Shown here in pieces: positions 1 through 64,000 of a DNA stretch of 64,000 bases (position 1 is the stretch's first letter; every line of letters begins with the position of its first letter). The translations under genes were made by a program, and so were the position numbers. The stretch is from the NCBI RefSeq assembly GCF_000337335.1, contig NZ_AOJN01000015.1, positions 1 to 64,000 on the forward strand, read 5' to 3'. Under the pieces are notes generated by a model. That model worked only from the letters and a program-made list of their open reading frames with translations, searched no databases and was not told the origin of the DNA. Source of the DNA: Halorubrum distributum JCM 10118. GTDB taxonomy: Archaea; Halobacteriota; Halobacteria; Halobacteriales; Haloferacaceae.

Positions 1-21
1 AGAGATGTGTATAAGAGACAG
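1..21 (+). other. Residual Nextera/Tn5 adapter sequence
   Basis: Bases 3-21 read AGATGTGTATAAGAGACAG, the 19-bp Tn5 mosaic end used in Nextera libraries. It lies at the extreme end of the contig and runs straight into the middle of a pgk reading frame, so it is untrimmed sequencing adapter and not organismal DNA. Translation from the GTG at position 7 gives the artefactual N-terminus MYKRQ. Confidence 0.97.
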
Positions 22-582
22 CTCCTCGGCGGCGTCGCGGGCGAACTGTTCTTACGCGCCGCGGGTCACCCGGTCGGCCACGACGTGGGTGAGATGGATC
101 TGTTCGACGAGCAGTGGGAGGCGAACCGCGAGCTGATCGAGTCGGTCCTCGACGAGCGCGGCGACGAGATCCGCCTCGCGAGCGACCTCGCGTACGAGGG
201 CGCCGACGGCGAGCGCGCCGAGGTCGCGGTCGACGACATCGAGGAGAAGGAGACCGGGTACCTCGACGTGGGCGCCGCGACGGTCGACGACTACGAGCCG
301 GCGATCCGCGAGTCCGACGCGGTGTTCGTGAAGGGCGCGCTCGGCGTCTTCGAGGACGAGCGGTTCGCCGACGGCACCGTCGGCGTCCTCGAAGCCATCG
401 CGGAGACGGACTGCTTCTCGGTCGTCGGCGGCGGCGACACCTCCCGGGCCATCGAGATGTACGGCCTCAGCGAGGAGGAGTTCTCGCACGTCTCCATCGC
501 GGGCGGGGCGTACATCCGCGCGCTGACGGGCGAGCCGCTCCCGGCGGTGGAGGTCCTGGAGGCGGCGGCGGAACGGCAGTAG
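22..582 (+). CDS. pgk: Phosphoglycerate kinase, C-terminal part (5' truncated)
   Basis: This is the last 186 residues of phosphoglycerate kinase, which interconverts 1,3-bisphosphoglycerate/ADP and 3-phosphoglycerate/ATP in cytosolic glycolysis and gluconeogenesis. The fragment holds most of the nucleotide-binding C-terminal domain. The glycine-rich FSVVGGGDTSRAI stretch and the terminal FSHVSIAGGAYIRALTGE block are the usual PGK signatures. About 400 residues are expected, so over half is missing. The gene is cut by the contig edge, where adapter sequence has fused in frame. The real start lies outside the window. Confidence 0.93.
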   Translation, partial: LLGGVAGELFLRAAGHPVGHDVGEMDLFDEQWEANRELIESVLDERGDEIRLASDLAYEGADGERAEVAVDDIEEKETGYLDVGAATVDDYEPAIRESDAVFVKGALGVFEDERFADGTVGVLEAIAETDCFSVVGGGDTSRAIEMYGLSEEEFSHVSIAGGAYIRALTGEPLPAVEVLEAAAERQ

Positions 583-639
583 AAGGGCGGAACCGGTCTC
601 CGAGCGGGGCTGGGCGTTCGAGCCGGGCGACCGGTCGAG

Positions 640-1098
640 TTACTCTTCGACGTCGAGGTCGAACTGCTCGTTCTCCGTGACCGCGTTGAGGACGACGCTC
701 GTGTTCGACTCGCGGATGTCCGCGTCCGTGAGGATCGACTTGATCTGGTCGTTCATCCCGTCCGTGTCGGTGAACTTCCCGATGGCGATCACGTCGTAGT
801 CGCCGGTGACCTCGTAGACGCTCACCATCTGTTTCTCCTGGCGCAGCTTCTCGGTGACGTCCGGCAGCGCGCTCCCCTCGACCTTAAGCTGGAGCACGGC
901 CGTCACGTCGTACCCGAGCTTGTCGTAGTCGACGACGGGGGTGTACCCCCGGATCACGCCCTCCTCTTCGAGGTCGCGGAGGTGGTTCGAAACGGTCGTC
1001 ACCGAGACGTCCAGTTCGTCCCCGAGGCTCCGGAGGCTCGCGCGTCCGTTGCTGAGAAGGGAGTTGATGAGCTTCGCGTCGAGGTTTTCGTACGTCAT
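640..1098 (-). CDS. lrp: Lrp/AsnC-family transcription regulator next to glnA
   Basis: The protein has 152 residues, the normal size for an Lrp/AsnC regulator. Residues about 5-60 form the winged helix-turn-helix ([27 protein letters not shown], then [19 protein letters not shown]). The C-terminal half is the RAM/AsnC ligand-binding and oligomerisation domain ([10 protein letters not shown]). A GTG lies directly before the chosen ATG. I prefer the ATG because a TATA-like AAAATT box sits about 27 nt upstream, predicting a leaderless transcript. The gene is divergent from glnA across 126 bp. Haloarchaeal Lrp genes beside glnA are known to control glutamine synthetase, so regulation of glnA and possibly of itself is a reasonable inference. 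The ligand cannot be told from the sequence. Confidence 0.9.
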
Positions 1099-1224
1099 CA
1101 CACCGATACACGCTTTCGGGGGTTTAGAATTTTACGAACGTCCAGCAGTTTTGCCTGTCCGGCGGTTCATGCGCCAAGCGATAAGGCCTTTATACTGGCA
1201 CATAACTAACGAAGCGTCCAGAAC
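1099..1224. promoter_or_regulatory. Divergent lrp-glnA promoter region
   Basis: On the plus strand TTTATA at 1189-1194 lies 31-36 nt before the glnA ATG. On the minus strand an A/T box near 1119-1132 serves lrp. Both spacings fit leaderless haloarchaeal transcripts. A half-site-like TTACGA occurs at 1133-1138. The same hexamer forms half of the palindrome in the second lrp-carA intergenic region, but no full palindrome is present here. Confidence 0.65.
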
Positions 1225-2595
1225 ATGACGGACGAACACGCGAAACCGGACGGCGGCCTCACGGCCGAGGAACAGGCGGTACTCGACGAGATCGAGGAAC
1301 AGAACATCGATTTCCTGCGGCTCCAGTTCACCGACATCCTCGGCGTCGTGAAGAACGTCTCCGTCCCCGCTCATCAGGCGGAGAAGGCGTTCACCGAGGG
1401 GATCTACTTCGACGGCTCCTCCATCGAGGGGTTCGTGCGCATCCAGGAGTCGGACATGCGGCTCGTCCCCGACCCCGACACGTTCGCGGTGCTCCCGTGG
1501 CGCAGCGACGGTGACGGCGACAGCGGCGCCGCGCGGCTCATCTGTGACATCGTCGACACCGACGGCGAACCGTTCGCCGGCGGCCCGCGTCAGGTCCTCA
1601 AGAGCGTCCTCGCGGAGGCCGAGGAGATGGGCTACTCCGTCTCCATCGGGCCGGAGCCGGAGTTCTTCCTGTTCGAGAAGGACGACGACGGCAACGCGAC
1701 GACGATCCCGCACGACAACGGCGGCTACTTCGATCTGGCGCCGAAGGACCTCGCGTCCGACGTGCGCAAGGAGATCATCTTCACCCTCGAGGCGATGGGC
1801 TTCGAGATCGAGGCCTCGCACCACGAGGTCGCCGAGGGCCAACACGAGATCAACTTCAAGTACGACGACGCGCTCACGACCGCGGACAACATCGCGACGT
1901 TCCGCGCCGTCGTCCGCGCGGTCGCCGAGCAGCACGACCTCCACGCGACGTTCATGCCCAAGCCGATCGCCGACATCAACGGCTCGGGGATGCACAGCCA
2001 CATCTCGCTGTTCGACGAGGACGGCAACGCCTTCGCCGACGACGACGACGAGTTCAACCTGAGCGAGACGGCCTACCAGTTCATGGGCGGCATCTTGGAG
2101 CACGCGAAGGCGTTCACGGCCGTCACCAACCCGACCGTGAACTCCTACAAGCGCCTGGTGCCCGGCTACGAGGCGCCCATCTACGTCGCGTGGTCCGACA
2201 CGAACCGCTCGGCGCTCGTCCGCGTCCCGGACGCCGCGGGCGTGTCCGCGCGCTTCGAGGTCCGCAGCCCCGACCCGTCCTGTAACCCCTACCTCGGACT
2301 GGCGTCGCTCATCGCCGCCGGCCTCGACGGGATCAAGACCGGCGCCGACCCCGGCGACCCGGTCCGCGAGGACATCTACGAGTTCGACGACGAGAAGCGC
2401 GAGGAGTACGGCATCGAGACGCTCCCGCCGAACCTCGGCGCCGCCGTCGAGGAGCTGGAGGAAGACGAGGTGCTTCAGGAGGCGCTCGGCCCCCACACCT
2501 CCGAGAAGTTCGCCGAGGCGAAGTCCCAGGAGTTCAGCGAGTACCTCACCCAGGTGTCGCAGTGGGAGGAGGACCGCTACTTGGAGACCTTCTGA
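1225..2595 (+). CDS. glnA: Glutamine synthetase, type I (alpha-like)
   Basis: The enzyme makes glutamine from glutamate, ammonia and ATP in the cytosol and is the main ammonia-assimilation enzyme. The 456-residue length is normal for GSI. Active-site blocks appear in order: DGSS at 63-66, GPEPEFFLF at 142-150, EGQHEIN at 204-210, NGSGMHSH at 252-259, [17 protein letters not shown] at 302-318 and [14 protein letters not shown] at 343-356. The adenylylation-site region of the GSI-beta subtype is absent, so covalent control by adenylylation is not expected. Control by the divergent Lrp regulator, and probably by PII-type proteins or feedback encoded elsewhere, is inferred. The ATG at 1225 is supported by a TATA box about 31-36 nt upstream. 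Confidence 0.97.
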
Positions 2596-2613
2596 GGCGA
2601 CGGCGCGGCCCGA

Positions 2614-2640
2614 CGTTTCGATTTCTTTCGGACTCTTTCG
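2614..2640 (+). terminator. T-rich tract after glnA
   Basis: Three short T-runs (GTTTCG, ATTTCTTTCG, CTCTTTCG) follow the glnA stop within 45 nt. Haloarchaeal transcription commonly ends at pyrimidine-rich T tracts without a stem. No hairpin is seen here, so this is a weak call. Confidence 0.4.
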
Positions 2641-2806
2641 GCCTTCTCGCTCCGTCCGGTTTCGCTTCGTCGCACGTTTTTCGAGTGGGAGTGGTTCGTC
2701 CCTCGGCGAGCGCGTGAACCCGACGAGCGATCGATTGCGAAAGTGAGTATCACAGATCGGTAGCAGCGATTCGGTATTGAAGTAGTCGCCAGCTGCGCCG
2801 ACGATC

Positions 2807-3116
2807 GTTTATAACGGAGAGTGCGGTCGGCGCGTGCCTGCGAGCGGCCGCCATCGGCGGCCGCGAGGAGCACGCGCGAGGGAGTCAGCCGGCCGGAGCG
2901 AGGCGGAGGCCGGCTGACGAGGCTGGGGAGGTGTGAGGTACGGATGCTGTGCGGTGCGGGGAGAACTCAAAGGGGCAGCCGTCGAGGGCGGGGTAGGCGA
3001 CGTAAGCACCGGAATGAGGGAGCGAAGCGACCGAGTGAGGAGCGCAGCGAGCGTACCCCTCCCTCGACGGCTGGGGCTTTGGAGGCACTCGCCGCAGCAG
3101 CGTCAGTCATTTATAA
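2807..3116 (+). repeat. Structured intergenic element, copy 1
   Basis: This is the first of five related elements. GTTTATAA at 2807-2814 precedes stem P1 (GCGTGC 2832-2837 with GCACGC 2870-2875, enclosing GCGGCCGCC 2844-2852 with GGCGGCCGC 2856-2864). P2 is an 11-bp perfect hairpin (2884-2894 with 2908-2918). The long stem P3 pairs AAAG 2969-2972 with CTTT 3077-3080 and CAGCCGTCGAGGG 2976-2988 with 3061-3073, leaving a GGG/GGG internal loop (2973-2975, 3074-3076). It extends through GGGGTA/TACCCC. A second TTTATAA (3110-3116) closes it. It sits between the convergent 3' ends of glnA and nrdJ. Open frames across it have no protein features. Nothing else is seen in 2641-2806 or 3117-3204 apart from a further TTTATAA-like box near 3144. 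Confidence 0.85.
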
Positions 3117-3204
3117 ATAGTCGACAGCAACACCTCAATTCTCTTTATAAACTGCCTCACTCACGACGTACTACACCTACTCCCGGTATCGATCGCGTTC
3201 GTCC

Positions 3205-3225
3205 GAACCGCAAAAAAACCGCGTC
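3205..3225 (-). terminator. Poly-U terminator after nrdJ
   Basis: Seven A on the plus strand (3212-3218) give a U7 run about 40 nt downstream of the nrdJ stop on the minus strand. It is flanked by short GCGG/CCGC complementarity. This is consistent with termination of the nrdJ transcript. Confidence 0.5.
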
Positions 3226-3257
3226 GTCAAGCGCTCGTTACCGCCGGTTCGTCCCGT

Positions 3258-6200
3258 TTAACACTCCGACCAGCCGCACGACTCGCACGTCTTGCAGCCC
3301 TCGGAGTAGTAGAGGTTCATGCCGCCGCACTCGGGGCACTCGGGCGACTCGCCCGCCGCGATGAGCTCCTGGGTCGAGTCGTCGGCGCCGGCCGCGTCGT
3401 CGGCCGCCGTCGGCTCGGAACCGCTCGGAGCCTCGGTCGCCGCGCCGGCGTCGACCGCGCCCCCGTCGGTCTGGCTCGGGGGACTCGGCGACTCGTCCGC
3501 GACGCTCCCCTCGACGTCGTCGAGGCTCTGCTGTTGGGGGATCCCCTTGTCCACGTCGTCGTCGAGGTAGCGCCGGAGCGCGGTGCCGATGGCGTCCGGG
3601 ATCGACTGGATCTGTTCGCCCTTGTCCCACGCGACCTTCGGGCTCCGAGTGCCCTGGAGCTCGTCGACGATCTCCTCGGGGTCGACGCCGGAGCGCAGCG
3701 CCGTCGAGATGACCTTCGCGAGCGCCTCCGTGAAGGAGTTGGTGTAGCCGCCGGAGTGGCCGATGTTCGCGAACAGCTCGAACGGCAGCCCCTTGTCGTC
3801 CTCGTTGATGGTGACGTACAGCTTGCCGTAGCCCGTCTCGACGCGCTGGGTGACGCCGTTCAGGGAGTCGGGGCGCGGGCTCCGCTCGCTGTAGTCGATC
3901 CGCGGCTGCTCCGTCGCTTCGAGCAGGTCCGAGATCTCTGCGTCGATCGCGGCCTGGACGTCCTCGTTGTCGAGGAACGCCTCGATCCCGCCGAAGACCT
4001 CGCCGATCTGCTCGACGATCGTCTCGGCCGCTTCGCTCTCGTCGGCGAACTCCGCGTTCTGCGCGCGCGTCGTGAGCACCTGCTTCGAGCGGGTGCCGTC
4101 GCGGTAGTAGGTGACGCCCTTCCCGCCGTTCTCGTAGATGTACTCGAAGACCTCCTTGGCGTCGCCCAGCGTGGAGTCGTTGGGCGCGTTCACGGTCTTC
4201 GAGATGGCGGAGTCGACGCCCTTCTGGCAGGCGACCTGGACGCCCGCGTGGTCCTTCGCGGAGAGGTCGCCGGTGACGACGAACAGCTCGCCGATCGCGT
4301 TCGGCACGGTGTCGAGCCCCTCGACGCCGTCGAACTCGTTTTCGGCCATCTGTTCCTGCGCCTCCCGCTTGACGGCCTCGACGTCGACGTCGTTGGCCTC
4401 CAGCGTGCGCAGGAAGTAGTCGTCGAACTCGACGAGCATCTCGTCGCCCTGGACGTCGTCGGAGACGTTCTTGTAGTAGGCGACGTTGTAGATGGGCTCA
4501 CAGCCGCCGGTCGTGTTGCCGATCATCGACGTCGTACCCGTGGGGGCGATCGTCGTCGTGTTGTGGTTGCGGATCGGGAAGCCGTCTTCCCACTCGTCGG
4601 CGTCGAGCCCGGTGTAGTGCTCGAACCAGTCGCGGTGCTCGGTCGGGTTCGCGTACTTCGAGTCCTCCCAGTCGTTGAAGGTGCCGCGCTCCTCGGCGAG
4701 CTCGTGGGAGGCGAGCTTCGACTCGTGGTTGATGTGGGTCATCAGCTGCCGGGCGATCTCGTTGCCCGACTCGGAGCCGTAGCGGACGCCGAGCTGGACG
4801 TACAGCTGCGCGAGCCCCATGATTCCGAGCCCGATCTTCCGCATGTCCCGGACCTTCTCTTCGATCTCCGGGACCGGGAAGTCGGACATCGTGACGACGT
4901 TCTCGAGGAAGCGGGTGCCGTACGCGATCCGCTCTTCGAACTCCTCGAAGTCGATCGCCTCTTCCAGGAACGCCTCGACCGCGGCCGCCTCGGAGTCGTA
5001 CTCGTCGGCGTGCTCGTCGGACCAGACGCGCCAGTCCGGCGCGTCCAGATCCGCCAGCGTCGAGAGGTTGATGTGGCCGAGGTTACAGGCCTCGTACTCC
5101 TCGAGGGGCTGCTCGCCGCAGGGGTTCGTCGCGAGGATCCGGTGTTCGGGGTGCTCCTCGACGTCGAAGGAGTGCTCCTTGTTGATCCGCTCGAGGTAGA
5201 CGACGCCCGGCTCGCCGTTCTCGTGGGCGCCCTCGATCATGTGGTCCCAGATCTCGGCCGCGGGGACGGAGAGCTCCTCGCCGACCTCGACGTGCTCGCC
5301 GAGGCCGAACATGTCGTACAGCTCCTTCGTCTCCGGAGTGGCAATGTGGGGCTCCTCCGTGCGCGGGTTGGTGAAGGTGAACTCCTCGTCGTTCTCCAGC
5401 GCCGCCATGAAGTCGTCCGTGACGCCGACGCTGATGTTGAAGTTCGAGAGGTGTCCCTCGACCGCGTTCCGGAGGTGCTCGGGCACCTTCCCGTCCTCGT
5501 CGATGAGCTCGCGGGCCTCCTCCAGCGCGTCCGCGAAGGAGTTGTGCGTGAAGTCGTCGGGGTCGTTCAGTCGCAGCGAGTGGGCCAGGGAGACGTCCTT
5601 GTTCTTCGCGTGGATGAACTGGATGACGTCCGGGTGCGAGATCCGCATGACGCCCATCTGGGCGCCGCGGCGCGCGCCGCCCTGCGCGATCGTCTCGCAC
5701 ATCTGGTCGAACGTCCGCATGAACGTGATCGGGCCGGAGGCGATGCCGCCGGTGGAGCCGACCGCGTCGCCGTACGGGCGGAGCTTCCAGAACGCGTACC
5801 CCATGCCGCCGCCGGACTGGAACACTTCGGCCGCCTCCTTGGCGGTCTGGTGGATGTCGGTGATGTCGTCGCCCGGCGAGTCGACGAAGCAGGCGGAGAG
5901 CTGCTGGAGCTCGTCGCCCGCGTTCATCAGGGTGGGGGAGTTCGGCATGAAGGATAGCGACTCCATCCCGTTACGGAACCGGTCCGCGGTCGCCTCGACG
6001 TGGTCGCGCACGCTCTCGGGGAGCTCGGGGACGACCGTCTCGTACGAGAACTTGTTGACGTTGTGGGCGGTGAGCGTCGTCTCCGTGTCGTCCGTCGCGG
6101 TCGTGCCCGCGCCGAAGACCTCCTCGGCGAGCTCGTCGCGCCGCGGGTGGTCGGGCTTCAGCTGGTCGGGCGTGACGGTGACCTCGACGCCCTGCTTTTC

Positions 6201-6419
6201 GGCCTCGAAGACCGCCTCCGCGAGCGCGACGTTGCGCGCGACGCGGTCGAACAGCTCCTCCTGATCTTCGATCGGCTCGCCGTCCGCGTTCTTCCGGAGG
6301 TAGCGCGCGGGCAGGATGTTCCCGTAGGCGTTGCCCGTGAGGCGCTCCTCCATGGTGTCGCCCGTGGTTCGTTTGATCGGCAGTTCGACTCCGTCGGCGG
6401 AGACGCCGTCGCTGCTCAT
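3258..6419 (-). CDS. nrdJ: Adenosylcobalamin-dependent (class II) ribonucleotide reductase
   Basis: This 1,053-residue enzyme reduces ribonucleotides to deoxyribonucleotides for DNA synthesis, using coenzyme B12 to make a thiyl radical. It therefore works with or without oxygen. The first redox cysteine is C177 (SACFVD). The catalytic N-P-C-G-E motif has N432, C434 and E436. A GTTSMIG-type phosphate-binding loop follows near the centre. The extreme C-terminus is a zinc-ribbon-like CPECGG, then CKTCESCGWSEC, which carries the shuttling cysteines. The frame is open 375 nt further upstream, but that extension is arginine-rich and unlike the protein. ATG 6419 has a TATA-like box (minus-strand CATATCC) about 31-36 nt before it. 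The gene stands alone; see the upstream dyad. Confidence 0.95.
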   Translation of the reverse strand: MSSDGVSADGVELPIKRTTGDTMEERLTGNAYGNILPARYLRKNADGEPIEDQEELFDRVARNVALAEAVFEAEKQGVEVTVTPDQLKPDHPRRDELAEEVFGAGTTATDDTETTLTAHNVNKFSYETVVPELPESVRDHVEATADRFRNGMESLSFMPNSPTLMNAGDELQQLSACFVDSPGDDITDIHQTAKEAAEVFQSGGGMGYAFWKLRPYGDAVGSTGGIASGPITFMRTFDQMCETIAQGGARRGAQMGVMRISHPDVIQFIHAKNKDVSLAHSLRLNDPDDFTHNSFADALEEARELIDEDGKVPEHLRNAVEGHLSNFNISVGVTDDFMAALENDEEFTFTNPRTEEPHIATPETKELYDMFGLGEHVEVGEELSVPAAEIWDHMIEGAHENGEPGVVYLERINKEHSFDVEEHPEHRILATNPCGEQPLEEYEACNLGHINLSTLADLDAPDWRVWSDEHADEYDSEAAAVEAFLEEAIDFEEFEERIAYGTRFLENVVTMSDFPVPEIEEKVRDMRKIGLGIMGLAQLYVQLGVRYGSESGNEIARQLMTHINHESKLASHELAEERGTFNDWEDSKYANPTEHRDWFEHYTGLDADEWEDGFPIRNHNTTTIAPTGTTSMIGNTTGGCEPIYNVAYYKNVSDDVQGDEMLVEFDDYFLRTLEANDVDVEAVKREAQEQMAENEFDGVEGLDTVPNAIGELFVVTGDLSAKDHAGVQVACQKGVDSAISKTVNAPNDSTLGDAKEVFEYIYENGGKGVTYYRDGTRSKQVLTTRAQNAEFADESEAAETIVEQIGEVFGGIEAFLDNEDVQAAIDAEISDLLEATEQPRIDYSERSPRPDSLNGVTQRVETGYGKLYVTINEDDKGLPFELFANIGHSGGYTNSFTEALAKVISTALRSGVDPEEIVDELQGTRSPKVAWDKGEQIQSIPDAIGTALRRYLDDDVDKGIPQQQSLDDVEGSVADESPSPPSQTDGGAVDAGAATEAPSGSEPTAADDAAGADDSTQELIAAGESPECPECGGMNLYYSEGCKTCESCGWSEC

Positions 6420-6446
6420 TCGGCGGCCACCCCGCTGGCTTGGCGT

Positions 6447-6519
6447 GGGATATGGATCATCTGTAGTGTTGGTGTACTGGCGAGGCGGGCCCTTGTAGGT
6501 TCGGATGTTCGGACCCGCC
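6447..6519 (-). promoter_or_regulatory. nrdJ promoter with upstream dyad
   Basis: The minus-strand A/T box CCATATCC (about 6449-6456) predicts a leaderless nrdJ transcript. Just upstream of it is an imperfect inverted repeat, GGCGGGCCC (6484-6492) with GGACCCGCC (6511-6519): eight pairs, one mismatch, 18-nt spacer. The spacer carries the direct repeat TTCGGA-TG-TTCGGA. Its position upstream of the TATA box suggests a regulator site more than an RNA hairpin. The rest of the 449-bp gap to 6868 (6520-6835) shows no gene I can support. Confidence 0.45.
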
Positions 6520-6868
6520 CGGCATCTACATGTCCGATTCGGTATGTAACGTCGGTCCGGGGCGTCTGACGCTGAATCCGGTACGTCGGTACGAAAGGGA
6601 CTCCGGACACATAAGCGTAGGTAGACCGGAGTGAAACTGAACCTCAACCGAACAAAACGGGAAACCGAAGCGGTCTCCCACCGGAACAGAAGGGGGGTCG
6701 CTCGGCGGTCGCTCCGGCGGCGGCGCCGGGTGCTGGCGTCCCTGTGGTGCGCGTTCGGACGAGCGCGCGTCCGAATGCGGCGCCGGTTTGCCACACACCT
6801 ATCAGAATTCGTACCCGGAGCGTCCCTCGTCCCACAAGCTTATGCCCGGCGTCGCCGTGAGGCCGGAC

Positions 6869-7084
6869 ATGACCGGATCATCGCTCGCGCTCGCGGGACT
6901 CGTCGCGCCGGCACAGGCCGCGCTGCTCGGCAGTCAGGTCGGGCAGCTGCTGGTCGCCCTCGTCGCCGTCGCGCTGATCATCGTCGTCGGCAAGTTCGTG
7001 CTGAAGCTCGCGTGGCGGCTCGTCACGATCGGCATCGTCGTCGTCGCGGCGTTCTACCTGCTGTCGACGCTCGGCGTCGTATAA
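6869..7084 (+). CDS. Small two-helix membrane protein
   Basis: The protein has 71 residues with two predicted membrane segments. The first is about 19-38 (LLVALVAVALIIVVGKFVL) and the second about 46-65 (IGIVVVAAFYLLSTLGVV). A positive KLAWR turn lies between them. A longer frame starting at 6788 exists, but ATG 6869 has a TATA-like AGCTTATG 26-33 nt upstream, which fits a leaderless start. The function is unknown. It sits between nrdJ and the cdc48 operon and is convergent with the latter, with no clear link to either. Confidence 0.7.
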   Translation: MTGSSLALAGLVAPAQAALLGSQVGQLLVALVAVALIIVVGKFVLKLAWRLVTIGIVVVAAFYLLSTLGVV

Positions 7085-7121
7085 AAACCGCCGCGGGCGA
7101 GCACCGAAACGGGCGGCCGAC

Positions 7122-9389
7122 TTACTGGAACGCGGCGCCCGGCTCGGCCTCGGTGCGGTCGACCTCCGACCGCCTGAACTGCTTTTCGATCTCCTCGTAG
7201 CGCTCGCGCGTCTCGGGGGTGACGCTGGGGTTGACCTCGCTTAACGCCTCCTCGAAGTGCTGCATCGTCACGCGGACGTTGCCGACGGACTCGCCGACCT
7301 CCTCGCGCGTGACGCTGCCGATGAACTCCCGGGAGGCGTTCATCGACGCCTCGCGGGCGACCGCCTCGATGTCGGCGCCCACGTAGCCCTCGGTCTTCCG
7401 GGCGAGGGCGTCGAGGTCGACGTCGTCCGCCAGCGGCTTGTTCCGCGTGTGGACCTCGAAGATCCGGCGGCGCGCCGTCTCGTCCGGGACGGGCACGTGG
7501 ACGTGCCGGTCCAGGCGGCCGGGCCGGAGCAGCGCCGAGTCGATGAGGTCCGGGCGGTTCGTCGTCGCGATGACGACCACGTCCTCCAGCGATTCGAGCC
7601 CGTCGAGCTCCGTCAGCAGCTGGGAGACGACGCGCTCGCCGACGCCGGAGTCGCCGGAGTTCTTCCCGCGCTCGGTCGCGATCGAGTCGATCTCGTCGAA
7701 GAACACGATCGTCGGCGCGTTCTCGCGGGCCTTGCTGAACACCTCGCGGACGCCCTTCTCGGACTCGCCCACGTACTTGTTCAGCAGCTCCGGCCCCTTG
7801 ATCGAGATGAAGTTCGACTCGCTCTCGTTGGCGACGGCCTTCGCGAGCAGGGTCTTCCCCGTGCCCGGCGGGCCGTACATCAGGACGCCCTTCGCGGCCT
7901 GCATGTCGAGCTCCTCGAACACCTCGGGGTACTCCAGCGGCCACTGGATCGTCTCGCGGAGCCGCTCCTTAGTTCCCTCGAGGCCGCCCACGTCGTCCCA
8001 GGTGACGTCGGGGACCTCGACGAACACCTCACGGAGCGCGGAGGGTTCGATCCCCTTTATCGCCTCTTTGAAGTCCGACTCGGTCACCTGGATGCTGTTC
8101 AGCACGTCGGCGTCGATCTCGTCGCTCTCGAGGTCGATCTCCGGGCGGATGCGCCGCAGCGCGTGCATCGCGGACTCCTTCGCGAGCGACTCGAGGTCGG
8201 CCCCGACGAAGCCGTGGGTGTTCTCGGCGTACTCGTCGAGGTCGATGTCGTCGGTCAGCGGCATGTTCCGCGTGTGGACCTGAAGGATCTCCTTCCGGCC
8301 GTCGCGGTCGGGGACGCCGACCTCGATCTCGCGGTCGAAGCGGCCGCCCCGTCGGAGCGCCTGGTCGATGGCGTCGACGCGGTTCGTCGCCCCGATGACG
8401 ACGACCTCGCCGCGCTCCTCGAGCCCGTCCATCAGCGAGAGGAGCTGGGCCACGACGCGGCGTTCGACGTCGCCGCCGGCCTCCTCGCGCTTGGGCGCGA
8501 TGGAGTCCAGCTCGTCCATGAAGATGATCGACGGCGACTCCTCGGACGCCTCCTCGAACACCTCGCGGAGCTGCTCTTCGCTCTCTCCGTAGTACTTCGA
8601 CATGATCTCCGGGCCGGAGATCGTGTGGAAGTTCGCGTCGATCTCGTTGGCGACCGCCTTCGCGATCAGCGTCTTCCCCGTGCCCGGCGGGCCGTGGAGC
8701 AGGACGCCCTTCGGCGGGTCGATGCCGAGGCGCTTGAACAGCTCCGGGTGTCGCATCGGCAGCTCGATCATCTCGCGGACCTGCTCGAGCTCGTCGTCGA
8801 GCCCGCCGATGTCCTCGTAGGTGACGTCCGGCCCCTCGCCGGTGCCGCCCGCGGCCTCGCCGCGGTCGGCGAGCTCCTCGGCGGAGATCTCGGAGATGCT
8901 GATCTCCGTCTCGTCGGTGATGACGACCGTGCCGCCCGGGCTCGTCTCGGCGATCTTCATCGGGACCGCCTGGGACTGACCGCCCATCAGCCCGAAGCCG
9001 AGGGAGGTCCGGATCGTCTGTCCCTCGGTCACCGGCTGACCGGAGAGCTTGTCGCGGATGAACGGGGCGATCTGGCCCCGCACCCGTAGCTGGCTCGGGA
9101 AGGCGATCGTCACCGCGTCCGCGCGGGAGACGTCGACGTCCTCGACGGTCACGCGGTCGTCGATCCCGACGTCGGCCTCCTGGCGGAGGCGGCCGTCGAT
9201 GCGGATCACGCCGGTCCCGTCGTCCTCGGGGTAGCCGGGCCAGACGCGGGCGATCGCCGCCCCGTCGGCGCTCTCGACGCGGACGATGTCCCCGCCGGAG
9301 AGCCCGAGCTCGTCGGCGGCGACGCGGTCGATCGCCGCGAGGCGGCGACCGGCGTCCTTCTGTTTCAGCGGCTTGACGGTGAGCTTCAT
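7122..9389 (-). CDS. cdc48: Cdc48/p97-type AAA+ ATPase
   Basis: This 755-residue protein is a cytosolic hexameric ATPase that unfolds or extracts proteins and can feed the proteasome. Residues 1 to about 185 form the N-domain (double-psi barrel plus the four-stranded part). The first AAA module has Walker A GPPGTGKT at 233-240 and Walker B IIFMDELD at 288-295. The second has Walker A at 506-513 and IVFFDEID at 561-568, each followed by arginine-finger regions. The C-terminus ends in a hydrophobic FQ tail, which may dock to the 20S proteasome in the manner of HbYX-like tails (inference). Its ATG overlaps the stop of the upstream small gene (ATGA), so the two are translationally coupled. Confidence 0.95.
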
Positions 9390-9637
9390 CGCTCGCCCTC
9401 CACGGTGAGCACGCCGTTGTTCACGGCCGCGTCGGCGGCCGTTCCGGGCAGCTCGAACTCCGATTCGACCGGCCCGTCCGGTCCCTCCACGACGACGATC
9501 GCCGTCTCGCCGACGGTGTCGACGGTGACGGTCTCGTCGTCGACGCCGAGATCGGCGGCGACGGTCCAGCCGTCGTCGTACTCGTACCGACGCAGCAGCG
9601 CGCCGTCGCCGGTCGATCGGGTCTGTATGTGATTCAT
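9386..9637 (-). CDS. Small beta-rich protein coupled to cdc48 (Hsp20-like fold possible)
   Basis: The protein has 83 residues and is the first gene of the cdc48 operon, overlapping cdc48 by 4 nt. The alternating hydrophobic pattern and the terminal [11 protein letters not shown] resemble the end of an alpha-crystallin/Hsp20 domain (the GVL segment). The protein is much shorter than an Hsp20 and I cannot assign it to that family with certainty. A substrate-delivery or regulatory role for Cdc48 is inferred only from coupling. Its ATG is preceded by a strong TATA box (TTTATATA on the minus strand, about 9661-9668), giving a leaderless transcript. Confidence 0.75.
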
Positions 9638-9638
9638 C

Positions 9639-9670
9639 CTAACTACGAGTTAGTCGCGTAGATATATAAA
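9639..9670 (-). promoter_or_regulatory. cdc48-operon promoter with palindromic operator
   Basis: The perfect inverted repeat CTAACT-ACG-AGTTAG (9639-9653) lies between the TATA box TTTATATA (minus strand, about 9661-9668) and the start codon at 9637. It covers the predicted transcription start. A repressor bound here would block initiation. The regulator is unknown. Confidence 0.6.
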
Positions 9671-9862
9671 CTTAACGCACAAAATCGCATGACGTGAGTG
9701 TTTCTCTATTCTATCGGTAGTGTAGCGGTTCGGGTCGTTCGTCCCCGATCGGTCGCCGTCCGGCGGTCGCGCCGCGTCGCGTCTCTCGGTTCGGATCGCG
9801 CGGCGTCGATCGCGGTCCGATCTCCTCCGGCGTTTATACCGCTCGGCGCCGAACCGCCGGCC

Positions 9863-10633
9863 ATGGAACGGGTCACCCACGACGGCCGGGCGACGGCGTA
9901 CCGCCGCTTCGACCGCGGCGGCGACGGACCGACGGTCTGTTTCGTCCACGGCAGCGGCGGCACGAAGGACGTCTGGAAGTCGCAGGCGCGCATCGCCGAC
10001 CGGTTCCCCAGCGTCGCCGTCGACCTCTCGGGGCACGGCGACAGCGACGACGTCGGGACCCCCGCGGGACGCGAGACGCTCGACGCGTACGCCGACGACG
10101 TCGTCGCGGTCGCGGAGGCGACGGACGCGACCGTCCTCTGCGGGAACTCGCTCGGCGGCGCGGTCGCGCTGTGGATCGCCTTCGAGCGCGACCTCGCGCT
10201 CGACGGACTCGTCCTCGCGGGCACGGGTGCGAAGCTCGCGGTGGCCGAGCCCCTCCGCGACGCGCTCGCCGACGACTTCGACCGGGCGGTCTCGCTGCTC
10301 CACGAGCCGAACCGGCTGTTCCACGACGCGCCCGTCGAGTACGTCGAGCTCTCCGAGGCGGCGATGCGCGCGTGCGGGCGAGCGGTCACCGAACGGGACT
10401 TCCTGACGTGCCACCGCTTCGACGTCCGGGACCGCCTCGGCGCGGTCGACGCCCCGGCGCTCGCGCTCGTCGGCGCGCACGACGGGCTCACCCCGCCGGC
10501 GTACCACGAGTACCTCGCCGAGGAGATCCCGGACGGGGAGTGGTCCGAAATCCCGGACGCCGCCCACCTCGCGATGCTCGAACGGCCGGCCGCGTTCAAC
10601 GAGGCAATCTCGGCGTTCCTCGGCGACCTGTAG
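9863..10633 (+). CDS. Alpha/beta-fold hydrolase
   Basis: The protein has 256 residues, typical of a single-domain alpha/beta hydrolase. The oxyanion HGSGG loop (CFVHGSGGTKDVW) is near residue 30. The nucleophile elbow is GNSLGG (Ser about 94). The acid lies in the VGAHDGLTPP segment, and the catalytic His in IPDAAHLAMLERP near the C-terminus. The fold covers esterases, lipases and thioesterases, and the substrate cannot be read from the sequence. The frame is open 165 nt further upstream, but ATG 9863 has TTTATA at 9833-9838, the expected leaderless spacing. The neighbours suggest no pathway. Confidence 0.85.
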   Translation: MERVTHDGRATAYRRFDRGGDGPTVCFVHGSGGTKDVWKSQARIADRFPSVAVDLSGHGDSDDVGTPAGRETLDAYADDVVAVAEATDATVLCGNSLGGAVALWIAFERDLALDGLVLAGTGAKLAVAEPLRDALADDFDRAVSLLHEPNRLFHDAPVEYVELSEAAMRACGRAVTERDFLTCHRFDVRDRLGAVDAPALALVGAHDGLTPPAYHEYLAEEIPDGEWSEIPDAAHLAMLERPAAFNEAISAFLGDL

Positions 10634-10708
10634 GACACCCCGGCGGCTGTCCCGACCGCCGCGCTCGCGCAGGTACCCTTTTAGGTCGCTCGCGCGTCGC
10701 GGGGGAAC

Positions 10709-11401
10709 ATGGTCGACAGCGACGAACCGGACGCGGACACGGGTCGCGCGGACGGCGCGGCGGAGCGGGCCGCCGCGGCGAACGCGCCCGGCGACCCCGA
10801 CATCGACGACCTGCTCGCGAAGCTCGACGCCCTGAGCGACACCGTCGACGAGGGACACGAGCGCGAGAAGGTCAGACAGACGATCTCGCTCGTCGAGCGG
10901 ATGCCCGGGACCGGTGCGCTCGCCGAGCGGATCACCAAGTACACCTCCCGGGACCTGGCAGAGTCGTTCGTCGGGGCGGTGCTGTTCGCGCTCCCGCTGC
11001 TCGTCGAGGGGGGCGTATTCGAGATCGCGGCCTGGTTCGCGGCGACGACCGTCTCCGGCGTCCCGGTCCTCCTGATCGGCCACGTCGGGTTCATCTTCCT
11101 CGCGACGGCCGGGCTCCTCTACTTCGCCGACTTCCGGCAGATCGCGATCAGACACCCGATCTTCGGCGTCATCCCCCGCCGGTACGCCGGCGTCCTCCTC
11201 GTCTCGCTGACCACGTCGGCGACGATGCTGCTGTTCTGGGGCCGGCTCCACGAGGGCGACCCCACCGCGGTCGAACGGGCCGGTCGGATCGCGGTCGTCT
11301 GGGCCGCGGCCGCGTTCGGCGCGGGGCTGGGCGACATCCTCCCGGGCGAGTCGCAGGGCGAGGACCTCGGGAAGTTCGACCTCGACATCGGCGACGACTG
11401 A
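10709..11401 (+). CDS. Integral membrane protein, DUF2391-like
   Basis: The 230-residue protein has an acidic N-terminal tail of about 85 residues with a short coiled-coil-like stretch (LLAKLDALSDTVDEGHEREKVRQT). It is followed by four to five hydrophobic segments between about 88 and 210. The PRRYAGVLLVSLTTSATMLLFWGRL region and overall layout recall the DUF2391 membrane family, from memory and not verified. Function is unknown. ATG 10709 is preceded by a TTTTAG box about 27-33 nt upstream. It is co-directional with the following Hsp20 gene, with 137 bp between them. Confidence 0.7.
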   Translation: MVDSDEPDADTGRADGAAERAAAANAPGDPDIDDLLAKLDALSDTVDEGHEREKVRQTISLVERMPGTGALAERITKYTSRDLAESFVGAVLFALPLLVEGGVFEIAAWFAATTVSGVPVLLIGHVGFIFLATAGLLYFADFRQIAIRHPIFGVIPRRYAGVLLVSLTTSATMLLFWGRLHEGDPTAVERAGRIAVVWAAAAFGAGLGDILPGESQGEDLGKFDLDIGDD

Positions 11402-11538
11402 GCCGAGGCCGGCGACCGCGCCGACTCGACGCCCGCCCGCGACCGCGACCGGCAAGCCGACTCGACGCCCGCCTCGGATCCCGCGGTCGAACCCCGTTTT
11501 TCCACAGCTTTTTCGCTGCGGCGACCCTATCTCCCTCT

Positions 11539-11913
11539 ATGTCAGCGCTACGCGACGCGCTCCGGGACCTCCCGGACGCGGTGTTTGCGGACTTACTCGA
11601 GTCGGACGAGGGGTACGTCCTCGTCGTCGACCTCCCGGGCGCGACCGCCGAGACCACCGAGGTGCTCGTCGAAGACGGGCGCATCGACATCGAGGGGCGC
11701 CGTGAGAAGGCGGTCCCCGAAGGGTTCGAGTACGTCCGCGAGGACCGTCCGCTGTTCCTCGACGCGGAGCTCCCCCTCCCGAGCGACGCCGACGGCGCGG
11801 GCGCGGACGCCGAGATAGACCGCGGCGTCCTCGAGATCTCGCTGCCGAAGCGGGAGCGCGAGGTCTCCCGGACCATCCCCGTCGACGACGCGGACGACGA
11901 GGGCGACGCCTGA
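11539..11913 (+). CDS. Hsp20/alpha-crystallin family protein
   Basis: The protein has 124 residues. The alpha-crystallin domain spans about 15-110. YVLVVDLPGATAETTEVLVEDGRIDIEGRRE matches the first half of the domain. The terminal DRGVLEISLPKRE is the conserved GVL motif that closes Hsp20 domains. These are ATP-independent cytosolic chaperones that hold unfolding proteins. A larger open frame in register begins far upstream, but it overlaps two other genes and is a high-GC shadow. The stop codon is only 3 nt before the UbiB-family kinase start, so the two are probably co-transcribed. Confidence 0.88.
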   Translation: MSALRDALRDLPDAVFADLLESDEGYVLVVDLPGATAETTEVLVEDGRIDIEGRREKAVPEGFEYVREDRPLFLDAELPLPSDADGAGADAEIDRGVLEISLPKREREVSRTIPVDDADDEGDA

Positions 11914-11916
11914 CGG

Positions 11917-13590
11917 GTGGTCACGCTGGTCAACCTTCGCGCCTACTGGCGGTTCGTCGTCGTCCTGCGGCAGTTCTCGCCGCTCATCGTCGCGTACTGG
12001 CGTGACAGCCGGCGCTACTTCCTGTTCGGGGGGAGCCGCGAGGTCGACGCCGAGACGCAGCGCGAGCGCGCAGCGGTGCTGCTCGACATCCTGCTCACGC
12101 TCGGCCCGACGTTCATCAAGCTCGGGCAGATCCTCTCGACGCGGCCGGACATCCTCCCGCCGGCGTACATCGAGGTGCTGGAGGGCCTCCAAGACGACGT
12201 GCCGCCCGCGCCCTGGGAGGAGTCGAAGGTCGTCCTCGAAGACGAGTTCGGCCCGGTCGACGAGACGTTCGACGACTTCGACCGCGACCCGATAAGCGGC
12301 GCGAGCCTCGGGCAGGTGTACACCGCGGAGTACGAGGGGACCCCGGTCGCGGTGAAGGTGCGCCGCCCGGGGATCGAGTCGCTCGTCGAGGCCGACCTCC
12401 GGACGATCCGCTGGTCGATCCCCCTCGTCAAGCGGTTCACCGGCGCCGGGCGGGCGTTCTCCCTCGAGAACCTCGCCGACGAGTTCGCGAAGACGATCCG
12501 CGAGGAGATGGACTACGAGCGCGAGCGGACGATGCTCGAAGAGATCCGCGGCAACTTCGCCGACGAGGACCGGATCCGGATCCCGGAGACGTACGAGGCG
12601 GTCTCCGGACCGCGCGTGCTCACGATGGAGTACGTCCCGGGCACGAAGATCAGCGACATCGACGCGCTCGACGAGGCGGGCCACGACAGAACGCAGATCG
12701 CGGAGACGCTCCAGGAGGTGTACCTCCAGATGATCATCGAGGACGGCGTGTTCCACGCCGACCCCCACCCGGGGAACCTCGCGGTCGCGGACGACGGCGC
12801 CGTGATCTTCTACGACTTCGGGATGGCGGGCCGGGTCGACCCGTTCGTCCAGGAGAAGATCGTCGAGTTCTACGTCGCGGTCGCGCGGCAGGACATCGAC
12901 GCCATCCTCGACACGCTGATCTCGATGGGGACGCTCTCGCCGGAGGCCGACCGCGAGGTGATGGGCAACGTGATGGAGCTGGCCATCGCCGACGCCAGCG
13001 GCGAGGACATCGAGCAGTACCAGGTGAACCAGATCATCGAGCAGGTGGAGTCGACCATCTACGAGTTCCCGCTGCGGCTCCCGCCGAACCTCGCCTTGGT
13101 CCTCCGCGTCGCCACCGTCGTCGAGGGGGTCTGCGTCACCTTGGACCCCGAGTTCGACTTCATCTCGACGGCGACCGACTACCTCCGCGAGGAGGGGTAC
13201 TACGAGCAGACCGCTCGGGACCTCGCCGAGGACGCCGGCCGGCAGGTGCAAAAGACCACCGAGGCGCTCTTTACCGTCCCGCCGAAGGCCGACGAGTTCC
13301 TCGACCGCGCCAACCGCGACGACCTCACCGTCAACGTCGTGTTGGAGGACGACACCAAGGTCTTAGAGAAGCTGGCGATGCGGATCGCCTACTCGGTGCT
13401 GCTCGCCGTCGGCGTCCTCTCGGCGACGATCCTCTACTCGTTCGCGGAGAACTGGCGGCTCGCGCTCGTCGTCCTCGCGTTGGCCGCGCCGCTCGCGATC
13501 GCCTTGTACCGGTCGTTCCGGAAGAAGCGCGGGCTCCGGACCACGCCCCAGTTCACCAGGCAGGGAATGAAGAACCGGCGCGACGACTGA
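11917..13590 (+). CDS. ABC1/AarF/UbiB-family atypical kinase, membrane anchored
   Basis: The protein has 557 residues. The family-defining KxGQ motif is in FIKLGQILSTRPDILP (about 65-80). The alanine/glycine-rich nucleotide loop is GASLGQVYTA, with the ATP lysine in VAVKVRRPG. The catalytic block is FHADPHPGNL and the metal-binding block is FYDFGMAG. Two hydrophobic segments close to the C-terminus (about 485-530) anchor it to the membrane. UbiB/COQ8 relatives support isoprenoid quinone biosynthesis as ATPases; a menaquinone-related role is inferred. It starts with GTG 3 nt after the Hsp20 stop, a tightly packed operon. I see no better start. Confidence 0.9.
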   Translation: MVTLVNLRAYWRFVVVLRQFSPLIVAYWRDSRRYFLFGGSREVDAETQRERAAVLLDILLTLGPTFIKLGQILSTRPDILPPAYIEVLEGLQDDVPPAPWEESKVVLEDEFGPVDETFDDFDRDPISGASLGQVYTAEYEGTPVAVKVRRPGIESLVEADLRTIRWSIPLVKRFTGAGRAFSLENLADEFAKTIREEMDYERERTMLEEIRGNFADEDRIRIPETYEAVSGPRVLTMEYVPGTKISDIDALDEAGHDRTQIAETLQEVYLQMIIEDGVFHADPHPGNLAVADDGAVIFYDFGMAGRVDPFVQEKIVEFYVAVARQDIDAILDTLISMGTLSPEADREVMGNVMELAIADASGEDIEQYQVNQIIEQVESTIYEFPLRLPPNLALVLRVATVVEGVCVTLDPEFDFISTATDYLREEGYYEQTARDLAEDAGRQVQKTTEALFTVPPKADEFLDRANRDDLTVNVVLEDDTKVLEKLAMRIAYSVLLAVGVLSATILYSFAENWRLALVVLALAAPLAIALYRSFRKKRGLRTTPQFTRQGMKNRRDD

Positions 13591-13599
13591 CTCGCGGCG

Positions 13600-14748
13600 T
13601 CACGCGCCGACGACTTGGATCGGCACGAGGAGGAAACAGAGCGCGCCGACGGCGAACGTGGCGAGGCCGACCGCGAGCCGCGGGAGTCCCACCCCTTCCT
13701 CGTCGGTCGGGTCGGCCGGGCCGTTGAACGCGATCACCGTCGCGAACACGCCCCAGAACGCCCACAGCCCGACGGACTCGTTCAGCCCGAGCCCCCGCCA
13801 GAAGTGGAGGTACGCGGCGATCCCGAACAGCGCGCCGGGGACGAGCGCCGCCACCGTCTCCTGTCGCGGCCCGAGCATCGCCCGGACCATGTGGCCGCCG
13901 TCGAGCTGGCCGACCGGGAGGAGGTTTAGGAGGGTGAAGAACATCCCGACCCAGCCGCCGATCACGACCGGATGGGCGGTGAGCCGCGGGTCGCCGTAGC
14001 TCGTCGGCTGGCCGAGCGCGCCGGCGATGAGGTCCAACAGCGGCGGGTTGTTGAACCGGATCACCGAGCTCGACGAGCTCGCGAGCTCTGCCGGCACCTG
14101 AATCGGGTCGAGCGAGAGGCCGATGGCGGTCACGACGACGGTCGCGACCAACCCCGCGATCGGGCCGGCGGCGCCGATGTCGAAGAGGACCTTCCGCGAG
14201 GGCATCCGCCCGCGGATGCGGATCACCGCGCCGAGCGTGCCGAACGGGAAGATGAATGGGATGACGTACGGGAGCGAGACGGGGACGCCGTGGTAGCGCC
14301 CGGCGGCGTAGTGGCCGAGCTCGTGGGTCATCAGGACGCCGAGGACGGCGGCGGTGAACGGCCACGCCTGAAGCAGCGAGAGGGGGTTCGACTGGATCTC
14401 CGCGAGCGGCACGTAGTACCAGCCGTACGCGCCGACGAACAGCGTCGACAGCACGGTGGCCGCGAACATGGCGAGGTTCACCCAGGGGATCCCGTCGCGG
14501 CCGCGGTCGAACGGCGTCGCCACGACGACGTGGCCGTCGTCGACGACCTCCACGTCGACCTCGTAGCCCGCCTCTCGGAAGTGCGGGGTCAGCTTCCGCA
14601 GCAGCGTCCGCTCCGGGACGTACGACTCGCCGCGGTATCGCACGCGGCCGTCCTCGCGGCGGACCTCGTCGATCCGGAAGAACGTCCGGAGGGGCTCCGG
14701 ACGCGGCGCGCCGTCGCCGGCCGCCGCCGCGTCCTCGTGTTCTGGCAT
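13600..14748 (-). CDS. Site-2-type membrane zinc metalloprotease
   Basis: The protein has 382 residues. An N-terminal soluble domain of about 85 residues (RVRYRGESYVPERTLLRKLTPHF) is followed by about eight hydrophobic segments. The zinc motif HELGH is at 142-146 within a membrane segment. The second metal ligand is in LPVGQLDGGH (LDGGH at 282-286). Both are diagnostic of S2P/RseP intramembrane proteases, which cut transmembrane substrates. The soluble N-terminal domain is typical of archaeal and plant EGY-like members. The substrate is unknown. The gene is convergent with the UbiB gene, with only 9 bp between the stops. Confidence 0.9.
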   Translation of the reverse strand: MPEHEDAAAAGDGAPRPEPLRTFFRIDEVRREDGRVRYRGESYVPERTLLRKLTPHFREAGYEVDVEVVDDGHVVVATPFDRGRDGIPWVNLAMFAATVLSTLFVGAYGWYYVPLAEIQSNPLSLLQAWPFTAAVLGVLMTHELGHYAAGRYHGVPVSLPYVIPFIFPFGTLGAVIRIRGRMPSRKVLFDIGAAGPIAGLVATVVVTAIGLSLDPIQVPAELASSSSSVIRFNNPPLLDLIAGALGQPTSYGDPRLTAHPVVIGGWVGMFFTLLNLLPVGQLDGGHMVRAMLGPRQETVAALVPGALFGIAAYLHFWRGLGLNESVGLWAFWGVFATVIAFNGPADPTDEEGVGLPRLAVGLATFAVGALCFLLVPIQVVGA

Positions 14749-14952
14749 CGCCTCGTCGTAACTGGTCGGCGAGTATAAACCCCGCGTCGGCGGGTGAGCG
14801 AACCGGAAACGGGGGGACCGGTCGTCCGCTCGGTTCGCGAGGCGGACGCGTGCGCGGTCAGAAAGCGCGAGTCGGGGACCGAACCGCGGGCGTCAGTGCG
14901 GTGCTGCGCGTCGGGAGCGGTGCTGCGGGCGTCGGTCGGCGGAGCCGGAGCG

Positions 14953-15213
14953 TCAGGCGGGCTCGACGCGCCAGGTCGTCGCGCCCGTGTACGACCACTT
15001 CTCGACGGTGAGCTCCGTCGCGGAGTCGCGGAGCTTCACCATCAGGGCGCCGATCTCCTTCGGCGAGAGGTCGACGTCCTCGGAGATGAACTTCCCTTTG
15101 AAGTACATCTCCCCGTCTTGGGCGCGGTCGAGCAGGTACTGCTTCAGCCGCTCTTCCTTGCTGCGGTCGTCGTTCGCGCTCGCGTTCGTGGAGGGGTTCG
15201 CTGTCGCGCTCAT
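14953..15213 (-). CDS. Small haloarchaeal protein, winged-helix-like (DUF7123-type?)
   Basis: The protein has 86 residues. The N-terminal 20 are polar, then EERLKQYLLDRAQDGEMYFKGKFISEDVDLSPKEIGALMVKLRD reads like a compact winged helix, ending in a beta-like ATTWRVEP. It resembles a conserved haloarchaeal family that I recall as DUF7123 (unverified). The frame is open to 15225, but ATG 15213 has a TATA box (CTTTATAAC, minus strand) about 32 nt upstream. That box lies inside a perfect inverted repeat, which suggests control by a DNA-binding protein, possibly itself. The 204 bp between this gene and the protease gene hold nothing I recognise. Confidence 0.75.
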   Translation of the reverse strand: MSATANPSTNASANDDRSKEERLKQYLLDRAQDGEMYFKGKFISEDVDLSPKEIGALMVKLRDSATELTVEKWSYTGATTWRVEPA

Positions 15214-15239
15214 GGTACACCTCACGCTTGCCGCCGGAG

Positions 15240-15259
15240 GGTGTTATAAAGGTAACACC
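15240..15259 (-). promoter_or_regulatory. TATA box inside a perfect inverted repeat
   Basis: GGTGTTA (15240-15246) and TAACACC (15253-15259) form a perfect 7-bp inverted repeat with a 6-nt spacer. The minus-strand TATA box of the downstream small gene spans the spacer. Occupancy by a repressor would exclude TBP. Confidence 0.65.
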
Positions 15260-15570
15260 GTTGGGCGACGTTCAGGGGGTTTCAGGGCGTTTCACCGAAC
15301 TCGACGGGCTAAAACGTGTCTGACGGACTCTTTATAACGGTTCCAAAACGGCGTAGACATTTTATAATCGGATCTGAGGGCTTTTCTGCTGCTGACCACT
15401 CGGTAAGCGAGTCACTCGTCTCCCCCGCGTTCGCCCGACAACTACCAGCAAAATGCGCCGCTTGATGCCCTCTCGGAGCGACCGCGCGCCCCTCTCGCGT
15501 CCCCCGCGCGGTCGTTCTCGTCGGCCGTCCGGCGCCGCGAGAGTCCACCGACACCGCCTCCGACCGCCGT
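15260..15570. other. Intergenic region with extra TATA-like boxes
   Basis: There is no convincing gene here. Two A/T boxes (CTTTATAACG near 15330 and TTTTATAATC near 15360) read as TATA boxes on either strand, so additional transcripts may start here. A small hairpin ACTCG-GTAAG-CGAGT lies about 40 nt after the second box on the plus strand. An unannotated small RNA is possible but unsupported. Confidence 0.35.
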
Positions 15571-16458
15571 TCAGTCCCGCCGGTGGACCCAGAACGTCTC
15601 CGACTCCGTCGCCTCCTTCTTGAATATCGGCACCTCGTCTTTCAGCCGGTCGATCCCGTCCTCGACCGTCCGGAACGCCTCCCGGCGGTGCCCGGCGAGG
15701 ACGACGACGAACACGATGTCTTCGCCCGCCTCGATCACGCCCGTGCGGTGGTGCATCCGCACGTCGAAGACGCCGTCACGGTCGGCCAGTTCCTCGGCGA
15801 TGGCGTCCATCCGCTCCGCCGCGACCCCCTCGTACTTCTCGAACGCGAGGTGCGTCGTCCGGTCGTCGTCCGGGGCGTCGCGGGCGCGCACGCGGCCGGT
15901 GAACGTGGCGATCGCGCCCGACCGCTCCGCGTCCGCCGACGCTTCGACGCGCCGCACGAGCGTCTCGCGGGTGATCCACGGCACCGCGTCGTCGAGGTCG
16001 GCGACGAGCGCGTCGAGGGCGACCTCCTCGGGGCCGCCCGCGGTCGCGAGGACCGTTCCCGGTACGCTCTCGGGGTCCGGGTCCGGGCCCAAGAGGATCG
16101 CTGGCACGCGCAGGCGCGACTCGCCGACCGCCAGCAGGTAGTCGTGGTCGGGGGCGAGCCCGTCGAGCAGGTCGTCGAACCCCTCGACGCTTCCCCGACC
16201 GCGCCAGTTCCCGTCCGCGTCGAACGCGATCTCGGTGTCGGCGTCGGGGCGCCGTTCGGGGTCGGTATCCTCGCCGTCGACGACCCCGCCGTCGGCGGCC
16301 GGATCGCTCGGGTCCGGTCCGCGCGCCCCCGGTTCGCTCCGGTCGCTCCCCGCCGCGTCGTCGCCGCGCTCAACGACGGCGACCCGTCCGTCGAGCCGCG
16401 CCGCGAGTCGCCGTGCCAGCCTCGGCGCGCCGTCCCCGACGATCGATAGCGGTCGCAT
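15571..16458 (-). CDS. moaE: Molybdopterin synthase catalytic subunit MoaE with N-terminal MobB-like extension
   Basis: MoaE transfers sulfur from the MoaD thiocarboxylate to precursor Z, making molybdopterin for molybdo- and tungsto-enzymes. Residues about 160-295 are MoaE: SGAIATFTGRVR (180-191), LAFEKYEGVA (204-213), HHRTGVIEAGED (236-247), GHRREAF (257-263) and the catalytic lysine region PIFKKEATESE (277-287; K280/K281). The N-terminal 155 residues look like a degraded MobB-type domain. The first strand MRPLSIVGDG is followed by APRLARRL, so the Walker A lysine/threonine is gone. A 45-residue acidic linker (about 33-80) follows. MoaE alone is about 150 residues, so this is a fusion. No other molybdenum genes are adjacent. 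Confidence 0.88.
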   Translation of the reverse strand: MRPLSIVGDGAPRLARRLAARLDGRVAVVERGDDAAGSDRSEPGARGPDPSDPAADGGVVDGEDTDPERRPDADTEIAFDADGNWRGRGSVEGFDDLLDGLAPDHDYLLAVGESRLRVPAILLGPDPDPESVPGTVLATAGGPEEVALDALVADLDDAVPWITRETLVRRVEASADAERSGAIATFTGRVRARDAPDDDRTTHLAFEKYEGVAAERMDAIAEELADRDGVFDVRMHHRTGVIEAGEDIVFVVVLAGHRREAFRTVEDGIDRLKDEVPIFKKEATESETFWVHRRD

Positions 16459-16590
16459 ACCCGAGAGCGGGTCGCGACGGGCTTAGGCGTTTCCCGGTCG
16501 TCCCGTCGGTCCGGATTCGCGTCCCCGCACCGGTTCCGCAGCGTCCGGGCTTGGCAATCCTTAAGACCGGGACAGGGGTACTCGTCGGCA

Positions 16591-17310
16591 ATGAGAGTCG
16601 TCGTTTCTGTCGGCGGGAGCGTGCTCGCGCCGGACCTCGACCCCGAGCGCGTGGCCGCGTACGCCGAGGCGATCGAACGGCTGGCCGCCGACGGCTGCGA
16701 GGTCGGGGTCGTCGTCGGCGGCGGCGGCGTCGCCCGCGAGTACATCGAGACGGCCCGCGAGATCGGGGCCAACGAGGTCGAGCTCGACCGGCTCGGCATC
16801 GGGACGACCCGGCTCAACGCCCGGCTGCTGATCGCCGCGCTCGGCGACCGCGCGAACCTCGCGCCCGCGACCGACTACGAGGAGGCGGCCGCCGCGCTCC
16901 GCCGCGACGAGGCCGCGGTGATGGGCGGGGTGACGCCGGGACAGACCACCGACGCGGTCGCCGCCGCCTTCGCCGAGTCGGTCGACGCCGACCTGCTCGT
17001 GTACGCCACGAGCGCCGACGGCGTGTACGACGCCGACCCCAACGCCGACCCCGACGCGACCCAGTTCGCGTCGATGTCGCCCGCGGAGCTCGTGGAGGTC
17101 GTCCTCCCGATGAGCCGCGACGCGGGGGCGTCCGCGCCCGTCGACCTGCTCGCCGCGAAGCTGATCGACCGGGCCGGGATCCGGTCGATCGTCCTCGACG
17201 GTACCGACCCGACCGCCGTCGTCGACGCCGTGCTGCGCGGCGACCACACGGGGACCGACGTGGTCCCCGTCGACGGCGCGGAACCGAGCCGCTGGACGGG
17301 GGAGCGATGA
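16591..17310 (+). CDS. pyrH: UMP kinase, archaeal type
   Basis: The enzyme converts UMP and ATP to UDP and ADP in pyrimidine nucleotide synthesis. The 239-residue protein belongs to the amino-acid-kinase fold. VVVSVGGSVLAP is the N-terminal phosphate loop (about 3-14), VVVGGGGVAREY is near 45-56, and the nucleotide segment LVYATSADGVYDADPNADPDATQF is near 135-155. A CTTAAG box about 25-33 nt before ATG 16591 fits a leaderless transcript. The TGA overlaps the ATG of lysS (ATGA), so this gene heads a pyrH-lysS-zinc-protein operon. Confidence 0.93.
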   Translation: MRVVVSVGGSVLAPDLDPERVAAYAEAIERLAADGCEVGVVVGGGGVAREYIETAREIGANEVELDRLGIGTTRLNARLLIAALGDRANLAPATDYEEAAAALRRDEAAVMGGVTPGQTTDAVAAAFAESVDADLLVYATSADGVYDADPNADPDATQFASMSPAELVEVVLPMSRDAGASAPVDLLAAKLIDRAGIRSIVLDGTDPTAVVDAVLRGDHTGTDVVPVDGAEPSRWTGER

Positions 17311-19037
17311 GCGCGGACGACTCCCCGCACATCCTCTCCGAGCAGACCGCGCTCGACGAGGGGGCGTCCGACGAGAGCGCGGGAGCGGTCGACGACGGCG
17401 AGGGCCCGGCCGAGGGGTCCGCCGGGACCTTCCACGCGTTCTGGGCCGACGTCGTCGCCGACGAGATCGAAGCCCGAGACCCCGACGAGCCGATCGTGAT
17501 CAAGGGCGGCGTCTCCCCCTCGGGCGTCGCGCACCTCGGTAACTTCAACGAGATTATGCGCGGCTACTTCGTCGCCGAGGTGCTCCGCGACCGCGGCCGC
17601 GAGGTCCGGCAGGTGTTCACCTCCGACGACAAGGACCCGCTGCGGAAGGTCCCGCGCAAGCTGGCGAACGCGGACGGCGAGATCGTCGGGCTCGGCGAGG
17701 TCGACGCGGGCGCGCTCGGCCGCAACCTCGGGAAGCCGTACACGTCGATCCCGGACCCGTTCGGCGAGGCCGAGTCCTACGCGGCCCACTTCGCGGGCCT
17801 GCTCAAGGCCGACGCCGACCGCCTGAACGTCCCCGTCGAGATGCTCTCGAACACCGAGCTGTACGCGGACGGCGCCTTCGACGACGCGGTCCGGACGGTC
17901 CTCGCCGACGTCGACCGCGTGCGCGAGGTGCTCTCGCCGTACCAGGACAAGGTCGACGGCGAGTACGTCCCGTTCAACCCGATCTGTGCGGAGTGCGGGA
18001 AGGTGACGGAGACGGTGACGGGAATCGACCTCGACGACGAGACCGTCGAGTACGTCTGTACCGACATGGACGCCGGCGGCAACACCATCGAGGGGTGCGG
18101 CCACGAGGGCACCGCGACGTTCCGCGAGGGGAAGCTCCCGTGGCGGCTGGAGTGGCCCGCTCAGTGGGGCGTCCTCGGCGTCGACTTCGAGCCGTTCGGC
18201 AAGGACCACGCGGAGGGGTCGTGGCCCTCCGGCGTCGACGTCGCGCGGAACGTCTTCGGTGAAGAGCCGCCAGTGCCGATGGTGTACGAGTGGTTCACGC
18301 TCAACGGCGACGCGTTCTCTTCCTCCGAGGGCAACGTCGTCACGGTCCAGGAGCTGCTGGAGCTGATCGAACCCGAGGTGCTGCGCTACTTCTTCGCGCT
18401 CCACCCGAAGAAGGCCCGCGATCTCGACGTCGAGCGGCTCGACCAGCTGGTCGACCGCTTCGACCGGTTCGAGCGCGCCTACTTCGGCGAGGTCGACGAC
18501 CCGGACCTCACCGCCTTCGCCGAGCGCGCCTACCCGTTCGTCGTCGGGCGGCCCGACGACCCGCCGACGGAGAAGCCCATCCGGCTCCCGTACACGTTCG
18601 CGGCGGTCCTTGGGATGGTCGACGATCCGGACTTCCGCGAGCGCCTCGCCCGCGACGAGGGGCACATCCCCGCCGAGGCCGACGGCGACGCGGTCGACGC
18701 CGCGCTCGCCCGCGTGGAGCAGGCCCGGAACTGGGCCGAGCGGACCGAAAACGAGTACGACTACCGCCTCCAGACCGACCTCCCCGCGGTCGAGTTCGAC
18801 GAGGACGTCGCGGCCGCGCTCGACGACCTCGCGGACTTCGTCGCGGCCGGTCACGACGGCGAAGCGATCCAGGGGGCGATGTACGAGACCGCCCGCGACC
18901 ACGGCGTCGAGGTGAGCGAGTTCTTCGCCGCGGGCTATCGCCTCTTCTTCGACGACACGCAGGGGCCGCGGCTCGGTGAGTTCCTGGGCGAACTTGAGCG
19001 CGACTACGTCGTCGACCGGCTCCGACGGGAGGCGTAG
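17307..19037 (+). CDS. lysS: Class I lysyl-tRNA synthetase
   Basis: The enzyme charges tRNA-Lys in the cytosol. The 576-residue protein is the archaeal class I type, not the class II enzyme. The HIGH-equivalent is PSGVAHLGN at 71-79. Cysteines C227/C230 (CAEC), with C251 and C264, look like a zinc site. The KMSKS-equivalent is FSSSEGN at 337-343, where a glutamate stands in place of the usual loop lysine. A 40-residue acidic leader precedes the catalytic domain. The ATG overlaps the pyrH stop by 4 nt. Long frames on the opposite strand over this gene are composition shadows. Confidence 0.94.
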   Translation: MSADDSPHILSEQTALDEGASDESAGAVDDGEGPAEGSAGTFHAFWADVVADEIEARDPDEPIVIKGGVSPSGVAHLGNFNEIMRGYFVAEVLRDRGREVRQVFTSDDKDPLRKVPRKLANADGEIVGLGEVDAGALGRNLGKPYTSIPDPFGEAESYAAHFAGLLKADADRLNVPVEMLSNTELYADGAFDDAVRTVLADVDRVREVLSPYQDKVDGEYVPFNPICAECGKVTETVTGIDLDDETVEYVCTDMDAGGNTIEGCGHEGTATFREGKLPWRLEWPAQWGVLGVDFEPFGKDHAEGSWPSGVDVARNVFGEEPPVPMVYEWFTLNGDAFSSSEGNVVTVQELLELIEPEVLRYFFALHPKKARDLDVERLDQLVDRFDRFERAYFGEVDDPDLTAFAERAYPFVVGRPDDPPTEKPIRLPYTFAAVLGMVDDPDFRERLARDEGHIPAEADGDAVDAALARVEQARNWAERTENEYDYRLQTDLPAVEFDEDVAAALDDLADFVAAGHDGEAIQGAMYETARDHGVEVSEFFAAGYRLFFDDTQGPRLGEFLGELERDYVVDRLRREA

Positions 19038-19319
19038 ATGCCCGAGGACCGCTCGCTCGACGACTTCGCCGAGGCGAACGACGTCGATGGTACGTCCGCG
19101 GAGACCGGTTCCGACGGCGCGGAGGGCGACGCGGCCGACTCCGACGGGACGGACGCTGACGCCGCTGACGGGCCCACCGACACCGCCGCCGTCGACCCCG
19201 CGGTCGCCACCTCGACGTGGCACGCGGACGGCGCAGCATGCGACCGCTGCGGCGAGCGGGTCGAGCGCCGCTGGCGCGACGAGGCGGACTTCGTCTGCGC
19301 CGACTGCGCGTCGTGGTGA
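19038..19319 (+). CDS. Small acidic protein with C-terminal zinc finger
   Basis: The protein has 93 residues and starts on the base after the lysS stop, so it is the third gene of the operon. About 60 residues are low-complexity Asp/Ala/Gly sequence, probably disordered. The end carries two CxxC pairs, CDRCGERVERRW and VCADCASW, forming one likely zinc-binding treble-clef or ribbon. Such microproteins are common in haloarchaea. Function is unknown. Co-transcription with a tRNA synthetase is the only clue. Confidence 0.75.
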   Translation: MPEDRSLDDFAEANDVDGTSAETGSDGAEGDAADSDGTDADAADGPTDTAAVDPAVATSTWHADGAACDRCGERVERRWRDEADFVCADCASW

Positions 19320-19417
19320 CCGTCTTTCTGCGGTCGGGCGCGACGGTCAAAATTTAAGCCGGCGGCCGTAGAGGTGTTGCTCGCGGAGAAAATTCGGCGA
19401 GTTAAAGTTAAATATAA

Positions 19418-20329
19418 ATGAAGTTTAACACGGAACCGATATACGGGCGGTCCGCGGCCGCTCTCACGGCGACGTACCTCTGTCTCGGCGCGCTGTTCGC
19501 GGTCGCGGTCGACCTCGCGGTCGCGTCGGCGAGCGGGACCGCGGCGGGGTGGACGCCGACGCGCCTCGTCGGGGACTGGCTGCTCGTCGCCGGGTCTGGC
19601 GGACTCCTCTACGGCGCGGTCACGCACCACCGGCAGCGGGCGGAGACCGCCAGACGGGACCTCGAAACCTCCAACCAGCAGCTACAGGTTCTGAGCCGGG
19701 TGTTCCGACACAACGTCCGCAACGACCTCAACGTGATTCAGGGGTACACCGACCTGCTGGCCGACCGCGTCGACGACGAGCGGGGCCAGGAGTGCCTGGA
19801 GACGATCCGGCAGACGACCGACGACGTCATCGCGATCAGCGAGAAGCTCCGGGTCATCGAGGACGCGTCGCCCGAGCGGCCGGACGGCCGCGTTAACCTC
19901 GTCGACGCCGTTCACGAGGCGATCGGGGTCCTCGACGACGACGGCACCGCGGTCACGGTCGAAACCCCGTCCGAGGCGTGGATCCGCGCGGACGACTCCG
20001 TCGAGTTCCCGATCCGCGAGGTGTTCGAGAACGCGGTCACCCACAACGACGGCGCGACGCGGCGCGTGGCGGCCACGATCCGCGAGAACGGAACGACCAC
20101 CTGTCTGGAGGTCACCGACAACGGGCCGGGGATCCCGCCGGACGAGCGCGCGGTGTTACAGGCGGAAGAGGAGACGCCGCTCTCGCACGCGAGCAGCATC
20201 GGGCTGTGGCTCGTCAAGTGGATGTGCGAGACGCAGGGGGGAACCGTCCGCTTCGAGGCGACGGACGACGGCACGACGGTCCGGCTCCGGTTCGAGTCCG
20301 CGGCGCCGCCCGCTACTCCAGTTCGGTGA
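19418..20329 (+). CDS. Membrane sensor histidine kinase
   Basis: The protein has 303 residues. Two membrane segments (about 14-37 and 50-68) are followed by a short coiled coil. The phospho-acceptor H98 lies in FRHNVRNDLN (96-105), the usual haloarchaeal H-box. The HATPase domain has the N-box ENAVTHND (204-211), G1 DNGPGIP (234-240) and G2 SIGLWLVKW (260-268). No periplasmic sensor domain of any size is present, so the signal may be sensed in the membrane. No response regulator lies beside it. A/T-rich sequence (TTAAATATAAATG) abuts the start. The 3' end overlaps the convergent next gene by 17 nt. Confidence 0.9.
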   Translation: MKFNTEPIYGRSAAALTATYLCLGALFAVAVDLAVASASGTAAGWTPTRLVGDWLLVAGSGGLLYGAVTHHRQRAETARRDLETSNQQLQVLSRVFRHNVRNDLNVIQGYTDLLADRVDDERGQECLETIRQTTDDVIAISEKLRVIEDASPERPDGRVNLVDAVHEAIGVLDDDGTAVTVETPSEAWIRADDSVEFPIREVFENAVTHNDGATRRVAATIRENGTTTCLEVTDNGPGIPPDERAVLQAEEETPLSHASSIGLWLVKWMCETQGGTVRFEATDDGTTVRLRFESAAPPATPVR

Positions 20330-20447
20330 TGGTCACGGCGTACACCGCGCCGCAGTTCCCGCATTCGACGTGGACGCCGCGGCTGGTCTCGCCGCGGGTG
20401 AACTCGGAGATCTCCTCCGAACACGAGCACTCGAACTGGACTTTCAC
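20313..20447 (-). CDS. 44-residue zinc-ribbon-like microprotein
   Basis: This short gene starts with GTG at 20447 and encodes 44 residues. CSC near the N-terminus and CGNCG near residues 32-36 give four cysteines for one zinc ion. A TATA-like box (TTTAAATAT, minus strand, about 20468-20478) is about 27 nt upstream, which decides this start over the longer open frame. The 3' end overlaps the convergent kinase gene by 17 nt. Function is unknown. The size and motif fit haloarchaeal zinc microproteins. Confidence 0.7.
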   Translation of the reverse strand: MKVQFECSCSEEISEFTRGETSRGVHVECGNCGAVYAVTITELE

Positions 20448-20563
20448 TACCCGTTCTACGCGCTGCTGATATTTAAAAGAATCCGACGCGGAATCAACGG
20501 CGAAAACCGGCGATCGCGGTACCACCCCGCACGGTCTCCCGGGTCGGGGTGTCGCGGCCGCCG

Positions 20564-20866
20564 TCAGTCGTCGTCGACGATCACTTCGACGGGGCCGTCC
20601 CCGCCGTCGTCGGTCTCCTCGTCGTGCCCGCCGGACGCGTCGCGTCCGCCGGACTGCTGCTGCTGGTAGTAGAGCCCGCCGGCGACGGCGAGGACGAGCC
20701 ACGACCGCCAGTTGGCGAGGTTCAGCGTGTAGCCGATGCCGAACGGCTTCTCGACGAGCATCCCCTTGCCGGGCTGCCAGTACGACGACAGCAGCCGCCC
20801 GAGGCTCGGGCGCTCGAAGTTGTACGGGATTCCGAGAATCTCTCCCGACGACGGTTTATCTCCCAT
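20564..20866 (-). CDS. DUF5808-like haloarchaeal protein with one membrane segment
   Basis: The protein has 100 residues. The N-terminal half, with GIPYNFERPSLGRLL then KPFGIGYTLNL, matches what I recall of DUF5808. A membrane segment (WLVLAVAGGLYY) is at about 60-72, then a Gln/Gly/Asp-rich acidic tail. ATG 20866 is favoured over an in-frame start 42 nt upstream because TTTATAG on the minus strand lies about 27 nt before it. The function is unknown. Confidence 0.75.
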   Translation of the reverse strand: MGDKPSSGEILGIPYNFERPSLGRLLSSYWQPGKGMLVEKPFGIGYTLNLANWRSWLVLAVAGGLYYQQQQSGGRDASGGHDEETDDGGDGPVEVIVDDD

Positions 20867-20972
20867 ACACAATACTCTATCCGCTGGCACTATAAATCGT
20901 GGCGCCATCGGACGCCGACCGCGGCGGGGAGCGCAGCCGCGCCGACGCCGCGGTCGGCGGCGCCGGAGGCCC

Positions 20973-22688
20973 TCAGCGATACCGGCCGCGGTCCGCCACG
21001 TCGCGGAGCCGTTCGAGGACCTCGTCGTCGCCGGCGGCCCCGTATCCGGCCTCGAACGCCGCGATCAGCGGGTCCGGGTCCGTCGCGGTCGCTCGGATCG
21101 ACCCCTCGAACACGTGGAGGTCCATCGCGTGGTCCTCGACGTGGCCGGTGTGGTAGCCGAGCCCGAAGTCGATGAGGTACGCCTCCGGCGGCGCGTCGGA
21201 CTCGCCGTTCCCCCGTCGCCTCCCGACGCCGTCGGGGGACACGCGCACGTTCCGCGTCGTCGGGTCGCCGTGGACGATCCCCGCGCCGTGGAGCCGCGCG
21301 AGGTGGCGGCCGACGGCCTCCGTCCACCGCTCGTCGAGGGCGGCCGCGAGGTCGCGGTCGCCGACGTACTGGAGCGTCAGCGTCGCGCTCGCGAGGTCGA
21401 CGTCGTCCACGAGCGGCGTCGGCACGCCCGCGCGCCGCGCCTCGCTCGTCAGCCGCGCCTCCGCGACGGTCCGGTCGCGCCTGAGCGTCCGGTCGAGGTC
21501 GGGGTGGCGGTACGACTTCGGCACCCGCCGCTTGATCACCCGGCGGTCCTCACCGCTCCCGGCGACCGTCACTGTCGCCTCCGCGCCGCGGCGGTCCGCG
21601 TCCGGGTCGCGCGCCGCACCGCCGGCCGCGCCGCCCCCGCCTCCGCGCGCGACCGACTCCCCGTCGCGCCACGTCACCGGCACCTGGTCCGGTCGGAAGT
21701 TCGGGTCGACCGCGGACTCCGAAATCGCGACGGTGTCCCCGGCGGCCGCCATCTTCGCGCCCAACACGGCGATCATCCCCGCGTTGTCGCGGAGGAAGCG
21801 CGGCTCCGGCGCGTGGAAGTCGGCGCCGCGGGCCTCGCACATCGCGGCCAGCATCTCGCGCAGGCGGTCGTTCTGCGCCACCCCGCCCCCCAACACGAGC
21901 TCGTCGGCGCCCGTCAGCGACAGCGCGCGCTCGGACACCTCGGTGAGCATCGCGAAGGCGTGCTCCTGGAGCGAAAAGCAGATCTCCCCGACCGGGACGC
22001 CGTCGTCCGCGGCGTCGTTGGCGGCCGAGCTGATTCCGGAAAACGAGAAGTCCATCCCCTTGACGACGTACGGGAGATCGAGGAGGTTGGCGGTCGAGTC
22101 CCCCCCGTCCGCACCGGGATCGGTCCCGGCGAACTCCGCGGCCGCCGCCTCCACCTTCGGGCCGCCGGGGTGGCTCCAGCCGACGTGGCGCGTGAACTTG
22201 TCGATCGCGTTGCCGACGCCGGCGTCCATCGTCTCGCCGAGGACGCGGTAGCGCCCGTCGTGGTAGCCGAGCAGGTGCGCGTTCGCGCCCGAGGCGTTCA
22301 GGCAGACGGGGTTGTCGAAACCGGACCGGTGGCGACCGATCTCGAGGTGGGCAACCATGTGGTTGACGCCGACGAGCGGAACGTCGAGCGTCCCGGCGAG
22401 CGACCGCGCCGCGGTCCCGACGATCCGGAGGCACGGCCCGAGTCCGGGGCCGCGGGAGAAGGCGACGGCGTCAATCGCGTCAGGCCCGTGTTCGTCCTCG
22501 GCCACGGCCAACATGTGGTCGACGACCTCGGGGATCGCCTCCGACATGTGCTCGGCGGCCTCGCGCGGGTGAATGCCGCCGCTGTCCGGTTCGTAGGCGT
22601 CGGATTCGATGAGAACGGAGTCGGTCTCGGCGTCGTACAGCGCGGCGCTCGCGCACCACGCGGTACCCTCGATGCCGAGGACTCGCAT
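20973..22688 (-). CDS. kae1: Fused Kae1-Bud32: tRNA threonylcarbamoyl transferase plus kinase of KEOPS
   Basis: The 571-residue fusion makes t6A37 in ANN-decoding tRNAs together with other KEOPS subunits. Kae1 occupies about 1-325. Its iron/zinc ligands H110 and H114 are in NHMVAHLE, with further ASKH-fold motifs GVGNAIDKF and GGGVAQND. A Gly/Ala-rich linker (about 345-360) joins Bud32. Bud32 is a small RIO-like kinase with the catalytic HGD at 473-475 and IDFG at 506-509. The fusion is normal in haloarchaea. The gene starts 9 nt after the rps24e stop on the same strand. The S27ae gene often found between them in archaea is not here. Confidence 0.95.
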   Translation of the reverse strand: MRVLGIEGTAWCASAALYDAETDSVLIESDAYEPDSGGIHPREAAEHMSEAIPEVVDHMLAVAEDEHGPDAIDAVAFSRGPGLGPCLRIVGTAARSLAGTLDVPLVGVNHMVAHLEIGRHRSGFDNPVCLNASGANAHLLGYHDGRYRVLGETMDAGVGNAIDKFTRHVGWSHPGGPKVEAAAAEFAGTDPGADGGDSTANLLDLPYVVKGMDFSFSGISSAANDAADDGVPVGEICFSLQEHAFAMLTEVSERALSLTGADELVLGGGVAQNDRLREMLAAMCEARGADFHAPEPRFLRDNAGMIAVLGAKMAAAGDTVAISESAVDPNFRPDQVPVTWRDGESVARGGGGGAAGGAARDPDADRRGAEATVTVAGSGEDRRVIKRRVPKSYRHPDLDRTLRRDRTVAEARLTSEARRAGVPTPLVDDVDLASATLTLQYVGDRDLAAALDERWTEAVGRHLARLHGAGIVHGDPTTRNVRVSPDGVGRRRGNGESDAPPEAYLIDFGLGYHTGHVEDHAMDLHVFEGSIRATATDPDPLIAAFEAGYGAAGDDEVLERLRDVADRGRYR

Positions 22689-22697
22689 CCGGCGGGG

Positions 22698-23003
22698 TTA
22701 CGCTTCCTCGGCGTCCGCCTCGTCGCCGCCGATCTTGTTGCGTTCGAGCATGTGGTCCTGCTCGACCTCCAGCGCGTCGGCCGCGGAGTCGTACACCTTC
22801 GCGTAGCCGATCGTCTTGCGCATGCCGAACTTCGTGTCGAGCTCGTGGACGACGACCTCCTCGGAGTCCTTGTCGAGCTTTGCCGCCAGCGAGTCGCGGA
22901 CCGACAGCCGCGAGGGGGTGGCCTCCTCGTGCGTCGTCTCGAAACGGATGTCCGTGCGGTGCAACATCGGGTTCTCCTCCTCGGAGATGATATCGACGTC
23001 CAT
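22698..23003 (-). CDS. rps24e: 30S ribosomal protein S24e
   Basis: This 101-residue protein of the small ribosomal subunit has the S24e fold. NPMLHRTDIRFETTHEEATPSR is near the start and the conserved DTKFGMRKTIGYAKVYDS is at about 56-73. An acidic C-terminal tail is typical for haloarchaea. It heads the transcript into kae1-bud32. A TTTTACAG box (minus strand, about 23033-23040) is near the expected distance before ATG 23003. Confidence 0.95.
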   Translation of the reverse strand: MDVDIISEEENPMLHRTDIRFETTHEEATPSRLSVRDSLAAKLDKDSEEVVVHELDTKFGMRKTIGYAKVYDSAADALEVEQDHMLERNKIGGDEADAEEA

Positions 23004-23152
23004 GGTTCAGTTGGGCGTATATCCCCTCGAAAGCTGTAAAAGGATTTCGAAGCGGGGGTGACGCCGCCGAACCGCTCGCCGACCGTCGACCGAGTGCCCC
23101 GTTCGGCGTCAGAGTTTCACTTCTCCGGAGCGTGTGTATCGTTACCGCGCGG

Positions 23153-23737
23153 ATGCCCGACGACGACCGATTCGACCCGACCGAACGCTCCGAGTACGAA
23201 CTCACCAGGTCGGCCAACATCATCGTCCCGATGCCGCCGCTTCGAAAGGCCCGGATCTGCGGCGCGCTGGCGCTCCTCGGCTCGCTCGCCGCTCCCCTCG
23301 TCGCCACCCTGCCCGCGGCCGTCCGGGAAGCGACGTTCGCGGGTCCGCCGGCCGCGACCCCCCTCGGCGTCGCGGCCGTCGCGCTCGCCGGCACCGTCGC
23401 GGCCGGCCTCGCCGGGCTCGGGCTCGTCGCGCTCCAGCGGCGCCTCGCGCGGGGCCCCGAACCGACGGACGACGCGGTCTGGTCGTTCCTCGCGGTCGAG
23501 GACGCGCTCACGGGGATCGGGTTCATAACCGGCGGCCTCGGCGTCCTCGTCGGCCTCGCGCTGCTGGCGAGCGGTCACTGGGGGGTCGACGCGCTCGACG
23601 CGCTTCGCCGAAACGGCGTCGAACCGTACGCCTCGGTCTCGGCGCTCCCGGTCACGCCGCGGCTGACGAGCGCCGTCGCCCTGGCGGCCGGCCTCGTCGT
23701 CTTCGCGGCGACTGTCGTCGTCGTCGACGGCGAGTGA
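23153..23737 (+). CDS. Four-helix membrane protein of unknown function
   Basis: The protein has 194 residues and about four hydrophobic segments: about 28-47, 58-82, 110-135 and 170-190. It begins with a charged segment (PDDDRFDPTERSEYELTRSANI). An in-frame GTG 21 nt upstream would add seven residues; I chose the ATG, but the start is uncertain. It is the only plus-strand gene in a long minus-strand block of translation and transcription genes, between rps24e and the dephospho-CoA kinase. I do not recognise the family. Confidence 0.65.
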   Translation: MPDDDRFDPTERSEYELTRSANIIVPMPPLRKARICGALALLGSLAAPLVATLPAAVREATFAGPPAATPLGVAAVALAGTVAAGLAGLGLVALQRRLARGPEPTDDAVWSFLAVEDALTGIGFITGGLGVLVGLALLASGHWGVDALDALRRNGVEPYASVSALPVTPRLTSAVALAAGLVVFAATVVVVDGE

Positions 23738-23756
23738 CGCCGATCGCTCTGTTCGC

Positions 23757-24392
23757 CTATCGCGAGCCCGCCCCGTCGAGCTTCTCCGAGTCGACGCCCA
23801 AAATTTCGTACGCGGCCGCGGTGTCGCCGGTCAACCCCTCGAACAGCTCCCGGGCCTTCCCTCGGGTCTCGGGCGTGATCGCCACGCGGACCATCCCCTC
23901 GCCGGGCTGCCCGTAGACGACGGTCGACCCGAGCGGCGCCGCCAGCATCGCCGGCAGCGCCGCCAGGTCCTCCTCGCCGGTCACCTCGACCGTCACCGGT
24001 TCGTCGGCCGCGAGCGCCTCGGCGAGCGCGTCCAGCAGCGCCGCCGACAGCGCCGCCGCCGGGTTTTCGACCGACACCCGTCGCTCCTCGGCGGCCGCGA
24101 GCGCGGTCGCGATCTCCTCGCGGACGGCCTCCCGCTCCGTCTTCCCGTCCACCAGCGCGACGTCCGGGACGCGGCCGGCCTCCCGGAGGTGATACGTGAC
24201 CACGTCGCCGACCGCGATCAGCCGCGGGGGACCCTCGTCCGGGGAGCCGTGTCGCTCGCGGGTGTCGTCGACGGCCTCTAAGAGCGCGGCGGCATCGGTC
24301 GTCACCGGTCCCAGCGGCTCCTTGAACGCGTCGCGCAGCGACTCGGGGAGCGTGAGAAGCGGGTCGGACGGGTCGTCGGATGCGTCGGTCAT
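23757..24392 (-). CDS. GTP-dependent dephospho-CoA kinase (DUF359)
   Basis: The enzyme does the last step of coenzyme A synthesis in archaea, phosphorylating dephospho-CoA with GTP. The 211-residue length and the family blocks LIAVGDVVTYHL (near 60), PDVALVDGKTERE (near 78) and VYGQPGEGMV (near 165) match the DUF359 family characterised in Thermococcus. It follows spt4 on the same strand. The DUF359 gene is often found beside spt4/rpo7 in archaea, which supports the call. Confidence 0.9.
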   Translation of the reverse strand: MTDASDDPSDPLLTLPESLRDAFKEPLGPVTTDAAALLEAVDDTRERHGSPDEGPPRLIAVGDVVTYHLREAGRVPDVALVDGKTEREAVREEIATALAAAEERRVSVENPAAALSAALLDALAEALAADEPVTVEVTGEEDLAALPAMLAAPLGSTVVYGQPGEGMVRVAITPETRGKARELFEGLTGDTAAAYEILGVDSEKLDGAGSR

Positions 24393-24417
24393 CGGTTTCC
24401 AGCCTCGGTGCGGCCGG

Positions 24418-24615
24418 TTACCGGACCTTGAGCGCGTACGCGCCCGCCTCGGAGACGTTCATCTCCTCGGCGATCTGGCTGTCCGCCGGGTCCGTGATGA
24501 TGACGTAGCCCGCCCAGTCCTCCGTCAGCGACGACGACCCGCAGAGCGCGCAGGTCTGGGCGTCCGGGTCGTTGACGTGGTGGCACTCCCGGCACGCCAG
24601 GCGGTCCTCGGCCAT
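24418..24615 (-). CDS. spt4: Transcription elongation factor Spt4
   Basis: The 65-residue zinc protein pairs with Spt5 on RNA polymerase to help elongation. LACRECHHV and CALCGSSSLTEDW give the four zinc cysteines, and YVIITDPADSQIAEEM is the Spt5-binding part. The ATG shares one base with the rpo7 stop (TGATG), so the two are translationally coupled. Confidence 0.93.
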   Translation of the reverse strand: MAEDRLACRECHHVNDPDAQTCALCGSSSLTEDWAGYVIITDPADSQIAEEMNVSEAGAYALKVR

Positions 24616-25190
24616 CAGTCGGCCTCCTCACCGGTCTGCTCGCGGTGTTTCCGCTGGCCCTCCAGCCACTCGTGTTTGCCGAGCCCCGGCTGCTTCGCCG
24701 TGAGCCCGATCTTCGAGTCGCGGGGGTTGCGCTCGTCGATGCTCTTGGTGACGACGCGGACGCGCACCGCGTCGTCGACGCCGAGCGTCTTGTCGGAGTC
24801 CGACGAGGCGAGCTGCTGGTTCGCGCCGTCGAACGTGAGGTACTCGTCGGTGATCTGCGAGACGTGGAGCAGCCCGTCCACCGGGCCGATCCCGACGAAG
24901 GCGCCGAACTCGACCGTCTCGACGACGGTGCCGTCGGCGACCTCCTGCATGTCGGGGTCGTAGGTGAGCGCGTCGAACTCCGCCTCGTAGTAGACGCCGG
25001 GCCGGTTGTGTAACACCGCCCCCTCGCCGATGTCGTGAACCTCGATGACGCTCACGACGCTGCCGACGTCCTCGTCCATCCGTCCTTCCAGCTTGTCCTG
25101 GAGCAGGGCCTTCACCCGCTCGTCGGTGACGTCCGCCAGGTGCTTCGGCGGGACCTCGACCGTGTCCTTGAGTCGAACTCGTTTGTACAT
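24615..25190 (-). CDS. rpo7: RNA polymerase subunit Rpo7 (E')
   Basis: The 191-residue subunit forms the RNA polymerase stalk with Rpo4. Residues 1 to about 80 are the tip domain (MYKRVRLKDTVEVPP start). Residues about 82-185 are an S1 RNA-binding domain (GTVVETVEFGAFVGIGPVDGLLHVSQI), which contacts nascent RNA. It begins 21 nt after the PIN-domain gene stop and overlaps spt4. This N-terminal MYKR is genuine and unrelated to the adapter peptide at the contig start. Confidence 0.95.
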   Translation of the reverse strand: MYKRVRLKDTVEVPPKHLADVTDERVKALLQDKLEGRMDEDVGSVVSVIEVHDIGEGAVLHNRPGVYYEAEFDALTYDPDMQEVADGTVVETVEFGAFVGIGPVDGLLHVSQITDEYLTFDGANQQLASSDSDKTLGVDDAVRVRVVTKSIDERNPRDSKIGLTAKQPGLGKHEWLEGQRKHREQTGEEAD

Positions 25191-25211
25191 GTTGTTGGTT
25201 GTCCGCGGCCG

Positions 25212-25682
25212 CTAGGGTTCCGTTATCGCCAGTGTGTTCCGACCCCTTAAACCGATTACTGGTGCGCCCGCCTCCAGCACCCGGTCCGCGAGGGGTCCGT
25301 CGACCGTGACGACGGCGTCGACCCGGTCGGCCGCGGCCAGGGCGACGAGCGCGTCGTCGGCGTACGATTCGTCAGTTGCCACCGCCTCCGCCCGCTCCGC
25401 GAGGTCCGCCCCGACGCTCGCGGCGGTCGCCTCCGCGCCGTTGCCGCCTTGGAGGCCGTCGAGCTCCGCGAGCACCGCCTCCGGCACCACGGCGTCGTAG
25501 CCGCCGAGGAGCCGGTCCAGCTCCTCGAACAGGCGCAGGTCGGCTTCGACCGGCGCCATCAGCGCGCTCGCGTCGAGCGCGACGACCGGGACGCCGCCGG
25601 GGCCCTTCTCCGCGAGCCCCTCGGTGCGGGCGTCGCCCGCGGCGGTTGGCTCCGGACCGTCCGCGCTGGCGTCGTCGGCCAC
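25212..25682 (-). CDS. PIN-domain nuclease, Fcf1/Utp24-like
   Basis: The protein has 156 residues. After a 30-residue acidic leader, the PIN fold starts with VVALDASALMAP (catalytic Asp about 37). PEAVLAELDGL supplies the second acidic group, and DDALVALAAADRVDAVVTVDGPLADRVL holds the third and fourth. Relatives beside aIF2 gamma in archaea are proposed rRNA-processing nucleases similar to eukaryotic Fcf1/Utp24. The context makes that more likely than a VapC toxin, and no antitoxin is adjacent. It starts with GTG 1 nt after the aIF2 gamma stop. Confidence 0.85.
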   Translation of the reverse strand: MADDASADGPEPTAAGDARTEGLAEKGPGGVPVVALDASALMAPVEADLRLFEELDRLLGGYDAVVPEAVLAELDGLQGGNGAEATAASVGADLAERAEAVATDESYADDALVALAAADRVDAVVTVDGPLADRVLEAGAPVIGLRGRNTLAITEP

Positions 25683-25683
25683 G

Positions 25684-26928
25684 TTACGTGAGCGTCCCGA
25701 CGCCGATGAGCCGCCAGCGCGCGCCGACGCGCCGGTTGATCGCTATCTGGGCGCCCGACTCGGCGCAGACGGGCCGCTTGAGGCTCACCTCGCACTCGCC
25801 GTCGCGCGCGCTCGTCACGGCGCCGACGGTCGTCGCCGTGCCGACCGTGAGCATCAGCGGCTCGCCGGTGCTGATCTCCTCGATGTCGCTCTCGCCGCTC
25901 TCGTCGTCCTCCTTCCCGACGACGCGGTCGAGGAGGTCGACTTTCATCTCGAACTCCTCGCGGGTCGGCGGGAGCGTCCCCGGCTCGCCCGCGACCTGCC
26001 CGGCGAGCGCGTCGCCCTTCGTCAGGCTGGGGTCGAGGCCGGTGCCGACGCCGAGCAGGCCGCCGGGGTGGGCGGTCTCGACGTCGCGGTTGCCCGCCTG
26101 AAGCGACCGGACGGTCGTCTCCAGGGGGCGCCACTCGGTCTGGCCCTCCTCGTCGACCTCGCGGCCCGGGCGGATCTCCAGCCCGTCGCCGACCGACAGC
26201 TCGCCGCTGACGAGCGAGCCGCCGACGACGCCGCCCTTGAGGTCCTCGGCGCTCGCGCCCGGTCGGTTGATGTCGAACGAGCGGGCCGCGTACATCCGGG
26301 CGCTCTCGCCCGGGTCGCGGTCCGGCGTCGGGATCTCCGTCTCGATGGCGTCGATGAGCAGGTCGAGGTTGACCTCCTGCTGGGCCGAGACGGGGACGAT
26401 CGGCGCGTCCTCCGCGACGGTGCCCTCGACGAACTCCTGAATCTGCTCGTAGTTGTCGACGGCGCGGTCGCGGTCGACCAGGTCGACCTTGTTCTGCGCG
26501 ATGACGATGTTCTCGATCCCGATGAGATCGAGCGCCATCAGGTGCTCCTCCGTCTGGGCCTGCGGGACGTCCTCCGTCGCGCTCACGACGAGGACCGCGC
26601 CGTCCATGATCGAGGCGCCCGAGAGCATCGTCGCCATCAGCGTCTCGTGGCCCGGGGCGTCGACGAACGACACCGTCCGGATCGGCTCGCTCTCGGAGCC
26701 GTCCTCGCACTCCTCATCGACGGTGTAACACTCGGGCGCGTCGACGCCGGGGCAGCGTCGGAACGTCGCGTCCGCGTACCCCAGCCGGATCGAGATGCCG
26801 CGCTTCATTTCCTCGCTGTGCTGGTCGGTCCACGAGCCGGACAACGCCTGTACCAGCGTGGTCTTCCCGTGGTCGACGTGACCGACGAGACCGATGTTCA
26901 CCTCCGGTTGTGTGTTGGCTTCAGTCAC
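25684..26928 (-). CDS. eif2g: Translation initiation factor aIF2 gamma
   Basis: The GTPase subunit of aIF2 carries initiator Met-tRNA to the small ribosomal subunit. The 414-residue length is normal. The GTPase motifs are GHVDHGKT at 16-23, DAPGH near 92-96 and NKVD near 146-149. Domains II and III are beta barrels. The cysteines in [20 protein letters not shown] (about 57-76) are the remains of the family's zinc knuckle. The start is GTG 26928, decided by a clear Shine-Dalgarno GGAGGT six bases upstream. It heads the PIN-rpo7-spt4-DUF359 gene string. Confidence 0.95.
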
Positions 26929-26934
26929 TGTTGG

Positions 26935-26940
26935 ACCTCC
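26935..26940 (-). promoter_or_regulatory. Shine-Dalgarno site of aIF2 gamma
   Basis: GGAGGT on the minus strand lies 6 nt before the GTG start. Most genes in this window are leaderless, so this transcript probably has a 5' UTR. TATA-like boxes on the minus strand near 26977-26985 and 26990-26998 would allow that. Confidence 0.7.
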
Positions 26941-27086
26941 TAACGGAGTAGTCTTACCCGAATTTCGCCCCGTGCGAGTGATAAAGTTGCTGTTATAGTG
27001 GCGTCAGCCCGCGTGACAGCTTCCGGTGGAGGGCCGACCTCGACGGCGAAGTAATATATAAATAAACGAACCCGGGCGGCGTGGCC

Positions 27087-27507
27087 GTTTATAAATAGTG
27101 CCGCGGTGCGGTGGCGTCGCCGGCGGCTACGCCGCCGGCTGCCAGAGGCGCGTCGCGCCTCCCTGCGTGCCTGCGAGCGGCCGGAGCGAAGCGGAGGCCG
27201 CGAGACAGCACGCGCGAGGGACGCGGTGAGCGAGGGCGACCGGAGGGAGCCCGAGCGAACCGCGAGGCTGGGGAGGCGTGAGGTGCTGTGCGGTGCGGGG
27301 CGGGACTCAAAGGGGCAGCCGTGGGGCGGGCGCAGGCGACGCAAGCACTGGAGGGAGCGAACGCAGTGAGCGACCGAAGCGCGCAGCGAGCGTGCGCCCG
27401 CCCCACGGCTGGGGCTTTGGAAGAGTTCTCCGCGGTGGCGACGACGTACAGCCGAGCAGCCGGAACTTCGACGGTATCGCTCGCATCACAGCCGGAATGG
27501 TTTATAA
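27087..27507 (+). repeat. Structured intergenic element, copy 2 (with two inserted hairpins)
   Basis: GTTTATAA (27087-27094) precedes the element. Two extra perfect hairpins, 27119-27127 with 27131-27139 and 27145-27151 with 27155-27161, are inserted before P1. P1 is GCGTGC 27165-27170 with GCACGC 27208-27213, enclosing GCGGCC 27177-27182 with GGCCGC 27196-27201. P2 is CGCGGT 27222-27227 with ACCGCG 27259-27264. P3 is a 19-bp perfect stem, 27316-27334 with 27393-27411, flanked by the GGG/GGG loop (27313-27315, 27412-27414) and AAAG/CTTT (27309-27312, 27415-27418). A degenerate downstream unit ends at TTTATAA 27501-27507. It occupies the divergent gap between aIF2 gamma and the DUF5810 gene. 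The remaining bases (26941-27086, 27508-27574) hold only promoter-like A/T boxes. Confidence 0.85.
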
Positions 27508-27574
27508 ACAAACATCACCGGCTCCGACAACGTTCGACGCCGATTTACGCCTCACGGGTCAATACAGACGTATA

Positions 27575-28033
27575 ATGGGATACGCGTGCCCCGTCTGCGA
27601 CACCCCGCAGCGCGACGGCGAACACCTCGCGCACCACCTCGCGTTCACGGCGATGCTCCACGGCGGCGACCACGCCGACTGGCTCGACGAGCGCGTCGAC
27701 GACTGGAGCGAGCGAGAGCCCGCGGAGCTCGCCGCCGAGGTGACGCCGCACGCCGCCGCCGCCGAGTACGAGGAGGTGTTCGAGGACACCGTCCCGCGCG
27801 GCCGCCCGGACGTGGGAATGGGTTCGGGCGGGGACGCGGACTCGCCCGGCCACGATCACGCGCACGACCACGATCACTCCGACTCCTCACCCGGGGCCGG
27901 CGTCCCGGACCCCGAATCCGTCGACGACCCCGAGGTCGCCGAGGCGCTGCGCGAGGCGCGCGAGATGACTCGGGAAGCGCGAGACGAGCCGAGCGGCGAC
28001 GACCGCGACACCGACGCCGATACCGACGCGTAG
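27575..28033 (+). CDS. DUF5810-like zinc protein
   Basis: The protein has 152 residues. The start MGYACPVCDTPQRDGEHLAHH provides a CxxC...HxxxHH zinc-finger pattern. The middle is helical and the C-terminal third is His/Asp-rich (GHDHAHDHDH, about 88-97) and then acidic. The haloarchaeal family I recall is DUF5810, commonly beside DUF5809 as here. Function is unknown. The His/Asp stretch could bind metal. ATG 27575 has a GATTTACG box about 27-34 nt upstream. The open frame to 27278 runs into the repeat element and is not coding. Confidence 0.8.
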   Translation: MGYACPVCDTPQRDGEHLAHHLAFTAMLHGGDHADWLDERVDDWSEREPAELAAEVTPHAAAAEYEEVFEDTVPRGRPDVGMGSGGDADSPGHDHAHDHDHSDSSPGAGVPDPESVDDPEVAEALREAREMTREARDEPSGDDRDTDADTDA

Positions 28034-28069
28034 CGGAACGCCCTTCCCCGCCCCCGGCCAACCGCGCGT

Positions 28070-28507
28070 ATGGAGACCAGAGGCACGTTCGCTCCGGAGA
28101 CCCGCGCCGACGCGCTCGAACGGTACGAGGAGGTCGGGCCGGTCGCGCAGGTGGTCGTCCGCGAGGCGACCAAGGCGATGTCGTTCGACGCCGACGAGTA
28201 CGACGAGCGCGTCACGCCCGAGGTGATCCGGACCGCCCGCGACGCGACGTTCGCGGAGCTGCTCGCGGTCCACGTCGGCGAGGGCGACGAGTTCGACGAG
28301 TGGCTCGCGGACAGCGAGTTCGACGACGATGACGTGGTCCGGATCGGCTCCGACAACGTCGACAACGTCGTCTGGCACCCGGTTCCCTTCGCGGAGACGG
28401 TGATCGCGGCGACGTACCAGGAGGAACCGGACGCGGCGGCCAGCACCCTCCGGCGCAACGCCTTCGGGCGCGTCTACCGCGAGGAGTTCTACGAGTCGGG
28501 GCGATAG
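28070..28507 (+). CDS. DUF5809-like protein
   Basis: The protein has 145 residues, is soluble and acidic, with predicted helices. METRGTFAPETRADALERYEEVGPVA at the start, and the long central segment leading to VVWHPVPFAETVIAATY, match what I recall of the DUF5809 family. It lies 36 bp after the DUF5810 gene on the same strand, and the two usually travel together in haloarchaea, suggesting a joint but unknown function. Confidence 0.8.
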   Translation: METRGTFAPETRADALERYEEVGPVAQVVVREATKAMSFDADEYDERVTPEVIRTARDATFAELLAVHVGEGDEFDEWLADSEFDDDDVVRIGSDNVDNVVWHPVPFAETVIAATYQEEPDAAASTLRRNAFGRVYREEFYESGR

Positions 28508-28611
28508 GCGCGCCATCGAGAAACGGCGGACTGGGGGCTCGCGAAGCGAACGAAACCGAAGAATCGGACCGCGAGCGTCGCCGTCGGCGACGCGGCAGGT
28601 GGTTCTGTTCT

Positions 28612-28878
28612 CTACAGGCGACCGACGTTCTCGACCGCGACGGACTCGACCTCCTCGACCTGCGAGAACGCCTCCTCGACGGCCTCCGTGCCGCCCGCGC
28701 CGTCGGGGACGATGACGGTCGGCAGGAGCGCGACCAGCCCGAACGCGACGTCGTCGCGCTCGAAGCCGCGGATCTTCGCGCCCTCGGGGAGGACCTCCTC
28801 GAGGCGGTCCTGGAGGTCGTCGAGGTCGACGTCGGGGCTGTTCGGCATGACCTTGATCTTGGCGGCGACGTCGCCCAT
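28612..28878 (-). CDS. ef1b: Translation elongation factor aEF1-beta
   Basis: The 88-residue protein is the nucleotide-exchange factor for aEF1-alpha and has only the catalytic C-terminal domain, as in other archaea. [22 protein letters not shown] starts it, the central segment is [21 protein letters not shown], and [15 protein letters not shown] ends it. It begins one base after the stop of the zinc microprotein gene, so the two form one operon. Confidence 0.94.
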
Positions 28879-28879
28879 C

Positions 28880-29059
28880 TTACGGCCCCCGGAAGCCGCA
28901 GTCGTGGCACTCGTAGAGATTGCTCTGCTTCCGGCACTTCGAGCACCGGTAGATGGTGGCGCCGCAGTCCGGGCAGGAGAACCGCGCGGCGTTCATGCCG
29001 GACACCTGTATCCCACAGGAGACGCACTGCGGGGTCGCTTGAGAGTCGCTCTGGCTCAT
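28880..29059 (-). CDS. 59-residue double zinc-ribbon protein (HVO_2753-like)
   Basis: The protein has 59 residues and four Cys pairs: CVSC (12-15), CPDC (29-32), CSKC (38-41) and CHDC (50-53). That gives two zinc sites. The terminal [14 protein letters not shown] is very characteristic. It closely resembles the Haloferax volcanii microprotein HVO_2753, a two-zinc protein linked to swarming and biofilm formation and encoded with ef1b. Placement one base before ef1b supports this. Zinc ribbons of this kind also bind RNA in translation proteins, so a translation role is possible. Confidence 0.88.
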
Positions 29060-29192
29060 ACACGTACCTACCGGCGGCGACTTTTAACCGTTGTTCTTTT
29101 CACCGGAACGCGCCGTGCGCCCCGGTACCGTGCCGCTCGACCGAGGCGCTCCCGGCGGTCCGCGGGCCCCGCGGCGGCGCCGCTCCCGCCGG

Positions 29193-30428
29193 TCACCCGA
29201 CCATCAGCGGGCCGATGAGCACGCCCATCAGGTGGACGCGCCGCGCTCCGACGCGCGGGGGGAAGAGGCCCAGCGCGCCCGCGACGAGGAGGACGCCGAC
29301 GCCGAACGCCCCGGCGAACGCGTACGACACGAGCCCGAGCAGCCCCAACACGCCGACCGAGAGCCGGGTGTAATCGGCGTTGCCGACGATCCGGAGGTAG
29401 GGGTCGCCGACGAGCACGACGAGGGCGAAGCCGAAGCACGCGGCGGTCGCGGCCGCGACGAGGAGCATCGGCAGCGCGAACGGCACGCCGGCCCGGTCGA
29501 TCGCGACGGTCACGCCCGTTCGCGGCGTTCCGAGGGCCACGAGCGCGAACAGCGCGAAGACGGTGTTCGCCGTGCTCGCGCCGCTCGTCGCCACGACGAA
29601 CCCGCGGTCGGCCGACGCGCGCGGCACCGCGGGCATCGCGGCGACGGCGGCGATGGCGGCCGACACGCCCGGCACGTAGCCGACCACCGCGCCGGCGAGC
29701 GAGCCGGCGCCCGCGCTCGTCCCGAGGTCGCGCGCCCGCATCGCGACCCGGGCGTCCGCCTGCGGCGGGACGCCCTCGCCGCCGAGCGCGTCGACGAGGA
29801 CCGGCACGCCGAACAGCCCGGCGAAGAGCGGCGCGAGGACGCCCCCGGTCGACAGCGGCGCCGCGGGGTCGGCGTCGAGCGTCGCGAAGCCGAGCGCGGC
29901 GCTCGCGAGGAACGCGAGCAGCCCGCCGACCGCTGCCCGGCGCGACGACTCGGTGAGGACGAGCAGGGCGACGACGCCCCCGAGCAGCAGCGGCAGGTGC
30001 GCGCGCAGCGCCGGGTACCACCGCACCATCAGCCACGTGATCGGGACCGCGAGCGGCACCGCGAGCGCGACCGCCAGCCCGGAGCCGACCGCGGAGAGGC
30101 GGAGCGCCTCGCGACCGCGACCGGCGATCACCAAGCGGTGGCCGGGGAGCGCGGCGACCGCGGTCGCGGCGTCGGGCACGCCGAGCGCGAGCGCGGGGAC
30201 GATATCCAGAAACGAGTGGACCACGCCGGCGCCGAGCATCGCGACACCGACGAACAGCGGGTCGGCCGGCACCGAAGGGGCGAACCCGGCGAGGAGCAGC
30301 GCGAAGTTGTTGGCGTGGAGTCCCGGCACCAGCCCGCTCGCGGTCCCGAGCGCGACCCCGCCGAGCAGGAACGCGAGCGCGCCCGCAGCGAACGTCGGGT
30401 CGACCACCGGCCGCACGAGCGCGTCCAT
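29193..30428 (-). CDS. TctA-like membrane transporter
   Basis: The protein has 411 residues with about 10-12 hydrophobic segments. The GTASGLVPGLHANNFALLLAGF region near 27-49 and the internally related GSLAGAVVGYVPGVSAAIAAV near 243-263 are paired glycine/proline motifs of the tripartite tricarboxylate transporter TctA fold. TctA normally works with TctB and a binding protein TctC. Neither is beside it, and the archaeal single-protein branch may act alone. The substrate is unknown. A TTAAG box lies about 27-34 nt before ATG 30428. Confidence 0.85.
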   Translation of the reverse strand: MDALVRPVVDPTFAAGALAFLLGGVALGTASGLVPGLHANNFALLLAGFAPSVPADPLFVGVAMLGAGVVHSFLDIVPALALGVPDAATAVAALPGHRLVIAGRGREALRLSAVGSGLAVALAVPLAVPITWLMVRWYPALRAHLPLLLGGVVALLVLTESSRRAAVGGLLAFLASAALGFATLDADPAAPLSTGGVLAPLFAGLFGVPVLVDALGGEGVPPQADARVAMRARDLGTSAGAGSLAGAVVGYVPGVSAAIAAVAAMPAVPRASADRGFVVATSGASTANTVFALFALVALGTPRTGVTVAIDRAGVPFALPMLLVAAATAACFGFALVVLVGDPYLRIVGNADYTRLSVGVLGLLGLVSYAFAGAFGVGVLLVAGALGLFPPRVGARRVHLMGVLIGPLMVG

Positions 30429-30512
30429 CGAGGTGGGATGGCCGCGGCTCCGGACTTAACGTGTCGGGCGGCCGCGACCCTCCGCAGAACCAGTACGATT
30501 CGGACCGAGCGG

Positions 30513-30707
30513 TCAGGCGTGCTTCGCCGCCTGCGCCTTCTTCTGGGTGACGTAGCCGGCAATCCGGTTCCGGACGCCCTTCGACTCGACTGTCGTCAGG
30601 GCCGTGACGCTCTCCTTGTTCGTCTCGAAGTCCGTGTTGAACGAGTCGGGATACCGCTCCAGCAGGGCGTTCCCGAGCTGTTTGATGTACTTGGGTTTGA
30701 TGGCCAT
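30513..30707 (-). CDS. rps17e: 30S ribosomal protein S17e
   Basis: The 64-residue small-subunit protein starts MAIKPKYIKQLGNALLERYPDSF, and FNTDFETNKESVTALTTVESKGVRNRIAGYVT includes the S17e signature. Length is normal for archaea. A TTTTAG box (minus strand, near 30735) stands about 28 nt before ATG 30707. Confidence 0.95.
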   Translation of the reverse strand: MAIKPKYIKQLGNALLERYPDSFNTDFETNKESVTALTTVESKGVRNRIAGYVTQKKAQAAKHA

Positions 30708-30798
30708 ACCGAGCGGTACCGGCGGCCCGAACTAAAAGGGTTCGTTCCGCCGCGAGCGGCCGCGAGCCGGAGGCGCGGCGGGGTTCGTTTCCTCTCCG

Positions 30799-31482
30799 TC
30801 ACGCCTCGTCCGCGCGCTCGCGCCACCCGGTCGCCTCGTCGATGCGCGCGAACGCCTCGCGCTCGGCCGGCCCGCCGCAGCGGTCGACCACGTCGGCGAA
30901 GTAGCGGAGGCGGTCGAGCAGCTCCCCGGTGTCGAACGCCGGCACGTCCAGCCGCGAGGCGGCCACCGTGGCGTCGACGACCGCGCCGAACCCCCGGTTG
31001 ACGGTCGGCACGCGCTCGCTCACGACCGCCGAGTCGACCGGCGACAGCTCCCACGTCCGAATCGTTGTGTCCCCATCGGTCTCGGCCGCGACCTCCTCGG
31101 CGTCGACCTCGACCCACGCGTCGGCGCTCGGGAGGACCGGATCGCCTGCCTCCCGCACGGTGAGCGCCGCGTCGACGAACGTCCGCGGGTCGACGGTGAA
31201 CTGGACCACGCCGCCCCCGCGCTCTTCGAAGTTCCGCCACGTGCGGGTGCGCCCGTAGGTGCGCGCGATGACTGGACTGTCAGGCTCGCCGTCCGCGTCC
31301 GTCTCGGGCGCGTGGAGTCCCAGCGCCGCGACGTTCCACCGGCCGTTCGGGCCGAGCGTCGTCACCACCGACTCGGTGACGCCGCGGAGCGGGACCGGCC
31401 AGCCGTCGGGAGCGACGCCCTCGAACCCTCTCGGCTCGTCGCGCCCGCCACCTTCGTCGCTCCCGTCGCCCTCTTGGCTCAC
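30799..31482 (-). CDS. DUF447 family protein (possible flavin-binding split barrel)
   Basis: The protein has 227 residues. GVTESVVTTLGPNGRWNVAALGLH (about 34-57) and RTWRNFEERGGGVVQFTVDP (about 80-98) are typical of DUF447, a family with a flavin-reductase-like split-barrel fold. The function is unproven. It is the last of four genes joined by GTGA overlaps after cofD; its GTG overlaps the CitG-like stop. In methanogens and methylotrophs DUF447 and CitG-like genes occur near genes for C1 cofactors. F420 or pterin chemistry is therefore possible here, by context only. Confidence 0.8.
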   Translation of the reverse strand: MSQEGDGSDEGGGRDEPRGFEGVAPDGWPVPLRGVTESVVTTLGPNGRWNVAALGLHAPETDADGEPDSPVIARTYGRTRTWRNFEERGGGVVQFTVDPRTFVDAALTVREAGDPVLPSADAWVEVDAEEVAAETDGDTTIRTWELSPVDSAVVSERVPTVNRGFGAVVDATVAASRLDVPAFDTGELLDRLRYFADVVDRCGGPAEREAFARIDEATGWRERADEA

Positions 31483-32459
31483 GGCGCCACCTCCGCGCCG
31501 CGCCGGAGCGCGACGAACAGCGCCGCGCAGGTGAGGTCGGCCGTCGTCCCGGGGTTGATCCCTTCTGAGATGAATCTCTCTGCCAGCGACTCCGCGGTGT
31601 CGAGGTCGGCGCCGTGGACCGCGTCGGTCGGGATCGCGTCGACGTCGCCGACGCCCCCCGGCCCCTCCGAGTCGACGCCGAGCAGCGCGGCCGCCCGCTC
31701 GCTCGCCTCGCGCGCCGCCTCCGCCCCCAGCGTCGACGCGACGAGCGTGTCGGGCTCCGCGGCGAGCAGCCCGAGGAACGCCCGCGCCGCCCTGTCGGCG
31801 AGCGGCCCCTCGTCGGTCAGGATCCACTCGGCCGCGCGGAACGTCCGCGGGAACCCCTCGGTCCACTCGGCGGCGTTGCGGTCGGCGACCCGGTCCGGGT
31901 CCGTCGGATCGACGGAGAGCGCCAGCACGTCCCGCAGGGTCGCCCGGCGCTCGCGGAGCGCGGGCTCGGCGTCGCTCCCGCGGCGCACGTCGAGGTCGTC
32001 CGCGCCCGGCGGCGGGTCGTCGACCGCGACGTCGACGGCCTCGAACGCGCGGTAGAACGCGACGGCGTCGTCTACGCTCGTCGCCCGACAGACCGCGTCG
32101 AGCGCGTCGGGCGAGAGCTCCCGGTCGGGGTCCGCGGCCGCCCGGACCAGCGGGACCAACAGCAGCAGGCAGCCGAACTGCGTGTTCGTGCCGGCGCGCG
32201 CGGCCATCCCTTCCACGGCGCGCACGAATGCGTCCCCGACCGATGGAGCGCCGGGGTCCGCCGCGCGTGCGGCCCGTTCGAGCCCCGGGCGCGCGCCGAC
32301 GGCGCCGCCGAGGAACGCCTCGAACCGCAGGTCGTCGAGGTCGCGGCGCCGGTCGACGTTCCCGGGCTTCGGCGTCCCGGCGACCTCGAGCAGGAGCGCG
32401 AGCGTCGCGTCGTCGACGGGGTCATCGGCCGCTTCCCCGCGTCGCCCGTCGCGGGTCAC
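31479..32459 (-). CDS. CitG-like triphosphoribosyl-dephospho-CoA synthase family protein
   Basis: The protein has 326 residues, soluble and mostly helical. LEVAGTPKPGNVDRRRDLDDLRFEAFL (about 24-50) is the nucleotide-binding start of the CitG family, and TNTQFGCLLLL (about 95-105) and ISEGINPGTTADLTCAALFV near the end are further family blocks. True CitG makes the prosthetic group of citrate lyase, but no citrate lyase gene is present, so archaeal homologues probably act on another nucleotide cofactor. GTG 32459 overlaps the upstream stop (GTGA). The family call is firm and the reaction is unknown. Confidence 0.85.
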   Translation of the reverse strand: MTRDGRRGEAADDPVDDATLALLLEVAGTPKPGNVDRRRDLDDLRFEAFLGGAVGARPGLERAARAADPGAPSVGDAFVRAVEGMAARAGTNTQFGCLLLLVPLVRAAADPDRELSPDALDAVCRATSVDDAVAFYRAFEAVDVAVDDPPPGADDLDVRRGSDAEPALRERRATLRDVLALSVDPTDPDRVADRNAAEWTEGFPRTFRAAEWILTDEGPLADRAARAFLGLLAAEPDTLVASTLGAEAAREASERAAALLGVDSEGPGGVGDVDAIPTDAVHGADLDTAESLAERFISEGINPGTTADLTCAALFVALRRGAEVAP

Positions 32460-33316
32460 GGCCTGACCTCCGGTTCGGGCCCGGTCTCGTCCTCGCGCCG
32501 GCGGAGCGTTCCCGCCCGCCACTCCTCGACCGCGTCCGCGACGCGCGCGAGGACGGGCGGGTCCTCCGTCGGGCGCCCGACGCTCACCGCGTCGGCCCCG
32601 TGTCCCGCGTACTCCGCGACCGTCTCGCGGCCCCGGACGCCGTTGTTGGCGACGAGCGTCAGGTCGGCGAGGTCGTCCGCCTCGCCGCCGGCGGGCGCCG
32701 CGTCGACCGCCGAAGCGAGATCCGCGACCACCGCTTCGGCGTCCATCGCGTCGACGTGGAGCCAGTCCGCGCCGGCCGCGGCGGCGCGCTCCGCGACGGC
32801 GACGAGGTCGACGCCGGGCACCTCGGCGCGGACCTTCACGCTCGTCGTCGCGCCCGTCCCGGCCGCGGCGGCGACGTACCGCGCGAGGCGTTCGGGCTCG
32901 CGGAGCAGCGACTCGCCGCAGCCGACCGCGCGCAGCTCCGGCTGCCGGCAGTGGGCGTTGACCTCGCAGACCGCGCCGCGGTCGGCGCAGACCTCGGCGA
33001 CCGCTCGAATCGGGTCCGGCGTCGCGCTCCGGACGTTGACCCCGGGACGGACCGGCGCGTCCGCGAGCGCGTCGAGCTGGTCGGCGACGAACGCGAGCGG
33101 GTCGGCCGGGAGGAACTCGGACCGGCCGCGCGCGACGAGATCGCGGGCCGCGGCGCGGCTGGCCGGGTCGAGCGCGACCCCGCCGAGCAGCGCGGCGTCG
33201 ACGTGCTCGGCCGCGTCGCGGGCCCACTCGGCGTCGGCGGCGCCGCTGAGGCTCGCGGCGACGAGGAACGGTTCCTCGTCCGCGGGCGCCTCGCTCCCGT
33301 CTGCGTTCCGCGTCAC
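32456..33316 (-). CDS. Dihydrouridine-synthase-like TIM barrel protein
   Basis: The protein has 286 residues and is shorter than tRNA-dihydrouridine synthases. [20 protein letters not shown] (about 118-137) carries the Cys-containing loop, [15 protein letters not shown] is the flavin-phosphate strand, and [16 protein letters not shown], then [11 protein letters not shown], closes the barrel. These match the Dus/dihydroorotate dehydrogenase superfamily. A separate tRNA-binding domain is not evident, and its place between cofD and citG-like genes argues for a small-molecule substrate. GTG 33316 overlaps the cofD stop. Confidence 0.75.
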
Positions 33317-34350
33317 TCCGCGCCCTCCCGCGGCGGCGGCGCGTCCGCCGCGTCGTCCGTGACCGCCGCCAGCGCGCGCTCGCAGGCGCGGGCGACGCGC
33401 TCGGCGTCGTCCGCGTCGTCGATCCGCGTGTCGGTCCGCTCGACGTGTCGGTCGAGCTCGGTCGGATCGTCGTCGTCGAGGACGAAGGCGTCCGCGAAGG
33501 GATAGGCGTCGGCCACGCCCGCCGTCGAGGGCTCGCGGCCGACGCCGCGCATCAGGTCCGCGGCCGGCCCGGAGAAGACCTCGTCGCCGACGAACGGCGA
33601 GACGGCGACCACCGGCGTCTCCCGGAGCGCGCGCTCGAACCCGGGCAGCGCCAGCATCGGGCCGAGGCTCGTCACGGGGTTCGAGGGGCCGATCACGACC
33701 GGGTCCGTGAGGGCCTCGAACACGGCGTCGGTCGGCTCGGCGTCCTCGGCGCCGCGGAACTCCACGTCGGCGACCGGCGGCTCGCCGCGCCGCGCGACCC
33801 AGTACTCCTGGAAGTGGAGCGTCTCGCCGCCCTCGGTGTGGACCAGCGTCGCCACGGGGTCGTCCGACATCGGGAGGAGGTCGACGTCGAGGTCGAACGC
33901 GTCGGCGAGGGTCCGAATCGCCTCCGTGAGCGACTTCCCCTCGTCGAGCAGGCTCGTGCGCGTGAGGTGGACCGCGCGGTCGCGGTCGCCGATCTCCATG
34001 AACTCGCCGACCGCCGAGAACCGCCGCCACCGGGCGATCTCGCGGCCCGCGGTCTGCGCGGCGTCGTCGAGGTATCGGGGCGCCGTTCCGAGTCCGATCT
34101 CGTCGGCGAGCCGCCGCAGCTCCTCGTGGGTCGCGGTCGTGTCACCGTCGATCCCCCACCACGTCTCGCGGTCGAGGACGCCGCCGCCCGCGAACAGCAC
34201 CGTGTCGACGTCCGGGCAGACGAGGTGGCCGCCGAGCTCGACGTCGTCGCCCGTGTTGGCGACGACCGCGGTGTCGGCCGACTCGAACACCCGGGCCGCG
34301 CCGTCGAGGAGCTTCGGCGTGCCCGTCCCCCCGGCGAGGAAGGTTACCAT
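33313..34350 (-). CDS. cofD: 2-phospho-L-lactate transferase, coenzyme F420 biosynthesis
   Basis: CofD joins an activated three-carbon phosphoacid guanylate to Fo, giving F420-0. The 345-residue protein has the N-terminal [18 protein letters not shown] loop (2-19), VVANTGDD (29-36) and [19 protein letters not shown] (about 221-239) that define the family. F420 serves flavin-type hydride transfer in haloarchaea. The gene leads a four-gene operon with GTGA overlaps. The frame is open 312 nt beyond ATG 34350, but that stretch is the adjacent repeat element on its complement. Confidence 0.94.
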
Positions 34351-34399
34351 ACCGCCGCAAGGCGACCCCCGGATTTGTATCCTCGCCTCCGTGGTCGGC

Positions 34400-34650
34400 G
34401 CGTGCCTGCGAACGGCCGGAGCGAAGCGGAGGCCGTGAGGAGCACGCGCGAGGGACGCCGCGAGCGACCAGAGGGAGCGAGCGGCGAGGCTGGGGAGGCG
34501 TGAGGTGCTGTGCGGTCGCTGTCGGGCGGGACTCAAAGGGGCAGCCGCGAGGGCGAAGGCGCGGGAAGCAAGGACCGCAAGGAGCGAGTGAAACGAGCGA
34601 CTGAGGACCGCAGCGACCGCACCGAGTCCTCGCGGCTGGGGCTTTGGAGG
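34400..34650 (+). repeat. Structured intergenic element, copy 3
   Basis: An A/T box (ATTTGTAT, 34373-34380) lies 20-27 nt before P1: GCGTGC 34400-34405 with GCACGC 34442-34447, enclosing ACGGCC 34412-34417 with GGCCGT 34431-34436. That pair is a compensatory change against GCGGCC/GGCCGC in copies 2 and 4. P2 is CGCCGC 34456-34461 with GCGGCG 34481-34486. P3 is CAGCCGCGAGG 34542-34552 with CCTCGCGGCTG 34628-34638, with GGG/GGG (34539-34541, 34639-34641) and AAAG/CTTT (34535-34538, 34642-34645). No tandem unit follows. It is antisense to both flanking genes, between cofD's start and icd's end. Nothing else is seen in 34651-34775. Confidence 0.85.
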
Positions 34651-34775
34651 TGGTCGTCGCAATCACTTGAAAAAGCAGTTCGACGGAGTATCCTTGCTAG
34701 TCGACGCCGAGACGAGAGAAAAAATACCGAGACCGATCGGCCCGCGATCCGCCGAGAAACGCTCTTATACGTGCC

Positions 34776-36038
34776 TTACGCCAGCTCGTCGATCTTCTCG
34801 ACGACGGCGTCCGCGAACTCGCTGGTCGCGAGCTTCTCGCCGCCCTCGATCTGGCGGTGGAGGTCGTAGGTGACCTTCCCGGAGGCGATGGTCTCCTCGA
34901 CGGCGTCGCGAACGAGGTCCGCGGCGTCGGACCAGCCGAGGTAGTCGAGCATCTCGCGGCCCGAGAGGATCATCGCGGTGGGGTTCACCTTGTCCTCGCC
35001 GGCGTACTTGGGCGCGGAGCCGTGGACCGGCTCGGCCAGACAGCGGCCGTGGCCGAAGTTGGCGCCGGGCGCGATGCCGAGGCCGCCGATCTGCGCGCCG
35101 GCGGCGTCGGACATGTAGTCGCCGTTGAGGTTCATCGTCGCGATGACCTCGTACTCGTCGGTGCGGGTCAGCAGCTGCTGGAGCATGTTGTCCGCGATGC
35201 GGTCCTTGACGACGAGGGTACCCTCGGGCTGCTCGCCGTCGTGGTCCTCCCAGAGCTGGTCCTCGGTGATCACGTCCTCGCCGTACTCCTCCTCGGCGAC
35301 CTCGTAGCCCCAGTCGCGGAAGGCGCCCTCGGTGAACTTCATGATGTTCCCCTTGTGGACGAGGGTGACCGAGTCGCGGTCGTTGGCGAGCGCGTAGTCG
35401 ATCGCCTCCCGGACGAGGCGCTTCGAGCCGAACTCGGAGATGGGCTTGACGCCGATGCCGACCGGGCCGTCGTGGATGACGTCCGCGATGCCCATGTCGT
35501 CCTCGAGGAAGTCGCGTACCTGCTCGACTTCGTCGGTGCCGGCCTCCCACTCGACGCCCGCGTAGACGTCCTCCGTGTTCTCACGGAAGGTGACCATGTC
35601 CATCTCCTCGGGGTTCTTGACGGGCGACGGGACGCCCTCGAGGTGGTAGGTCGGGCGGACGTTCGCGTACAGGTCGAGCGTCTGCCGGAGCGCGACGTTC
35701 AGCGAGCGGAACCCGGCGCCGACGGGGGTCGTCAGCGGCCCCTTGATCGCGACGCGGTGGTCGCGGATGGCCGAGACGGTGTCCTCGGGCAGGTTCTCGT
35801 CGTACTTCTCGCGGGCGCTGGAGCCGGCGTAGACGCGCATCCACGCGATGGATCGGCCCGTCGCCTCGGCGGCGGCGTCGAGTACCTGCTGCGCGGCCGG
35901 CCCGACGTCGGTGCCGATTCCGTCGCCGTGGATGATCGGGACGATCGGGTTGGACGGAACGTTCAGCTCGCCGGTCTCCTCGTCGGCGAGCGTGATGGCT
36001 TCGCCGTCGTCGGGGACGTCGACCTTATCGTAGCTCAT
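34776..36038 (-). CDS. icd: Isocitrate dehydrogenase (NADP-type)
   Basis: The TCA-cycle enzyme converts isocitrate to 2-oxoglutarate and CO2 and yields NADPH. The 420 residues are normal for the homodimeric enzyme. IPIIHGDGIGTDV-like sequence (about 32-43) binds cofactor. Substrate residues lie in GAGFRSLNVALRQTLDLYANVRP (about 106-128), with VHKGNIMKF (about 217-225) and the metal site in NLNGDYMSDAAGAQIGGLGIAPGANFG (about 291-317). A TTTAAG box (minus strand, about 36062-36067) is at leaderless distance from ATG 36038. Confidence 0.96.
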   Translation of the reverse strand: MSYDKVDVPDDGEAITLADEETGELNVPSNPIVPIIHGDGIGTDVGPAAQQVLDAAAEATGRSIAWMRVYAGSSAREKYDENLPEDTVSAIRDHRVAIKGPLTTPVGAGFRSLNVALRQTLDLYANVRPTYHLEGVPSPVKNPEEMDMVTFRENTEDVYAGVEWEAGTDEVEQVRDFLEDDMGIADVIHDGPVGIGVKPISEFGSKRLVREAIDYALANDRDSVTLVHKGNIMKFTEGAFRDWGYEVAEEEYGEDVITEDQLWEDHDGEQPEGTLVVKDRIADNMLQQLLTRTDEYEVIATMNLNGDYMSDAAGAQIGGLGIAPGANFGHGRCLAEPVHGSAPKYAGEDKVNPTAMILSGREMLDYLGWSDAADLVRDAVEETIASGKVTYDLHRQIEGGEKLATSEFADAVVEKIDELA

Positions 36039-36162
36039 GAACGTTCGTGGATTCTTGTGGGCCCTTAAAGTGCCTGCCGTTTTCGGCGTGAGCGTCGCGC
36101 TCGCAGCGTTTGCCGGTTCTCAGCCCCGATCGCGTTCCGGACCGGTCGCCGCCCGCCCGGAC

Positions 36163-37209
36163 TCAGACCGGTTCGACCGAGACGTCGAACATCGACCGCC
36201 ACCGGTAGCGGCGCCCGCCCCAGACGAACGTCTGCCGGGCGAGCGCGTACGCCATGAGCGGCGGGGCGATCAGGACGCCGGGCGCCGCGAGGAGGAACGT
36301 CGCGCGCCGGATCCCGAACCTGGCGTAGGCGGCGCCCGCCAGCGTCGTGACGAGCGTGACCCCGGCGATCGGCGCGAGCAGACAGAGCGCGGCCATGACG
36401 ACGCCGAAGGCGGCGTTGAACGCGGTCGCCCGCGGCGCGTGGTACCGGGTGATCGTCAGGAAGCGGACGAACCGCTCCAGCGAGCCCCGCAGCGAGCCGC
36501 CGGCCCGGACGTACCGCGTGCGGTCCGCCGCCGAGACGTCGAGGTGTTCGGTGAGCGTCCCGTCGTCGCTGACGGTCCGCCGGAGGTCCCGCAGGAACGC
36601 CGCCTCCCCGTCGCGGAGGTCGTCGCGCTCGAAGATCACGGCGCCGCCCCACGCGACGCCGGCGGCGAACACCGCGAGCGTCCCGCCGATCACGTACGCC
36701 GGCTCGAACAGCCGAGCGAGGGGGTCGAGCCCGACGAACACCGGGACCTCCGTGGTCGGTCCCCGTCGCTCGTAGTCGGCGTCGAGCGTCGCCAGCCAGT
36801 CGGACGGATGGCGGAAGTCGTCGTCCGTCCAGGCGATCCGGGCGTTCGCGGCGGCTTCCATCCCGGCCGCGATGGCGTTTGCCTTCCCGGAACACCCCTC
36901 GGGCTCGCCGGCGGTCACGATCCGAACGCGAGGCGGCAGGTCGCCGCGCCGGTCCGCGACGGGGTCGTCCGGGGAGTCGCAGACCACGAGCAGTTCGTCG
37001 GCGTTCCGACCGCCGTCGCCGTCGTCGCTCTTCCCGTCGCCGTCGCCCTTCCCGCCGTCGCCGCCGTCGCCCTCCCCACCGCCGAACGCCTCGGGGCCGC
37101 GGAGCTGCTCCGCCACCTCGTCGCAGGCGTCGGTCCAGCGGACGGTCGGCAGCAGGACCGACACCGGCGTTGGACTCGCCGGCGACGCGGTCGGTTCCGA
37201 ATCGGTCAC
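36163..37209 (-). CDS. Membrane glycosyltransferase family 2
   Basis: The protein has 348 residues. SVLLPTVRWTDACDEVAEQL starts a GT-A nucleotide-sugar domain. EGCSGKANAIAAGMEAA and the metal-binding WTDDDFRHP (about 120-128) follow. Membrane segments are at about 155-180, 270-300 and 310-335, so the catalytic domain faces the cytosol. A Gly/Asp/Lys-rich low-complexity insert fills residues 43-68, between the first and second strands. GTG 37209 is supported by TTTATAC on the minus strand about 27-33 nt upstream. Sugar and acceptor are unknown; a surface glycan or lipid is likely. Confidence 0.85.
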   Translation of the reverse strand: MTDSEPTASPASPTPVSVLLPTVRWTDACDEVAEQLRGPEAFGGGEGDGGDGGKGDGDGKSDDGDGGRNADELLVVCDSPDDPVADRRGDLPPRVRIVTAGEPEGCSGKANAIAAGMEAAANARIAWTDDDFRHPSDWLATLDADYERRGPTTEVPVFVGLDPLARLFEPAYVIGGTLAVFAAGVAWGGAVIFERDDLRDGEAAFLRDLRRTVSDDGTLTEHLDVSAADRTRYVRAGGSLRGSLERFVRFLTITRYHAPRATAFNAAFGVVMAALCLLAPIAGVTLVTTLAGAAYARFGIRRATFLLAAPGVLIAPPLMAYALARQTFVWGGRRYRWRSMFDVSVEPV

Positions 37210-37356
37210 GCCGTGCGATTCGGGCGGTCGAGGTATAAACGCAGGCGGTCGAACCGCGGGCCCGCCCGTCGCCTCCCCGGCGTCACCGGTCGCCACGATC
37301 CCCGCGGTCGCCGCCGGCTTCCGGGCGCTTATGTGGCCGCCGCGGGAGCCTCCGGT

Positions 37357-38250
37357 ATGCGAGTCATCGTCCACGGCGGCGCCGGCGGCGCGCCGGACGA
37401 CCCGGAGCCCAGACAGGCAGTCCTCGACGACGCGGCCGCTCGCGGCGCAGACGCCGCCTCGCCGCTCGACGCGGTCGAGTCCGCGGTCGGCGTCCTCGAG
37501 TCGGACCCCCGGTTCAACGCGGGCGTCGGCGGCGCGGTCCAGTCCGACGGCGCCGTCCGCACCGACGCCGGCGTGATGACCTCGGACCGCGAGGTCGGCG
37601 CGGCCTGCTCGATGCCCGGCGTCGAGCACGCGGCGAGCGTCGCCCGCGTCGTTCACTCGGAGACGCCGCACGTCTTCGTCTCGGGCGAACACGCGGTCGA
37701 CCTCGCGGCCGAGTTCGGCGTCGAGACCGGCGTCGACCTCCTCACCGACGAGAAGCGGGAGCGCTACGAGGCGGAGGACCCGCCGCGGGGGTCGCCGCGC
37801 GAGCACCTCGACTGGCTCGCCTCCCGGTTCGGTTCGGGCGACGACCAGGCCGGGGGGCGCTCGGAGACCGAAGCACCCGACCACGACACGGTCGGCGCGG
37901 TCGCGACCGACGGCGAGACGTTCGCGGCGGTGACCTCGACGGGCGGTCGGTCGTTCGCGCTCGCCGGGCGCGTCGGCGACGTGCCGCAGGTCGGGTCCGG
38001 CTTCTTCTGTACCGAGGCCGGCGGCGCGAGCGCGACGGGCGCCGGCGAGGACATCGCGCGCGTCACGCTCTCGCGGCGCGCCGTCGACTTCCTCGACGAT
38101 GGCCTCGACGCGCAGACGGCGGCGGACCGGGCGATCGAGGAGTTCGAGGCGATCACGGGGTCCGGCGCCGGCGTGATCGTCCTCGGCGACGGGGGCGCCG
38201 GGAGCGCGTTCAACACGGAAGGGATGCAGACGAGCGTGGCGGAGAAGTAG
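37357..38250 (+). CDS. Isoaspartyl peptidase/asparaginase-type Ntn hydrolase
   Basis: The protein has 297 residues. The precursor cleaves itself before the catalytic threonine T178 in the HDTVGAVA motif, giving alpha and beta subunits. VIVHGGAG at 3-10 and GSGFFCTEAGGASATGAGE near 217-235 are further family signatures. Substrates are L-asparagine and beta-aspartyl dipeptides. A CTTATG box is 24-32 nt before ATG 37357. The linker before T178 (about 158-176) is longer and more polar than in bacterial enzymes. It is divergent from the glycosyltransferase gene with 147 bp between. Confidence 0.92.
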   Translation: MRVIVHGGAGGAPDDPEPRQAVLDDAAARGADAASPLDAVESAVGVLESDPRFNAGVGGAVQSDGAVRTDAGVMTSDREVGAACSMPGVEHAASVARVVHSETPHVFVSGEHAVDLAAEFGVETGVDLLTDEKRERYEAEDPPRGSPREHLDWLASRFGSGDDQAGGRSETEAPDHDTVGAVATDGETFAAVTSTGGRSFALAGRVGDVPQVGSGFFCTEAGGASATGAGEDIARVTLSRRAVDFLDDGLDAQTAADRAIEEFEAITGSGAGVIVLGDGGAGSAFNTEGMQTSVAEK

Positions 38251-38319
38251 TCGCCGACGCGGGGAGCGGTCTCGAAGCCGAAGCGGCCTCCGGGGCCGGT
38301 AACGAGCCGGGTCCCGTCG

Positions 38320-38835
38320 CTATTCGAGTTCGGCTTCGAGTTTCGGATTGCGGTTCGTCGCGGGGAGGTCGGAGTCGACGAGCTCCGCGCACGCGTCCAC
38401 GAACTCCGCGTCGGCCAGCTCTCCGCAGAGGACGTGCGTCCGCTCCTCGGTGGTGATGTACACGTCGATCACCTCGCGGTTCGACCGCGAGAGGAGGCCG
38501 TAGGTGACGTTCCAGCCGCCGACCGCGAAGAGCCCGAAGAACCCCGCGAACGCGATGTCGGTCCGCGTCTCGACCTGTCCGAGGTAGACGGCAGCGACGA
38601 TCCCGACGGTGAGGACCAGAGAGAGGAGGAGGAAGAACAGCCCGAGGAACGTGTGCCGGAGGAACGCGGTGTTCCGGTCGAACTCGACGCCTGTCACGTC
38701 GCCGACCGGGATCGACACGGGGGCGTCCTCCGAGGGCGGGGCGTACGAGAGCTCCCCGTCGGCCGCGGTGAACGAAACGGTCCGTTCACTGTTAACAACG
38801 TATTCGCCGACGTGAGCTTCCGTCGAAAAATTCAT
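38320..38835 (-). CDS. Membrane protein of unknown function (PH-like N-terminus)
   Basis: The protein has 171 residues. An N-terminal beta-rich segment (YVVNSERTVSFTAADGELSY, then SIPVGDVTGVEFDRNTAF) is followed by two membrane helices (about 65-88 and 95-113), then a beta/alpha segment (EVIDVYITTEERTHVLCGELADAEFVDAC). The layout resembles short PH-like-domain membrane proteins; I do not recognise the family. The frame extends to 39117, but ATG 38835 begins the conserved-looking part. The start is moderately certain. Confidence 0.7.
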   Translation of the reverse strand: MNFSTEAHVGEYVVNSERTVSFTAADGELSYAPPSEDAPVSIPVGDVTGVEFDRNTAFLRHTFLGLFFLLLSLVLTVGIVAAVYLGQVETRTDIAFAGFFGLFAVGGWNVTYGLLSRSNREVIDVYITTEERTHVLCGELADAEFVDACAELVDSDLPATNRNPKLEAELE

Positions 38836-38948
38836 CGAAGAGGACCGGACGTGTCTGACGGCTTCCGCTCCCCTCGATATGTAAATTCCGGTACGTCTCT
38901 GCGGTCGCCGGGGGTCGACAGCCGTGTCGGCGACGAGTGAGCCTCCGC

Positions 38949-39362
38949 TCACCCCAACCGCTCGTCGAGGATGAGCCGCGTCTTCGTCGACTTGACCTCG
39001 TCCATCTCGCGGGCCTGCGTGATCAGTTCGTTGACCGCGCGCGTGTCGACCGCGTCGACGACGAGGACGACGTCCTCCTCGCCGGACACCTGCCAGACGA
39101 AGTCGACCTCCTCCCACTCCACCATCCGCTCGCCGACGGCGGCGGTGTTGACGTTCATCTCCACCGAGATCTCGATCATCGCCTTCACGTTGCCGGTGCG
39201 GGTCGTGACGGTGAACCGCTCGATCACGCCCTCGTCGGTCATCCGGTCGACGCGGTTGCGCACGGTCCCCTCGGAGGTACCCACCCGGTCCGCGATCTCC
39301 GTGTACGGGGTCCGCGCGTCCCGTCGCAGGATCGAGAGGATCCGTCGGTCGAGGTCGTCCAT
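38949..39362 (-). CDS. Lrp/AsnC-family transcription regulator divergent from carA
   Basis: The protein has 137 residues. The helix-turn-helix is at about 3-50 (DDLDRRILSILRRDARTPYTEIADRVGTSEGTVRNRVDRM). The C-terminal RAM/AsnC domain includes VSGEEDVVLVVDAVDTRAVNELI. It is a different branch from the lrp beside glnA. A perfect palindrome lies 32-48 bp upstream of its start and 50-66 bp upstream of carA, so control of carA and of itself is likely. Carbamoyl phosphate feeds pyrimidine and arginine synthesis, so an amino acid or nitrogen signal is the natural ligand guess. Confidence 0.9.
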   Translation of the reverse strand: MDDLDRRILSILRRDARTPYTEIADRVGTSEGTVRNRVDRMTDEGVIERFTVTTRTGNVKAMIEISVEMNVNTAAVGERMVEWEEVDFVWQVSGEEDVVLVVDAVDTRAVNELITQAREMDEVKSTKTRLILDERLG

Positions 39363-39393
39363 ACCGGTTCCTCTCGGCCCCGTCGCCTTACCC

Positions 39394-39410
39394 GTTACGA
39401 ATATCGTAAC
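39394..39410. promoter_or_regulatory. 17-bp palindromic operator between lrp-type gene and carA
   Basis: GTTACGA-ATA-TCGTAAC is a perfect inverted repeat with a 3-nt centre, in the 97-bp divergent gap. Its size and A/T core match Lrp-family sites. The carA TATA box (TTTATTATC, about 39429-39437) lies just downstream. A further CGTA-containing half-site touches the carA start. Confidence 0.75.
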
Positions 39411-39459
39411 GAACCTTCGAACGACGCATTTATTATCCTTTGCGCGTACGTTTCTCGTA

Positions 39460-40527
39460 ATGTCGGACGCCTACATCGCGCTGGCCGACGGACGCGTGCT
39501 CGAAGCGCGCGCCCGTGCGCCGGGGCGGACCCGCGGCGAACTGGTGTTCACGACCGCGTACACCGGCTACGAGGAGTCGCTCACCGACCCCTCCTACGCC
39601 GAACAGGTGCTCACCTTCTCGTACCCCCTCATCGGGAACTACGGCGTCCGAACCGAGCGGTTCGAGTCCGAGTCGGTCCAGCCCCGCGCGGCGATCGCCC
39701 GCGAGCTGACCGACGACGTCGCAGACTGGCTCGCCGAGGAGGGCGTGCCGGCCGTCGACCACGTCGACACCCGCGAGATCGTCACCACCGTCCGCGAGGA
39801 GGGCGCGATGGCCTGCGGGATCGCCGCCGGCCCGGACGCGACCCCCGAGGACGCGGTCGACGAGATGGAGGCGTGTAAGCCCATGAGCGACCACGTCGAC
39901 ATCGGCGCGCAGGTATCGGTCGCGGAGCCGACCGTCCACGAGAGCGCCGACGGCGTCGGCGTCGACGTCGCGCTCCTCGACTGCGGCGCGAAGGGCTCGA
40001 TCATCTCCTCGCTCACCGACCGCGGCGCCGACGTCCACGTCCTCCCGTACGACGCGACCCCAGAGGACGTGGCCGCCGTCGACCCCGACGTGCTGTTCGT
40101 CTCGAACGGCCCGGGCGACCCGGAGAACTTCGTCGCCGCGCAGGACGTGGTCGACGAGTTCGCGGGGGAGCTCCCCCTCGCGGGGATCTGCCTCGGCCAG
40201 CAGGTGATCACGAGCGCGCTCGGCGGCTCGACGGAGAAGATGGCGTTCGGCCACCGCGGCGTCAACCAGCCCGTGAAGGACCTCCGCACGGACAAGGTCG
40301 TGATGACCACCCAGAACCACGGCTACACGGTCGCCGACACCGGCCCGCTCGAGGTGACGCAGGTGAACGTCAACGACGACACCGTCGAGGGGCTCGACAG
40401 CGAGGAGCTGGACGTCATCACCCGCCAGTACCACCCCGAGGCGAACCCCGGCCCGCACGACTCGCTCGGCTTCTTCGACGAGGTGCTCGACCTGGCGACC
40501 TCGTCGCGTCGAGTCGCGGCCGACTGA
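39460..40527 (+). CDS. carA: Carbamoyl-phosphate synthase small (glutaminase) subunit
   Basis: The subunit hydrolyses glutamine and passes ammonia to CarB for carbamoyl phosphate, used in pyrimidine and arginine synthesis. The 355-residue protein has the N-terminal small-subunit domain (AYTGYEESLTDPSYAEQ) and a class I glutamine amidotransferase domain. Its nucleophile is C244 (GICLGQQ), with H325 and E327 (YHPEANPGP) completing the triad. carB does not follow; the next gene is surE. The long upstream frame is not coding. ATG 39460 has TTTATTATC 23-31 nt upstream. Confidence 0.96.
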   Translation: MSDAYIALADGRVLEARARAPGRTRGELVFTTAYTGYEESLTDPSYAEQVLTFSYPLIGNYGVRTERFESESVQPRAAIARELTDDVADWLAEEGVPAVDHVDTREIVTTVREEGAMACGIAAGPDATPEDAVDEMEACKPMSDHVDIGAQVSVAEPTVHESADGVGVDVALLDCGAKGSIISSLTDRGADVHVLPYDATPEDVAAVDPDVLFVSNGPGDPENFVAAQDVVDEFAGELPLAGICLGQQVITSALGGSTEKMAFGHRGVNQPVKDLRTDKVVMTTQNHGYTVADTGPLEVTQVNVNDDTVEGLDSEELDVITRQYHPEANPGPHDSLGFFDEVLDLATSSRRVAAD

Positions 40528-40699
40528 CCGCTCGGCCCACCGACTCCCCGCTTTCCGCTTCCCGAACCCCTCTGACTGACCACACGGAGTACCACACGGT
40601 CGACGCCCGCGACGTTCGTTCCGGTTCACCGCTCCGCCCTCTTTCACCTCCTCGCCGCGGACCGGCGACGTTTTCTCCCGCCGCCTCGCAGGGTGACGC

Positions 40700-41587
40700 A
40701 TGCCAACCGAGATCCTGCTCACCAACGACGACGGGATCGACGCCGTCGGGATCCGGGCGCTCGCGGACGCGCTCTCGCGCGACTACGACGTGACGGTCGT
40801 CGCGCCCGCGACGAACCAGTCCGGCGTCGGCGGCGCGCGCTCGTGGTGGGAGACGACGGTCGACTACACCGAGACGGACCGCGGCTACGCGGTCGAGGGC
40901 ACCCCCGCGGACTGCGTCGCGGTCGCGGACGTGGCGCTCGGGCTCGACCCCGACGTCGTCGTCTCCGGCTGTAACCACGGGCCGAACATCGGCGCGCACA
41001 TCCTCGGGCAGTCCGGCACCGTCGGCGCCGCGATGGAGGCCTCCTTCCTCGGCACGCCCGCGATCGCGGTCTCGCTGTACGACCGCGGCAACCTCCCCGT
41101 GCCGCCGACGCTCGACAACGGCGACTTCGCGGTCGCCGGCGAGGTCGTCGCCGACCTGCTCGACCGCGCCGAGAGGGGGGAGAGCGGCGACCCGCTCGCG
41201 CTCCCGTTCGGCGCCGACGTGCTGAACGTCAACGTCCCGGCCGCGGACGACGAGGCGGCGGCGGACCCGACCTACCGGCTGACCGAGCCCGCGCGCGGCT
41301 TCGACGTGATCGAGTTCCGCCCGGGCGAAGAGGGGCCGGACGACGAGAACGTCCCCGAGGGCTGGGAGTTCGGCGAGCGGCGCGGCGAGATGGGGATGGA
41401 GCTTCGCGACCGCTTCTGGCGGGAGTTCCTGCGGGGGAACGTCCAGGACGATCCCGGTTCGGACCGCCGCGCGGCCGTCGACGGCGAGGTGAGCATCTCG
41501 CCGCTGTCGAGCTCCCGGTCCGTCGCGGGCGGGAAGGCCGGAGAGCTCGTCGAGCCGGCTCGCGGCGCCGAGACGGGCGCCGACTGA
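40700..41587 (+). CDS. surE: 5'/3'-nucleotidase SurE
   Basis: SurE removes phosphate from nucleoside monophosphates. Metal ligands D10 and D11 are in LLTNDDGIDAVGI, the conserved serine/asparagine loop is VVAPATNQSGVGG (about 34-46), and SGCNHGPNIGAHILGQSGTVGAAMEA (about 91-116) is the family signature. The 295 residues include an Asp/Glu-rich insertion before a C-terminal dimerisation segment, giving a slightly longer protein than bacterial SurE. It is co-directional with carA, but 172 bp separate them. Confidence 0.94.
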   Translation: MPTEILLTNDDGIDAVGIRALADALSRDYDVTVVAPATNQSGVGGARSWWETTVDYTETDRGYAVEGTPADCVAVADVALGLDPDVVVSGCNHGPNIGAHILGQSGTVGAAMEASFLGTPAIAVSLYDRGNLPVPPTLDNGDFAVAGEVVADLLDRAERGESGDPLALPFGADVLNVNVPAADDEAAADPTYRLTEPARGFDVIEFRPGEEGPDDENVPEGWEFGERRGEMGMELRDRFWREFLRGNVQDDPGSDRRAAVDGEVSISPLSSSRSVAGGKAGELVEPARGAETGAD

Positions 41588-41643
41588 CGAGGCCCCGCTG
41601 GACGGAGCGGACGGTCGCGTCGGCTGAAACGGAGCGACCGACC

Positions 41644-41931
41644 TCAGCGCCGCGGGCGTCGAGGCCCGCTGCCGGCGAACTCGGCCGCGAGCCGTCCGAG
41701 GTACCACACGACGACGAGGCCGAGGCCGAATCCGGCCCCAGCCGCGGCCAGCAGCTGTATCGGTGACGGGTCCAACTGGAGGGCGATAAGCGGCGGCGTG
41801 GCCGTGACGATCGCGAGCAGCACGAGCTTGATCTTCCGGTTTCCGGCCTCACGCTCCGCCTCGGAGATGGGTCCTACCACCGCGATCCCCCCCGCGTTCC
41901 GACGGCTCCCGACGCGACGCTCATGCGTCAC
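41644..41931 (-). CDS. Small two-helix membrane protein
   Basis: The protein has up to 95 residues with two hydrophobic segments (about 35-52 and 60-80: KLVLLAIVTATPPLIAL and AAGAGFGLGLVVVWYLG) and a basic tail. The GTG start at 41931 is the first in frame and uncertain; later starts near residue 19 are possible because the first 20 residues are compositionally odd. No family is recognised. It is convergent with surE. Confidence 0.55.
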   Translation of the reverse strand: MTHERRVGSRRNAGGIAVVGPISEAEREAGNRKIKLVLLAIVTATPPLIALQLDPSPIQLLAAAGAGFGLGLVVVWYLGRLAAEFAGSGPRRPRR

Positions 41932-42259
41932 CCACGCTCCCGGTGACTATCAAGGCGACGAACCCGTTCGGTCCGTCCGGCGTCGACGGCGCGTTGACGC
42001 CGCGGCCGACCGAATCTATCGGAACCGACCGGTAAAAAGCCTCTCGACCGTTCACGGCGGTAGCGGCCCGTTATCGGCGTGAACGGTGTCGGTCGTTTAA
42101 GCCCGTCCGACCGCTCGTGTCGGACGCCCCTACCCGCCCCGGACCGCCGCCGTCGCGGCGCCTCGTTGAAGCGGCGCCTCGCCGAACGCGGCGAGCCCGG
42201 GACCCGCCCCTCCCCGCCGTTTCGCGGCGTTTTTGACCCGACCCCGACAAGTCACGCGC
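41932..42259. other. 328-bp intergenic region with two inverted repeats
   Basis: There is no gene I can support. ACCGTTCACG (42047-42056) and CGTGAACGGT (42078-42087) form a perfect 10-bp inverted repeat with a 21-nt spacer. About 18 bp further on GTCCGAC (42105-42111) and GTCGGAC (42119-42125) form a 7-bp hairpin. A TATA-like GTTTAAGC (42095-42102) lies between them. They could be operators or a small transcript. The gltX TATA-like box (GTTTTTG, about 42229-42235) is near the right end. Confidence 0.4.
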
Positions 42260-44032
42260 ATGGACGACGAACTCCGCGAACGCGTCGCGGCGGCCGGCGA
42301 GGCCGCGGCGCTTTTCAACGCGCTCAAGCACGGCAGCGACCCGGACGTGGGCGCGATCATGGGCCCGATTATGGGCGAGAACCCCGAGTTCCGCCCGCAC
42401 GGCGACGAGATTCCGGGCGTCCTCGCGCCGGTCCTCGACGAGGTCGGCGAGATGGACGAGGCGGCCCGCCGGGAGCGGCTCGGCGAGCTCGCGCCCGAGA
42501 AGCTCGCGGAGCTGGAGGCGGACGAGGAGGAAGACGAGCACGTCCTCCCCGACCTCCCGAACGCCGAGGACGGCGAGGTCGTGATGCGCGCCGCGCCGAA
42601 CCCGAACGGCCCGTGGCACGTCGGCCACGCGCGCATGCCCGCCGTCATCGGCACGTACAAGGAGCGCTACGACGGCGAGTTCATCTGCCGGTTCGACGAC
42701 ACCGACCCGGAGACGAAGCGCCCCGACCTCGACGCGTACGACGCCATCCTGGAGGACATCGAGTACCTCGGCTTCGAGCCGGACCGCGTGCTGAAGGCGT
42801 CGGACCGGCTGGAGACGTACTACGATCACGCCCGCGACCTAATTGACCTCGGGGGCGCGTACACCTGCTCGTGTTCCGGCGACGACTTCTCCGAGCTGAA
42901 GAACGCGGGCGAGGCGTGTCCGCATCGCGAGAAGGACCTCGAGACGGTTCACGAGGAGTTCGCGGCGATGGTCGACGGCGAGTACGACTCCGGCGAGATG
43001 GTCCTGCGGGTGAAGACCGACATCGAACACAAGAACCCCGCGCTGCGCGACTGGGTCGCGTTCCGGATGATCGACACGCCGCACCCGCGCGAGGCGGCCA
43101 GCGAGTACCGCTGCTGGCCCATGCTCGACTTCCAGTCGGGCGTCGACGACCACCTCACCGGCGTTACGCACATCATCCGCGGTATCGACCTCCAGGACTC
43201 CGCGAAGCGCCAGCGGTTCGTCTACGACTACTTCGACTGGGAGTACCCCGAGGTGCTCCACTGGGGCCACGTCCAGGTCGACGAGTACGACGTGAAGCTG
43301 TCGACGTCGACGATCAAGGGCCTCATCGAGGACGGCGAGCTCACCGGCTGGGACGACCCGCGCGCACCGACCATCCAGTCGATGCGCCGACGCGGAATCC
43401 GGGGGCAGGCCCTCGTCGACTCGATGACGGAGCTCGGGATGTCCACCTCCGACGTCGACCTCGCGATGTCGTCCGTCTACGCCAACAACCGCGACCTGGT
43501 CGACGACGACGCGAACCGCTACTTCTTCGTCCGCGACCGCGAGGACGCGCCCGCCGTGGAGCTGCCGGTCGTCGACGGCGACGCGCCCGCGCCCGAGGCG
43601 GGTCACCCGCGATTCCACCCCGAACACCCGGACCGGGGCGAGCGCGAGGTGCCCGCCGGCCGCGTCGTCGTCGAGTCCCCGGACCTCCCGGACGAGGGCG
43701 AGCGCGTCTGGCTGAAGGGGTACGGTCCCGTCCGCCACGAGGGCGACCAGTTGGCCTTCCTCGACGCCGACATCGAGATCGTCCGCGAGGGCGACGTGGA
43801 CGTGATCCACTGGGCGCCGGCCGACGAGGGACTCGAGACGCTCCTCCGGACGGTCGACGGCGACGTGCGCGGGATCGCGGAGCCCGCGGTCGCCGACGTC
43901 GACCCCGACGCGGTCGTCCAGTTCGTGCGCGTCGGCTTCGCCCGGATCGACGCGTTCGACCCCGAGGCGACCGACGAGGACGACGGCCCTGACGGCTCCG
44001 AGGACGTGCTGGCGTACTACGCGCATCCGTAA
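42260..44032 (+). CDS. gltX: Glutamyl-tRNA synthetase, archaeal (GlnRS-like barrel) type
   Basis: The enzyme charges tRNA-Glu and, as a non-discriminating enzyme in archaea, also tRNA-Gln for later amidation. The 590-residue protein has a helical N-terminal domain (1-100). The catalytic Rossmann domain has HVGH at 120-123 within APNPNGPWHVGHAR, the KMSKS-equivalent is KLSTS at 346-350, and a C-terminal beta-barrel anticodon domain follows. Two low-complexity acidic stretches (about 85-95 and 570-580) suit a halophile. The start lies about 27 nt after the TATA-like box. Confidence 0.95.
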   Translation: MDDELRERVAAAGEAAALFNALKHGSDPDVGAIMGPIMGENPEFRPHGDEIPGVLAPVLDEVGEMDEAARRERLGELAPEKLAELEADEEEDEHVLPDLPNAEDGEVVMRAAPNPNGPWHVGHARMPAVIGTYKERYDGEFICRFDDTDPETKRPDLDAYDAILEDIEYLGFEPDRVLKASDRLETYYDHARDLIDLGGAYTCSCSGDDFSELKNAGEACPHREKDLETVHEEFAAMVDGEYDSGEMVLRVKTDIEHKNPALRDWVAFRMIDTPHPREAASEYRCWPMLDFQSGVDDHLTGVTHIIRGIDLQDSAKRQRFVYDYFDWEYPEVLHWGHVQVDEYDVKLSTSTIKGLIEDGELTGWDDPRAPTIQSMRRRGIRGQALVDSMTELGMSTSDVDLAMSSVYANNRDLVDDDANRYFFVRDREDAPAVELPVVDGDAPAPEAGHPRFHPEHPDRGEREVPAGRVVVESPDLPDEGERVWLKGYGPVRHEGDQLAFLDADIEIVREGDVDVIHWAPADEGLETLLRTVDGDVRGIAEPAVADVDPDAVVQFVRVGFARIDAFDPEATDEDDGPDGSEDVLAYYAHP

Positions 44033-44091
44033 TCCGTCGCTCGCCCGGCCGGAGCGCCTCGCCGGGCCGACCGAATCCGTTCGTCGGGTAA

Positions 44092-44454
<363 letters not shown>

Positions 44455-44501
44455 GTGATCGTTGTCGGCGTGGTGTCGACTTCTCTCGTCCGAGTTGCTC
44501 G

Positions 44502-44870
44502 TTTATAAACCGCTAACCGTGGATCGGCGATGAACACCGCCAAATCCCCAGCCGCTCGGCTGTACGTGGTCGCCTGTGGAACCGCGGTGAACACCGCCAA
44601 AGCCCCAGTCGCGAGGCCGCCGTACGCTCGCTGCGCTCCTCGCTCAGTCGCTGATACTCCTTCGCTGCGGTGCTTGCGTCGCCTACGGCGGCCTCGCGAC
44701 TGCCCCTTTGACTCCCACCCCGACCGCACAGCACCGCACCTCAGGCCTCCCCAACCTCGCCGCTCGCTCCCTCCGGTCGCTCGCGGCGTCCCTCGCGCGT
44801 GCGACTCGCGGCCTCCGCTTCGCTCCGGCCGCTCGCCGGCACGCGCCACCGCGGATCTATTTATAAATAG
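44502..44870 (-). repeat. Structured intergenic element, copy 4, with 57-nt tandem unit
   Basis: Read on the minus strand, the 14-bp palindrome CTATTTATAAATAG (44857-44870) precedes P1: GCGTGC (complement of 44839-44844) with GCACGC (of 44797-44802), enclosing GCGGCC/GGCCGC. P2 is CGCCGC/GCGGCG (44783-44788, 44758-44763). P3 is a 19-bp perfect stem (44684-44702 with 44606-44624) starting CAGTCG and closing CGACTG. Two compensatory base changes separate it from CAGCCG/CGGCTG elsewhere. GGG/GGG and AAAG/CTTT are retained. A second copy of the 3' segment (44521-44553) lies exactly 57 nt from the first (44578-44610). TTTATAA at 44502-44508 ends it. Both flanking genes converge on it. 44455-44501 hold only A/T boxes. 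Confidence 0.87.
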
Positions 44871-44885
44871 TCGCCGCCGGCTCGT

Positions 44886-47216
44886 TCACCCGTTTATAAA
44901 TCGCTCCCGCTCCTCGCGCGCAAACTCGGTGCCGTACCGCTCCACTATCGGGACGAAGGCGTCGCCGAGCGCGCGCATACACGCGCTCGTCGAGACGAAC
45001 TCCAGTTCGTTTGCGACCTCCTCCCACGGCCGGCCCTGAAGCACCTTCCGGACGAGCAGGCGCTCCTCGCGGTCGTCGAGGCCGACGCCGTCGCCGCCGC
45101 TCCCCTCGATCAGCGTCGCGAGCGCGAGGTCGCGGAACGCGCCGGGCGCGGTGTCGTACATCCCCGGGCCGACCGACGCGCCGACGACGGAGCGCCACTC
45201 GGTCTCGGTGAGGTCGACCGGGGTCGGGCCGGAACACGCGCGGAGCGCGCCGCGGACAACGTCGGGGTCGACGTCGCGGTGCGCGTCCGAGAGCCCGTCG
45301 CGCTCGCGGTCCCGGAAGGCGATCGCGTGGCGGTCCAGCAGGTCGCGGCCCGCATCGGTCTCCGGGCGGAGCATGATCGCGGAGTACTCGCCGGAGGCGT
45401 CGTTGCGGCTCGTCGAGAGGTGGACGGTCCGGTAGCCCGCCCGGCGCCAGAAGCGGAGCAGCCGCGGCGTCGCGCCGTAGCCGACCGAGAAGTAGTCGAC
45501 GCCGTCCGCGTCCCCCTCGTCCCCGCCCACGAACTCCGCGTGGACCTCGTCGAGCAGCCGCGAGCCGAACCCCGCGTCCCGGAGCGCGTGGTGGGTCGCG
45601 ATCCGGACCGTCCGCAGGCCGCGCGGCGCGGCGGCCGCCTCGTCGCGCAGCTGGCTCGTGAGCACGTCCGGCACCATGTTGCCCCGAACGCGCTCGCCCT
45701 CGTACATCCCGCGCCGCGTCTCGGCGTCGAGCCCGCCCTCCCGCGCGAGGAGCGCGACCGCGACCACGCGGCCGTCCGCGACGAGCGCGCGCGCGACGAG
45801 GTTCGGTGCGTCGAGCAAGCGCGCGAGGTCGTTTGGCTCGGTCCGGTAGTGCGCGGCGACGAGCAGCCCGAACGCCTCGCCGAGCAGCGTTTCGTCCGCG
45901 AGCAGGTCGTCCGGGTCGAGCGCGCGGTACGTCGCCTCGTCGGCGGACGCGCCGGATACGGCCGCGTCGACCGCGGGGCGGGCGTCGAGCAGGAGCGCGC
46001 GCGACGCCCACGCTTCCACCGGGTCGTTCCGCGCGTACCGGATCGGCTCGTCGAGCCGGACGTCGCTGACCGCGAACCGCGAGCCGAGCAGCCGCTCGCG
46101 GAACCGCACCGAGAACCCGCGGCCCGCCCCCTCGTAGCCGTGGACCGTCGTGCAGAACGCGACCGCGGGCGCGTCGAGGAACCCCTCCAGCAGCCGTACC
46201 GGGAGCGCCGCCGCCTCGTCGACGACGACCGCGTCCGCCTCGGCCGCGGCTTCGGCCGCGGCCGCGGGCGGCAGGAAGCGAACGCGACCGCCGGCCGGCG
46301 TCCGGAGGTCGCGCTCGTCCGCGTCGCCGGCGCGGTCGCCCTTGCCTCCGCCGCCGTTCCCGTCCGTCTCGCTTCCGATCAGTTCCCGGGCTCGCGCAAA
46401 CACCTCCGCGGCGTTCCGGAACGCGGGCGCGGTGACGAGCACGTCGCGGCCCGCGAGCGCGAGCGACCCCGCCGCCAGCCCGGCCGCGCTCGACTTCCCG
46501 CGCCCGCGGTCCGACTCGACCACGACGGCCGAGCCGGGGTCGGCGAGCGACTCGAACGCCCGCACCGCCCGCGCCTGATCGTCCGTGAGACAGGCGCCGT
46601 AGGCGCCCACGGGGAACGTCGCGGCCGGCGGCGCGCTCGGCGGGTCGGCGGCGGCGTCGACCGCGTCGTCGGCACGCTCGGCTGTCTGGTCCCCGGTGAG
46701 TCCGTCGCGCTCTACGATGTCTTCGGCGGCCTCGTCGCCGAGCGCGACGACCGCGATCCCGGGGTGCGTCCGGAGCGTCGCGACGAGGCGCTCGCGGAAC
46801 CGTCCCGTCACGCCCTCGATTCCGTACGGCGGCACCGCGAGCGAGTCGTCGAAGCGGTCGCGGGTCGCCGGCCACTCGTCGAGCGCGGGCGTCAGGAGGA
46901 CCAGGAGCCCGCCGCCGTCGACCGCGCCGACGGCGCGGCCGAGCGCGTTCGGGACGAACTGCTCGTGGCAGTCGAGGACGACCGCCTCGCGGGTGCGCCC
47001 CAGAAGCTCGTCGGCGTTCCGCGGACGGACTTCCTCGAAGCGGAACCCCTCTTGCGTCGAGACGAGCGAGACATCCCCGTCGCCGACGCCGAGCGCCTCG
47101 ACCGCGTCGTAGGCGGCGTCGAGGGCGCGGTCGCGGTCTCCCGCGAGCACGAGGACGCGCCGCTCGTTCGTTCGCTCGGCCTCGGCGCGCAGGTCGCGCG
47201 CGACTCCCGCGATCAT
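44886..47216 (-). CDS. tmcA: tRNA(Met) cytidine acetyltransferase TmcA
   Basis: TmcA places N4-acetylcytidine on RNA with acetyl-CoA and ATP; archaeal members modify tRNA and often rRNA. In the 776-residue protein, DUF1726 is at the N-terminus and the helicase-like RecD domain has Walker A ESDRGRGKSSA (about 235-245) and Walker B VVVDEAAALP (about 330-339). The GNAT acetyltransferase domain spans about 440-620 (RTVRIATHHALRDAGFGSRLL, YFSVGYGATPRLLRFWRRAGY). The C-terminal tRNA-binding domain follows. A Gly-rich insert (about 281-300) lies in the helicase domain. Its last codons (FING) contain TTTATAAAC, bordering the repeat element. Confidence 0.94.
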   Translation of the reverse strand: MIAGVARDLRAEAERTNERRVLVLAGDRDRALDAAYDAVEALGVGDGDVSLVSTQEGFRFEEVRPRNADELLGRTREAVVLDCHEQFVPNALGRAVGAVDGGGLLVLLTPALDEWPATRDRFDDSLAVPPYGIEGVTGRFRERLVATLRTHPGIAVVALGDEAAEDIVERDGLTGDQTAERADDAVDAAADPPSAPPAATFPVGAYGACLTDDQARAVRAFESLADPGSAVVVESDRGRGKSSAAGLAAGSLALAGRDVLVTAPAFRNAAEVFARARELIGSETDGNGGGGKGDRAGDADERDLRTPAGGRVRFLPPAAAAEAAAEADAVVVDEAAALPVRLLEGFLDAPAVAFCTTVHGYEGAGRGFSVRFRERLLGSRFAVSDVRLDEPIRYARNDPVEAWASRALLLDARPAVDAAVSGASADEATYRALDPDDLLADETLLGEAFGLLVAAHYRTEPNDLARLLDAPNLVARALVADGRVVAVALLAREGGLDAETRRGMYEGERVRGNMVPDVLTSQLRDEAAAAPRGLRTVRIATHHALRDAGFGSRLLDEVHAEFVGGDEGDADGVDYFSVGYGATPRLLRFWRRAGYRTVHLSTSRNDASGEYSAIMLRPETDAGRDLLDRHAIAFRDRERDGLSDAHRDVDPDVVRGALRACSGPTPVDLTETEWRSVVGASVGPGMYDTAPGAFRDLALATLIEGSGGDGVGLDDREERLLVRKVLQGRPWEEVANELEFVSTSACMRALGDAFVPIVERYGTEFAREERERFING

Positions 47217-47344
47217 CTCTTCGTCGTTGCCGAGGCGGGGAGATGTGTCTTGCCCTCCGGGCCGGCGTGGCCCCCGTTCTGGGCCACTTCGGTGTTGCCC
47301 GCGAAGGCGGGAGGCTTACGGACGCTCGGCGCGTCGCTCCGGGT

Positions 47345-47791
47345 ATGACCACGGTCACGCTCATCGGGACGCGGCTCGCGGACGTCGGCCGCGAGTTCGT
47401 CTACGAGGGGGAATCGGCCGACTGCGAGGGGTGCCCCTACCGCGGCCAGTGCCTCAACCTCTCCGAGGGCACCCGGTATCGGGTGACCGGGATCCGCGAG
47501 AATGCGCAGACGCTCGACTGCGCGGTCCACGACGCCGGCGTCCGTGCGGTCGAGGTCGAGCCCGCGTCGGTCCCCGCCAACGTCCCGTCGAAGCGCGCGT
47601 ACGCCGGGAGCAAGGCGTCGCTCGCGGGCCCCTGCCCGCACACCGAGTGCCCGAGCCACGGCTACTGCGTCCCCGACGGCGCCGACTTCGACGAGGAGCG
47701 CGTCATCGACCAGGTGCTCGGCGAGCCCCCGCACGAGACGTGCGCGCTCGGCCGCGACCTGACGCTCGTGGAGTTCCGCGCGGAGGACTGA
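47345..47791 (+). CDS. UPF0179 family cysteine-rich protein
   Basis: The protein has 148 residues. EGESADCEGCPYRGQCLNLSEGTRYRV (about 19-45) and PCPHTECPSHGYCVPDG (about 96-112) carry six to seven conserved cysteines, plausibly an Fe-S or zinc site. This archaeal family, found also in methanogens, has no known function. It is divergent from tmcA over 128 bp. ATG 47345 has a CTTACGG box about 25-32 nt upstream. Confidence 0.85.
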   Translation: MTTVTLIGTRLADVGREFVYEGESADCEGCPYRGQCLNLSEGTRYRVTGIRENAQTLDCAVHDAGVRAVEVEPASVPANVPSKRAYAGSKASLAGPCPHTECPSHGYCVPDGADFDEERVIDQVLGEPPHETCALGRDLTLVEFRAED

Positions 47792-47815
47792 GAAGTCGGC
47801 AGATCGACCGCCCGC

Positions 47816-48541
47816 CTACAGCGACGTGATCGCGTTCAGCGTGATCCGGATCGCGCGCTCGACGTTGTCCTTCGCCTTCGCCGGCAGTTCGTCATCGGAG
47901 TCCGCGCCCTTCTGTGACCCCGCGACGAGGTTGCCGTCGACGGTGCAGATGGCGCCCGCCGCGAGCCCCTTGCGCCGCGCGAGCGAGAAGACGGTCGCCG
48001 CCTCCATCTCGATCGCGAGCAGGTTCGCGTCGTTCCAGTCCTCCACGTACTCGTCGTCCTCGTTGTAGAACGCGTCGTCGGAGACGATCGGCCCGACGTG
48101 GATCTCCTCGTCGTTGTCCTCGGCCGCCCCGACCAGTCCCGTGAGTACGTCGTAGTCCGGGACGGCCGGGTAGTTCGGGGACTCGTAGCGCTTGCTCGTC
48201 CCCTCCTCCTTGGCCGCGCCCGTCGCGACGACCATGTCGCCGACCTCCATGTCGGGCTGGAGCGCCCCGCAGGTGCCACACCGGACGAACGTCTCGACGC
48301 CGACCCGCGAGAGCTCCTCGACGGCGATGGCCGCCGATGGGCAGCCGATCCCGGTCGAGCAGATCGTGAGGTCGGTCCCCTCGTAGCTCGCGTTCACGAT
48401 CTTGTACTCGCGGTTCTGCGCGACGACCTCGCTGTCGTCACAGAGGTCCGCGATTCGGTCGACGCGGCCGGGGTCGCCCGGGATGACCGCGATCTCGTGG
48501 ACGTCGCCCTCCTCGACCAGCAGGTGCGGCTGTTTCGCCAT
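47816..48541 (-). CDS. udp: Nucleoside phosphorylase (uridine phosphorylase-like)
   Basis: The enzyme splits nucleosides with phosphate in nucleoside salvage. The 241-residue protein has AVIPGDPGRVDRI (about 18-30), the phosphate loop STGIGCPSAAIAVEEL (about 61-76), RCGTCGALQPDMEVGDMVV and the ribose-binding LLAIEMEAATVFSLA (about 182-196). The EMEAA motif places it in the hexameric PNP/UDP family. Preference for uridine or purine nucleosides is not clear from sequence. It is convergent with the UPF0179 gene. Confidence 0.9.
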   Translation of the reverse strand: MAKQPHLLVEEGDVHEIAVIPGDPGRVDRIADLCDDSEVVAQNREYKIVNASYEGTDLTICSTGIGCPSAAIAVEELSRVGVETFVRCGTCGALQPDMEVGDMVVATGAAKEEGTSKRYESPNYPAVPDYDVLTGLVGAAEDNDEEIHVGPIVSDDAFYNEDDEYVEDWNDANLLAIEMEAATVFSLARRKGLAAGAICTVDGNLVAGSQKGADSDDELPAKAKDNVERAIRITLNAITSL

Positions 48542-48762
48542 ACGCGCGGCAACAGCCGCCGCGCGCAAAAACGGACCGGTCGGCGGGCGGGAAAAGCGCG
48601 CGACATGTCCGGAGACTCGCGAGACTGCGTCGACGACCCGAGCTACGGCCCCGGCGACCCTTTCGACGCCGTCCGTCCGCCCGCGGCGCGCTCCCGCCGA
48701 CCGCTCCGGTCGTCGAGAACGTCCGATACACTCTTACAATATCCCTTCAGCAAAACGCCTGT

Positions 48763-50043
48763 ATGAAGCCCTCCAAGACCAGCGGCACCGTAACCGACGA
48801 TTCGTCGCGGAAGTGCGAGACGTCACGGACGACGGAGAACGCGGGACGGAGAGCGTTCCTGACGGCGACCGCCGCCGGCGTCAGCGTCGGCCTCGGCGGC
48901 TGCCTCGGTGACGGTGACCGCTCCTTCTCGTCCGCCCCTTCGGGCTCGTGGCGGCAGTACATGCGGGACGAAGGCAACACGGGAGCGACGGGAGCGACCG
49001 CTCCGCCGCGCGGGAACCTCGCTTGGACGTCGAACGCGTTCACGCGCTGGTCGCCGGTCGCCGCCGACGGAGCGGTCTATATCGGCAACGTCGACCCGAA
49101 CCCGGGCCCGAAAATCGTCGGACTCGACGCGACGGACGGGTCCGAACGCTGGAGCGTCGACGTCGAGGAGGCGGACCACTACACGTCCGCCGTCGTCGGA
49201 GAGCTGTTGGTCGCCGCGTACGGAGACCGGGTCGTCGCGCTCGACCGCGAGTCGGGCGACCGGGAGTGGACCGACACGCTGTCCGGGACCGTGTCCCGAA
49301 CCGAGGTGACTGCCGTCCCCGCTGAATCCCTCGTGCTGGTTCCCGAAGCCTCCGATCGAGGCGCCACCCTCAGGGCGTTCGACGCCGCGACGGGAGCGCG
49401 ACGGTGGTCAGTTCCGCTCGCGGACCGCATCGTCGGCGCCCCGGCGGTCCGCGGTGACGAGGTCTTCGTCGCCTCGGAGTCGGCGCTGTATTGCCTCGAC
49501 ATCGCGGGCGGTGGCGAGGTCTGGAACCGGGGCGTCGAGAACGTCGCGCTCGGCCCGAGACCGACCGCCGACGGAATCGTCCTCGCCGCCGACGGGGACC
49601 TCGCCGTCCGCGACGGCGACGGCGGAGCGCATCTCCGGACGCTCGACGGCTACACCGACGAGGCCTACGGCGTGGCGCTCGCCGACGGAACCGCGTATTG
49701 GCTGACCGCCGAGGGCCTCGCAGCCGTCTCCGTCGAGGACGGTTCCGAGGAGTGGCGGCTCGACGCGCGGGGGTGTCAGGAGGGGCTCTGCGTCGGCCGT
49801 GACGCCGTCGTCGCCCCGGTCCAGTACGAGGAGTTCGATCTGGAGGTGGCGTGGCCCGCGGTCGCCGCGTTCGACCGCGAGACGGGCGACGTGCGCTGGT
49901 ACTATCACCTCGACGGGTTCGACGTGACGTTCACCACGCCCCCGGTGCTCGTCGACGGAGCGGTCTACCTCGCCGCCAACACGTTCGATAGCCTCGGCGC
50001 GCTCGGGGACGTCCCGCCCGAGGAGGAGCCCGGACTCCTCTGA
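48763..50043 (+). CDS. Tat-exported lipoprotein with PQQ-like beta-propeller
   Basis: The protein has 426 residues. The Tat motif GRRAFLT is at about 28-34, then hydrophobic AGVSVGLGG leads to lipobox cysteine C47 (LGGC). The mature protein is a repeat-built propeller. Units such as VVALDRESGDREW, LRAFDAATGARRW, LYCLDIAGGGEVW and VAAFDRETGDVRW carry the D...G...W signature of PQQ-binding-like blades. PQQ itself need not be bound. It is anchored outside the membrane. Homologues often assist cell-surface or redox proteins; the function here is unknown. A TATA-like box (TTACAATAT) is upstream of the start. Confidence 0.88.
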   Translation: MKPSKTSGTVTDDSSRKCETSRTTENAGRRAFLTATAAGVSVGLGGCLGDGDRSFSSAPSGSWRQYMRDEGNTGATGATAPPRGNLAWTSNAFTRWSPVAADGAVYIGNVDPNPGPKIVGLDATDGSERWSVDVEEADHYTSAVVGELLVAAYGDRVVALDRESGDREWTDTLSGTVSRTEVTAVPAESLVLVPEASDRGATLRAFDAATGARRWSVPLADRIVGAPAVRGDEVFVASESALYCLDIAGGGEVWNRGVENVALGPRPTADGIVLAADGDLAVRDGDGGAHLRTLDGYTDEAYGVALADGTAYWLTAEGLAAVSVEDGSEEWRLDARGCQEGLCVGRDAVVAPVQYEEFDLEVAWPAVAAFDRETGDVRWYYHLDGFDVTFTTPPVLVDGAVYLAANTFDSLGALGDVPPEEEPGLL

Positions 50044-50165
50044 CGCCCGAGCGCGCGCCGCGAAACTCGGACTTCTTCGAAGCTCCCGACAGGGGAGACC
50101 GGTCCCGGTACACGGCGAGTGTCGCACGCAGCGGAACGGTCGATCGAACGCGCAGACCAAATTTA

Positions 50166-50177
50166 ATATCGCGATAT
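50166..50177. promoter_or_regulatory. 12-bp perfect palindrome in an A/T patch
   Basis: ATATCGCGATAT lies in an otherwise GC-rich 236-bp gap, within the A/T-rich stretch 50158-50185. It is about 100 bp before the next gene's start. A protein-binding site is plausible; no further support. Confidence 0.4.
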
Positions 50178-50279
50178 GTGATTTACGCGCGCGCCGAGGC
50201 GCACGTCGTTCGCCCGCTTCACCGGCGTTCGCTCTCGGTGGACCGACCGCTTTATCGCCCGAAACCGCGAGGTTCGCGC

Positions 50280-50474
50280 ATGGTCGACACGGACGCTTCG
50301 GCGGACCTCGCCTCGACGCTCGGCGCCCTCACGGTCTCGTTCCTTCTCGTCACGCTCGTCGCCGGGACGCTGCTCGGCTTCAACTGGACGCAGGCGGTGC
50401 TCCTCGGCGGGTTCGCCGGCGTCGTGGCCGTCGCGTCGGCGTGGCTGACGGACCGGCGGGCGGGCGGCGACTGA
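50280..50474 (+). CDS. Small two-helix membrane protein
   Basis: The protein has 64 residues. Segments at about 14-33 (LGALTVSFLLVTLVAGTLLGF) and 39-56 (VLLGGFAGVVAVASAWL) span the membrane, with acidic and basic ends. TTTAT at about 50253-50257 is at leaderless distance from ATG 50280, better than the longer open frame. I do not recognise the family. Confidence 0.65.
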   Translation: MVDTDASADLASTLGALTVSFLLVTLVAGTLLGFNWTQAVLLGGFAGVVAVASAWLTDRRAGGD

Positions 50475-50571
50475 GCCGTCCCGTCTCCGGCCCTCCACCG
50501 CGCCCGCCCGAGTATCGCGACTGAGAGGTCGGACGGAGGATTTTATACCCGCTCGGCGACGATACCATACA

Positions 50572-52050
50572 ATGCGATTCAGTCGCGACCGTCGGGGCCA
50601 GTCGGTCGTGGTCGGGACGGTGATCCTGTTCGGGTTCCTGATCTTAGCGCTCTCGCTGTATCAGGTACAGATCGTCCCGCAAGAGAACGCGGAGGTAGAG
50701 TTCCAGCATTTCGAAGAGGTTCGCAACGACCTCGTTGACCTCCGAGCCGGTATTCTGACTGCGGGGCAAGCCGACACTCCTCAATTCAAATCAGTCGAGT
50801 TGGGGACGAACTCCCCGACCCGTCTCTTTGCGATCAATCCGCCTCCACCGACCGGCACGCTTCAGACTAGCGACGCGTACAATGTGACTATCACGAACGG
50901 TACGGAGACGGTAACGATCCCGTCTCGGTTCCTCAGTTACACTCCCGGGTACAACGAGCTGTCCCGGACGCCGACGCGGTACGACGGTTCCGTCCTCTAC
51001 CTCGACGGACGGGAACGGGGAGAGAACGTCGTGGTCATCGAGGAGCAGAGCCTCGTTGACGACGGGACGGTCCGTCTCACGGTGTTACAAAACGAGTACC
51101 GTCGCAGCGGGACGCAGCGGGCGACCGTCGAACTCTATCCGACCAACTCGACGTCCACCGACGGCATCCCGACCGGAGAAGTCAACATCACGATCCCGAC
51201 CCGACTCAACGCCTCGACGTACTGGGACGGGGCGATAGGCGACGAGAGCGTGTACACCGGGGTCGAGGACGACCGCTACGCCGAGGGCGTTCACGGACTC
51301 ACGCTTCGGGCAAACTCCGACGACACCCGCGTGAACACCGTCGGGATACAGGAGTCACCGAACGAGGGTCCGGTCAGGGAAAACGTCCGGTCGCCCTCGG
51401 CCGGGGATCCCGGTGACGACCCGACGCCCGACATCTCGATGCGCGTGGACGACCTCACCGACCGCAGGTCCAACAACCCAGATTTTTACGTCTCCTACGA
51501 CTACGGCGGGCAGTTCGACGAGATAGAGGTCTCGGCCACGAGCACGGAGTCCACCGCGCGAGTCACGAGATCGCTGTCCAGCGGCCGCAACGGAACCTCC
51601 CTCTCGCCGACCTTCGGTGACGGCCAAGAGTTCGCCGTGACGGTCAGGGCGATTCGTGGCGGACAGACCGTCGCGCAGCGAACGATTTACACCTTCGCCG
51701 ACACCCAGAACCCGATCGAAAACGACGACCTCTCGCGCTCCGACAGCGCGTCGATCGAGGACTACGTGATCGAAGACCAGTCGAACAAAAACGACGTGCG
51801 GTACCGGTTCAACTACGACGTCTCGCAGACCGGTTCCTTCTCCGAAGGGCGATTTTACGTCCTCAACCGAAACGGAAACGGGGCCTCCGGGTCGAGAAAC
51901 ACCACGGACCGAAGCGTCAACAATTTCCGGGTAGAGCCGGGAGACGGTACAAATACGCCGTACAAAGTGTCGATCCTCGTGCTCGACGCGAACGGCGTCG
52001 TCGTCGATAGCCGCACAGTCGACGACACCGCAGACGGGACCGACCCGTAA
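50572..52050 (+). CDS. Surface protein with type IV pilin-like N-terminus
   Basis: The protein has 492 residues. RDRRGQSVVVGTVILFGFLILALSLYQVQ at the start is a short basic leader and a single hydrophobic helix, resembling haloarchaeal pilin-like (class III signal) proteins. The remainder is extracellular, rich in Thr/Ser/Asn, with several N-glycosylation sequons (NTT, NGT, NST, NIT, NAS, NRT-type). Codons such as AAT, ATA and TTT are used more freely than in neighbouring genes, so local GC is lower, a hint of faster evolution or transfer. TTTTATAC precedes it by about 25-30 nt. It is followed by a second pilin-like gene 118 bp on. No pilin-assembly ATPase or membrane-pore gene is in the window. 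Confidence 0.75.
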   Translation: MRFSRDRRGQSVVVGTVILFGFLILALSLYQVQIVPQENAEVEFQHFEEVRNDLVDLRAGILTAGQADTPQFKSVELGTNSPTRLFAINPPPPTGTLQTSDAYNVTITNGTETVTIPSRFLSYTPGYNELSRTPTRYDGSVLYLDGRERGENVVVIEEQSLVDDGTVRLTVLQNEYRRSGTQRATVELYPTNSTSTDGIPTGEVNITIPTRLNASTYWDGAIGDESVYTGVEDDRYAEGVHGLTLRANSDDTRVNTVGIQESPNEGPVRENVRSPSAGDPGDDPTPDISMRVDDLTDRRSNNPDFYVSYDYGGQFDEIEVSATSTESTARVTRSLSSGRNGTSLSPTFGDGQEFAVTVRAIRGGQTVAQRTIYTFADTQNPIENDDLSRSDSASIEDYVIEDQSNKNDVRYRFNYDVSQTGSFSEGRFYVLNRNGNGASGSRNTTDRSVNNFRVEPGDGTNTPYKVSILVLDANGVVVDSRTVDDTADGTDP

Positions 52051-52168
52051 CCGTTGCCCGGCCCTCCTGGCACCGGCTCCAGCTTCTGTCACAGTTATCA
52101 CAGTTAATAGACGGGTGCGGACTGTAATGTACCACTCCGCGTAAGTCGGCACAGCCAGCGCTCTCACG

Positions 52169-53713
52169 ATGTTCCAGACGACGCGCCGACGCGCTCAATC
52201 GAGCTCCACGGGGGCGATCCTCCTCGTAGCGGTGTTTCTCCTCGTGACTACCACGCTCGGAACCGCTCTCCTCGACGGGACGGCCACGGAGCCGCAGCCG
52301 ACGATGTCCGCGGAGTTCGACGCCGAAGCAACCGATCTCCGGATTACTCACGTCGGCGGTGACGCGCTCTCCGACGACGAACTGGCGGCAGTCGTCAGGG
52401 CGAACGGGAGCGCCACTCGGCTCCCGTTCGCGCCGCCGTCGGGGGAGTTCGCACTCGGGGACAACCGGACGTTTTCGGACGCGCTCGTGGCCAACGCGTC
52501 GAACGACGTCCGTCTCTACCACGAGCCCTCGGGGACCGAAATCGAGCGAGCGACGCTGACGCCCCGGTCGGGTCCGACCGCCGAGACCGGTTCGATCGAA
52601 GGCGCGATCGTCGGCCCGGACGCGGCGTCGACGCGGGTCGCTTCCGGCGCCTCGCTGGCGGTTCGCCGCTCGGTCGTGCCGCTTCCCGGTGCGACCGTCG
52701 TCGTCGACGGTCCAGGCGGGGCCGCCGAAGCGACGACCGGACCCGGCGGCGCGTACCGGATCAACGGGCTCGAACCGGGCGAGTACGAGGTGTCGGCGAC
52801 CGCACCGGGATTCGCCGTCTCGACGGCCGCGGCGGAGGTCGAGCGAAACGCGACGACGACAGTCGACCTCCGGCTCGATCCGCTGCGCCCCGCGGAGTTC
52901 GACGTCGAGATCGCTGGCGCCGACCGCCGCGTCGACGCCGGGGACCCGGTCACCCTCAACGCGACCGTCGAGAACGTCGGCGGCGAGAGCGGGACGCAGA
53001 CGGTCGAACTTCGTGTCGGCGAAGAGCGAGTCGACTCGGTCGAGGTCGAGCTCGGGCGAGGCCAGCGCCGGACGGTCTCCCTGCGCTGGCAGACGCTCCC
53101 GACCGACGTCGGCGAGCGCACCCTGACCGTCGACGCCGGGGACGACGAGGCGACGACGACCGTCGAAGTCCTCGACGCCGCGACCGACGCAGTCGCGTAC
53201 GTCGACCGCGACGGCGACGGCGAGCCGGACGAGACGTACACCGCGGTCGAACTCGCCTTCCTCGGCCCCGTCGACGGCCACCTCGTCGTGTTCGACGACG
53301 TCGGCGTCGACCTGCCGGTCGGGGCCGCGGCCGACCGCGTCACGGTTCGAGAGGGCGTCACGATACGGGCGGCCGCGGTCTCGTTCGAGGCCGCAGGCGA
53401 CCTCTCCGTCGGGCGTGGCGCCTCGGTCGACACCTCCTCACAGGAGTTCTTCGGCGCCGACGCCGGGGACATCTCGCTTCGCGCGGGCGGCGACCTCTCC
53501 GTCCGCGACGCCGCCGTTACGGCCTCCGCGAGCGCCTGGTTCGGAGCCAGCGCGGGCGATATCGACCTGACCGCCGGCGGCGACGCCGACCTCCGCGACG
53601 GGGCGTTCGAGGCGGTCGGCGCGGGCTGGTTCGCCGGCGACGGTCGAATATCGGTCACGGCCGGCGGGACGGTTCAGACCGACGGGGCGTCCTTCGACCC
53701 CGAGCGGGAGTGA
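52169..53713 (+). CDS. Surface protein with pilin-like N-terminus, Cna-B-like and CARDB-like domains
   Basis: The protein has 514 residues. RRRAQSSSTGAILLVAVFLLVTTTLGTALL is a basic leader plus one helix as in the preceding protein. About 145-235 resemble a carboxypeptidase-regulatory/Cna-B repeat (PLPGATVVVDGPGGAAEATTGPGGAYRINGLEPGEYEVSATAPGF split as several strands). About 245-335 resemble CARDB (VTLNATVENVGGESGTQTVELRVG). The C-terminal 160 residues contain a repeating GGDLSV-type strand pattern suggestive of a beta helix. It is probably exposed at the cell surface. A direct repeat CACAGTTA-T-CACAGTTA lies at 52090-52106 upstream. Confidence 0.75.
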   Translation: MFQTTRRRAQSSSTGAILLVAVFLLVTTTLGTALLDGTATEPQPTMSAEFDAEATDLRITHVGGDALSDDELAAVVRANGSATRLPFAPPSGEFALGDNRTFSDALVANASNDVRLYHEPSGTEIERATLTPRSGPTAETGSIEGAIVGPDAASTRVASGASLAVRRSVVPLPGATVVVDGPGGAAEATTGPGGAYRINGLEPGEYEVSATAPGFAVSTAAAEVERNATTTVDLRLDPLRPAEFDVEIAGADRRVDAGDPVTLNATVENVGGESGTQTVELRVGEERVDSVEVELGRGQRRTVSLRWQTLPTDVGERTLTVDAGDDEATTTVEVLDAATDAVAYVDRDGDGEPDETYTAVELAFLGPVDGHLVVFDDVGVDLPVGAAADRVTVREGVTIRAAAVSFEAAGDLSVGRGASVDTSSQEFFGADAGDISLRAGGDLSVRDAAVTASASAWFGASAGDIDLTAGGDADLRDGAFEAVGAGWFAGDGRISVTAGGTVQTDGASFDPERE

Positions 53714-53788
53714 GCCACCGCGGATTCTTCCACGATCGACGTAATACTCATCGACAAAGCCATATGCCGTCCGTATGAACGACCGTGT

Positions 53789-55132
53789 ATGACCGCAGTC
53801 GGGATCGACGGCATCGAGATCTGGACCGGGAAGCTCAAACTCGACCTGCCGGGCACGTTCGCGCCGGAGAAGGGCGACGACCCCGAGAAGTACACGAAGG
53901 GGCTCGGGCTCAACAACTCCTCGTTCCCCGACGTGTACGAGGACATCGTCACGATGGGCGCGAACGCCGCCAAGGGGCTGATGGACCGGAAGGGGCTCGA
54001 ACCCGAGGATATCGGGCGGATCGACGTCGCCACCGAGTCGGCGTTCGACCACTCGAAGCCGGTGTCGACGTACATCGCGGGCTGCCTCGAACAGGTCTAC
54101 GACGGCGACTTCACCCACGCGAACAAGGGCGAGCGCAAGTTCGCCTGTCTGGCGGGGACGCAGGCCATCGACGACGCGTACAACTGGATCCGAGCGGGCC
54201 GGAACCGCGACCGTCCGGCGATCGTCATCACCACGGACACGGCGCTGTACGCCCGCGGCGACCCGGGTGAGGCGACGCAGGGCGCCGGCGCCGTCGCGAT
54301 GCTGATCGACGAGGACCCCTCGATCGTCGAGCTGTCGACAGATCAGGGGTACGGGTCGAAAGACGAGACGGACTTCCTCAAGCCGAATCAGCAGTTCCCC
54401 AGCGTCGACGGGAAGCGGTCGGTCCAGGTGTACCTCTCTCGGATGCGCGAGGCGCTGGAGGACTACGAGTCCGTCACCGACGACATCGAACTGGAGGACT
54501 TCGCGTACGCCCCGTTCCACACGCCGTTCCCCGGGATGGTCCGGAAGGCGGCGCTGTTGGCGTACCGGCACGTCATCCGCGACACGGCCCACGAGGACGC
54601 GCTCGCCGACGAGATCGGCCGCCAGCCCCGCGAGAGCGAGTACGAGGACCGGGAGGCGTACGAGGAGGCGATCCGCGGGTACATGGACGACCTGAAGACC
54701 ACCGAGCAGTACCAGACGTGGTACGACACGGCGGTCGAGCCGACGCTCGGGCTCTCTCGCGAGGTCGGCAACTGGTACACCAGCTCCGTCCACATCGCCC
54801 GCGTGAGCGCCCTGCGAGACGCGCTGACCCGCGACCGCGAGTTCGTCGGCGACACGCTGCTCGTCGCCTCCTACGGCTCCGGCGCGCAGGCCGAGATCCA
54901 CGCCGAGACGATCCGCGAGGGGTGGCGGGCGGAGATCGAGGGGCTCGACATCGACGACCAGCTCGACGCCCGCTACGACCTCACCTGGGACGAGTACGAG
55001 GACGTCCACGACGTCCACGAGTACGACATGGACGTCGAACGCGAGGTCGAGGAGTTCACCCAGCCCGACGGGGAGTTCGTCTTCACCGGCTGGGGCCGGA
55101 TGAACGAGCGGAAGTACGAGTACGCCGAGTAG
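53789..55132 (+). CDS. hmgB: Hydroxymethylglutaryl-CoA synthase
   Basis: HMG-CoA synthase condenses acetyl-CoA with acetoacetyl-CoA in the mevalonate pathway that feeds archaeal isoprenoid lipids. The 447-residue haloarchaeal form is of the eukaryote-like branch, longer than the about 350-residue archaeal DUF35-linked type. The catalytic triad parts are visible: Glu83 in ATESAFD, Cys120 in FACLAGTQA and His244 in APFHTPFPGM. It has a CATATG box about 26-32 nt before the ATG. The gene stands between surface-protein genes and rps19e with no other mevalonate gene near. Confidence 0.95.
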   Translation: MTAVGIDGIEIWTGKLKLDLPGTFAPEKGDDPEKYTKGLGLNNSSFPDVYEDIVTMGANAAKGLMDRKGLEPEDIGRIDVATESAFDHSKPVSTYIAGCLEQVYDGDFTHANKGERKFACLAGTQAIDDAYNWIRAGRNRDRPAIVITTDTALYARGDPGEATQGAGAVAMLIDEDPSIVELSTDQGYGSKDETDFLKPNQQFPSVDGKRSVQVYLSRMREALEDYESVTDDIELEDFAYAPFHTPFPGMVRKAALLAYRHVIRDTAHEDALADEIGRQPRESEYEDREAYEEAIRGYMDDLKTTEQYQTWYDTAVEPTLGLSREVGNWYTSSVHIARVSALRDALTRDREFVGDTLLVASYGSGAQAEIHAETIREGWRAEIEGLDIDDQLDARYDLTWDEYEDVHDVHEYDMDVEREVEEFTQPDGEFVFTGWGRMNERKYEYAE

Positions 55133-55266
55133 CACAGCGCCCCCGACGCTCGGCCTCGCTCCGATCCGCGAGTCGCCCGCAGCGGCCCGCAACCCCGTGA
55201 AAACGGCTCACACGGGCCGTACGCGATACGATGGTTTTAAACGACGCTGGCGTGAATCGACACCCA

Positions 55267-55722
55267 ATGGTAACCATCTACGACGTGCCGGCCGACGACC
55301 TCATCGAGGCCGTCGCCGCGCGACTCGAGGACCGCATCGACGAGCCCGACTGGGTCGAGTTCGCAAAGACCGGCGCCGGCAAGGAGCTCCCGCCGGAGCA
55401 GGACGACTTCTGGTACGTCCGCTCCGCGAGCCTCCTGCGCAAGGTCGCCCAGAACGAGCCGATCGGCATCGAGCGGCTCGCGACCGAGTACGGCTCGAAG
55501 AAGCGCGGCTCGAACCGCTACGTCGTCCGTCCCGGCGAACACGAGGGCGGCTCCCGCAAGCTCATCCGCTCGTCGCTCCAGGCGCTCGAAGAAGAGGGGC
55601 TCGTCACCACCGCAAGCGGCGAGGGCCGCCGCGTCTCTGACGAGGGTGAGGCGTTCCTCTCTGAGGTCGCGACCGAGGTCTTCGAAGATCTCGACCGTCC
55701 GGAACTCGAACGCTACGCGTAG
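55267..55722 (+). CDS. rps19e: 30S ribosomal protein S19e
   Basis: The 151-residue small-subunit protein starts MVTIYDVPADDLIEAVAARLED. PEQDDFWYVRSASLLRKVAQNEPIG (about 46-70), then YGSKKRGSNRYVVRPGEHEGGS, contain the family signature, and IRSSLQALEEEGLVTT gives the winged-helix end. ATG 55267 is chosen over a start 36 nt upstream because TTTTAAAC (about 55234-55241) is at leaderless spacing from it. Confidence 0.95.
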   Translation: MVTIYDVPADDLIEAVAARLEDRIDEPDWVEFAKTGAGKELPPEQDDFWYVRSASLLRKVAQNEPIGIERLATEYGSKKRGSNRYVVRPGEHEGGSRKLIRSSLQALEEEGLVTTASGEGRRVSDEGEAFLSEVATEVFEDLDRPELERYA

Positions 55723-55990
55723 ATCGCTGTTTTCTCGTTTTCCGACCGTACGAATCCGTTAGCGGCCGCCATACCACGTAAGACGGCCGTTCGACGGCAG
55801 CAGGGCGTATCCAGAGTTCTCCGTCCGTTTCGAAGATGTATCGTATGTTGCTATATCAAATGTTGTCGGCAAGGTCTCTGACCCTGTCTGACTCCGTCGC
55901 CGTCCGAGCGGAACCGGTCACCCCCGTCCCGCCAGCAGGTTCTTGCTCCCTCGGCGCGGAGTCCGGCGTGATTCCGAGCGTGATTCACGC
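55723..55990. other. Intergenic region after rps19e
   Basis: GTTTTCTCGTTTTC just after the rps19e stop is a probable T-rich terminator. About 100 bp on there is an unusually A/T-rich patch (near 55835-55872) containing CTATATC that could be a core promoter. No open frame or recognisable RNA is seen beyond it. Confidence 0.4.
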
Positions 55991-56512
55991 ATGACCGATT
56001 CGCAGACCGGCGCAGTCGAACAGATCCACGTCGCCTCGGGGACGGGGGGCGACCCGGAACCGCGAGCGGCCGTCGAGGCGGTCGCCGACCGGGGGCTTCG
56101 CGGCGACCGCTACTTCGACGGCGACGGGATCTACAACGAGCAGGCGGACTTGGAGCCGAGCGACGTGACGCTGATCGAGGCGGAGGCGCTCGCGGCCACG
56201 GCCGAGGAGTTCGGCGTCGACCTGACCGCGGGCGCCCATCGACGCAACCTCACGACGCGCGGCGTCGCCCTCGACGACCTCGTCGGCGAACGGTTCCGGG
56301 TGGGTGAGGCGGTGTTCGAGGGGCTCGGTCACTGCGAGCCCTGCGGCTACATGGCGGACCTCGCGGAGGAGGCGGACGCGGCGGTCGCGCTCGACGGCCG
56401 CGGCGGACTCGACGCTCGGATCGTCGAGTCCGGGACCGTCGAAGTCGGCGACGATGTGGTTTGGTTGCCTGCCGGCGACGGGGACGGAGAGCCTACCGGA
56501 GACGCAGACTGA
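55991..56512 (+). CDS. MOSC-domain protein
   Basis: The protein has 173 residues. MOSC domains (MOCO sulfurase C-terminal) bind molybdenum cofactor or move sulfur. RGDRYFDGDGIYNEQADLEPSDVTLIEAEAL (split over strands), HRRNLTTRGVALDDLVGERFRVG and the conserved cysteine in GHCEPCGYM (about 113-121) define the family, which includes YiiM-like reductases. The fold is small and stand-alone. No molybdenum gene is adjacent; MoaE lies 40 kb away. A 16-residue upstream extension is possible, but the ATG fits the family start better. Confidence 0.88.
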   Translation: MTDSQTGAVEQIHVASGTGGDPEPRAAVEAVADRGLRGDRYFDGDGIYNEQADLEPSDVTLIEAEALAATAEEFGVDLTAGAHRRNLTTRGVALDDLVGERFRVGEAVFEGLGHCEPCGYMADLAEEADAAVALDGRGGLDARIVESGTVEVGDDVVWLPAGDGDGEPTGDAD

Positions 56513-56572
56513 AAGCCCGCCGGCGAGGCGGACAGGTGAAGGAGGACGGCGGGGGAACGGGCGGCGCGCTGA

Positions 56573-59275
56573 CTATCCCGTGTTCTTCATCCCGGCGGCG
56601 ATGCCGTTGACGGTGAGCCGCAGGGTGCGCTCCTCCTCGTCGGTGCGGTGGGTACGCCCGAGCAGGTTCGCCTGGAGGAGGTTCAGGGGGTCGACGTAGG
56701 GGTTCCGGCGGTCGAGGCTCTCTTCGAGCCACTCGCGGCGGAGCAGCTGGTCGCGGCCGCTGATCGCCAGGACCAGTTCGCGCCCGCGCTCATACTCGCC
56801 GACGAGCTCGGGGAAGAAGCGCTCGCGGAGGTCGTCGTCGGCCAGGTCGGCGTACTCGGCGGCGATCTCCGGCTCGGTGCGCGCGAGCGCCAGCGAGGCG
56901 TTGTCGAGCGTGGTCCGGAAGAACGGCCACTCGTCGAACATCTCGCGGAGCGTCTCCATGCCCTCCTCCTCGCCCACCTCGTCGAGGTAGGCGTCGATGC
57001 CGGAGGCGATCGCGTACCAGCCGGGGAGGATCAGCCGCGTCTGGGTCCACGAGAACACCCACGGGATCGCCCGCAGGTCCTCGACGCTGCGCTCGCCCGA
57101 GCGGGAGGCGGGCCGGGAGCCGAGGTTGAGGTCCTCGACGACGCTGATCGGCGTCGCCTGCTCGAAGTAGGAGACGAACCCGTCCGTGTTCAGCAGGTCG
57201 CGGTACGTCTCCCGCGCGGCGGGCGCCATGATCTCCATCGCCTCGACCCAGCGGTCGGGCACGTCCTCGACGGGCTCCTCGTTCGCCTCCTTCCGGGCGC
57301 GGATCTGCGCGTCGAGCATCTGCTCGAGTTCGCGCTCGGCGATACGGGGGTTGGCGTACTTCTCGGCGATCGCCTCGCCCTGCTCGGTGAACTTCACCTG
57401 GCCGGTGACGGTCTCGTTCGGCAGCGCGAGCAGCGCCTCGTTCATCGGGCCGCCGCCGCGCGAGATGGAGCCGCCGCGGCCGTGGAACAGCCGGAGGGTG
57501 ACGTCCTCTTCGCGGCAGAACCGGGCGATCCGGCGCTGGTTCTCGTAGAGGTCCCAGTTCGCCGCGAGGAACCCGTTCTCCTTGTTGGAGTCGGAGTAGC
57601 CGAGCATGACCTCCTGGACCTCGCCGCGGGCCTCCAGCGCGGTCGCGTACGCCTCGTTCTCGAAGAGGGTGCCGAGGATGCGCTCGGCGCCGTTGAGCGC
57701 GGACTCGGTCTCGAGGAGGGGCACCACGTCGACCGCGCAGTGGTCGGGCAGGGTGACGACGCCGACCTGATCGGACAAGAAGAGCACCTCCAGCACGTGG
57801 CTGGGCTCCTCCGTCATCGAGATGCAGTAGGTGTCGATCGCCTGCTGGCCGTACTCCTCCTGCCACTCCGCGAACGACTGGAACCGTTCGAGGACGCGCT
57901 CGGTGGTCTCCGAAACGTCGCCGGGCTCGTCGACGTCGACGACCGGCTCGTCTTGGAGGATCGCCTCGGTGAGGAAGTCGACGCGCTCCGACTCGTCCAT
58001 CCCCTCGTAGTCGACGCCCTCGACCGCGACCGCCTCGGCGACGGCCTCGGTGTGGTTCTCGCGGTGGTCGCGGAGGTCGAGCGACGCCAGCGTGAGCCCG
58101 AACGTGTCCACCTGTCGGCGGAACGGCTCGACGAAGGATTCGAGAACCGACTCCTGGCCGTCCTCGCGCAGCGACTCGGCGATGACGTCGAGGTCGTCGA
58201 GGAAGGCGTCGCCGTCGGGGTACTCGCCCGGGCGCACGTCGTTGACGCGGTCGAGCCGCTCGCGCATCAGCCGGAGCTTCTGGCGGTACGGCTCGTCGGG
58301 GTAGCGCTCGCGCGCCTCCTCGACGACGGTCGGGAACCGCTCGGCGTCGGCCGCGAGCGACCGCGCCAGCGCGTCGCCGTCGGCGTACCGGTCGCCGTCC
58401 TGGCTCAGCACGGCCGAGAGCCGCTTACACCGGTCGCGGTACTTCTCGACGGCGACCTCGCGCTGGCGTTCGAGCGTCTCGTCGGTCACCTCGGGGGTGA
58501 CGAACGGGTTGCCGTCGCGGTCGGAGCCGGCCCACGATCGGAACTCGAAGAGCTTCGGGCAGTCGACGTCGTCGTACTCCTTCGAGATGGTCTCCTCGAA
58601 CTCCTCGTAGGCGTCGCCGACGACGTCGAAGAGGGTGTTCTCGAGGTACCACTGGACGTTTCGCGCCTCGTCTTCCGGCTCGGGCGCCCGCTGGCGGACC
58701 TGGCGGGTGCCCCACAGGCTGGTCACCTCGGCGGTGACGTCGCGCCAGACGGCGCGCCGCTCGCGGTCGGTGAGGTTGCGCTCGTCGAGCTCCCCGAGGT
58801 GGTTCGCGATGGAGCGGAGCTTCGACTTCACCGTCGAGCGCCGGGCCTCCGTCGGGTGCGCGGTGAACGTCGGCTCGATGAGCACGTCGGCGAGCAGCTC
58901 CTCCAGCTCGTCGGCGTCGACGCCGGCCTCGGCGAACTCGGCGATCGTCGCGTCGAAGGAGTCGTGGAGGGCCGTCCCGTCGTCGGCGTTCCGGACCGCG
59001 CGGACGCGCTCGCGCTCCTCGGCGAGGTTGATCAGCTCGAAGTAGGTCGTGAACGCGCGGGCGACGACCTCTTCGCGGGTCGTCGAGAGGTCGTCGACCG
59101 CCGCGTGGAGGGCCGCCCGGTCCGCGGCGTCGCCCCGTCGGTAGTCGATCGCCGCGTTCCGTAGCGTCTCGACCGTCTCGTACGCCTCGGTCGAGGCCTG
59201 CGCGGCCAGGACGTCTCCCACCAGCGCCCCGAGTTCTCGAACGTCCGTCCGCACGTCCCGATTGTGCAACTTCAT
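56573..59275 (-). CDS. ppc: Phosphoenolpyruvate carboxylase (bacterial type)
   Basis: The enzyme fixes bicarbonate onto PEP to make oxaloacetate and refill the TCA cycle. The 900-residue protein is the bacterial-type enzyme, not the short archaeal PpcA. Catalytic His140 is in TAHPTEARR, GYSDSNKENGFLAANW holds a substrate lysine, the mobile loop arginines are in FHGRGGSISRGGGPMNEA, and the C-terminal LRLTVNGIAAGMKNTG ends at the regulatory Gly. ATG 59275 is preceded by TTTTAAC; the extra in-frame start three codons upstream is less likely. Large plus-strand frames opposite are shadows. Confidence 0.96.
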   Translation of the reverse strand: MKLHNRDVRTDVRELGALVGDVLAAQASTEAYETVETLRNAAIDYRRGDAADRAALHAAVDDLSTTREEVVARAFTTYFELINLAEERERVRAVRNADDGTALHDSFDATIAEFAEAGVDADELEELLADVLIEPTFTAHPTEARRSTVKSKLRSIANHLGELDERNLTDRERRAVWRDVTAEVTSLWGTRQVRQRAPEPEDEARNVQWYLENTLFDVVGDAYEEFEETISKEYDDVDCPKLFEFRSWAGSDRDGNPFVTPEVTDETLERQREVAVEKYRDRCKRLSAVLSQDGDRYADGDALARSLAADAERFPTVVEEARERYPDEPYRQKLRLMRERLDRVNDVRPGEYPDGDAFLDDLDVIAESLREDGQESVLESFVEPFRRQVDTFGLTLASLDLRDHRENHTEAVAEAVAVEGVDYEGMDESERVDFLTEAILQDEPVVDVDEPGDVSETTERVLERFQSFAEWQEEYGQQAIDTYCISMTEEPSHVLEVLFLSDQVGVVTLPDHCAVDVVPLLETESALNGAERILGTLFENEAYATALEARGEVQEVMLGYSDSNKENGFLAANWDLYENQRRIARFCREEDVTLRLFHGRGGSISRGGGPMNEALLALPNETVTGQVKFTEQGEAIAEKYANPRIAERELEQMLDAQIRARKEANEEPVEDVPDRWVEAMEIMAPAARETYRDLLNTDGFVSYFEQATPISVVEDLNLGSRPASRSGERSVEDLRAIPWVFSWTQTRLILPGWYAIASGIDAYLDEVGEEEGMETLREMFDEWPFFRTTLDNASLALARTEPEIAAEYADLADDDLRERFFPELVGEYERGRELVLAISGRDQLLRREWLEESLDRRNPYVDPLNLLQANLLGRTHRTDEEERTLRLTVNGIAAGMKNTG

Positions 59276-59547
59276 ACCACACACACTGCGGTCGCGGTCG
59301 GTTAAAACCGCGGTCTGAACGAAGGTTTGCCTCGGTTCCGAGTTAATTCGGTCACGAACGTTCCTGTTCGTTGGCCGCCGTCGAGGCGTCCGCGGCGCCG
59401 GCGACCTTGGGAACGTCGTCGCCCACGCTCCTCGAAACGTCGGCGGCGACCCCGTTCGGATCGGCGGCGACGAACGGCGACGGCGTCGATTCTCGCCCCG
59501 GTGGAGGGTTCGTCACCCTTTTTACCGATCCAACCGCAGATGCGTGT

Positions 59548-60387
59548 ATGAGTGCGTCCGACAAGTATCCGTCTGAATCCGGGCGGCGACGCTTCGTGAA
59601 GGGCGTCGTCGGCGGCGCGGCCCTCGCGGGGGTCGGCGCGATGGGGTCGGCGACCGTGAACACCCTGACGACCGCCGGCGGGGTCGGCGGCGGGTCGACG
59701 ATCGCGAAGACGATCGCGCACACCGGCGGCCCGGCGCCCCGCGGGCTCCCGCAGATCCCGGTTCAGGTCACCGACGAGGGGTACATCGAGGGGATCTGGC
59801 CCGAGACGACCACCGTCACCCAGGAGGGACAGGAGATCGAGGTCGCCCAGCAGGATCTCGGCGGGGAGACCTACACCGGCGCGTGGTTCCAGTACTGCGG
59901 CGTCGAGTCCCAGGAGAACGTCCAGCCGAACTTCGAGTCGGACAACCTGTTCCGCGCCGCGAGCGGTCCGCCGTACGACTGGCAGTCGAACACCTACTCG
60001 GGCGGCGACCGGATCCACATCGACGACTTCGACGACTACACCGAGTGGGGCAACGGGATCGGAAGCGACGGCGTCGGCAAGCCGGCGTCGGTCACGTGGC
60101 GCTCCGAGGACGCCGAGACGAACCTCAACGCGGTCGTGATCCGCTCGCCCCAGATCGAGGAGGCGGCTCAGAACAACGAGTGGCTGCAGGCGTCGACCGA
60201 CCAGGGGTTCATGGCGTACCTCAACGTCTGCACGCACTTCTGTTGTATTCCGGGCTACAAGGAGTTAGGGGAGTCCGCCCGCTACGACGCCGCCGACGGG
60301 ACCTACTGCGTCTGCCACCAGTCGACGTACGACCCGTTCACCATCGAGGACGCGCTGTTCATCGCCCGGCCTCGCCCGGAAGAGTAA
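59548..60387 (+). CDS. Tat-exported Rieske iron-sulfur protein
   Basis: The 279-residue protein is an electron carrier. RRRFVKGVVGGAALAG (about 13-28) is a Tat signal or anchor. The [2Fe-2S] ligands are C228 and H230 (CTHFCC) and C254 and H257 (CVCHQS), with C233 and C256 as the disulfide pair. The Rieske domain is at the C-terminus. A 140-residue haloarchaeal segment precedes it. Rieske proteins normally pair with cytochrome b; none is encoded in this window, though the small downstream genes are co-located. TTTTTACC is about 25-30 nt before ATG 59548. Confidence 0.92.
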   Translation: MSASDKYPSESGRRRFVKGVVGGAALAGVGAMGSATVNTLTTAGGVGGGSTIAKTIAHTGGPAPRGLPQIPVQVTDEGYIEGIWPETTTVTQEGQEIEVAQQDLGGETYTGAWFQYCGVESQENVQPNFESDNLFRAASGPPYDWQSNTYSGGDRIHIDDFDDYTEWGNGIGSDGVGKPASVTWRSEDAETNLNAVVIRSPQIEEAAQNNEWLQASTDQGFMAYLNVCTHFCCIPGYKELGESARYDAADGTYCVCHQSTYDPFTIEDALFIARPRPEE

Positions 60388-60482
60388 CGCGTCCGTCGCG
60401 GTTCCATCCTTTCTCTCCGCTTTCCGATCCGCAGTCGTCGGTCCCCGCCGCGCTTTTCACGCCGCTCGCCCGAGACGAGGGC

Positions 60483-60896
60483 ATGAGCGACGACGACCCC
60501 GCAGACGCCGACGCGCCCGCCGGAGCGGATCGCTCCGAGACCGCCGACGACTCGACTGGCACCGTCGACTCCGCTGACGCCGCCGAGAGCGCGTCCGCCG
60601 CCGACGACTTCGAGACGGAGCTCGCTCGCGCCCGCGACCTCCTCGACGGCGACGACATCGACGCGGTCCACGTCGGCGTCGTCCGCGACGGCGAGGTCGA
60701 CACCACGTTCGCCCAGCGCACCGACGGCGACGCCGAGGGTGCGGGGCTCCGCGCGCTCGCGCTGCTCGCCGCGCACGTCAGGCTGGTCGCGGGCGAGGCG
60801 GGCGTCGAGCCCTCCACCGTCGCCGGCGACGCCGCGACGCTCGCGGGACAGGTGGAACAGATCCCGGCCAGCACCGACCAGATCCCCGACGAGTAG
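60483..60896 (+). CDS. Small acidic haloarchaeal protein (DUF8113-like?)
   Basis: The protein has 137 residues. The first 45 are low-complexity Asp/Ala/Ser. The rest, FETELARARDLLDGDDIDAVHVGVVRDGEVDTTF then RALALLAAHVRLVAGEAG, is a compact alpha/beta domain conserved in haloarchaea (DUF8113 from memory, unverified). It follows the Rieske gene by 95 bp on the same strand. Function is unknown. Confidence 0.7.
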   Translation: MSDDDPADADAPAGADRSETADDSTGTVDSADAAESASAADDFETELARARDLLDGDDIDAVHVGVVRDGEVDTTFAQRTDGDAEGAGLRALALLAAHVRLVAGEAGVEPSTVAGDAATLAGQVEQIPASTDQIPDE

Positions 60897-60956
60897 CTCG
60901 GTCACCGCGTCCCGCCGAATGCCCCGGTTGCGCGCTCGGTCGAGCCCGTTCGCCCG

Positions 60957-61415
60957 TCAGGACTCGCTCGCCCGGATCCGACGGAGCTGGTGGGTCACGC
61001 CCGCGAGCGCGACCAGCAGGACCGCGAGGTTGAAGACGGCGAGCGCCACGGACTGGTAGGCCGGATCGAACCACGTGCGGATCGCGTTGCCGGACTGGCT
61101 GTAGAACCCCCAGCCGGCGACGACCGCGAGCAGCGACAGCGCGGCCAGCCCGACGCGGTCGAGCAGGCCGCGGAGGTCGTCGGTCGAGAGGCGGTCGAAG
61201 CCGGAGGCGTCGACCGGCTCCGTCCATCCGTTCGCGTCGGTGTCCTCGGCGTCCGTCGCCGTGCGGTCGGTCGCGTCGGTGTCGTCTGTCATTGGCTGTG
61301 GTGGGTGGCGGGTGTGGTCGGTGTCGGTCGTTCGGTCGGTGGTCGTTCGGTCCGTCGCCGGTTCGTCGGGGTCCGGTTCGTCGGTCGGTCCGTCGCGCGA
61401 CGGGTCGTCCGTCAT
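60957..61415 (-). CDS. Two-helix membrane protein with acidic tail
   Basis: The protein has up to 152 residues: a Thr/Asp-rich disordered N-terminal part (about 1-65), DRLSTDDLRGLLDRVG, then membrane helices at about 90-107 and 120-138. It could start at 61415, where the ATG overlaps the preceding stop (ATGA), or at an internal ATG at residue 42. It is the second gene of a pair with the PGF-CTERM protein. I recall it as a DUF8060-type family, unverified. Confidence 0.7.
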   Translation of the reverse strand: MTDDPSRDGPTDEPDPDEPATDRTTTDRTTDTDHTRHPPQPMTDDTDATDRTATDAEDTDANGWTEPVDASGFDRLSTDDLRGLLDRVGLAALSLLAVVAGWGFYSQSGNAIRTWFDPAYQSVALAVFNLAVLLVALAGVTHQLRRIRASES

Positions 61416-62425
61416 CGTCGCCTCCGCGCGGTCAGGGCCGCGACGACGAGCGCGACGAGCGCGACGAGCGGGCCGAAGCCGGGCGTCGAGCCGCCGGTGG
61501 CGCCGTCCGTCGGCGCGCGGTCGGAGCCGTCACCGCCCTCGCCGCCGGCGTCGTCGCGCTCGAAGTCCTCGACGGAGAACGCCACGTCGCGGACGGTCTC
61601 GTTGGCGGTGATGGTCTCCCGCGGGTTCAGGTTCGCGACGCCCTGCGTCTCGTCGACGAGCACGTCGTCGTCGAACAGCGCGGCGTCAACGTAGTAGTTG
61701 TAGCCGGCCGGCACCTCGACGGTCGCCGTCACGGTGTCGGTGCGGCCGGGGCGGACGGTGCCGACCGTCTCCGCCGCCTCCGCGGCGATAACGTTCGACT
61801 CCGCCTGCCGGAGGTAGAGGCGGAGGTCGACGTCCTCGCTGGCCTCGTCGCCGCGGTTCGTCACCGAGACCGACGCCGACAGCGTCGCGGTCTCGTTGTC
61901 GGCCTCGACGACGCTCACCGCGACGGTCGGCCAGACCGTCCCGTCGGTGAACCCGACCTGCGTGTCCGCGTAGTCGGGGGTGAGCGCCGCGACGCCGGCG
62001 ACGCGCGTGGTCTGCTCCTGGCGGCGCTGGCCGTCCGCGAAGACGACCGTCTCGATGCGGTAGCCGCCTTCGCGTTCGACGGTCACGGTGCCGTTGACGG
62101 TGCGCTCGCCCTCGAAGTCGACGTCGCCGACCTCGACGGTCGTCTCGTCGACGAGCAGGCCGGACTCGGCGCCGATAGCGCGGTGGCGGACGGTGACGTT
62201 CTCGACGGTCCCGCCGCGGTGGCGGAGGTCGGTGCCGAGCCGGAGTTCGGCGGTCTCGCCGCGCACGTCGCCGGGGGCGACGGTCGCGCCGGCGACGTCG
62301 ATCCGCCCGGGGGGCTCGTCCGTCGCTCGGGGGTCGCTGATGGCGCCGGGCGCGGCGACGGCGCCGACCGCGCTCGCGACGAGGAGGGCGGCGGCCGCCG
62401 CCAGGAGGGCCGTGCGGGTGTCCAT
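61412..62425 (-). CDS. Secreted surface protein with PGF-CTERM anchor (DUF7490-like)
   Basis: The protein has 337 residues. An N-terminal signal sequence (TALLAAAAALLVASAVGAVAAPG) is followed by beta-sandwich repeats of the CARDB type (LSASVSVTNRGDEASEDVDLRLYLRQ). The C-terminal TPGFGPLVALVALVVAALTARRRR is a PGF-CTERM tripartite signal, so archaeosortase A should cleave it and attach the protein to membrane lipid. N-glycosylation sequons are present. The stop overlaps the next gene's ATG. Function is unknown; the neighbouring Rieske gene suggests an extracytoplasmic redox context, by position only. Confidence 0.8.
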   Translation of the reverse strand: MDTRTALLAAAAALLVASAVGAVAAPGAISDPRATDEPPGRIDVAGATVAPGDVRGETAELRLGTDLRHRGGTVENVTVRHRAIGAESGLLVDETTVEVGDVDFEGERTVNGTVTVEREGGYRIETVVFADGQRRQEQTTRVAGVAALTPDYADTQVGFTDGTVWPTVAVSVVEADNETATLSASVSVTNRGDEASEDVDLRLYLRQAESNVIAAEAAETVGTVRPGRTDTVTATVEVPAGYNYYVDAALFDDDVLVDETQGVANLNPRETITANETVRDVAFSVEDFERDDAGGEGGDGSDRAPTDGATGGSTPGFGPLVALVALVVAALTARRRR

Positions 62426-62494
62426 GTGCGACCCGTCACGAGCGTAATATAAGTGCTTTGTCCAGTCGCCGGTCCGCGACGCGCGAAATCGGGG

Positions 62495-63025
62495 TTAGAG
62501 GACGCGATACCGGCCGTTCGACTCGGTGACCTCGCCGCGGCGCGCGAGGCGGGTCAGGATCTCGCGGGCCGCTTCCACGGGGACGCCGTCCTCCGCGGCG
62601 CGCTCCACGACCGCCGACTCGGTGGGGTCGTCGACGGCGTCGACCGCGTCGCGAACGACCTCGGTTCGGCTCCGGGAGCCGCCTCCGCCCCCCTCCGCGC
62701 GCTCGCCGGCCTCGTCGACCGCATCTGCGTCGAGCCCCGACGCTTCGAGGTACTCGCGGTCGGCGATGCCGGCGTCTTCGACGGCCGCTTCGAGGTCGGC
62801 GACGTGGTCGACCTCCGCGAACGCGGCGCTGTCGCCGCGCTTCTTCGCGAGCAGGGCCGACCGCGCCTCCCGCGCCGCCGCGCGGTCCTCGGACTCGAAG
62901 AAGCGCTTGAGCTTCGCGGTCCGATGGGTCTTGCCGCACCGCGAGCACTGCGCCGTCTCGCTCGTCTCCGGGTCCGTCACCAGCCACATGTTGGCGCACT
63001 CGTTGCAGCCGACGACCGCGTACAT
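62495..63025 (-). CDS. Zinc-ribbon plus winged-helix-like protein (DUF5817-type)
   Basis: The protein has 176 residues. VGCNECANMWLVTDPETSETAQCSRCGKTH gives two CxxC pairs in the first 33 residues, a zinc ribbon. The middle is charged and helical (AAREARSALLAKKRG). A Gly/Ser linker is followed by a C-terminal winged-helix-like region (DGVPVEAAREILTRLARRGEVTESNGRYRVL). It probably binds nucleic acid. The family DUF5817 is recalled, unverified. ATG 63025 has a TTCAAATTC box about 22-30 nt upstream. Confidence 0.78.
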   Translation of the reverse strand: MYAVVGCNECANMWLVTDPETSETAQCSRCGKTHRTAKLKRFFESEDRAAAREARSALLAKKRGDSAAFAEVDHVADLEAAVEDAGIADREYLEASGLDADAVDEAGERAEGGGGGSRSRTEVVRDAVDAVDDPTESAVVERAAEDGVPVEAAREILTRLARRGEVTESNGRYRVL

Positions 63026-63085
63026 ACGAGGGGATTCGCCGGCCCCGAATTTGAACCCTCGGCTCCGAGACTTGACCGCACTCTC

Positions 63086-63477
63086 GCCACCGCAGACGAT
63101 GCGGTGGCGCGTGCCTCCGAGTGGCCGCCGGAGGCGGCCGCGAGGAGCACGCGCGAGGGAGTCGCTGGCGGCCGGAGCGAAGCGAAGGCCGCCAGCGACG
63201 AGGCTGGGGAGGCGTGAGGCTGCGGTTGCGGTGCGGGGCGGGACTCAAAGGGGCAGCCGCGAGGACGAAGCACGACGACGCAAGCACCGCAAGGAGCGAG
63301 CGGAGCGAGCGACTGAGGAGCACAGCGAGTCGCGCGAGTCCTCGCGGCTGGGGCTTTGGAGGTATTCACCGCCGATCCGCTACCAGTCATTTATAAACGA
63401 GCGGCTGGGGCTTTGGAGGCGTTCGTCGTCGATCTACAGTCGGCTATTTATAAGCGAGCGGCTGGGGCTTTGGCGGT
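63086..63477 (+). repeat. Structured intergenic element, copy 5, with triplicated 57-nt unit
   Basis: An extra hairpin GCCACCGC/GCGGTGGC (63086-63093, 63101-63108) precedes P1: GCGTGC 63109-63114 with GCACGC 63147-63152, enclosing GTGGCCGCC 63121-63129 with GGCGGCCGC 63133-63141. P2 is a 13-bp perfect stem (63161-63173 with 63187-63199). P3 pairs AAAG 63247-63250 with CTTT 63354-63357, GGG/GGG loop, and CAGCCGCGAGGAC 63254-63266 with 63338-63350. The 3' segment GCGGCTGGGGCTTTGG recurs at 63344, 63401 and 63458, exactly 57 nt apart. The last two copies are preceded by TTTATAA(A/G)CGA. Remaining bases 63026-63085 hold a promoter; 63478-63555 hold nothing recognised. Confidence 0.87.
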
Positions 63478-63555
63478 GTTCTGCCGAGAGTGATCCGCGG
63501 TCTCGCCTCATTAACCGCCGACCGAGAATCGACTGGAAACCACTTCCTATCCCAC

Positions 63556-64000
63556 TTACCCGTCTGATTCGATCTCCTTGGCGGCTGCCAGCACCTCCTC
63601 GTGAAGGGCGCCGTTCGAGGCGACCACGCCCTTCGAGTCGTGCCGCCACCGGTCTCCCTCCAAGTCCGTCACGCGCCCGCCGGCCTGCCGAATGACGAAG
63701 ACCCCCGCGACCGTGTCCCACGGGTTCGCCGCGACGTTCGTGATCGTCCCCTCCAGCCCGCCGGCCGCGACGGTCGGGAGCACCACCTGCGCGGCGCCGA
63801 GGCGGCGCATGTCGCCGAAGCGCGTCACGATCGCCTCGCACGCGCGGGCGTACTCGTCGCGGGCGTCGTACGCCCACCAGATCGTCGGGTCGACGGCGGC
63901 CTTGCGGGGCTCGCTCACGTCGCTCACCGCGATCGGCTCGCCGTTGCGGTACGCGCCCGTGGCGTCGGCGGTGTACGTGTCGCCGAGCGCGGGCGCGACG
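63556..64000 (-). CDS. Inositol-monophosphatase-family protein (5' part outside window)
   Basis: The last 147 residues of the gene are present; the start lies beyond position 64000. TYTADATGAYRNGEPIAVSDVS, the GAAQVVLPTVAAGGLEGTITNVAANPWDTVAGVFVIRQAGG stretch (metal ligand in NPWDTVAG) and GRVTDLEGDRW match IMPase/FBPase-like sugar phosphatases. The catalytic D-G-T/S region is upstream and not visible. Archaeal members act on inositol-1-phosphate or fructose-1,6-bisphosphate, and the choice cannot be made here. Confidence 0.88.
   Translation of the reverse strand, partial: VAPALGDTYTADATGAYRNGEPIAVSDVSEPRKAAVDPTIWWAYDARDEYARACEAIVTRFGDMRRLGAAQVVLPTVAAGGLEGTITNVAANPWDTVAGVFVIRQAGGRVTDLEGDRWRHDSKGVVASNGALHEEVLAAAKEIESDG

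Follow-up and report, generated by a model that had tools for sequence, protein, structure and literature searches.

Many of the archaeal G-quadruplex sequences that have been tested fold in vitro (PMC12873603; PMC7565180), and living cells of Haloferax volcanii contain G-quadruplexes (PMC12873603). Natural evidence for G-quadruplexes comes for the most part from individual G-rich sequences. In the Spinach aptamer, which was selected in vitro, a quadruplex lies between coaxial helices (PMC11802350). Of the dispersed repeats, REP sequences are palindromes of 20-40 bp with a GTAG/CGTC tag at the foot (PMC3733652), and the MITEs/PATEs of Haloquadratum are non-coding, dispersed, and sometimes bounded by terminal inverted repeats (PMC3119063).

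The analysis described here concerns a repeat, five copies of which lie in a 64,000-nt stretch of Halorubrum DNA (hereafter the window). Each copy contains a long hairpin, P3, embedded in a larger unit composed of P1, P2, a core motif, a G/T-rich linker and P3, often with 57-bp tandem units. The work brings to light a repeat family that is widespread among haloarchaea and for which no description was found in the largely open-access literature searched or in Rfam.

Results

According to the original prediction, three G's face three G's at the base of P3 in every copy within the window, and exact searches placed all five copies where it had them. The 10-mer AAAGGGGCAG occurs five times in the 64,000 nt, and each hairpin is closed by CTGGGGCTTT; with one mismatch allowed, 0.84 matches to the first 10-mer would be expected by chance per window. 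In the focal copy (copy 1, forward strand), the 5' base of P3, AAAG-GGG-CAG, extends from 2969 to 2978 with the opposing G's at 2973-2975, and the 3' base, CTG-GGG-CTTT, from 3071 to 3080 with the opposing G's at 3074-3076. The same basal GGG/GGG is found on the forward strand in copy 2 (27309-27418; arms 27309-27318/27409-27418), copy 3 (34535-34645; arms 34535-34544/34636-34645) and copy 5 (63247-63357; arms 63247-63256/63348-63357), and on the reverse strand in copy 4 (44599-44709; arms 44709-44700/44608-44599). The 3' motif RCTGGGGCTTTGG recurs alone in the 57-bp tandem units downstream of copy 5 (63344-63481), and thus the 3' GGG can occur without a 5' partner.

A search pattern in which both triplets were written as NNN gave 54 matches in the 3.3 Mb genome of the organism itself and none with the reversed control. 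When the six G's were counted over the genomic copies, as had been proposed, GGG/GGG was present in all 56 distinct copies read from this genome. The P3 pattern was matched in 44 of the 46 sampled genomes of the genus Halorubrum and had no match in 345 genomes from other genera, as the flanks differ there. A test independent of the G's started from the core motif and imposed no condition on either triplet, the only requirements being RAAG, CTTY and a complementary stem. It yielded 201 distinct hairpins among 277 core copies, 196 of which carry GGG/GGG. The remaining five read CCC/GGG, CTC/GGG, TGG/GGG, GGA/GGG and GGG/AGG, and one further short copy, at locus L027, reads CCC/GGG. Neither an abundance of CCC/GGG nor a free mix of bases, the patterns that would have spoken against the prediction, extends beyond these few hairpins. 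Forms such as CCC/GGG and CTC/GGG exist but are rare, which indicates that the mismatch can be lost and yet is kept. A simple inverted repeat drifting toward perfection is ruled out by the 196 of 201 triplet-free hairpins. The six G's are not, however, the only fixed part of the hairpin, as approximately 12 bases per arm are nearly invariant. A protein-coding reading was also rejected, since the length of P3 varies in non-multiples of three and no open frame is conserved across it.

Hairpins with opposing G's are not confined to Halorubrum. Those with GGG/GGG (type 1, GGACTGAAAGGGGC...GGGGCTTTC) were found in 20 genomes from 12 other genera, with unrelated stems such as CCGCCGTCTC/GAGACGGCGG in L272 and CGACGCGTTC/GAACGCGTCG in L364. 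A sister form with GG/GG (type 2, GGAYTGAAAGGGCGAG...CGAGGGCTTTC) is present in 32 of the 86 genera sampled (76 of 391 genomes), the reversed pattern giving no matches. Its bases are ordered as AAAG, two opposing G's, a C-G pair, a tandem G-A and the stem. The GG hairpin module occurs also without the upstream motif GAGGCTGGGGAGGYGTGAGG. In L351, L327 and L355, type 2 hairpins reside within another MITE-like unit having the ends GTGTTCAGAT...ATCTGAACAC.

The claim that the mismatch is retained while the bases above it co-vary survived its own refutation test, both in Halorubrum and in the 12 other genera. In the upper helix, 95.9% of the pairs are standard, versus 78% when the 3' arms were dealt out among the copies, a comparison that is descriptive since the copies are related. 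The variety of compensated pairs is the stronger point. One upper-helix position, for example, is CG in 123 copies, TA in 46 and TG in 27, another is AT in 65, CG in 61 and GC in 53, and CAG/CTG is replaced by CCG/CGG or CGG/CCG. In the lower helix, the fourth pair from the loop is AT in 149 copies and GC in 49, and the next is CG in 189 and GC in 10. Copies from one genome (G206) read CGAAG/CTTCG in place of CAAAG/CTTTG with GGG/GGG retained. Compensating base changes of the kind that mark a structured RNA are present in the helices.

Concerted evolution is seen among the copies of a genome, and in principle the six G's could be unselected, with one ancestral mismatch having been copied by recent spread and gene conversion. 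Such an explanation is very improbable: neighboring stem positions diversified meanwhile to three pair types, the same opposing G's occur on unrelated stems in twelve other genera, and corrected CCC/GGG forms arise yet stay rare. Functional conservation of the opposing G's is well supported.

The identity of the folding strand can be approached through wobble pairs. If the G-rich strand folds, G-U should be tolerated and A-C, which corresponds to G-U on the other strand, should not. In the upper helix, G-U outnumbers A-C by 47 to 12 in type 1 and by 32 to 2 in type 2 (79 to 14 in total), an asymmetry that could partly reflect C-to-T mutation bias on the G-rich strand and that in type 1 comes largely from a single position (25 of 36 in Halorubrum). 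In P2 the corresponding counts are 21 and 13. The excess of G-U over A-C thus points to the G-rich strand as the one that folds, either as RNA or as single-stranded DNA. Calculated RNA folding energies are lower than those of shuffled sequences for both strands (z-scores of -6.4 and -5.1), and thus folding energy alone does not identify the strand. Many Halorubrum copies have a TTATAA box at a fixed distance ahead of P1: in 80 of 179 copies it is no more than 45 nt away, usually 18-20 nt, against 0.013 expected per copy. Such a box would fit with the G-rich strand being transcribed.

Immediately upstream of P3 are two additional G runs. In 186 type 1 copies from Halorubrum, the sequence is GGG-N-GGG-ACT, with G in 97-100% at positions -11 to -9 and -7 to -5; any base may stand at position -8, and the bases farther upstream are variable. 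The ACT spacer and its neighboring bases are conserved. Within the window, GGGNGGG is found in four copies, as GGG-C-GGG in copies 2 (27298-27304), 3 (34524-34530) and 5 (63236-63242), all on the forward strand, and as GGG-T-GGG in copy 4 (44714-44720, reverse strand). The focal copy reads GGGGAGA instead (2958-2964, forward strand): run 1 is intact (GGG at 2958-2960, or GGGG to 2961), and run 2 has degraded to AGA (2962-2964).

In type 2 copies the upstream sequence is CCTGG-N-GG-AYT. With the hairpins typed by the loop only, both upstream runs contain at least three G's in 206 of 237 type 1 copies versus none of 44 type 2 copies, 42 of which combine GG-N-GG with GG/GG. Outside Halorubrum the corresponding values are 18 of 30 and 0 of 43, the patterns used to fetch copies from the other genera having forced two G's before ACT/AYT and allowed three. 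In seven of those 30 type 1 copies the two runs comprise 3 and 2 G's, and in some type 1 copies the spacer is longer. In copies with a damaged loop triplet, the upstream runs are not consistently damaged. Types 1 and 2 occur together in three genomes (G195, G258 and G137), where each keeps run lengths of its own, and thus genomic base composition is not responsible. Both types may go back to one origin each, in which case the match in run length may rest on few evolutionary events.

The original prediction had offered a recognized tandem G-G motif, whether for a protein, a metal or a G-rich structure. Since two neighboring G runs match the length of those in the loop, the G-rich structure is favored over the other readings. 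The main rival is a protein-recognition site, in which tandem G-G mismatches widen the groove of an RNA hairpin and the upstream runs provide extra contacts, with no quadruplex being formed. In the HIV-1 RRE, G-G and G-A pairs widen the groove in this manner. A mismatch fixed between co-varying helices would suit such a site, and the conservation of the ACT spacer and its neighbors exceeds what a quadruplex needs. It does not predict, however, that the upstream runs change length together with the loop, and we consider it rather unlikely.

The best single explanation, and one for which our confidence is evenly balanced, would be a helix-embedded G-quadruplex of three or two tiers. The GGG/GGG site may then be the readily seen half of a module of four runs at the hairpin's foot, ordered as run 1 (GGG), a single unconstrained base, run 2 (GGG), ACT, (C/G)AAAG, run 3 (GGG), the upper helix, run 4 (GGG) and CTTT(G/C). 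Runs 3 and 4, opposed between the two helices, would be joined by runs 1 and 2 docking onto them, such that a three-tiered quadruplex is sandwiched between coaxial helices; in the sister type, whose four runs have two G's each, the quadruplex would be two-tiered. The four runs that three tiers require are present in the 206 type 1 copies noted above, to which the focal copy does not belong. The connecting loops would be 1 nt, approximately 7 nt, and a hairpin of 80-90 nt that brings runs 3 and 4 together. Usual quadruplex loops extend to 7-12 nt, and the third loop is thus beyond the range of the usual predictors.

The best explanation for the carrier is a dispersed, almost entirely chromosomal, MITE-like haloarchaeal repeat on which the module rides. 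In the focal copy, the core motif GAGGCTGGGGAGGTGTGAGG lies between P2 and the linker (2919-2938, forward strand). The organism's own genome contains 121 copies of the core motif GAGGYTGGGGAGGNGTGAGG against the 54 matches to the P3 pattern, and thus some copies are without P3. The opposing G's had been proposed as the likely functional core, which goes too far for the element as a whole: its most conserved piece is the upstream GAGGCTGGGGAGGYGTGAGG, which survives in copies that do not have this stem, Halorussus-like ones among them. In the Halorussus-like copies (L279-L293), a CAGTAGCTAGCTTC...GAAGCTAGCTACTGC palindrome stands in place of P3, often followed by an inverted second core in a BIME-like arrangement. 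The 57-bp tandem units seen at 63344-63481 on the forward strand each contain the P3 3' motif GGCTGGGGCTTTGG, with TTTATAAA between units; from 0 to approximately 4 such units, carrying TTTATAAA and the 3' motif with no 5' partner, follow different copies. In some copies (L028, L030, L208, L314, L324), the interior of P3 runs in the opposite orientation with respect to the fixed base, the orientation of GGG/GGG being unchanged. Small palindromic modules, such as GCCGGCGGC...GCCGCCGGC and GTTCACGAGAGC...GCTCTCGTG, are nested in the loops of many copies (L105, L115, L117, L123, L136, L326), as if small hairpins had inserted there.

Copy 1 is enclosed by terminal inverted repeats near CGATAGCGGGAGTGGGTGTTGCAG (2728-3195), the left being CGATCGATTGCGAAAGTGAGTATCACAG at 2728-2755 on the forward strand and the right, on the reverse strand at 3171-3195, reading CTACACCTACTCCCGGTATCGATCG on the forward strand. 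Approximately 20 related units are similarly bounded, and such repeats are not seen at most copies. At the orthologous site in related species (L200-L229), the unit occurs in either orientation, in a shortened form, or not at all, a pattern of occupancy that would be as for a mobile or invertible element. Conceivably, then, P3 is a single-stranded DNA hairpin for a transposase of the Y1/IS200-IS605-like or PATE-like kind, with the mismatch being one of the features by which the mobile element is recognized. The dispersed distribution, the alternative site states, the terminal inverted repeats in a subset and the folding of the G-rich strand, which fits single-stranded DNA as well, are in accord with such a role. 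The hairpin is internal to the unit, however, rather than terminal, it lacks a GTAG-type foot, no autonomous partner was found, and terminal inverted repeats are not characteristic of IS605, all of which render this reading improbable.

A plasmid or virus origin was considered and rejected. The core motif had no match in phage records and no exact match in IMG/VR, the viral matches to short patterns were not hairpins, and four partial plasmid matches were observed. A known RNA family was likewise rejected, as no Rfam family reached its gathering score in the window or on the hairpins in 11 related loci. In one related locus, away from the element, the sense-overlapping transcript RNA sot0042 (RF02656) was matched in Rfam (L204, 53-238). 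Among the copies listed, the chromosomal strands are mixed with no obvious bias. With a crude gene caller, 44 copies lie between convergent, 64 between codirectional and 20 between divergent genes, a mild convergent excess.

Discussion

On the basis of these sequence comparisons, we infer that the haloarchaeal repeat carries a quadruplex formed by its G-rich strand, most likely as RNA and possibly as single-stranded DNA. A stable, K+-dependent fold of this type might serve as a recognition or protection site in the transcripts of the repeat. The cytoplasm of haloarchaea contains molar K+, which favors G-quadruplexes. More tentatively, and with confidence falling somewhat short of even, the module may be natural and conserved class-wide, consisting of a long RNA hairpin that holds two G runs face to face and two docked upstream runs in cells with very high internal K+, with the number of tiers evolving in step in all four runs. 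The hundreds of diverged copies provide a covariation-style test in which four separated runs match in length and the intervening helices change freely. If the proposal is correct, the module would be nature's equivalent of the quadruplexes embedded between helices in aptamers selected in the laboratory, and haloarchaea would provide a model that is easy to probe.

The dispersed repeats resemble the present one mainly in their distribution. Like REP/BIME elements, it comprises many dispersed extragenic hairpins, with inverted pairs in the Halorussus-like copies. It is much larger, however, with several hairpins and a G-rich linker, and its P3 hairpin of approximately 110 nt has a (C/G)AAAG..CTTT(G/C) foot with no GTAG or CGTC tag of the REP kind (PMC3733652). 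With the Haloquadratum MITEs/PATEs (PMC3119063) it shares a non-coding, dispersed nature and, at times, terminal inverted repeats, but it has a conserved multi-hairpin anatomy over many genera and terminal repeats in a subset only.

The archaeal G-quadruplex sequences of Haloferax volcanii (PMC12873603) and of a wider survey (PMC7565180) likewise consist of G runs from haloarchaea for which folding is predicted. Each of them is a single local sequence, whereas in the present module the fourth run would be supplied through a long hairpin whose bases co-vary, and the lengths of the runs agree from genus to genus. The likeness to Spinach-type aptamers lies in the internal-loop G's and in the proposed G tiers between coaxial helices, as at the P2/P3 junction of Spinach (PMC11802350). 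Spinach was selected in vitro, whereas the haloarchaeal module, known from its sequence, is natural and has a different order of runs.
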